DNA of 33,080 bases, taken from the NCBI GenBank assembly GCA_025927665.1, contig JAICKZ010000002.1:1-33080 (forward strand), given 5' to 3'. This document shows, one piece after another, positions 1 to 33,080 of this stretch. Below the pieces are notes generated by a model. It made no database searches and was not told where the DNA came from. It saw only the letters and a list, made by a program, of their open reading frames with translations. How positions within the stretch are numbered: the first letter of the stretch is position 1; each line of letters opens with the position of its first letter. The position numbers were made by a program, and so were the translations under genes. This stretch comes from Steroidobacteraceae bacterium (lineage in GTDB: Bacteria > Pseudomonadota > Gammaproteobacteria > Steroidobacterales > Steroidobacteraceae).

Positions 1-208
1 GAGGAATAACCAGCTTACGAATTCTGGTGAGCGTTGTGGCGTCGCGAATTATTTTTCCATTTGGTCTTAGATAGCGAAAACCAGATTTGCTTCGAACACG
101 TCGAAAACCTGGATGCTCATCGGAAACATAAATAAGTCCTGAACCTAGCCTTTTTCTGGTTGATTGAACTCTTGATGATTGAGCCTTTGTTGATTTAGCT
201 GCCGACAT
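1..208 (-). CDS. DNA topoisomerase IB, N-terminal part (gene runs off the left edge)
   Basis: Manual reverse-complement translation from ATG at 208: MSAAKSTKAQSSRVQSTRKRLGSGLIYVSDEHPGFRRVRSKSGFRYLRPNGKIIRDATTLTRIRKLVIP, open to the window edge. It matches the bacterial TopIB N-terminus pattern (GL.YVSD..PG.RR.R...GFRY....G..IRD..TL.RI..L.IP). Absent from the ORF track because it is truncated. Confidence 0.85.
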   Translation of the reverse strand, partial: MSAAKSTKAQSSRVQSTRKRLGSGLIYVSDEHPGFRRVRSKSGFRYLRPNGKIIRDATTLTRIRKLVIP

Positions 209-222
209 CCGTGATGACAGGT

Positions 223-588
223 TCACTCGCGCGAGTTCGAAAGCGGTTGTTCCACGCTCTCGTCCAGGTCGTCTTCATCGATAGAATTAATACGTTCATC
301 ATTTGAAACGCGTAACGATCCAATGTCTGTAGACTCAAGATCAACTGGGTCGCCACCATCTGCTTCATCGGGAAGCGGAACATTGTCGAAAGACGCAGTG
401 GCGTCTTCGGGTTGTTCGGCAAGTTCAAGGCTAATGGTTGACCATTCGTCCGCATCGATCTCATCAAGTGTACCGTCTTCATTTTGAATTTCGATCACGC
501 CATCGCCATCATCAATGTCGATAATTTCAAACATAAAACCATCAGGTCGAAGGTACCATTGACCTGTGGTTGGAGTTAATTCATTCAT
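223..588 (-). CDS. DUF6763-like small acidic protein
   Basis: ORF 223..717; the conserved-looking part starts at MNELTPTTGQWYLRPDGFMFEIIDIDDGDGVIEIQNEDGTLDEIDADEW (ATG at 588). Family call is from memory of the 'W.....G..FEVV..D..D..I.IQ..DG..EE.D...W' pattern. Confidence 0.6.
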   Translation of the reverse strand: MNELTPTTGQWYLRPDGFMFEIIDIDDGDGVIEIQNEDGTLDEIDADEWSTISLELAEQPEDATASFDNVPLPDEADGGDPVDLESTDIGSLRVSNDERINSIDEDDLDESVEQPLSNSRE

Positions 589-785
589 TGCAATATCCAG
601 CTTGTAACGATAATTCAATGTGCGATATATAATTCCGCCACGAAAGGAGCAATGTTCCCGTAAAGCTGTCGGAGAAATCGGACTATTTGAATTTCGGATG
701 CTTGCGTCGATACGCAACGAGATGCGCTATAGTTCTGTTCGCTATAGATTTGCTTAATAAGTTTTGTAACTAAAGAAGTACATGC

Positions 786-2105
786 ATGTCTAACTTCGAT
801 GTCATCGTAATCGGCGCGGGTGCCGCAGGTTTGTCCGCAGCGGCTTCACTTGCACGTAGTGGCAAATCCATCTGTATATTGGAAGCACGCTCTCGAATCG
901 GCGGGCGAATCTTTACTCACCACAAAGCCGACCTACCCGTACCGATTGAACTGGGAGCAGAGCTGGTGCATGGTCGTTCATCAATCACATCAACTTGGGT
1001 ACAACGAGCAAACTCGGTACTGATCGATATGCCGCAACAGCATTGGCGAATGAAATCAGGACGATTGCAAACCGGTGACACTCTATTTGAAGAAATGCAA
1101 CATGCACTCGCGCGTCTACGACGACCTAAAAAAGATATTCCTTTTATAGATTTTTTGACCAGATCAAGTGACAAGCTTTCTCCTGCAATACGGCAGCTCG
1201 CCCGTACGCTAGCGGAAGGCTTCGATGCCGCGGACGTGACTCGCGTGAGCACATTGCAAATCCTCGAAGAATGGAGTAGCTCTGCATCCGCCAACGCACC
1301 AACCTTTCGTCCCTCGGGTGGATACGGCACATTGATCGATTACATCGCTCAGTCGCTTGATCCAAAGCACGTTCAGTTATCGCTTAACACGGTGGTACAT
1401 GAAGTGAAGTGGCAACGAGGCCGCGTAACGGTGACTGCGATGAGAAATGGTAAAGCTTTCATCGCAACTGCACCGAAGGCAGTGATTGCTTTACCACTTA
1501 GCATACTGCAAGCCTCGACTCATGCATTAAATAAAACTTCAAACGCAGTATTGTTTTCGCCAACGTTATCCACCAAAGCAGCGGCGCTTGCTCAATTGGC
1601 AGTGGGCCCAGTCATCAAAGTCGCTATGCACTTTCGTCACGCCTTTTGGGAAGAAATAGATGGTGGTCGTTACAACGATGCGGCTTTCTTTATGTGTCCC
1701 GGCAACGCATTTCCTACGATGTGGACCGCTTTACCGGCGCGTGCACCTTTGCTGATCGCTTGGGCAGGCGGTCCCGCCGCGGCTCGCTTGTCAGATCAAA
1801 ACGAAGAAACGATTGTGCAAGCAGCGCTCACGAGCGTACAAACACTATTCCCCAAGCACTCTTCGCTTCATCATGATTTACAAAGCGCTCATCTTCACAA
1901 TTGGCAGACTGATTGTTTCGCTCGTGGTGCTTACAGCTATGTTATTGCAGGCGGCTCAATGGCACGCAAGCAATTAGCTAAGCCACTTGTCAACACGTTG
2001 TTCTTCGCAGGTGAAGCGACGGATACCAGTGGTGAAGCCGCAACGGTTGCGGGCGCATTAAACAGCGGTGAACGTGTCGCGCAACAAATCATTGCTACTT
2101 GTTAG
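786..2105 (+). CDS. Flavin monoamine oxidase family protein / FAD-dependent oxidoreductase
   Basis: N-terminal Rossmann GxGxxG (VIVIGAGAAGLSAAASLARSGKSICILEARSRIGGRI) and C-terminal FAD motif LFFAGEATDTSGEAATVAGALNSGERVA. Confidence 0.9.
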   Translation: MSNFDVIVIGAGAAGLSAAASLARSGKSICILEARSRIGGRIFTHHKADLPVPIELGAELVHGRSSITSTWVQRANSVLIDMPQQHWRMKSGRLQTGDTLFEEMQHALARLRRPKKDIPFIDFLTRSSDKLSPAIRQLARTLAEGFDAADVTRVSTLQILEEWSSSASANAPTFRPSGGYGTLIDYIAQSLDPKHVQLSLNTVVHEVKWQRGRVTVTAMRNGKAFIATAPKAVIALPLSILQASTHALNKTSNAVLFSPTLSTKAAALAQLAVGPVIKVAMHFRHAFWEEIDGGRYNDAAFFMCPGNAFPTMWTALPARAPLLIAWAGGPAAARLSDQNEETIVQAALTSVQTLFPKHSSLHHDLQSAHLHNWQTDCFARGAYSYVIAGGSMARKQLAKPLVNTLFFAGEATDTSGEAATVAGALNSGERVAQQIIATC

Positions 2106-2179
2106 AGAGAGTTTATGACAGTCATGCCACTGCTATATGTATAGTTCGATAGAAATCGTTTACGTTAATTAGTCGCCAT

Positions 2180-2620
2180 ATGATGATGACATCAAAAGCA
2201 CAGCTCACACGGCACATTCGCAATCGCCTCCCTTATCTGGTGATTGATGACTCCAATGTGGAACCGATAGAGGTTGCAATCTATACCCTATCAGACCCGC
2301 GCGATCTTCGGCAAGTGCGCTATGTTGGGCAAACAATTTGCCCAAACCGACGTTATTTGCAACATGTCGGACGTGCACAACTATGGCTTCCTGATGAAAT
2401 TCCTTGGTGGATTAAGTCGCCCAAGATGCGACCTTTGTATGAATGGATTAGAGATCTCTATCGCGATGAATATCGCTTGCCGGTGATGATGGTCGTGTCA
2501 TGGACGCAACGTAGGAATGTCTTGCAAGAAGAACAACGATATATACAAGAATATTTGTCAGCGCAGCTACCACTTCTGAATCGCGAAGGCAGCACGCAAC
2601 GATTCATTGCTGATCATTAA
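2180..2620 (+). CDS. Stand-alone GIY-YIG nuclease family protein
   Basis: AIYTLSDPRDLRQVRYVGQTICPNRRYLQHV (GIY...YIG-like core with R and H), a later EEQRYIQEY glutamate and LLNRE asparagine, in the order expected for a GIY-YIG domain. Confidence 0.75.
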   Translation: MMMTSKAQLTRHIRNRLPYLVIDDSNVEPIEVAIYTLSDPRDLRQVRYVGQTICPNRRYLQHVGRAQLWLPDEIPWWIKSPKMRPLYEWIRDLYRDEYRLPVMMVVSWTQRRNVLQEEQRYIQEYLSAQLPLLNREGSTQRFIADH

Positions 2621-2707
2621 ATAGAATATTATGCCGATCACTGCTATAGGCTGAGTTCGATAAATCATTTACTGTTCAGTTGTTGTATTGATATTCATGT
2701 CGAAAAC

Positions 2708-3916
2708 TCATACACGAAATCGTTGAAGTGCTCGCGCGGCAATGTATGCACCATCGTCACTTATTTTGTTTGAAAGCAACTTGGCATTCTCTGCAATTTT
2801 GGATTGCAGTGCGTGATGTAGTGCATTGCAGAGTGAATCACAGGTCAGCTCATTGGATGCATGTACAACTCCAATACCGAGGTCGTGTACTCGTCGAGCC
2901 CAGTAGTGTTGATCGTAGAACTGCGGGATGACGACTTGAGGCATACCAGCCTTCGCAGCATTAGTCGTGGTACCGGCACCACCATGATGAACAACCGCTG
3001 CGACTCGTTTGAATAGTGCCTGCTGATTGACTTCACCAATACTTATACAATCTGGCAAATCATCAATCAATGCAAGCTCTGCCCAGCCTCGAGAGGTAAT
3101 GACCCGATATCCTAGGCTGCGTGCAGCATCGATTACAATACGATTGATATCTTGAGGTGCACGCATGCTACCAAATCCAAAATATATTGGTGATTCACCT
3201 GCTTGAAGAAATGTTTCCAACTCGTCGGATAATGGGCTTTGATCATCAAGAATCCACGCCCCTGTTTGAAATACCTGATCTTCCGTCTTCGGCCATGGCG
3301 CCAAATTAGCATCGGCTGCTAACCATGGACGAGAGGTGAGTACATAACTGCGTACATCGTCAATCGGTGTCAAACCCAATGCCATACGATGAGAATTAAG
3401 AAGATCGCGCCACATCAAATTCCAACGCTGCGCATCTCTATACCAAAGATCGCTGTAGTCAGATTGGGATGAGAAGGACGAATTATTCAATGCCGTCAGC
3501 ACAGGTGGCGCATGATATTTTGAAGGAACCACAATAGGGCAATAAGCAGTGAAAACGTACGGTACGCCAACTTTCTCTGCCACCGACGGCGCGGCAATTT
3601 GTAGTGCCGTTGCACCCACAATGACATCGCAGTTTCTTGCAGCTACAGTAAGTGTTTCAAACTGAGTGGCAATCGTATCTGCAATCATTGATTGTCGCTG
3701 CTCTGCCGTCAGTTTAATGAATGAATCAGTCCGTGCTGTCTGGCGAACTTCCGGCCCAATCGAAATGACCGATAGCTCGAAGCTCTCGATCCATTTGCGA
3801 AAATCTGGTGGCACACATAGTTGTACTTCTTCACCTAATGACTTTAGTGCTAAGCCTAAGGCCACCATTGGCTGAACGTCTCCCCTTGAGCCGATGGTTG
3901 ATAACAGTACTCGCAT
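2708..3916 (-). CDS. Glycosyltransferase, GT1/GT28-like (UDP-glucosyltransferase family)
   Basis: N-term MRVLLSTIGSRGDVQPMVALGLALKSLGEEVQLCVPPDF; C-term HHGGAGTTTNAAKAGMPQVVIPQFYDQHYWARRVHDLGIG. Confidence 0.88.
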   Translation of the reverse strand: MRVLLSTIGSRGDVQPMVALGLALKSLGEEVQLCVPPDFRKWIESFELSVISIGPEVRQTARTDSFIKLTAEQRQSMIADTIATQFETLTVAARNCDVIVGATALQIAAPSVAEKVGVPYVFTAYCPIVVPSKYHAPPVLTALNNSSFSSQSDYSDLWYRDAQRWNLMWRDLLNSHRMALGLTPIDDVRSYVLTSRPWLAADANLAPWPKTEDQVFQTGAWILDDQSPLSDELETFLQAGESPIYFGFGSMRAPQDINRIVIDAARSLGYRVITSRGWAELALIDDLPDCISIGEVNQQALFKRVAAVVHHGGAGTTTNAAKAGMPQVVIPQFYDQHYWARRVHDLGIGVVHASNELTCDSLCNALHHALQSKIAENAKLLSNKISDDGAYIAARALQRFRV

Positions 3917-4252
3917 TAATCTCTCCAGTTATTGAGTGGTCAAAACAGCAACCGGCTATATACAGAAAATACAGTTAACGCCGCCAGATGTTGTCACTTG
4001 GAAAGAGATTGATTAAACTACTAGCACCTTAAAGAAGAAGAAAAAATATATCTCCTTAAAGTTGGCACGGGAAGGCAATACCTAGAAACTCCAGACTCTT
4101 ATGATCATCTCTTCAGATGATCAATCTGTTGATTCATTGCGCAACTTTATTAAATACGGAATGAAGATTATTGTTGGACCTTTGCAAAATGCGCAATGAG
4201 TCGCGATGTGATGGCAGCAAGTGCTTGTCTTATGATGATCGAGATTGATTAA

Positions 4253-4915
4253 CTAAAACAATTTTGAAAAATCCAATTGTGCCAGATCACCAATACGTTC
4301 GACACTGACGTCAGCAGCGGGATAACGCGCGATATTGTTCGCATCCAATGCATAGTGTCCTTGGCGTGGAAAAATCGTTGTCAATCGATCACGCAAAGAT
4401 TCTTTCATGTTAGTCAGAATCCGTAACTTGTCATCGACCATCACATAGTGACGCGCTGGATAATGTTGCTGCATGTCGGCAAGCATGAGCTCTTTATGAA
4501 TATAAATAAGCACTCGCCCTTCTACTGCTTTCCATAAACCCGAGCGTTGAATTTTATGCGGCTGAAATACCACATCGCCATCCGACAGAATGACGGTATC
4601 TCCCCATTTACGACAATGCGCAAGCACTTGAAGCGCGTTCGCATACAAACGCTGATCGAACGGATAATTGATCAAGAACGTCGAAATTTCTAATAAACGT
4701 GTGTCACTCGGAACTTCCAATCGATAGCGTTGCAACGCTCCCAAGTAATCGACATAGCCTAACTCAGTACGAAGTTGTTCAAGGATTTGCCAGTATCGAT
4801 CGCGCGCTTCACTGCCGAATTGATTGTCAAGATAGGTACGCAGATCTGCTTGTACCTGATCGTTATCAAGCAGTGTGTTGTCACAATCGAAAAGAAATAC
4901 AACGTCGTTGGGCAT
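4253..4915 (-). CDS. HAD family hydrolase
   Basis: FLFDCDNTLLDND (motif I), ILSDGD (motif II region), K in HKIQRSG, MVDDK (motif IV). Confidence 0.85.
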   Translation of the reverse strand: MPNDVVFLFDCDNTLLDNDQVQADLRTYLDNQFGSEARDRYWQILEQLRTELGYVDYLGALQRYRLEVPSDTRLLEISTFLINYPFDQRLYANALQVLAHCRKWGDTVILSDGDVVFQPHKIQRSGLWKAVEGRVLIYIHKELMLADMQQHYPARHYVMVDDKLRILTNMKESLRDRLTTIFPRQGHYALDANNIARYPAADVSVERIGDLAQLDFSKLF

Positions 4916-4993
4916 GGTCGAAATATAATTTGAGATTATTGATATATCGGATCATACCAGACACATCTCATATCTACTTCAATGTTGAAGTAT

Positions 4994-6031
4994 CTATTCA
5001 AGCGCTGGAGTGTATTCACCACGATTCGCTGCCCGATTACATGTTGCACGATGCGCAAGTGCTTGCTGAGCCGCAAGTGCTTTGGAAGTTTGATTTCGCC
5101 AAATCTCCAATGCCGGTTGCTGAATGGCACGAGCAAAAGAAAAAGTAATTGTCCAGGGTAATCGTGATTTAAATTTCACATGCATGGCATTAAGACGAGC
5201 TGAAGCTGCTTCACTGGACTGACCACCAGACAAAAATGCGATTCCCGGTACTGCCGCAGGGACAGATCGCAACAAACAATTGATCGTAGCCTCGGCTACT
5301 TCATCTTCACTCGTTGGTTTGGCGCAAGCCAATCCAGGAAGAACCATATTAGGTTTTAAAAGCATAGCCTCCAACACAACTCTTTGTAGGTAAAGTTGTT
5401 TGAAAACAGTACGCAACATTTTTTCGGTTACTTCACTGCATTGCTCGATGGTATGCGCACCTTCCATCAACACCTCTGGCTCAACAATGGGGACGAGTCC
5501 GGCTTCCTGACAAAGCACAGCATAACGTGCCAACGCCTGCGCATTCGCTTCAATGCACCCCTGGGTTGGAATACCTTCACCGATAATGATCACCGCACGC
5601 CACTTTGCGAAACGTGCGCCCAGTGCAACATACTCATTGAGTCGATCACGCAAACCATCAAGACCTGCGGTAATTTTCTCACCATTATGATGCGCTAACT
5701 CTTCGGTGCCCTTGTCCACTTTGATACCGGGAATGATGCCCACATCGTTGAGAACTTTGAGAAACGAAGTGCCATCAGCAGTATGCTGACGAATCGTTTC
5801 ATCATAGAGTATTACACCACTGATGCTTTCATTCAGATTTGGCGTGGTAATGATTAATTCGCGATAGGCGCGTCGGGCGTCGATGGTTTGCGGAATTCCT
5901 AGATTGGCGAAGCGTTTGTTGCACGTTGCAACACTTTCATCCATAGCCAACAGGCCTTTGTCATGAGCGAGTAATGATTTGATGGTGTTTAACAGCTGTT
6001 GCATATTCATTGCTATCAAATCTCGTTGCAA
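4994..6031 (-). CDS. Fructose-bisphosphate aldolase class I (eukaryotic-type)
   Basis: KGLLAMDESVATCNKRFANLGI, LYDETIRQ, GIKVDKGTEEL, FAKWRAV, LLKPNMVLPG, FLSGGQS, C-term ALAHRATCNRAANRGEYTPALE. Confidence 0.93.
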   Translation of the reverse strand: MQRDLIAMNMQQLLNTIKSLLAHDKGLLAMDESVATCNKRFANLGIPQTIDARRAYRELIITTPNLNESISGVILYDETIRQHTADGTSFLKVLNDVGIIPGIKVDKGTEELAHHNGEKITAGLDGLRDRLNEYVALGARFAKWRAVIIIGEGIPTQGCIEANAQALARYAVLCQEAGLVPIVEPEVLMEGAHTIEQCSEVTEKMLRTVFKQLYLQRVVLEAMLLKPNMVLPGLACAKPTSEDEVAEATINCLLRSVPAAVPGIAFLSGGQSSEAASARLNAMHVKFKSRLPWTITFSFARAIQQPALEIWRNQTSKALAAQQALAHRATCNRAANRGEYTPALE

Positions 6032-6375
6032 GAAGTATCATTTTGGATCTGCAAATTACTCATATCGAATAAGTTGAGATCGAGGTTAGTCGTCGCAAAG
6101 ACGCCTTCATCAAAAAATTAACTTACATTGCCTTACGCATCAGTTAGGTGGCCCACAGATAAGCGTCAAAGCCATTTGTATGGTAACACTTATTTTAAAA
6201 TCACGCGGTACGGGACGGCGAGATGGCGTAAACAACTGTCGGTAACTCAGTAGCGAGATGGATCGTTTGACTGACAGCTGACTCATTGATCTTTGAGGCA
6301 ATCAATAATCTTTCATTGCTTTACACTGAACCTCAATATTGTAATGCTTTGATACTGTTCGCGTAGAGAGGGTTC

Positions 6376-7341
6376 ATGAAGCCGATGAGTTCCAGTAAGC
6401 TGGTTGTCTATGCTGCGTTAATCGGCAATATATTGGTCGCACTCACCAAATTTGTCGCAGCTGCAATGACTGGCAGTTCTGCCATGCTTAGCGAAGGCGT
6501 GCATTCTCTCGTTGATACCATTAATGAATTTCTATTGCTGTATGGTTTGAAGCGTGCTGACAAACGTCCTGATGCGACTCATCCGTTCGGTTACGGTCGT
6601 GAATTATATTTTTGGAGTTTTATTGTTGCTCTATTAGTATTGGCACTCGGTGCTGGCGTATCCTTTTATGAAGGTATCACTCATATTCAACATCCAGAAC
6701 CGATCGCGTACCCCAACATAAATTATTTTGTGCTTGCTGTTTCATTTGTATTTGAGATCGCTTCTTGGTGGATAAGTCTGAAAACATTCCGCACCACCAA
6801 AGGTACATTGAGTTACTTTCAAGCTTTTCGTCAGAGCAAAGACCCCAGTGTTTTTGTGGTGCTGTTTGAAGACACCGCTGCTTTACTTGGCTTGTTGATT
6901 GCGATGTCTGGGGTCGTTGCGGTTCAGATATTTAATATGCCCAAGCTTGACGGCGTCGCATCAATTGCCATTAGTATGGTATTGATTATTTGCTCAATAC
7001 TGCTGGTCCGTGAAACCAAAGAACTATTGATAGGCGAAACGGCAAAGCCACATGTGCGCGAATCAATTTTACGCATTGCCAAGAATGATCCTGGAATCTC
7101 CAATGTCAACGGTATATTGACGGTACAAATGGGACCACGACAAGTGATCGCAGCGCTCAGTGCAGAATTCCATGACGACTTGACGACGACGCAGATTGAG
7201 CAATGTGTTAGCCGTATTGAAGCGGGAGTCAAACTTGCGGATCTGAATGTCGTTACTTTGTTCGTCAAACCACAAAGTGCTGAAGCATGGCAACATAGAA
7301 TTTCACCTTTGGCGGCGCAACAAGACGATGCCCCTATATAA
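6376..7341 (+). CDS. Cation diffusion facilitator (CDF) family transporter
   Basis: TGSSAMLSEGVHSLVDTINEFLLLYGLKRADKRPDATHPFGYGRELYFW; multiple TM segments; RBS-like GAGAGGG upstream. Confidence 0.9.
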   Translation: MKPMSSSKLVVYAALIGNILVALTKFVAAAMTGSSAMLSEGVHSLVDTINEFLLLYGLKRADKRPDATHPFGYGRELYFWSFIVALLVLALGAGVSFYEGITHIQHPEPIAYPNINYFVLAVSFVFEIASWWISLKTFRTTKGTLSYFQAFRQSKDPSVFVVLFEDTAALLGLLIAMSGVVAVQIFNMPKLDGVASIAISMVLIICSILLVRETKELLIGETAKPHVRESILRIAKNDPGISNVNGILTVQMGPRQVIAALSAEFHDDLTTTQIEQCVSRIEAGVKLADLNVVTLFVKPQSAEAWQHRISPLAAQQDDAPI

Positions 7342-7408
7342 TATTAAAGTAACAAGCATTCATGGCCGAACAACATAAACCAGCTGGGAATATCGATATC
7401 AATATCGA

Positions 7409-8152
7409 TCAGGTTGCGGTTCTGTTGGCGATATTAACCATGATCGTTCCACGATTGAAACTCAATACTTGGTTTGCCTCGTATGCAAGCGAAATACAGG
7501 CGCGCACGAAAAGAACGAAGATCAGTGCCTCGACGAAAACATAGAACAGTGCAAACACACTTGACTTGGCAACAACATACGCACCGAACAGCGCCGCAGT
7601 CGAAGTAAGGGCCGCGCCGACCTTAGGTGCACGTGATGCAGATGGCGAATACAGTTCGTCGAGTTCTGCAATGTCAATGCACCACTCAACGTTATTGGCC
7701 AAGATGGATTTAAGTCGACCAGTGAAATGGAGAATTCGCGGTCGATGACAAACTAAAAAAACGGCGATAGCCGATGCGACAATCACCGCAATGGCAACGG
7801 CCAGAACGCCGGTACCGAAGCGGAATCGAGAATCGAACTTCGCTATCAACTGATGAAGCACGCCAAGAATGGAGAGCACGATTGTGTAGGCCGAAATCGC
7901 CACGACGCTGCGAATCAAATACATCCGCGACAACGATAGTGCATCGCCATCTCGCAGCATTCGCCCACAAGCTGCAACACCAGTGATCACGAGTAACGCA
8001 ACGCCAATCGCACCGACATTAGGAACTGCGAGGCCGCTTATCTCAATATCAACAACGCCAATCGTGGCAGCGAACAAAGCCCCCTTGATCAGTTGACTAT
8101 CAAGGCGCGGGTTTACTTTTTGTAATGCAATTTGAAAAGCTCCAGCGGACAT
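7409..8152 (-). CDS. Hypothetical polytopic membrane protein
   Basis: 247-aa ORF with several hydrophobic segments; no family recognised. Convergent with the CDF gene. Confidence 0.65.
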   Translation of the reverse strand: MSAGAFQIALQKVNPRLDSQLIKGALFAATIGVVDIEISGLAVPNVGAIGVALLVITGVAACGRMLRDGDALSLSRMYLIRSVVAISAYTIVLSILGVLHQLIAKFDSRFRFGTGVLAVAIAVIVASAIAVFLVCHRPRILHFTGRLKSILANNVEWCIDIAELDELYSPSASRAPKVGAALTSTAALFGAYVVAKSSVFALFYVFVEALIFVLFVRACISLAYEANQVLSFNRGTIMVNIANRTAT

Positions 8153-8270
8153 TTTATTCTATCAAGAGCTCGGTTGAATAATAATTGAGCAACGCGTTAC
8201 GCAACGATAAACGACGCACAACCGAAATCATAAATTGAATGTTCGGCGTGCGTCCGTCCGATGATATCGA

Positions 8271-9359
8271 TCAGGCTGCCGTTAATTTCAACGTTGAATA
8301 ATCCGTGTAGCCCTGTGGTGCAGGTGTATAGAACGTTGCCATATCGGGTTGATTCAACTCAGCGTTCTCTTTCCATCGCGTCAACAAATCGGGATTGGCT
8401 AACAGTGGGCGTCCTACGGCAATTAAATCGCACTTTTTCAACATCAAATCCTGTTCAGCACGAACTTTATCGTAACCGCCAGACAAAATAAGTGTACGTT
8501 TGAACTCATTGCGGAACGTTGTCTTTATTGAATCTGGCACTTGCGGTGCACCCATTGAAGAAAGATCGGCCAGATGCACGTACACCGGTTTGCGCATGTT
8601 CAGCTGTTGCGCCAAATAAGTGTAATCTGCCGCCATCTCTGGATACGCAGGCATGTCGTTGAAGGTACCGAAAGGCGACAAACGAATTCCTACTTTGTCT
8701 GCACCGATCGCATTGATACAAGCTTCAACTACTTCTAATACAAAACGCATACGATTTTGCATCGAGCCACCATATTGATCGGTGCGTTGATTGGAGTTCG
8801 GGCGAATAAACTGTTCGAGTAAATAACCATTTGCAGCATGGAGTTCAATGCCGTCAAAACCAGCGGTCACTGCATTGCGTGCTGCTTGCACATATTCTTC
8901 GATCGTCAGTTTAATATCTGCACTCGTCATCGCTTGTGGCGACGCATGCGGTTGCATGCCGGCTGTGTCGGTATACATTTCACCGGCTGCAGTGATGGCC
9001 GATGGGGCAAGGGTTCGAGCACCTTGCGGCAAATTGAGTGTATGTGCCACACGTCCGCAATGCATAAGTTGTACGAATATCTTGGCACCGGACGCATGCA
9101 CTGCATTGGTTACTAACTTCCAACCCGCGACTTGTTCTGCAGAAAAAATACCAGGAATACGTGCGTAACCCAAACCATTAGGCGACGGCGAAGTACCTTC
9201 GGTAATGATCAATCCAGCCGATGCACGCTGCGCGTAATACTGTGCCATGAGTTCATTTGGGATATTGCCAATGGCACGACAACGTGTCATTGGTGCCATC
9301 ACCAAATGATTCTGCAAGGTAAGCGATCCAAGAGTGGTGCTTGAAAACAATAGTGACAT
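8271..9359 (-). CDS. Alkene reductase / Old Yellow Enzyme family (NemA-like)
   Basis: NHLVMAPMTRCRA, GLIITEGT, GFDGIELHAANGYLLEQFIRPNSNQRTDQYGGSMQNRMRF, LILSGGYD, AVGRPLLANPDL; GGAG RBS upstream. Confidence 0.94.
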   Translation of the reverse strand: MSLLFSSTTLGSLTLQNHLVMAPMTRCRAIGNIPNELMAQYYAQRASAGLIITEGTSPSPNGLGYARIPGIFSAEQVAGWKLVTNAVHASGAKIFVQLMHCGRVAHTLNLPQGARTLAPSAITAAGEMYTDTAGMQPHASPQAMTSADIKLTIEEYVQAARNAVTAGFDGIELHAANGYLLEQFIRPNSNQRTDQYGGSMQNRMRFVLEVVEACINAIGADKVGIRLSPFGTFNDMPAYPEMAADYTYLAQQLNMRKPVYVHLADLSSMGAPQVPDSIKTTFRNEFKRTLILSGGYDKVRAEQDLMLKKCDLIAVGRPLLANPDLLTRWKENAELNQPDMATFYTPAPQGYTDYSTLKLTAA

Positions 9360-9549
9360 AACAACTCCGAAGTAAAAAATATAAACTAACGATAAACTTT
9401 AAAACTCACAATATCATCAGGCACGGCTTTGAGAATAGTTTATTTTGAACAAACATTCAATATAAAAAGCAATGCCTAAAGCTTTGTTGCAGAATGGAAT
9501 GAGGTTTTGAGAGAGCTTCGCTGATTGCTTAAGTAAGAATGGCGGCGCA

Positions 9550-11907
9550 TCACCATTTCCAATCGCGAATCTCTGGCATATCCCGACCGTTAATATTAAT
9601 GTACTGCCTGTGATCGAGCAACTTGTCTTTAAGTTGTTGCTTCAGATAAATTCCTTGACTACCGGTTTGCGGTAAGCGATCAACGGCATCCATGACTAGA
9701 TGAAATCGATCCAACTCATTAAGCACCGTCATATCGAAGGGCGTGGTAATCGTGCCCTCCTCTTTATAACCGCGAACATGAAAGTTGTCGTGATTGGTGC
9801 GTCGATAAGTCAGTCGATGAATTAACCATGGATAGGCATGAAATGCGAAGATCACGGGTTTGTTCTTGGTGAATAACTCATCGAAATCGGTATCGGTCAA
9901 GCCGTGAGGATGTTCAGTATGCGGTTGTAACTTCATCAGATCGACAACATTCACGACGCGAATTTTTAACGTGGGCAAATGCTTACGCATAATGGACACT
10001 GCCGCCAATGTCTCCAATGTCGGGACATCACCACAACACGCCATGACCACATCAGGTTCAACACCTTGATCGTTACTGGCCCATTGCCATACACCAACAC
10101 CCTGCGCGCAATGTTTAGCTGCGGCTTCCATCGTCAACCATTGCGGTGCTGGATGTTTGCCCGCAATCACGACATTCACGTAATGGAGACTACGCAGGCA
10201 ATGATCCATCACGGACAGTAAGCAATTTGCATCAGGCGGCAAGTACACCCGCACTACCTCGGCTTTCTTATTAATGACTTGATCGATGAATCCCGGGTCT
10301 TGATGTGTGAAGCCATTGTGGTCTTGTCGCCATACATGCGACGCCAATAGATAATTCAACGATGCAATCTTACGCCGCCAAGGCAGTTGCGCCGTCACCT
10401 TCAGCCACTTGGCATGTTGATTAAACATGGAATCAACAATATGAATGAAAGCTTCATAGCAGTTGAATAACCCATGCCGACCGGTGAGCAAGTAGCCTTC
10501 GAGCCAACCTTCGCATTGATGTTCACTCAACATTTCCATGACACGCCCATCGGTTGCAAGAAATTCATCACTCGGTATGGTGGTCGCGTCCCATTGACGT
10601 TGTGTGACCTCAAACACCGATTGCAATCCGTTGGAAATGGTCTCGTCAGGACCAAACACACGAAAATTTCTTTGCGTCATATTGAGTTTGATGACATCAC
10701 GTAAAAATTTTCCCAATACACGAGTATCGCCACTGCCCTGTATTCCAGGCGTTGCCACATCGATTGCATATTTGCGAAAATCTGGCATGCGTAAGTCACG
10801 CAGCAAGATTCCTCCATTGGCATGTGGATTGGCACCCATACGGCGTTCGCCTTCAGGGGCAAGTGCCGCAATTTCCGGTTGTAATCTGCCTTGATGATCA
10901 AAGAGCTCTTCAGGTCGATAACTTCTAAGCCATTCTTCCAATAATTTTAAATGTTCGGGATGAACAGCGGGATTGGAGAGCGGTACTTGATGCGAATGAA
11001 ATGTTCCTTCAACTTGTACACCATCGACTATCTTGGGACCGGTCCATCCCTTCGGCGAGTTGAGCACAATCATCGGCCAGCGAGGACGTGTGGTATTTTT
11101 ATTGATGCGTGCGTCGTGTTGAATTTGTTTGATTTCTGCGATCACGCGATCCAACGTTGCTGCCATCGCTTGATGCATGAGCTCAGGTTCGTGACCTTCA
11201 ACAAAATAAGGTGTCCACCCATAGCCGCGCAACAACTGCTCTAACTCTTCGTGAGAGATACGTGCCAATACAGTGGGATTGGCAATTTTATAACCATTCA
11301 AATGCAAGATCGGCAGTACCACACCATCCGTTGTTGCATTGAGAAATTTATTAGAATGCCATGCTGTCGCCAATGGACCGGTCTCGGCCTCGCCGTCACC
11401 CACAACGCAAGCAACAATCAAATCGGGATTATCAAATACCGCACCGAATGAATGACTAAGTGAGTAGCCCAGTTCACCACCTTCATGAATGGAGCCCGGA
11501 CACTCGGGTGACGCGTGACTGGGAATACCACCGGGAAATGAAAATTGCAGAAACAATTTTTGCAAACCCGCTTCATCTTGACTGATGTCGGGATAGATCT
11601 CGCTGTAGGTTCCTTCCAAATAAGTGTTACTGACAACCGCCGGCCCGCCATGTCCAGGCCCAGAAACATAAATCATATTGAGGTCATATTGTTTGATGAC
11701 TCGATTTAAGTGCGCGTAGATAAAATTCTGTCCCGGTGTGGTGCCCCAATGACCGAGCAACATGTGTTTAATGTCTTCAAGCTTAAGCGGTCGCTTCAGC
11801 AGTGGATTGTCGAATAAATATATCTGCCCAACTGACAGATAGTTTGCAGCGCGCCAGTAAGCATCTATCTTACGTAGCAATTCGACAGTGCATTGATTTT
11901 CGTTCAT
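9550..11907 (-). CDS. xfp: Phosphoketolase (xylulose-5-P/fructose-6-P)
   Basis: 785 aa; [92 protein letters not shown]. Confidence 0.96.
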
Positions 11908-11909
11908 AG

Positions 11910-13139
11910 CTAACGCGACTCGGTTGCAGTAAGACCCACAAGGTGAATAATCATTCTCGCCATCATCAATTCTTCATTAGTACGAATAACGCGAACATTC
12001 ACTTGACTGCCGGCAGCCGAGATCAGTGGAGCATTGTCCGCATTGCGTGTTACATCTATCTTAACGCCAAGAAACTCAAGGCCAGTGCAAATGCGTTCAC
12101 GAATGACGGGGGCATTTTCTCCGATACCACCCGCAAACACCAACGTGTCCAATCCACTCAACACAGTGGAGAATGAACCGATCCACTTCTTTGCTTGATA
12201 GCAAAACAACGCCAGAGCTTCGGCAGCGTGAACATCATCAGCTTCGCACTCAAGTAGATCACGCACATCCGAGCTGCGTTCCGAAATGCCGAGCAATCCA
12301 GACTCATGATTCACCATGTGTTGAAATTGTTCAGTACTCATTTGCTTGGCGTGTGCCAAGTAATATATCAGACCAGGATCAATGTCACCGGTTCGTGTAC
12401 CCATCACCAATCCCGCCGTCGGTGTGAATCCCATACTGGTGTCAATGCTGTTGCCATTAAGCACCGCCGCCATGCTTGCGCCACCACCAAGATGCGCAAG
12501 AATTACACGACCGTGCGTCGCGGCCGGATCGCCCATACGGATTAATTCTTCCATAAGATAACTGAATGACAGACCGTGGAACCCATAACGTTCTACACCG
12601 TGGGTTTGATAGCGACGCGGGATGGGCAACAACTTTGCAACGCTTGGCATGCCGCGATGAAACGCCGTGTCAAAACATGCAATCTGCGGTAATGATGGAT
12701 GTCGCTGTTGAATTGTTTCAATCAACTTTATTTCATGTGGTAGATGCTCGGGGTCGTACGCAGTGACACTGCGAAGTTCATTGAGTAATGCCGGTGTGAT
12801 CGGTTGCGGTGAAACATGCGCCATTCCATGAACAATGCGATGACCTACTGCTTTAACGGTTGCGAAAGCAGGCTGCTGTTCGAGGTAATTCAACACGGCA
12901 GCTATCGCTGCACTATGATCCGATGCATCAATGACGTGACTCTCCCGCTCTTTGTTGTCCGCATGATTGATCGTTAAGCTCGTGCCCTTCGAACCAATGC
13001 GATCCAACTTGCCATGCACAATCACCTGTGGCGATTGATCAACTTCATATAACGCAAAGCGCACACTCGAAGATCCACCGTTGATCGTTAAGATAGAGGA
13101 ATTATCCAATTTAATATCATTCCGGTTGTTTGATGTCAT
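11910..13139 (-). CDS. ackA: Acetate kinase
   Basis: [95 protein letters not shown]. Its stop lies 2 nt before the phosphoketolase start. Confidence 0.95.
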
Positions 13140-13388
13140 TCCACAGTAAAGCTATAGCTTACTCTTATTCCGCATGTTGATTGCATCGCCGATCTTACGC
13201 GATAAGTAATACCCAGTACTTGATTGTGAGCATTGCCTGCATTCAAAACTGAATTCGTCATTAAGTTTATGGCCTGCTGTTCAAACAATCTCAACCCCAA
13301 CAACAATTTATGTGTGGTACCGAACTGACTATGTAGAAGGCGCCAAAGATACTTCAGAAAGACAGTCAGCAAAATAACGAGGAGCTTA

Positions 13389-13769
13389 ATGATGCAATCC
13401 TATTCAATGCTGCAGGTAGCTTCCGTTTTATTTGGTATCGCCGCACTCGGCGGCCTGGTGATGGCTGGCATGCGTTTCAATGGCGTCCCACATCCCCCAG
13501 CTTGGCTCGCCATGGTTCATGGTTTGTTAGCAGCCGCTGGTTTAACCTTATTAATATACGCCGCCGCAAGCGTTGGCGTTCCACTCATGGCGCAGATTGC
13601 AATCGTCTGCTTTGTCATTGCGGCCATCGGCGGTGCGGCTATGAATTTATTGTTTCACTGGAAACAATTGCCCCTACCAATCCCATTAATGATTATTCAT
13701 GCATTGCTTGCAGTAGTCGGTTTTGTGTTGTTACTCGCATGCATATATGGACAATCACATACTCAATAG
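13389..13769 (+). CDS. Small conserved-looking membrane protein with internal duplication
   Basis: 126 aa, four hydrophobic segments in two similar halves; upstream GAGGAG RBS. Confidence 0.7.
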   Translation: MMQSYSMLQVASVLFGIAALGGLVMAGMRFNGVPHPPAWLAMVHGLLAAAGLTLLIYAAASVGVPLMAQIAIVCFVIAAIGGAAMNLLFHWKQLPLPIPLMIIHALLAVVGFVLLLACIYGQSHTQ

Positions 13770-13953
13770 AAGTTTCAATATCTGCGTTCTTAAGGGCATA
13801 TACAGTCTGTGGTTTCTTGCTCATCGCTTAATTCTCCAGTGAGCTAAACCCAAATAGTGAACATTATGAATCGCCCAATTCTGTGCGACAACGTACATAA
13901 AGAAATCACTTTGCAAATTATGAATGAATGCTAGGCTTCTCTTGCATTGATAG

Positions 13954-15069
13954 TCACGCCTCCAACATTCGATCCATCAACGCCGCTTTCACCACTGAAT
14001 CTTTCTTCTGATGATTAGAGACTTCTTTTAAGGCGATTAATATTGGTGTAATCAACACCACTCCTACTATTCCCCAAAACCATCCGCTCAACCAAATACC
14101 CAGGAACAACATAATTGGATTTAAATTCAGGCGATATCCCACCAGCAATGGCTGCACCAGTTGACCTTCGATGGTGGTAATCCCCAAGAAACTGGCGGCA
14201 ACACCGATTGCTGTAACGTAGCCTTCAAAGCTAACCAATGATACGACAGTAATAACGAGCAGACTAACCAACGGACCTATGTAGGGAATAAAATTTAACA
14301 CTGCAGCCATAATGCCCCAAAGCCATGGATTCGGCAGTCCCCACAAAGTGAGTACCAAACTTGTCACACATCCTAAGCCAACGTTGATGGATGCCAAGGT
14401 CGCAAAGTAACGGCTAAGTTCAGCACGTACCGATGCAATATTATGAAGGTAATGGCATTGATAACCTTTACGTATCAGTGCCGACTCAACGCTAAGTAAG
14501 GTTTTTGCTCCTGCGATGAGTAAAAAGATGGTTAAAAGAATCACAGTAACAATATTAATGAATGCCAGACGTATTGCTCCCATGCGTACGATACCCTCCT
14601 CTCTTGAAGATGCATCGGCAATGACCAAATCAGGTGTGGTGTGAGTACTGGTCAGTGAGGTTGCACGTACAGTCACGCTATCTATACGTGCCAGCACTCT
14701 TTGCAAAGGGCGAATCTTTTGTTCGACTTTCTGCAAAATACTGGGTGCATCTTCAATCCACTTTAAAGTTGGGTTCCATGCCATATCCACAACTATCGCA
14801 AAACTGCCGATTAATGTACCCACAATCAATATAGCGGCGATGATCCGTGGAAAATGACGGCGTTCCAACCAATCCGTCAATGGCGATAACAATATCGCAA
14901 GCAAGGTAGCGAACAAAACAGGTGCAAGTGCTGGCTTACAAAAATAAACAATAACACCAACAGCAAGCCAAGAAAGAAGCCTTAATGCGAACAAACATTT
15001 GGTAATTCCAGATGCATCCACAATATTCCGAACACTTTGCGTTGGCATAAGCGTGTCCTCAACATGCAT
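13954..15069 (-). CDS. AI-2E family transporter
   Basis: FATLLAILLSPLTDWLERRHFPRIIAAILIV, GLPNPWLWGIMAAVLNFIPYIGPLVS, EGQLVQPLLVGYRLNLNPIMLFLGIWLSGWFWGIVGVVLITPILIALKEV. Confidence 0.92.
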   Translation of the reverse strand: MHVEDTLMPTQSVRNIVDASGITKCLFALRLLSWLAVGVIVYFCKPALAPVLFATLLAILLSPLTDWLERRHFPRIIAAILIVGTLIGSFAIVVDMAWNPTLKWIEDAPSILQKVEQKIRPLQRVLARIDSVTVRATSLTSTHTTPDLVIADASSREEGIVRMGAIRLAFINIVTVILLTIFLLIAGAKTLLSVESALIRKGYQCHYLHNIASVRAELSRYFATLASINVGLGCVTSLVLTLWGLPNPWLWGIMAAVLNFIPYIGPLVSLLVITVVSLVSFEGYVTAIGVAASFLGITTIEGQLVQPLLVGYRLNLNPIMLFLGIWLSGWFWGIVGVVLITPILIALKEVSNHQKKDSVVKAALMDRMLEA

Positions 15070-15395
15070 TTAAATAAGCGGCGGTCGATCTAATTCATGT
15101 GTAATATTTACCATTACAAAAACTGAATTGGCTTTTACACAGTTCATTAAATTTTTATGACGCCATGAAAAGGATGCGATGTAAACCGCATTTAAATGCT
15201 GCTCCAATAAGTTGAACCCCGCTGTCAGAGGATTGTCCAGATTAGCGTAGGAACGGTATATTTAAAGATTGCATATTGCATCTGTGTCTCTTATATTTTC
15301 GGTAAACACAGTACGAGTAATGTTTTGCTCTATCTACTCTTAATCTACTCCTAGGCGCTGCCTCTTAATCCCAACCGCCACAAACAGGGTCAGCA

Positions 15396-16769
15396 ATGCA
15401 AGAATTTCTATCCGCATTTCTTAATCGCCGCTATTTGTTGTTGCCATTGGTGGCTGCCATCAGTTTGATTGCGATCGTATGCTATATCACTGAAATGGAA
15501 CGTGCCGAGGTGATGAACATCGCGCAAGACATTCGTAGCGCTGAAGGTCGTTTAAGATTGCTGGGCGATTTTGCGTACGCGGCCGCCGACATGGAAAGTG
15601 AGGGTCGTGGATATATGTTGACGCTCGATTCAAGATTTTTAACACCCTATGCAGATGCAACGCGACGTGTAGAAAAAAGCCTCGCCGATCTGCAAACGAC
15701 GTATAGCAAGCTTCCTGACAAAGATGCCCAGATTAGACAAATAAATGAATTGGTAACGCAGAAAAATCCAATCATAAAGAGCACACTGGATACAGCTCAA
15801 TTCACCAAAGCCGGCTCTGAATTTTCTAAACAAACCAGCACTATCGAAGGATTATTATGGATGCGGCAAATGCGTTCAATGATCGAGCAATTACGTGATG
15901 AAGAACGTTCTCGTCTTTATGACAGCACTGAGCGTTGGCAAAGAAAACATCAGCTAATCGGCATTATTAATGTAGCCAGTGCCACGTTATCGGCAACGCT
16001 TCTTGTGTTGGTGGGTTTTTTTATTAGTCGTGAAATCTATCGCCGTCATGTTGCGGTTACCGAACTTGACAAGCTAGTGGAACAACGCACTAAAGAAATC
16101 AGCGAACTTTCCACCCATTTGCAAAATGTAACAGAACGAGAAAAATCGCAACTGGCGCGCGAACTGCATGATGAGCTAGGTGGGCTGTTGCTCTCAATTA
16201 AAATGGACTTAAGCCAATTAGCTAAGAAATTTGATGTGAATAGTCCAGAAATTAAAGATCGTTGGCAACGCATTCAAAGTGCTATTAGCGCTGGTGTGGA
16301 ATTAAAGCGTCGCGTGATTGAAGAATTACGCCCAACTCTGCTCGACAACATGGGACTCATCGCGGCATTAAGATGGCAGGCTGAACAGACTTGTATTCGT
16401 GCCGGCGTGGAGTTGCATGCTTTCTTTCCGGAGAACGAGCCCAATCTCAATACCGACATATCCATCGCAATTTTTCGTGTCGCACAAGAAGCCTTTATCA
16501 ATCTTGTTAAACACTCGCGCGCCACGGCGGTCACGATAGTGCTGAAGACAACCGAACGGGAACTAAATTTAACGATCGAAGATAATGGCGTCGGTATCGA
16601 CTCTCCCACCAAACCACCGTCGGGATCGCACGGGTTACTCAGTATGAAACACCGCATGCATGCCATTGGTGGCAGCTTTCAAATTGGCAGGATCGCTCCG
16701 CAAGGTACACGAGTGGTGGTTAGTGTGCCTTTGGCACCTGGTCCTGAGATCGCGCTAAGTGCTAGTTGA
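15396..16769 (+). CDS. Sensor histidine kinase (CHASE3-like sensor, HisKA_3 / HATPase)
   Basis: N-terminal TM plus CHASE3-like region (MESEGRGYMLT), second TM near 200, ARELHDELGGLLLSIKMDLSQLAKK (HisKA_3), EDNGVGID and GSHGLLSMKHRMHAIGGSFQI (ATPase). Confidence 0.92.
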   Translation: MQEFLSAFLNRRYLLLPLVAAISLIAIVCYITEMERAEVMNIAQDIRSAEGRLRLLGDFAYAAADMESEGRGYMLTLDSRFLTPYADATRRVEKSLADLQTTYSKLPDKDAQIRQINELVTQKNPIIKSTLDTAQFTKAGSEFSKQTSTIEGLLWMRQMRSMIEQLRDEERSRLYDSTERWQRKHQLIGIINVASATLSATLLVLVGFFISREIYRRHVAVTELDKLVEQRTKEISELSTHLQNVTEREKSQLARELHDELGGLLLSIKMDLSQLAKKFDVNSPEIKDRWQRIQSAISAGVELKRRVIEELRPTLLDNMGLIAALRWQAEQTCIRAGVELHAFFPENEPNLNTDISIAIFRVAQEAFINLVKHSRATAVTIVLKTTERELNLTIEDNGVGIDSPTKPPSGSHGLLSMKHRMHAIGGSFQIGRIAPQGTRVVVSVPLAPGPEIALSAS

Positions 16770-16799
16770 TTGCCTTGCGTAAGGCCATTGACTGATAAT

Positions 16800-17186
16800 C
16801 TACGCAATTCGTTCATCACGCAATGTAGCAAGCAACGAAGGAAGCTGATCCATTTGTTGCAGTTTGTCTAAAAAATAACGAGCACCCAATGTCTCTGCCT
16901 GAACACGATATTGAGGGAGCGCGTAATTGGTCATAACAATGACAACCGGTGGATTCGCTAATGACTGAATATAGCGCAGTACACCAAAACCAGTGCCTTG
17001 CTGCAAACGTAAATCCAGTACTACCGCATCAGTGCTTTTGGCACCCACTGCTGCAATAGCATCCGCCTCCGTGGTTGCGGTTCCAATGGTAGTGACACCC
17101 TGAATATCAGCAATTAATTCCAGTACTCGCTCTGATAATAAAGCAGAATCTTCAACTAGCAGTACTTTTAAATCCGCGACCGGCAT
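16800..17186 (-). CDS. Response regulator, receiver domain only
   Basis: MPVADLKVLLVEDSALLSERV..., VVLDLRLQQGTGFGVLRYIQ, VIVMTNYA; internal ATG at 17186 has a GGGGGA RBS, so the ORF-track start (17246) is probably too long. Confidence 0.85.
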   Translation of the reverse strand: MPVADLKVLLVEDSALLSERVLELIADIQGVTTIGTATTEADAIAAVGAKSTDAVVLDLRLQQGTGFGVLRYIQSLANPPVVIVMTNYALPQYRVQAETLGARYFLDKLQQMDQLPSLLATLRDERIA

Positions 17187-17296
17187 GGTCCCCCACACAT
17201 TTATGTTGTTTCGAGTCGAACCTAAATGATTCAATCGTACATCCATAGAAAATATAATTGTGCCTAACCGTTAGTGCTACGACGGCACGCACAAAT

Positions 17297-17992
17297 TCAA
17301 TCAATAATATTATTTCTCAACGCATAAGAAGTGATATCAGCATTACTGCTAAAACCCATCTTCTCCATCACGCGAGACCGATAAGTGCTGATCGTTTTTA
17401 CCGATAAACAAAGCTCCGCGGCCATTTCGGACACGGTGCATCCTTTCGCAAGTTTACAGAAAATTTGAAACTCTCGTTCAGACAGTTGCGTATGTGCCGG
17501 CTTGTCAGAATCGTGATCCAATTCAGTCACCAATAATTCTGCGAGTGTCGCGCTGACGTAGCGCTTTCCAGAAAGCACCGTCTTAACGGCCACCAGCAAT
17601 TCTTCTGGCGCCATTTCTTTATTTAAATAACCGCTTGCTCCGGCTCGCAATACATTCACCGCATATTGCTTCTCAGGAAAGCCGCTTAAAATCAACACGC
17701 GGGTCTGCGGATGTGAAGCATGCACCTGACGCAGAATATCAATTCCACTGCGGTCTGGCATGTTGATATCCAGAATCAACAGATCCCATTTTGCGAGCCG
17801 CAAGATATCCAAAGTCTCTGAACCGGTGCCGGCTTCACCAATTTCATAAGTACTGCGATTTTCATAAAGCAGTTGTTTCAAACCTTTTCTGAGAACCGCA
17901 TGGTCATCAGCGATTAAAATTTTCGCCATCAAGCGATTGGCTCCGTTGGCAATTGGAGGACGACTAGTATTGGTATCGGCGGCGACTTGCAT
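17297..17992 (-). CDS. Response regulator, NarL/LuxR (GacA/BvgA-like HTH) family
   Basis: KILIADDHAVLRKGLKQLL, LLILDINMPDRSGIDIL, HTH LSEREFQIFCKLAKGCTVSEMAAELCLSVKTISTYRSRVMEKMG; AGGAG RBS 8 nt before the 17992 ATG. Confidence 0.92.
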   Translation of the reverse strand: MQVAADTNTSRPPIANGANRLMAKILIADDHAVLRKGLKQLLYENRSTYEIGEAGTGSETLDILRLAKWDLLILDINMPDRSGIDILRQVHASHPQTRVLILSGFPEKQYAVNVLRAGASGYLNKEMAPEELLVAVKTVLSGKRYVSATLAELLVTELDHDSDKPAHTQLSEREFQIFCKLAKGCTVSEMAAELCLSVKTISTYRSRVMEKMGFSSNADITSYALRNNIID

Positions 17993-18043
17993 TCGCTGAC
18001 TCCTATTGTACTAAAGACGTAGTTACATTAAAAACATTACGCA

Positions 18044-18066
18044 TATTGTGCGCCCCTATTGTGCGC
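18044..18066. repeat. Two perfect 10-nt direct repeats TATTGTGCGC, 13-nt period
   Basis: TATTGTGCGC at 18044-18053 and 18057-18066, separated by CCC, upstream of the LuxR-type response regulator gene. Confidence 0.8.
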
Positions 18067-18116
18067 ATGCTTACCGTAATTCAGGTCACAGTGCGTAGTA
18101 TTTACACTCGAGGATT

Positions 18117-18134
18117 TGTAAGAATTTACTTACA
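18117..18134. promoter_or_regulatory. GacA-type box TGTAAG-N6-CTTACA
   Basis: TGTAAG AATTTA CTTACA, perfect inverted repeat matching the published GacA/UvrY upstream-activating consensus; ~125 bp upstream of the response regulator start. Confidence 0.55.
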
Positions 18135-18205
18135 CACTGCATCGCTCTATCAATTTCGCTTTTTTCAAGTGACAAGCTTAGCACTCAACACTCTCTAATC
18201 CAAAT

Positions 18206-18240
18206 CATGACAGCAAAGAACGATTGATCTTTGCTGCATG
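18206..18240. other. Strong intergenic hairpin (13 bp with one bulge, 8-nt loop)
   Basis: CATG-a-CAGCAAAGA / ACGATTGA / TCTTTGCTG-CATG; no U-tract on either strand. Confidence 0.7.
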
Positions 18241-18309
18241 GAATTACGGGCAACAGGGTTGACATCAGTATACAGATGTCGATCGTTACGCAATAAATGC
18301 CAGCATCAA

Positions 18310-18390
18310 TTAAAAATGATGCATGAATAGTGCAATCAAAAGAATAATCGAAAGAGGCACACCGAGTAGATACAAAATAATGGAACGCAT
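18310..18390 (-). CDS. 26-aa single-TM membrane microprotein
   Basis: Reverse strand ATG at 18390: MRSIILYLLGVPLSIILLIALFMHHF*; RBS GGAGATAACT-ATG. Same strand as MscS and 63 nt downstream of it. Too short for the ORF track. Confidence 0.8.
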   Translation of the reverse strand: MRSIILYLLGVPLSIILLIALFMHHF

Positions 18391-18453
18391 AGTTATCTCC
18401 TGTTAGTCATCGTTGGTGACTGTCATCGATAGTTAAAAAATATCCGCAAAAAA

Positions 18454-19590
18454 TTACGCATGTTGCTCATGTCCTCCCGACACAGGGAGTTCATTATGCT
18501 GTTGCTTGTCTTTATCTGACCGATCTTTTGGATTCCTTGCGAAATAAACGGTGGTTGCGGGATGCGCAAACTCCACACCGAGTTCCGCAAACTTGCGCAT
18601 CAGCTCGATATTGATCGTTTGTTGAATATCCATATAACGGCTGTAGTCCGCAGATAACACGAAGTACACAACTTCGTACTCCAATGCAGAATCGGTGTAC
18701 TTAGAGAAATGGCTGCGATCAAATCTAGTTCCGGGTTGTGCTTTTACTATTTCTTTAATGATGGAAGCTAATGACTCGACTACTTCAACTGGCGTTTCAA
18801 ATGCAATGTGCAACGTAAATAGCACACGTCGCTCTGATTGACGACCATAGTTGTGTATTCGACTTTTTATTATATCTGCGTTGGACATGATAATTTGCTC
18901 ACCGTCCAAACTGCGTAGGTGCGTGGTTTTTATTCCGATATATTCCACTCCACCCAAAATATTATCAATGATCAAAAAATCACCCACCACAAAAGGTCGA
19001 TCGAAAGCAATGGCTAATGATGCAAGTATATCGCCGAGTACATTCTGTACCGCCAATGCGATGGCGACACCACCTACTCCAAGACCTGCCACCAGTGCAG
19101 TAACACGCACACCAAGATTGTCCAATGTAAGCAACAACACCAATGTCCAGATAGTGGCTTGTGCAATAAATTTGATAATACCAAGAGAACTGATTGCTGC
19201 TAAATTTGCACCTTCATGAACGGCGCTTTTACGACCTAACCAAATTGAAACTCCTGTGGTTATCCATAGACCTGCCTGCCAGAACAATGCAATAGTAATA
19301 AGAGAATTGAGTATCCGATGAATGTCGTTGCTAAGCGTCAACGACTTTGCGCCTAAGTATATGGCTACTACCACAAAAAATAGAACGCGGGTGCGGCTCA
19401 ATATGCCGAAAGGTGTTTCCAGAATTTCTACCTTCGGTGTTGCAACCATCTTCGCATGTTTACTACTGATGATTTGCCGCACCCAGATCATGAGACTCAA
19501 TGACGCAGCAGCGATTAATATTGCAATCGCACCTTCAACTATCCATGCTCGGCTAATCTCATAACCGAAAAGACGAATATTGTCGTTCAT
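18454..19590 (-). CDS. Mechanosensitive ion channel family protein (MscS)
   Basis: VAGLGVGGVAIALAVQNVLGDILASLAIAFDRPFVVGDFLIIDNILGGVEYIGIKTTHLRSLDGEQIIMSNADI. Confidence 0.94.
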   Translation of the reverse strand: MNDNIRLFGYEISRAWIVEGAIAILIAAASLSLMIWVRQIISSKHAKMVATPKVEILETPFGILSRTRVLFFVVVAIYLGAKSLTLSNDIHRILNSLITIALFWQAGLWITTGVSIWLGRKSAVHEGANLAAISSLGIIKFIAQATIWTLVLLLTLDNLGVRVTALVAGLGVGGVAIALAVQNVLGDILASLAIAFDRPFVVGDFLIIDNILGGVEYIGIKTTHLRSLDGEQIIMSNADIIKSRIHNYGRQSERRVLFTLHIAFETPVEVVESLASIIKEIVKAQPGTRFDRSHFSKYTDSALEYEVVYFVLSADYSRYMDIQQTINIELMRKFAELGVEFAHPATTVYFARNPKDRSDKDKQQHNELPVSGGHEQHA

Positions 19591-19657
19591 TTGTCTTACT
19601 ATTAATTAATGTCAAATGTAACTAACCACTATTACATAGATTGATTACATCTGCAGT

Positions 19658-19942
19658 TCAATGATCTGTCTCATCTCGCTGATGTTTGTCCAAATTTTGT
19701 TGTGCAATTTTAACTCTGCGCAATAATTCACTGCTCTTGTTATCCGGCTCCTGTGTGGTCATATTCTCATCCGATGCACGCAGTTTGGCTTCCAGATCCA
19801 TTCTCCACTGTTCAAGCAATTCCTGCTTTCTTACCGTTGATAATTGCGGTGCAGTTATTAGAATTTCCGGCGTTTCAAAAACGTCTTCCAATTGATTTTT
19901 TTGCAACGATTCGGAATCAGCAAGTGGTGTATTTAAAGTCAT
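19658..19942 (-). CDS. Hypothetical soluble protein, 94 aa
   Basis: ORF in a same-strand gene block; QELLEQWRMDLEAKLRASDENM charged/helical segment; no recognised domain. Confidence 0.65.
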   Translation of the reverse strand: MTLNTPLADSESLQKNQLEDVFETPEILITAPQLSTVRKQELLEQWRMDLEAKLRASDENMTTQEPDNKSSELLRRVKIAQQNLDKHQRDETDH

Positions 19943-19976
19943 CGATGCTTCTCCACTAACTGCATGATTGGACTAC

Positions 19977-19993
19977 GTCCACTTTAGGTGGAC
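19977..19993. other. Hairpin GTCCAC-TTTAG-GTGGAC
   Basis: Perfect 6-bp inverted repeat directly beside the terminator-like hairpin at 20004-20030. Confidence 0.5.
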
Positions 19994-19996
19994 CGA

Positions 19997-20030
19997 TAAA
20001 GAAGGTGTGGCCGCCATTGCAAGCCACACC
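19997..20030 (-). terminator. Rho-independent terminator-like hairpin downstream of the outer-membrane protein gene
   Basis: Minus strand: GGTGTGGC-TTGCAATGGCG-GCCACACC-TTCTTT (8-bp GC-rich stem, T-rich tail), 28 nt after the stop. Confidence 0.7.
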
Positions 20031-20057
20031 CACTTAGAACTTACTCGTGATAGCTTT

Positions 20058-20666
20058 CTAGAAGCGCCATGCGGCACTTAACCAAAACGCATCAGAGTCA
20101 CGGGCATTTTGAATCTCCACTTTCTCATATTCAGCGCGCAGCTCGACGTGATGAAAAATGACGCCAGAGATACCACCGCCCCATAGAAAGTCATTGCGAC
20201 TATGCTTGGTATCAATACCAGGACCAGGCGAGTCGAAATTAACTCGAGTGTGAACGTCGTAATAATACTCACCGGCCTTGGCGAATAATTCGATCGGACC
20301 TAGCGGCACATGGCCGACAATCGAAGGCGAGAATCCACTTAAATCGACGCGATAATTACCGTTACTTCCAGTCGCAGTGAAAGTATCATTGGGTCGCCCA
20401 AAATCGATATAAGCTGCTTCAACACTTAGGTAAGGCATGAAGCGATAGCCAACGAATGCCTTCCAAGCATTGTCATCAGAGTTGTTAATTGAACTTACTG
20501 CATTGTCCACATCGTTAAGATGTTTTATGCGTAAATTGAATTGGCCTACACCGACACCCACATAGGGGCCAGTCGGGTTAATGTCATCGCGCATTTCTGC
20601 ACTCGCGGATAATGCACTCAAACTCAATCCGATCAATACCACACTGGGAAATATAAATGCTTTCAT
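20058..20666 (-). CDS. Outer-membrane beta-barrel protein
   Basis: MKAFIFPSVVLIGLSLSALSASAEM signal peptide, GPYVGVGVGQFNLR, barrel-like repeats, C-terminal aromatic (AFWLSAAWRF). ATG at 20666 with AAGGGG RBS is preferred over the ORF-track start 20684. Confidence 0.85.
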   Translation of the reverse strand: MKAFIFPSVVLIGLSLSALSASAEMRDDINPTGPYVGVGVGQFNLRIKHLNDVDNAVSSINNSDDNAWKAFVGYRFMPYLSVEAAYIDFGRPNDTFTATGSNGNYRVDLSGFSPSIVGHVPLGPIELFAKAGEYYYDVHTRVNFDSPGPGIDTKHSRNDFLWGGGISGVIFHHVELRAEYEKVEIQNARDSDAFWLSAAWRF

Positions 20667-20924
20667 GTCGTGCCCCTTGCTCATGAACTAAAGATAATCG
20701 ATTTGAAATTCCATAACGTGGTTCAGAGAACCATGCTAAAGAACATCATCTCGACTCACAGCTTGCGCGGCGCAACAAATTTGATCAATGCATGGACATC
20801 CGACGATTTCGTAGGAGTATAAGTCCGTTACAGTCACTCAGTTCTTACTTGTCATGGCAGACATGCTGTTCACCGATATTAATCAAACAAGCAATAGCTA
20901 CATCTAGATTATAGGTGCATTGTG

Positions 20925-22715
20925 CTAAAGAGCATCTTCCCATGAACAACTTAAACGCACCGCTGCATTGATGATTCCAACCATGCTGTAGGTTTGTGGA
21001 TAGTTTCCCCACAACTCGTTGGTGACAGGGTTTATATCTTCTGACAATAGACCAAGGGAATTACATTTGGACAAGATGTTATCGAACAGATCTCGCGCCT
21101 CTTCAGTTCTGCCTACTGCCGCCAATGCATTGATGTACCAAAACGTGCAAATGTTGAAAGCATTCTCCGGCTTACCAAAGTCATCGGCATTCACGTAACG
21201 AAAAAAATATTTATCACGACGTAGATGACGTTCAAGATGATTGATGGTGGAAATAAACTTAGGGTCTTTGGCATCGACGAAATTAAGTTCAGCAAGCAGC
21301 AGTACACTGGCATCCAACGAAGGTGTATTCCATGCCTCTGTGAATGTTCCTAACTTTTCATCCCAGGTGGCATCCATGATGCGCTTGTGCATCGTATTTG
21401 CACGCTCACGCCAGAAGTGCTCGCGGTCCGATAATTTAAGATAGTGCGCAATTCGTGCCAATCTATCCACACCCGCCCAACACATGACACTAGGAAATGT
21501 ATGCAATCGCGCGCGGCCACGATACTCCCAAATTCCCGCATCTGGTTTGTCGTAGCATTGCCAGCACATGTCACCGGCAAATTCCAATTGACGAAATGTT
21601 TCTGCATCAGCGGGGCTGGCCAAGCGTTGGTCAAAGAACGATTGCATCGCGGCAAGTATGACTGCGCCATAAACATCATGCTGCACTTGCTCAAAGGCTT
21701 GATTACCTATTCGCACAGGACCCATACCACGATAGCCTGATAACTGCGGCAAAATAACTTCGGTAAGTTCAGCTTCTCCACTAATACCGTATACGGGCTG
21801 CAGCGGTTCAACACGCCGCGCCGCAAACACATTATTGATATAACGCAAGTAACCTTCCATGGTTCGCGTCGCACCCAAACGATTCAACGCATGAATGGTG
21901 AAATAACTATCACGCAACCAACAATAACGATAATCCCAATTTCTACCGCTGTCTGCTGATTCTGGAATCGACGTTGTAATTGCGGCCAGCACCGCGCCAC
22001 TGTCTTCAAAGCTGCATAGCTTCAACGTAATGGCAGAGCGAATGACTGCTTCCTGCCATTCAAACGGCACGGCCAATCCTCGTGTCCAATTACTCCAATA
22101 TCTGCGTGTCTCTTCGAGAAATCGCGATGCCATCGTCCCGATATTTTCTGGAATTGTTTCATCTGCACTGATAATAAAATCTAGTTTTTCATGCAACACA
22201 ATAGGTCGCTCTTCCATCAACGAGTTCAAAGACATGTCAGTGCTAATACGCCATGTCATGTTGGTGGCCTCGAAGCGTAAATGATTATTGCCTATATGGC
22301 GTGGCGCAACAGATTTACCGTAATTCGTCATGGGTCTTAAACGTGCAATGACGGTTGGTCGTCCGGAAAGCTGTTCGACAATTCTTATCGCAGTGCCGGG
22401 ACGAAAATTTCTTCCGAATTGCTGAAAGCGCGGACAGAAATCTATAATGCGAATCTGCGCGCCTCTCGAATCAGTTAAGATAGTTTGTAGAATTGCAGTA
22501 TTACGTTCATAACGTTGTTCACTTTGAATACAATCGACCAACTCAACAGTGAAAAAACCATTTTTATCTGCCACTGAATCATTGCGCAGTAAAGAACAAA
22601 ATACTGGATCACCATCCGGTCGCGGCAAACATAACCACACATAACATCCATTGCGATCAATCAATGCGCTGATCTGACAATTTCCGATCACGCCTAAATC
22701 TAAAGTACTGGCCAT
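20925..22715 (-). CDS. Glycoside hydrolase family 15 protein (glucoamylase/trehalase-like)
   Basis: LGVIGNCQISALIDRNGCYVWLCLPRPDGDPVFCSLL, SGRNWDYRYCWLRDSYFTIHALNRLG, FNICTFWYINALAAVGRTEEARDLFDNIL, GLLSEDINP, GNYPQTYSMVGIINAAV. Start MASTLDLG (22715) has an AAGGA RBS. Confidence 0.92.
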   Translation of the reverse strand: MASTLDLGVIGNCQISALIDRNGCYVWLCLPRPDGDPVFCSLLRNDSVADKNGFFTVELVDCIQSEQRYERNTAILQTILTDSRGAQIRIIDFCPRFQQFGRNFRPGTAIRIVEQLSGRPTVIARLRPMTNYGKSVAPRHIGNNHLRFEATNMTWRISTDMSLNSLMEERPIVLHEKLDFIISADETIPENIGTMASRFLEETRRYWSNWTRGLAVPFEWQEAVIRSAITLKLCSFEDSGAVLAAITTSIPESADSGRNWDYRYCWLRDSYFTIHALNRLGATRTMEGYLRYINNVFAARRVEPLQPVYGISGEAELTEVILPQLSGYRGMGPVRIGNQAFEQVQHDVYGAVILAAMQSFFDQRLASPADAETFRQLEFAGDMCWQCYDKPDAGIWEYRGRARLHTFPSVMCWAGVDRLARIAHYLKLSDREHFWRERANTMHKRIMDATWDEKLGTFTEAWNTPSLDASVLLLAELNFVDAKDPKFISTINHLERHLRRDKYFFRYVNADDFGKPENAFNICTFWYINALAAVGRTEEARDLFDNILSKCNSLGLLSEDINPVTNELWGNYPQTYSMVGIINAAVRLSCSWEDAL

Positions 22716-22835
22716 TTTGGTTTCCTTGATTAAATTTGAAACCATCAACTTTCAAGTTCGATTTGATTTCGCTTCAAAGCTTGATTATGCACGATATTCG
22801 CTTTTTATTTTACAACACAAGGTATTCTAGAAAAT

Positions 22836-24272
22836 CTACTTAGCAGGAACCTGAGAACGGGCAACACGCCAAACGCGATTACCAACATCATCTGCTACTA
22901 GCACCGCGCCTTGCTTATCGACAGCTACACCGACAGGTCGACCTCGAGCTTCTCCATCTTCATTGAGAAAGCCCGTGAGCACATCTTCTGGCATTCCATT
23001 GGGATAACCATTCTTGAATGCAACAAAAACCACCCGGTAACCAGCGAACACTGATCGGTTCCACGAACCATGCTGACCAATAAATGCACCGTTGCGATAA
23101 TGTGCCGGTAATAAATCGGACGAATAAAAACATAAGCCTAACGATGCAGTGTGACTACCCAATGCGTAGTCAGGTGCAATAGCCTGTGCCACACGTTCAG
23201 GTGCGGGTGGTTTAACGCGTGAATCTACATGCTGACCAAAATAGCTATAAGGCCATCCATAAAAGGCGCCTTCTTTCACTTCCGTCATGTAATCAGGCAC
23301 CAAGTTATCTCCCAATTCATCACGCTCATTGACCACCGTCCACAATGCACCTGATTGGGGATTCCATGCGAGCCCAACCGGATTGCGTAAACCGGTTGCA
23401 AAGGAACGCAGCTTGTTGGTGGCAAGAGAAAGTTCGAAGATAGCAGCGCGGTTCGTTTCTTTATCGATACCGTTTTCGCCTGCATTGCTATTCGAGCCGA
23501 CCGTTACATATAAACGAGTACCGTCGGTGCTGGCAATTATGTTTTTAGTCCAATGATGATTCAGTGTACCGGCAGGCAGATCAACCACTTTGCTACCGGA
23601 TTCATCAAGATGCAATGCGCCTTGAACATAGTGAAACTTCATCACCGCATCAGTATTAGCAACATATAAGTTATTACCAATCAGAGCCATACCCAGTGGT
23701 GAATTTAATCCCTGAATAAACGTAGTTTTGATTTCTGCAACACCATCATGATTTGCATCGCGTAATAAAATAATTCGGTTAGGGCTGTCGACACCGGCAC
23801 CGACTTTCTTCATAATTTTATTTCGCACCTTTGCCTTGATGCCTTTATTCTCATCCGGTCGTTCAGGTGCATTAGACTCCGCAACCAACACATCGCCATT
23901 AGGCAGCACATATAGCCAGCGCGGATGATCAAGATCTGTGGCATATGAATTAACAGAAAGCCCGGCAACTGCAGTGGGTTTCTCATTATATTTCCATCCC
24001 ACCACTTTCGCAGTATGTACGGTTGGAAATAACGATGTATGCGGTTGTATGAGTACAGGATGAGGGCCGACATCGCCATGATCGCCATGATCGCCATTGG
24101 AAGCACCTTCATTACTTATTCCTGTATCAGCATGACAATTCTGCATTGCTGCAAAACTGCCAAACAATACGATGCAATAATTTATTAGTTGCTTTGCATT
24201 TATAAAACGCAAGCCACCGCGCTCACTCCCGCCCATATTAAGTTCGCAAACACCACCGTTGTTTTTACACAT
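22836..24272 (-). CDS. PQQ-dependent sugar dehydrogenase / sorbosone dehydrogenase family
   Basis: [91 protein letters not shown]. The ORF-track start at 24314 is TTG; ATG at 24272 has AAGGAAG upstream. Confidence 0.88.
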
Positions 24273-24310
24273 GCAAACTTCCTTATTCATTATATATGTA
24301 AAATTTGGAA

Positions 24311-24499
24311 TCAAGCGGATGTGGTGCTGGGTCGATTTGATGACTGAACAAGCTTTCGTCCATAGTAATCTGCAAGGCGTTCCGCAGCATCACGCAGCTT
24401 TGCCTCCAGACGCTCTGCTTCCAAAGGATCAGGCGTAACTCTTGGGTTAAAAACATAAGGGCCTTTGGATTTAAGCAATTGTGCGTTGTTCATTTTCAT
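24311..24499 (-). CDS. Hypothetical small protein, 62 aa
   Basis: [54 protein letters not shown]; immediately upstream of the dehydrogenase on the same strand. Confidence 0.6.
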
Positions 24500-24660
24500 A
24501 TGCTTTTACTTTCGTACTCGTTGAGTGACTCCGGCTTTCGTTGATGCGGTCGCATTGTGCAATCCCATCGTCGACAATTCTAAAATAATTGTTTTTCCGG
24601 GATAATCTAAACGGCTGGTGGAGAGTGTTGATGTCAGTCAATTCTTACGAGCACTATAAG

Positions 24661-24689
24661 TATAAAAACACGTAGCCTGAATGCTACAT
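24661..24689 (-). terminator. Rho-independent terminator of the Crp/Fnr gene
   Basis: Minus strand: ATGTAGC-ATTCAG-GCTACGT-GTTTTTATA; overlaps the stop codon region. Confidence 0.6.
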
Positions 24690-25487
24690 CTGTAGTGACG
24701 CACGGCCATACGTCATATTCATTGCTTCATAACAATGACGTTGTCCTGCGTTGCGCTCCAACTCTGATCGATCCAAAAAAATGATCTTTCCACGCTGACA
24801 TTTAATCGCGCCAAGAGATTGTAATTTTCCCATTGCCTCTGAAATAGTTTCGCGCCTTACACCCAACATGGATGCGATCAATTCATGTGTGATTTTTAAC
24901 TCATTGGTTGGTGAACGACCCAGACGCTCCAATAGCCACTGCGCCAAAATCTGTGTTATCGAACTACGTCGTCCACCAACGGCTTTGTGTGCCAACAAAG
25001 CAAACTGTGTATTCGTATAAGACATAAGTAATTGTGGCAATTCACCACCTTGACTGACGGCATCGCGAATGTCTTGCACTCTAATTCTGTATGCATAGCC
25101 GCCACTCTGAACCACGGCTCTGCATAACGCACGTTCACCCATGCCCCACCACATGCCGATCATTCCTTCATGTCCAATTACTGCCATTTCTGTGGTAGCG
25201 CCATTACTCATCACATACAAAAGCGACACAATCGCAGTGGTTGGGAAATAAACATAGGGAACCGTATCACCACAATCAAATAGTGTTTTCATTTCCGCGA
25301 AACGCACCAACTCAGGATAATGCAAGGCTGTATCCAAAGTGGTTCTTTGCAAGCTGGCCAATAAATCGTTGGCGATTACCTTACGCGAGACAATGTGTTG
25401 TTCATGCAATCGTGTATTAACGATAGCTTTGGCATTATGCGAATGGAGGGATTCTTCTTGCGTAACATATCGGTTTTGAATATGCAT
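24684..25487 (-). CDS. Crp/Fnr family transcriptional regulator
   Basis: cNMP-binding-like FDCGDTVPYVYFPTTAIVSLLYVMSNGATTEMAVIGHEGMIGMWWGMG and HTH HELIASMLGVRRETISEAMGKLQSLGAIKCQRGKIIFLD. Confidence 0.92.
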   Translation of the reverse strand: MHIQNRYVTQEESLHSHNAKAIVNTRLHEQHIVSRKVIANDLLASLQRTTLDTALHYPELVRFAEMKTLFDCGDTVPYVYFPTTAIVSLLYVMSNGATTEMAVIGHEGMIGMWWGMGERALCRAVVQSGGYAYRIRVQDIRDAVSQGGELPQLLMSYTNTQFALLAHKAVGGRRSSITQILAQWLLERLGRSPTNELKITHELIASMLGVRRETISEAMGKLQSLGAIKCQRGKIIFLDRSELERNAGQRHCYEAMNMTYGRASLQM

Positions 25488-25650
25488 TTTTGTACTCGGT
25501 GATGGTTGTTAACGACAGTGCAGAAGCCACGCATTAACCTTAGCTAATACTATTGTCAGTACGCGTAAGCATGACCACGAGACCGACATCGGTGTAATTG
25601 CCTAGAGACTGTCAGATCAAACTGACCGATTCACTAATTATGTGAGTGTT

Positions 25651-25673
25651 TTTATCAATACCAATTTATCAAT
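25651..25673. repeat. Two 9-nt direct repeats TTTATCAAT, 14-nt period
   Basis: TTTATCAAT at 25651-25659 and 25665-25673 upstream of the Crp/Fnr gene (minus strand ATTGATAAA x2). Confidence 0.6.
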
Positions 25674-25861
25674 CACCACAATGATAAAACATAGGATAGG
25701 CATCGCCCTCCAGGCTTCTGCATGTCACATTCAAATACTGCGATAGCGGCAATCATTCGATTCACAACAAGTGCACCGATAAAATTGCATGGGCTTATCG
25801 AGGGTATTTTCGTAAGTACAAATCGGGCCGTTGCGTGCTCAAACATCGGCAATCAATTGTA

Positions 25862-25891
25862 TGAGCCGATGGAATTAAATCCATCGGCTCA
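25862..25891. other. Perfect 12-bp hairpin, 6-nt loop
   Basis: TGAGCCGATGGA-ATTAAA-TCCATCGGCTCA, ~95 bp beyond the BON gene stop. Confidence 0.8.
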
Positions 25892-25985
25892 ATAAGCTTC
25901 GCTTTAATCATGCGACTTTCGATTATCAATCTATTAATAGTAAAACCCGCAACGAAGTAGCGAAGATATCAATAGTAGTCATTCG

Positions 25986-26552
25986 TTATTGCGAATTACT
26001 TCGGACCTCAATGCCATTCTTCACATCCTTAACTCCTTCAACACTGCTAGCAATTTGCGAGGCGACTGCTTTACTATCGGGACTGTCGACGAATCCACCC
26101 AGTTGCACAACACCCGCGTTAGTGTCAACTTCAATTTGGTGCCCTTTGGTTCTAGGATCACCAATTAAAGCGGTTTTTACCTTTGCAGTGATCATCGAAT
26201 CATCAATCGCAATTCCTGCGGTTCTATTGGCATCCCGAATCTGTAAATTGTTACGAACCGATTGCACTCCATTCACACTCTTTGCAACGTCTGTTGCTGC
26301 TGTTTTTGCCTCTTGCGAATCAACAAAACCATTTAATTGAGCTTTACCACGATAAACATCAACATCAATTTGATGTGCTTTTGTAGTGGGATTCGCAATC
26401 AGACCCGTCTTTATCCGGGAAGCAACCACACTATCGTCAATGGCTTGACCGGTTGATCGCCGGCCACCGTCACTTGCACATCCACTAATCGCAATCGCGA
26501 CCAACGCCGATGCTATAAATGAAGTAATGCGAACTGAATACCTGGTGCCCAT
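25986..26552 (-). CDS. Lipoprotein with two tandem BON domains
   Basis: Lipobox AISGC; two similar halves AIDDSVVASRIKTGLIANPTTKAHQIDVDVYRGKAQLNGFVDS / AIDDSMITAKVKTALIGDPRTKGHQIEVDTNAGVVQLGGFVDS. ATG at 26552 has CTGGAG RBS. Confidence 0.92.
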   Translation of the reverse strand: MGTRYSVRITSFIASALVAIAISGCASDGGRRSTGQAIDDSVVASRIKTGLIANPTTKAHQIDVDVYRGKAQLNGFVDSQEAKTAATDVAKSVNGVQSVRNNLQIRDANRTAGIAIDDSMITAKVKTALIGDPRTKGHQIEVDTNAGVVQLGGFVDSPDSKAVASQIASSVEGVKDVKNGIEVRSNSQ

Positions 26553-26609
26553 AATTTTCTCCAGTGAAAGAATGATTGTTTTCAGCCTTGATAAAGTCAT
26601 TAAGAATGA

Positions 26610-27011
26610 TCAAGAGCCCTTCTTGGCCATATCGCGTTTTTGCTCTGCAGCGGCCTTGGCGCGATCCAATTCAGCATCTGCAGCATCTTTGCAATTTTTT
26701 TGCGCCGATCCAGCAAGTGACTTACATTTTTCTAGCGCCACTTTATGATCGCCCTTGGCCTTGGCAATGGCCACATCGTAATCGCCTTCTGCTGCGGTAG
26801 CGTTACGATCTTTATATTCTTCGCTAATCGAACTTTGTGCATTGGCATTATCTACTGCAGCATCGTGACTTGCATCGCTAACGCTTTCGGATGCTTTTTG
26901 TTCAGCTGAGCTTACATTTTTGGAAACTTTGGCAGGCGACTCGGCCTGATTACACCCAGCCAGACCCAACACCATAAATACACTGATTACAACTACGCTG
27001 ATATTTTTCAC
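26610..27011 (-). CDS. Hypothetical lipoprotein, charged/alanine-rich
   Basis: MKNISVVVISVFMVLGLAGC lipobox; GTG start with GGAGG RBS; 133 aa. Confidence 0.75.
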   Translation of the reverse strand: MKNISVVVISVFMVLGLAGCNQAESPAKVSKNVSSAEQKASESVSDASHDAAVDNANAQSSISEEYKDRNATAAEGDYDVAIAKAKGDHKVALEKCKSLAGSAQKNCKDAADAELDRAKAAAEQKRDMAKKGS

Positions 27012-27273
27012 AACAACCTCCAGGCATTAAAATGCTTTACCAAATTGGTATGGGTAACTCCCGTTACCAAAAACTTGTTCTTAAACTCATGGTTAATCAA
27101 CGTGGCCAGTATGAATTGTTAATATCAAGTTAAATGTCGGTATGCATTTCCAGCATATGTAGGGGATAACCGACTACTGCAAACAGAATATAAATATAAA
27201 CAAGATCAACATAGCACTTGAACACTACGTCGAATACCTAGGCGGCGTTAAAAAATTCAACATAGGTAGTTAC

Positions 27274-27301
27274 TTGACACTGCGATAGACGGTCAGATAA
27301 A
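27274..27301 (+). promoter_or_regulatory. Sigma-70-like promoter of the ECF sigma gene
   Basis: TTGACA (27274-27279), 16-nt spacer, GATAAA (27296-27301). Confidence 0.4.
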
Positions 27302-27356
27302 TACTACAGCGCTTAGCGAGTCCAACCAGATCGCTTGAAACAACATTGACAGTACG

Positions 27357-27944
27357 ATGCTCGTTCGCTTGTTTGCACTAATGTCGCATCATTCCATGAA
27401 TCCTTACTTTGAATTTCAATCCGAGCTGATGGATGCATTACCTGCATTAAATAGTTTTGCAAATTCACTTTGTAAAGATATATATCGCTCAGAAGATCTG
27501 GTGCAAGAGGCCGCGCTTAGAGCGTGGGAAACGCGTGATCGTGTTTCATTTGTAAATGCCTGTAGCTTTAAAGCCTGGCTGTTTACGATATTACGCAACT
27601 GCTATTACTCTGATCTACGTCACAAGCGAATCGAAGTGGAGGATCCAAATGATCAGTTCGCACTCAGCATCGGTATACCGCCGCAACACGAAGTAAACTT
27701 GGAGCTTCGTGATCTTAACGCGGCATTGCGTCGTTTGCCTGATGAGCAATACACTGCGATAACCATGGTATGTGCCCGAGGCCTGTCTTATAAGCAAGCG
27801 GCATCTACGTGCGATTGTGCGGTGGGCACCATCAAAAGTAGAATTGGTCGAGCACGTTCAACGTTACTGAAAACATTTTCACTAACGTTGAATGTCGATG
27901 GCGTAAGCAATAAAGAAGCTTGCATTAACGTTGAACGCGCATGA
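27357..27944 (+). CDS. RNA polymerase sigma factor, ECF family, EcfG-like
   Basis: LPALNSFANSLCKDIYRSEDLVQEAALRAWETRDRVSF, SFKAWLFTILRNCYYSDLRHKRIEVEDPNDQFA, LRDLNAALRRLPDEQYTAITMVCARGLSYKQAASTCDCAVGTIKSRIGRARSTLL. Exact start uncertain. Confidence 0.88.
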   Translation: MLVRLFALMSHHSMNPYFEFQSELMDALPALNSFANSLCKDIYRSEDLVQEAALRAWETRDRVSFVNACSFKAWLFTILRNCYYSDLRHKRIEVEDPNDQFALSIGIPPQHEVNLELRDLNAALRRLPDEQYTAITMVCARGLSYKQAASTCDCAVGTIKSRIGRARSTLLKTFSLTLNVDGVSNKEACINVERA

Positions 27945-27954
27945 TGTTCATACG

Positions 27955-28347
27955 TTATCGTTTTCCTGATTCTGATGCGATTGTCGATCGATTTTTTTTG
28001 GAGCGATCATTTGAGCGATCAGCGCGCTGCTCTTCGCTAGGAATTTTTGGCGAAGGAGAAGTTGAGTTCTGGATGTCTTTTTCGGCAAATACACCACTGA
28101 CCTGGGTGGGTTCATCATCATCCAAATCATCTGAGGTACGTGAGTTTATAGAATCTAAATCACCGCTAAGGTCGGCAGTGAAGCTTAATACATCGATAGA
28201 ACCTGCATCCATGATTTCATTATCACGACCAAGTAATTGCTCCGCCTGTTCCCAATCCACTTCAGGACTACCAATAGGCTGGCCGCGACTTAACCACAAA
28301 TCATATGCAAGATTGCTAATAGCCTGGTATCGCTCATCTAAGTTCAT
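27955..28347 (-). CDS. DUF2934 domain-containing protein
   Basis: RYQAISNLAYDLWLSRGQPIGSPEVDWEQAEQLL at the N-terminus; GGAG RBS; convergent with the sigma factor. Confidence 0.82.
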   Translation of the reverse strand: MNLDERYQAISNLAYDLWLSRGQPIGSPEVDWEQAEQLLGRDNEIMDAGSIDVLSFTADLSGDLDSINSRTSDDLDDDEPTQVSGVFAEKDIQNSTSPSPKIPSEEQRADRSNDRSKKNRSTIASESGKR

Positions 28348-28420
28348 AACTTACTCCGCAAAGTCGGTTAAATATTTTGAATTTCGACAACAACTTCATT
28401 GTTGACATGCCTGTTTAAAT

Positions 28421-28445
28421 AACGCGTAAAGAAGAATGAAGTTCC
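28421..28445 (-). promoter_or_regulatory. EcfG-type promoter upstream of the DUF2934 gene
   Basis: Minus strand GGAAC-TTCATTCTTCTTTACG-CGTT: GGAAC-N16-CGTT. Confidence 0.6.
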
Positions 28446-28579
28446 ATTATTTAAAATATATTTATTGATCTGCAATCAATGCTTGTTGTTACTTGAAGAC
28501 TGAATATGACTGCAATCTCTGCATGGTTTTAATTATTACATTCAATAAATGTTTAAACCCAATACATTACGAGAGCACT

Positions 28580-30886
28580 ATGGATAACGAAACTTTGATA
28601 GAGCCGCCAACCGAGAAATCGCATTCATTACGCACTACACGTAAACCTGAAGCACAAAAAACTGCTGCGAAGTCCCCTCATCAATTGCCGGCTATTTTAC
28701 GACGCACGCCAATTCGAGAAGGACGACCTTTTCCACTCGGCGCCACCTGGGATGGATTAGGCGTAAATTTCGCCTTGTTTTCGGCATGTGCAACGAAAGT
28801 TGAGTTATGTATTTTTGATGAACAAGGCAACAAAGAATTGGAACGAATAGAACTACCTGAGTACACCGACGAAATTTGGCACGGTTACTTGCCTGATGCC
28901 AGACCGGGAACTGTATATGGTTACAGAGTATATGGTCCTTATGCACCGGATGCAGGACACCGCTTTAATCCCAATAAGTTATTGATGGATCCTTACGCAA
29001 AACAAATCATTGGTAATGTCACGTGGGGTGCAGAAATATTTTGTTATCAATTGGGTTCTGATGATCTTGATTTATCTTTTGATGACAGGGACAGCGCTCG
29101 CTTCGTTCCAAAATGTGTCGTGATTGATCCCGCCTTTACCTGGGGTGGAGATCGACGTCCGCAAACACCTTGGTCGCAAACTCTTATCTATGAACTTCAT
29201 ATAAAAGGATTTACCCGTCTTAACAAAAATATACCCGAACCGTTACGAGGAACTGCTGTTGGGTTGTGCGAGGAGCGTGTGATTCGTTATTTACAAACAC
29301 TGGGTATCACTGCAATAGAGTTACTGCCTATTCATGCTTTCGTAGATGAGTCGTATCTATCGGAAAAAGGTCTGCGAAATTATTGGGGTTACAACTCCAT
29401 TGCTTTTTTTGCGCCAGAACCGCGTTATCTTCGTAGTCCAAATATTGCTGAATTGAAGCAGATGGTGAACCAGTTTCATGCCGCAGGCATCGAAGTCATT
29501 CTAGATGTGGTTTACAACCACACTGCTGAAGGCAATGAGTTGGGACCTATGCTGTCTTTTAAAGGAATAGACAATGCCAGCTACTATCGTCTTCAAGAAA
29601 ATCGTCGTTATTACATTAACGATACCGGCACTGGCAATACTGTGAATTTAGATCATCCACGCGTGTTGCAATTGGTCACCGACAGCTTGCGCTATTGGGC
29701 AACTGAAATGCATATCGATGGATTTCGTTTTGATCTTGCCACCATTCTGGCTCGCAGGCCTTATGGATACGATGAAGCTAGCGGCTTTTTAACTGCATGT
29801 CGTCAGGATCCCGTGTTGTCCAGCGTCAAGATGATTGCCGAACCTTGGGATGTGGGTCCCGGTGGTTATCAAGTGGGTAATTTTCCACCTGGATGGAGTG
29901 AATGGAATGACAAGTATCGCGATGCAGTGCGTGCTTACTGGAAAGGTGAAGGTAAGCTGGGTGAGTTTGCAGCAAGAACCGCAGGCTCCGGTGATATCTA
30001 TAATCGTCGTGGCCGTAAACCATGGGCAAGTATTAACTTCATCACTGCACACGATGGTTTTACACTCAATGACTTGGTTTCATACAACGATAAGCACAAT
30101 GAAGCCAATGGCGAGCAGAATCGTGATGGTACGGATAACAATCATTCCTGGAATCATGGTCAGGAAGGCGCTGATGTCAGTGCTGATATTGTTGCGTTAC
30201 GTGAACGCCAGAAGCGCAATTTCTTAGCAACATTGTTTTTATCACAAGGCACACCCATGTTACTGGCCGGCGATGAGTTCGGTCATTCACAAGGTGGTAA
30301 CAATAACGCATACTCACAAGATAACGAGATCACCTGGTTGGACTGGAGCAAGATCGATGTAAACGGCAAGCAATTACTGGATTTCACTCGAAAGTTAATT
30401 GCGGTAAGAAAAAAATATCCAATCCTGCATCGCGAACGATTCTTAACCGGTGAGTACAACGCCGAGCTTGACGTCAAGGATGTTACCTGGCTCACGCCTG
30501 ATGGTACTGAGATGACGCAACAACAATGGGATGATGGCAATGCACGTTGTCTTGGCATTTTACTTGATGGCAGAGCACAAACCACTGGCATCAAACGACG
30601 CGGTTCTGACGCAACACTATTGTTACTGTTGAATTCGCATTACGAAGATGTGGCTTTCAAATTACCAGAACTCAGCGAAGATAAACGCTGGCTATGCCTT
30701 ATCGACACGAATATTCCACAACAGATTGATCCGCAGGAAATAAGGACCAATCAACCTTATTCTTTAACTGCTCGATCACTGACGTTGTTCTTATTAGGTG
30801 AGAGAGATCGACAACCTCGTCTTCTACGCGAAGGTATCGACGCAATCCATGATGTTGCTGCGACACCTGCAGGCGATCTAACGTAA
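28580..30886 (+). CDS. glgX: Glycogen debranching protein GlgX
   Basis: PLGATWDGLGVNFALFSACATKVELCIFD, ELHIKGFTRLN, DVVYNHTAEGN, DGFRFDLATIL, MLLAGDEFGHSQGGNNNAYSQDNEITWLDW. ATG at 28580 is better supported than the ORF-track start 28493. Confidence 0.93.
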   Translation: MDNETLIEPPTEKSHSLRTTRKPEAQKTAAKSPHQLPAILRRTPIREGRPFPLGATWDGLGVNFALFSACATKVELCIFDEQGNKELERIELPEYTDEIWHGYLPDARPGTVYGYRVYGPYAPDAGHRFNPNKLLMDPYAKQIIGNVTWGAEIFCYQLGSDDLDLSFDDRDSARFVPKCVVIDPAFTWGGDRRPQTPWSQTLIYELHIKGFTRLNKNIPEPLRGTAVGLCEERVIRYLQTLGITAIELLPIHAFVDESYLSEKGLRNYWGYNSIAFFAPEPRYLRSPNIAELKQMVNQFHAAGIEVILDVVYNHTAEGNELGPMLSFKGIDNASYYRLQENRRYYINDTGTGNTVNLDHPRVLQLVTDSLRYWATEMHIDGFRFDLATILARRPYGYDEASGFLTACRQDPVLSSVKMIAEPWDVGPGGYQVGNFPPGWSEWNDKYRDAVRAYWKGEGKLGEFAARTAGSGDIYNRRGRKPWASINFITAHDGFTLNDLVSYNDKHNEANGEQNRDGTDNNHSWNHGQEGADVSADIVALRERQKRNFLATLFLSQGTPMLLAGDEFGHSQGGNNNAYSQDNEITWLDWSKIDVNGKQLLDFTRKLIAVRKKYPILHRERFLTGEYNAELDVKDVTWLTPDGTEMTQQQWDDGNARCLGILLDGRAQTTGIKRRGSDATLLLLLNSHYEDVAFKLPELSEDKRWLCLIDTNIPQQIDPQEIRTNQPYSLTARSLTLFLLGERDRQPRLLREGIDAIHDVAATPAGDLT

Positions 30887-30914
30887 TTATCGTGAGTAAT
30901 GGTAAACCGAAATT

Positions 30915-33080
30915 ATGCACACGGAGCATCACAATAACAGCATGATAGCTTCTCCACCGCGTGCAACATATCGATTGCAGTTGAATCGCAACTTTACTTT
31001 TAATCGTGCGCGCGAGTTAATCCCCTATCTCGCAAGCCTTGGCATCAGTCACTTATATCTGTCTCCTATTTTCAAAGCTCGCAAAAATAGTATGCACGGA
31101 TACGACGTGACGGATCATGCGGCGCTCAATCCAGAAATCGGCGATGCAATGCAATTTGAAGCATTGGCCAACGCGGCACATGACAATGGCATGGGAATTA
31201 TTCTGGATATCGTGCCCAATCATATGGCGATCATGACCGCCGATAATGTGTGGTGGCAAGATGTACTGGAGAACGGCCCTGCGGCGCAATACGCGCAGTA
31301 CTTTGATATTGACTGGACTCCTGCCAGATCCTCCATGCATCATCGTTTATTGGTGCCCATCCTTGGCGATGCATTTGGTCATGCATTGGAACAAGGAGAA
31401 ATCAAAATTTCCTTTGATCAATCAAATGGCAACTTTACTGTTCATTACCACGAGCATCAATTTCCATTGGATCCACGCACATATCCCATTATATTTGCTG
31501 GCCTACCGATGGCGCATGCACTTAACTTGCCAGTGGATGACACCGACAGGCATGACTTCGAAGTATTGTTGAACGACTTTTCACAACTGCCATCACGTGA
31601 TGAAACGTCGCCCGACGTGCGTACGCGACGTTATCGTGACAAAGAAGTAATCAAGCGACGTTTAAGTCGAATATGTGAACGCAATTCAGCCATTGGTGAC
31701 TACATCAAATCCGCTATTGAAAGCATCAATGGCATTGTCGGCAATGCAAGCAGCTTTGATAACTTGGCTAAGTTACTGGATGCGCAAGCCTATCGGCTGG
31801 CATTGTGGCGCGTCGCCGACGACGAAATAAACTACCGGCGCTTTTTCGATGTTGATCAACTCGCCGCATTGCGCGTTGAGATTCCAGAGGTATTTGATGC
31901 CGTCCACAAATTAATACTCGAACTGATTGCTGCAGGGCACGTCGATGGATTACGTATTGATCATATTGATGGCCTGCATGATCCACAAGGATATCTTGAG
32001 CACCTAAAGAAACATATTTCCGAACTTCAGCCGCATAAAACACCTTACATTGTGGTTGAAAAAATTCTTGCCGTGGATGAACAGCTGCGCAAGCAATGGC
32101 CGACTCAAGGTACGACGGGCTATGAGTTCGGTGCGCTCGTGAATGGATGGTTAACTGATGGCAGAGTCATATCAAAGTTAACGTCGCTATACAAAAAATA
32201 TACTGGTGAGCTTGACGATTACACCCAAGTTGTTTATCAAAGCAAACGACTGGTGATGCGAACTGTTCTGGCTGGGGAAATCACGATGTTAAGTTCGCAA
32301 CTGGATCGCATTGCTCAATCACATCGATATACTTCCGATTTCACCTATCAAGCACTGCGTGATGCATTAACACAAGTTATCGCCGCATTTCCCATATACC
32401 GAACTTACATTCGCGATTTCAATGTTGGTGCGACCGATGCACAGTATATATCTCACGTCATTGATAGCGTAAAACAACATAGCCGCGCTTCAGACAATGC
32501 CATTTATGATTTTATAAAAGCAGTGTTGGTGTTGGACAAAACTTTACTAAGTCAGCCAGCACAACTTATTGCGGGACTGGATTTCGTCATGAAGTTTCAG
32601 CAAATCACCGCACCGGTGATGGCGAAAGGTGCGGAAGATACTGCGTTTTATCGTTATCATCGCTTGGTCTGTGCCAATGAAGTGGGCAGTGATCCAAGAG
32701 AACTGAATGTTGCCTCGTCCACATTGCATCGAGAATTTTTGTCGCGCATTCAGCATTGGCCTCATTCGTTGTTGGCCACCTCGACCCACGATTCAAAACG
32801 CAGTGAAGACGTGCGTTGCCGAATTGCGGTGCTAAGTGAGCAATTGCCACTGTGGCGTTTGTTCTTGAATAAATGGAAGCGGATCACACGACGTCAATTT
32901 ACTCGGATGAAAGAGGGTCAGGGCGTCACACGAAATGACGAATATCTGCTGGCGCAAACTTTACTGGGCATCTTTCCAGCAATCATACAAGATGGAAACG
33001 ACATCGAGAAGGATGAGTTGCATCGGCGCCTGCAAGAATACATGTTGAAAGCGGTGCGCGAAGCAAAACAGAATTCATCC
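30915..33080 (+). CDS. treY: Malto-oligosyltrehalose synthase TreY (3' end beyond the window)
   Basis: Manual translation: ...PPRATYRLQLNRNFTFNRARELIPYLASLGISHLYLSPIFKARKNSMHGYDVTDHAALNPEIGDAMQFEALANAAHDNGMGIILDIVPNHMA...; still in frame at the right edge (LQEYMLKAVREAKQNSS). Absent from the ORF track because it is truncated. Confidence 0.93.
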   Translation, partial: MHTEHHNNSMIASPPRATYRLQLNRNFTFNRARELIPYLASLGISHLYLSPIFKARKNSMHGYDVTDHAALNPEIGDAMQFEALANAAHDNGMGIILDIVPNHMAIMTADNVWWQDVLENGPAAQYAQYFDIDWTPARSSMHHRLLVPILGDAFGHALEQGEIKISFDQSNGNFTVHYHEHQFPLDPRTYPIIFAGLPMAHALNLPVDDTDRHDFEVLLNDFSQLPSRDETSPDVRTRRYRDKEVIKRRLSRICERNSAIGDYIKSAIESINGIVGNASSFDNLAKLLDAQAYRLALWRVADDEINYRRFFDVDQLAALRVEIPEVFDAVHKLILELIAAGHVDGLRIDHIDGLHDPQGYLEHLKKHISELQPHKTPYIVVEKILAVDEQLRKQWPTQGTTGYEFGALVNGWLTDGRVISKLTSLYKKYTGELDDYTQVVYQSKRLVMRTVLAGEITMLSSQLDRIAQSHRYTSDFTYQALRDALTQVIAAFPIYRTYIRDFNVGATDAQYISHVIDSVKQHSRASDNAIYDFIKAVLVLDKTLLSQPAQLIAGLDFVMKFQQITAPVMAKGAEDTAFYRYHRLVCANEVGSDPRELNVASSTLHREFLSRIQHWPHSLLATSTHDSKRSEDVRCRIAVLSEQLPLWRLFLNKWKRITRRQFTRMKEGQGVTRNDEYLLAQTLLGIFPAIIQDGNDIEKDELHRRLQEYMLKAVREAKQNSS

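Follow-up and report, generated by a model that had tools for sequence, protein, structure and literature searches.

The window, by which we mean the whole 33,080-nucleotide stretch of DNA analysed here, carries a sigma factor gene that we read as an orphaned, divergent but genuine EcfG (of the ECF15 kind) in Steroidobacteraceae, one with a small number of stress genes still under its control; we give this reading a probability of about 0.72. The clade of the sigma, its host family, the absence of its partners from the searched sequence and the association of the motif GGAAC-N16-CGTT with particular gene families are all computed results. The argument turns on the following features:

27012 to 27356, plus strand: region 5′ of the sigma gene, with neither a matching motif nor a NepR-like frame
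27357 to 27944, plus strand: EcfG-type (ECF15-like) sigma factor of 195 aa, assigned from the ORF, Pfam and the tree
27955 to 28347, minus strand: DUF2934 gene of 130 aa, with an N-terminal DUF2934 domain of the 'LW..G.P.G' type and a low-complexity tail, assigned from the ORF and Pfam
28348 to 28420, minus strand: predicted 5′ untranslated leader of the DUF2934 gene, in which GGAG would be the ribosome-binding site, from reading of the sequence
28421 to 28445, minus strand: predicted EcfG promoter of the DUF2934 gene, GGAAC-N16-CGTT (extended GGAACTT...GCGTT), from the motif scan
28580 to 30886, plus strand: glgX (glycogen debranching enzyme), divergent from the DUF2934 gene; a neighbour, not shown to be a target

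The sigma has the architecture of an ECF factor, with region 2 and region 4 only, as seen in its Pfam matches to Sigma70_r2 (3.4e-12) and Sigma70_r4_2 (1.4e-11); its start codon is uncertain, with in-frame ATGs at 27381 and 27396 as alternatives. The top NCBIfam models, PRK12547, 12546, 12516 and 12540, which we take to be models of alphaproteobacterial EcfG-type sigmas, score 141-159 bits, all under their cut-offs. The closest solved structure is 5uxx, and the sequence matches EcfG in the helix GTIKSRI.RAR and in the block FKAWLFTILRNCYYS. Because a tree that included many long rows in the outgroup proved unstable, the final tree was built with fewer. Here, a branch with 100/100 support sets all EcfG rows, the window sigma and one very long row apart from L049 and L050, which belong to another ECF group. 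The resemblance to EcfG proposed in the first-pass annotation is thus borne out by phylogeny, with the window sigma lying inside the EcfG clade as sister to the Steroidobacter EcfGs (support 94/81). Its branch is long (1.7), its nearest relatives, from Steroidobacter relatives, share about 50% identity with it, and AU tests do not reject alternative positions, whether within EcfG or immediately beyond it (p 0.14-0.48), including one just outside the other EcfGs (p 0.29). Judged from the sequence, membership of the EcfG kind is near-certain; the kinship is firm, and it is the exact sister group that is weakly placed.

The published description of EcfG restricts it to Alphaproteobacteria (PMC3892343), and a partial coverage of the literature yielded no report of an EcfG, NepR, PhyR or ECF15 system outside that class. 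The host of the window sigma is a member of the Steroidobacteraceae, in the Gammaproteobacteria, so the suggestion that the system occurs outside Alphaproteobacteria holds. A foreign or contaminating contig is an unlikely source, because the tetranucleotide composition of the window is that of its genome. Because a contig search with the single sigma protein as query gave no relatives, an alignment was used as query instead, and it was with this that relatives were found. Matches to the sigma occur in 8 of 59 related genomes at 1e-20, a set in which the three genus mates of the window's genome gave none, and in 29 of 217 genomes of Steroidobacteraceae at 1e-28; across 369 genomes of the class, they are confined to the window's genome and one other of the same family. 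The EcfG loci have named relatives in Steroidobacter, Peristeroidobacter and records titled 'Gammaproteobacteria bacterium', several of which are isolates; an EcfG with the motif upstream is found in Steroidobacter and Peristeroidobacter isolates (L081, L082, L083). A second Steroidobacteraceae EcfG branch (L046-L048, L068-L078; L053-L055) mostly lacks the motif upstream, and ppc (phosphoenolpyruvate carboxylase) adjoins EcfG in the three of its loci read at length.

The predicted target gene is convergent with the sigma gene and encodes a protein matching DUF2934 (PF11154) at 7.6e-10, with 38.7 bits against a curated cut-off of 22. As first reported, the minus strand at 28445-28421 reads GGAAC-TTCATTCTTCTTTACG-CGTT with a spacer of 16, and the distances need only slight correction: CGTT lies 73 bp, not about 75 bp, from the DUF2934 ATG, and the two genes end 10 bp apart, not 11 bp. 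This is the sole exact GGAAC-N16/17-CGTT in the window (shuffle mean 0.29). Since 25 of 100 shuffled windows hold at least one such motif, its occurrence in 33 kb is not significant by itself, and it is the location just 5′ of the DUF2934 gene that counts. The possibility that the sigma is EcfG-like and the motif a chance match, with the DUF2934 gene using another promoter, draws on this frequency of about one shuffled window in four and on the absence of genome-wide enrichment. In the window's genome there are 48 exact GGAAC-N16/17-CGTT motifs, 39 of them inside ORFs, and the non-ORF sites include the window site, one at a DUF3175 gene and those at two genes that were named by eye, as peroxiredoxin-like and BlaI-like. 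In a 491-kb random sample of this genome, gene upstream regions show no excess of the plain motif (1, where permutations average 0.48 and 128 of 360 are as high). The first-pass annotation had listed such an enrichment among its checks; the negative outcome fits a small regulon, which we propose on this ground.

Against a chance match stands, first, the extended form of the motif. GGAACTT, as found in nepR promoters, begins only 2 of the 48 motifs, one before the window DUF2934 gene and the other before the DUF3175 gene; by chance, both would land among the upstream hits with probability 0.013 (0.03 if every intergenic hit is counted), for a grouping chosen post hoc. Second, in independent genomes the motif precedes members of both families much more often than chance would give. 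Exact motifs precede 9 of 62 Rhizobiales DUF2934 genes, all in different genomes, which ranks first among 360 permutations (mean 0.22), and relaxing the C raises the count to 16 (mean 0.66). On the antisense strand of the same 62 stretches there are 4 exact matches and 5 relaxed ones, so divergent genes may account for some of the DUF2934 signal. The window DUF2934 domain scores 31.6 bits against the profile of the Rhizobiales set and 13.1 against that of Steroidobacteraceae. The other Steroidobacteraceae DUF2934 genes, which have no exact motif before them, are of another DUF2934 type, to which the two further DUF2934 genes of the window's genome also belong. Upstream of DUF3175 genes, the motif is exact in 3 of 12 cases (2 of 11 elsewhere) and has one mismatch in 4 more; no DUF3175 was found in the three genus mates. 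Third, no sigma-70-like promoter was found in the DUF2934 leader (28348 to 28420). Taken with these results, a chance match appears unlikely.

The motif also marks the EcfG loci of relatives. An exact GGAAC-N16/17-CGTT lies upstream in every locus of the genus Steroidobacter examined except that of G030, about 290-340 bp before the EcfG domain and 5′ of nepR where NepR is readable, mostly in the form GGAACTTTTTC...CGTT. This position before nepR-ecfG makes it very probable that the EcfGs of Steroidobacteraceae use the motif. Together with the Rhizobiales upstreams and the GGAACTT form, these loci make the motif ahead of the DUF2934 gene a likely EcfG promoter, as had been proposed. The accompanying idea of a self-contained sigma/target pair is not supported: an equally good site precedes DUF3175 on another contig, and no promoter of this form precedes the sigma gene itself. 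The DUF3175 gene lies at 562-903 (minus strand) of L300, with GGAACTT-N14-CGTT upstream at 1001-1025. In the 27012 to 27356 region ahead of the sigma gene, no GGAAC-N16/17-CGTT is present at 0 or 1 mismatch, which gives no support to autoregulation through such a site. The loci of relatives hold no DUF2934 gene, so the sigma-DUF2934 adjacency is not seen there. In L245, from the Rhizobiales set, an EcfG-like sigma (30-575) lies about 0.9 kb from a DUF2934 gene (1432-1767), on the same strand and not convergent.

The sigma appears to stand without its partner switch. No NepR-like frame was found beside it, a profile search for NepR (PF18557) gave no match in the window's genome, PhyR gave none there at 1e-8, and no second EcfG was found, in a genome assembled at 84% completeness. 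The earlier remark that NepR and PhyR are not adjacent therefore stands, and extends to the searched genome. With 344 contigs, NepR and PhyR could fall in missing sequence, and the general stress response would then be complete. This seems improbable, as NepR directly adjoins ecfG wherever it is readable in Steroidobacteraceae, and the window, covering 27 kb 5′ and 5 kb 3′ of the sigma, contains neither protein. Moreover, an EcfG that lacks PhyR turns up in several further genera (G069, G106, G097, G007, G024), some of these genomes being near-complete, and NepR, for which G007, G008 and G024 were searched as well, was absent from all three; the absence of the partner switch thus recurs within Steroidobacteraceae. 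An entire cluster is found in G006, a member of the same family in the genus that holds the Steroidobacter EcfG loci, with PhyR (PhyR_sigma2, PhyR_sigma-like and receiver), NepR, EcfG and a HisKA_2/HWE kinase. The PhyR-NepR-EcfG-HisKA_2 kinase cluster is complete at 7446-10995 of L051, from a Steroidobacter relative. In G030, PhyR is in two pieces in different frames (L052 8015-8408, minus strand) next to an ecfG that is intact, and no NepR was found; this genome looks as though its partner switch were decaying.

The orphan EcfG would most likely derive from the PhyR-NepR-EcfG general stress response kept by Steroidobacter relatives, and would act with neither NepR, the anti-sigma, nor PhyR, the anti-anti-sigma. 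It would bind core RNA polymerase and then read GGAAC-N16-CGTT, driving the DUF2934 gene from 28445-28421 (minus strand), the DUF3175 gene on another contig and perhaps a small number of further genes. Without these two partners, either the level of the sigma or some unrelated regulator may govern its activity. We infer both the reading of the DUF2934 promoter by this sigma and the mode of its control. The -10 element of RpoE promoters is TCAAA-like. That another ECF sigma of the RpoE type reads the DUF2934 promoter is highly improbable: the -35 of RpoE is likewise GGAACTT (PMC8103513) and several further ECF-like sigmas are encoded in the window's genome, but the -10 CGTT is the EcfG form, unlike that of RpoE, being part of the R. 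etli EcfG motif GGAAC-N16-CGTT (PMC3892343), and the same motif form precedes nepR-ecfG in Steroidobacter.

The orphan EcfG resembles the EcfG/ECF15 factors of Alphaproteobacteria in clade, in the sequence of regions 2 and 4, in the motif GGAAC-N16-CGTT, which precedes its DUF2934 and DUF3175 genes, and in having small-gene targets like the motif-bearing genes of Rhizobiales. It differs from them in being gammaproteobacterial, in its long branch, in lacking a match at its own promoter and in having neither a cognate NepR nor a PhyR in the 84%-complete genome. Non-canonical alphaproteobacterial EcfG paralogues are also described without a neighbouring NepR, among them R. etli EcfG2, which has no response regulator or anti-sigma gene nearby (PMC3892343); R. 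etli, however, also holds the canonical EcfG1, NepR and PhyR, whereas neither a second EcfG nor NepR nor PhyR was found in the window's genome. The L051 cluster comes from the same family and includes the nearest relatives of the sigma, but retains every component and carries the motif 5′ of nepR, whereas the window sigma is alone beside DUF2934. It is somewhat probable that the alphaproteobacterial general stress response crossed into Steroidobacteraceae, remaining complete in some genera and persisting elsewhere as a lone EcfG that drives a few core targets (DUF2934, DUF3175). If so, such a stress sigma would have been released from the partner switch. The co-occurrence of a complete switch in Steroidobacter relatives and of orphan EcfGs makes the spread and simplification of the circuit directly testable, and nominates DUF2934 and DUF3175, families without known function, as recurrent EcfG targets.

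Near the sigma gene, RNA structure at the convergent end with the DUF2934 gene is nothing above chance, and no GGAAC-N16/17-CGTT in the window is directed at glgX. In Sphingomonas melonis, glgX expression is EcfG-dependent (PMC6599016). Phosphoketolase-like and acetate kinase-like genes are adjacent at 9550-13139 of the window, and an MscS-type channel, a BON-domain (OsmY-like) gene and a Crp-type regulator are encoded elsewhere in it, giving the sigma stress-flavoured surroundings.
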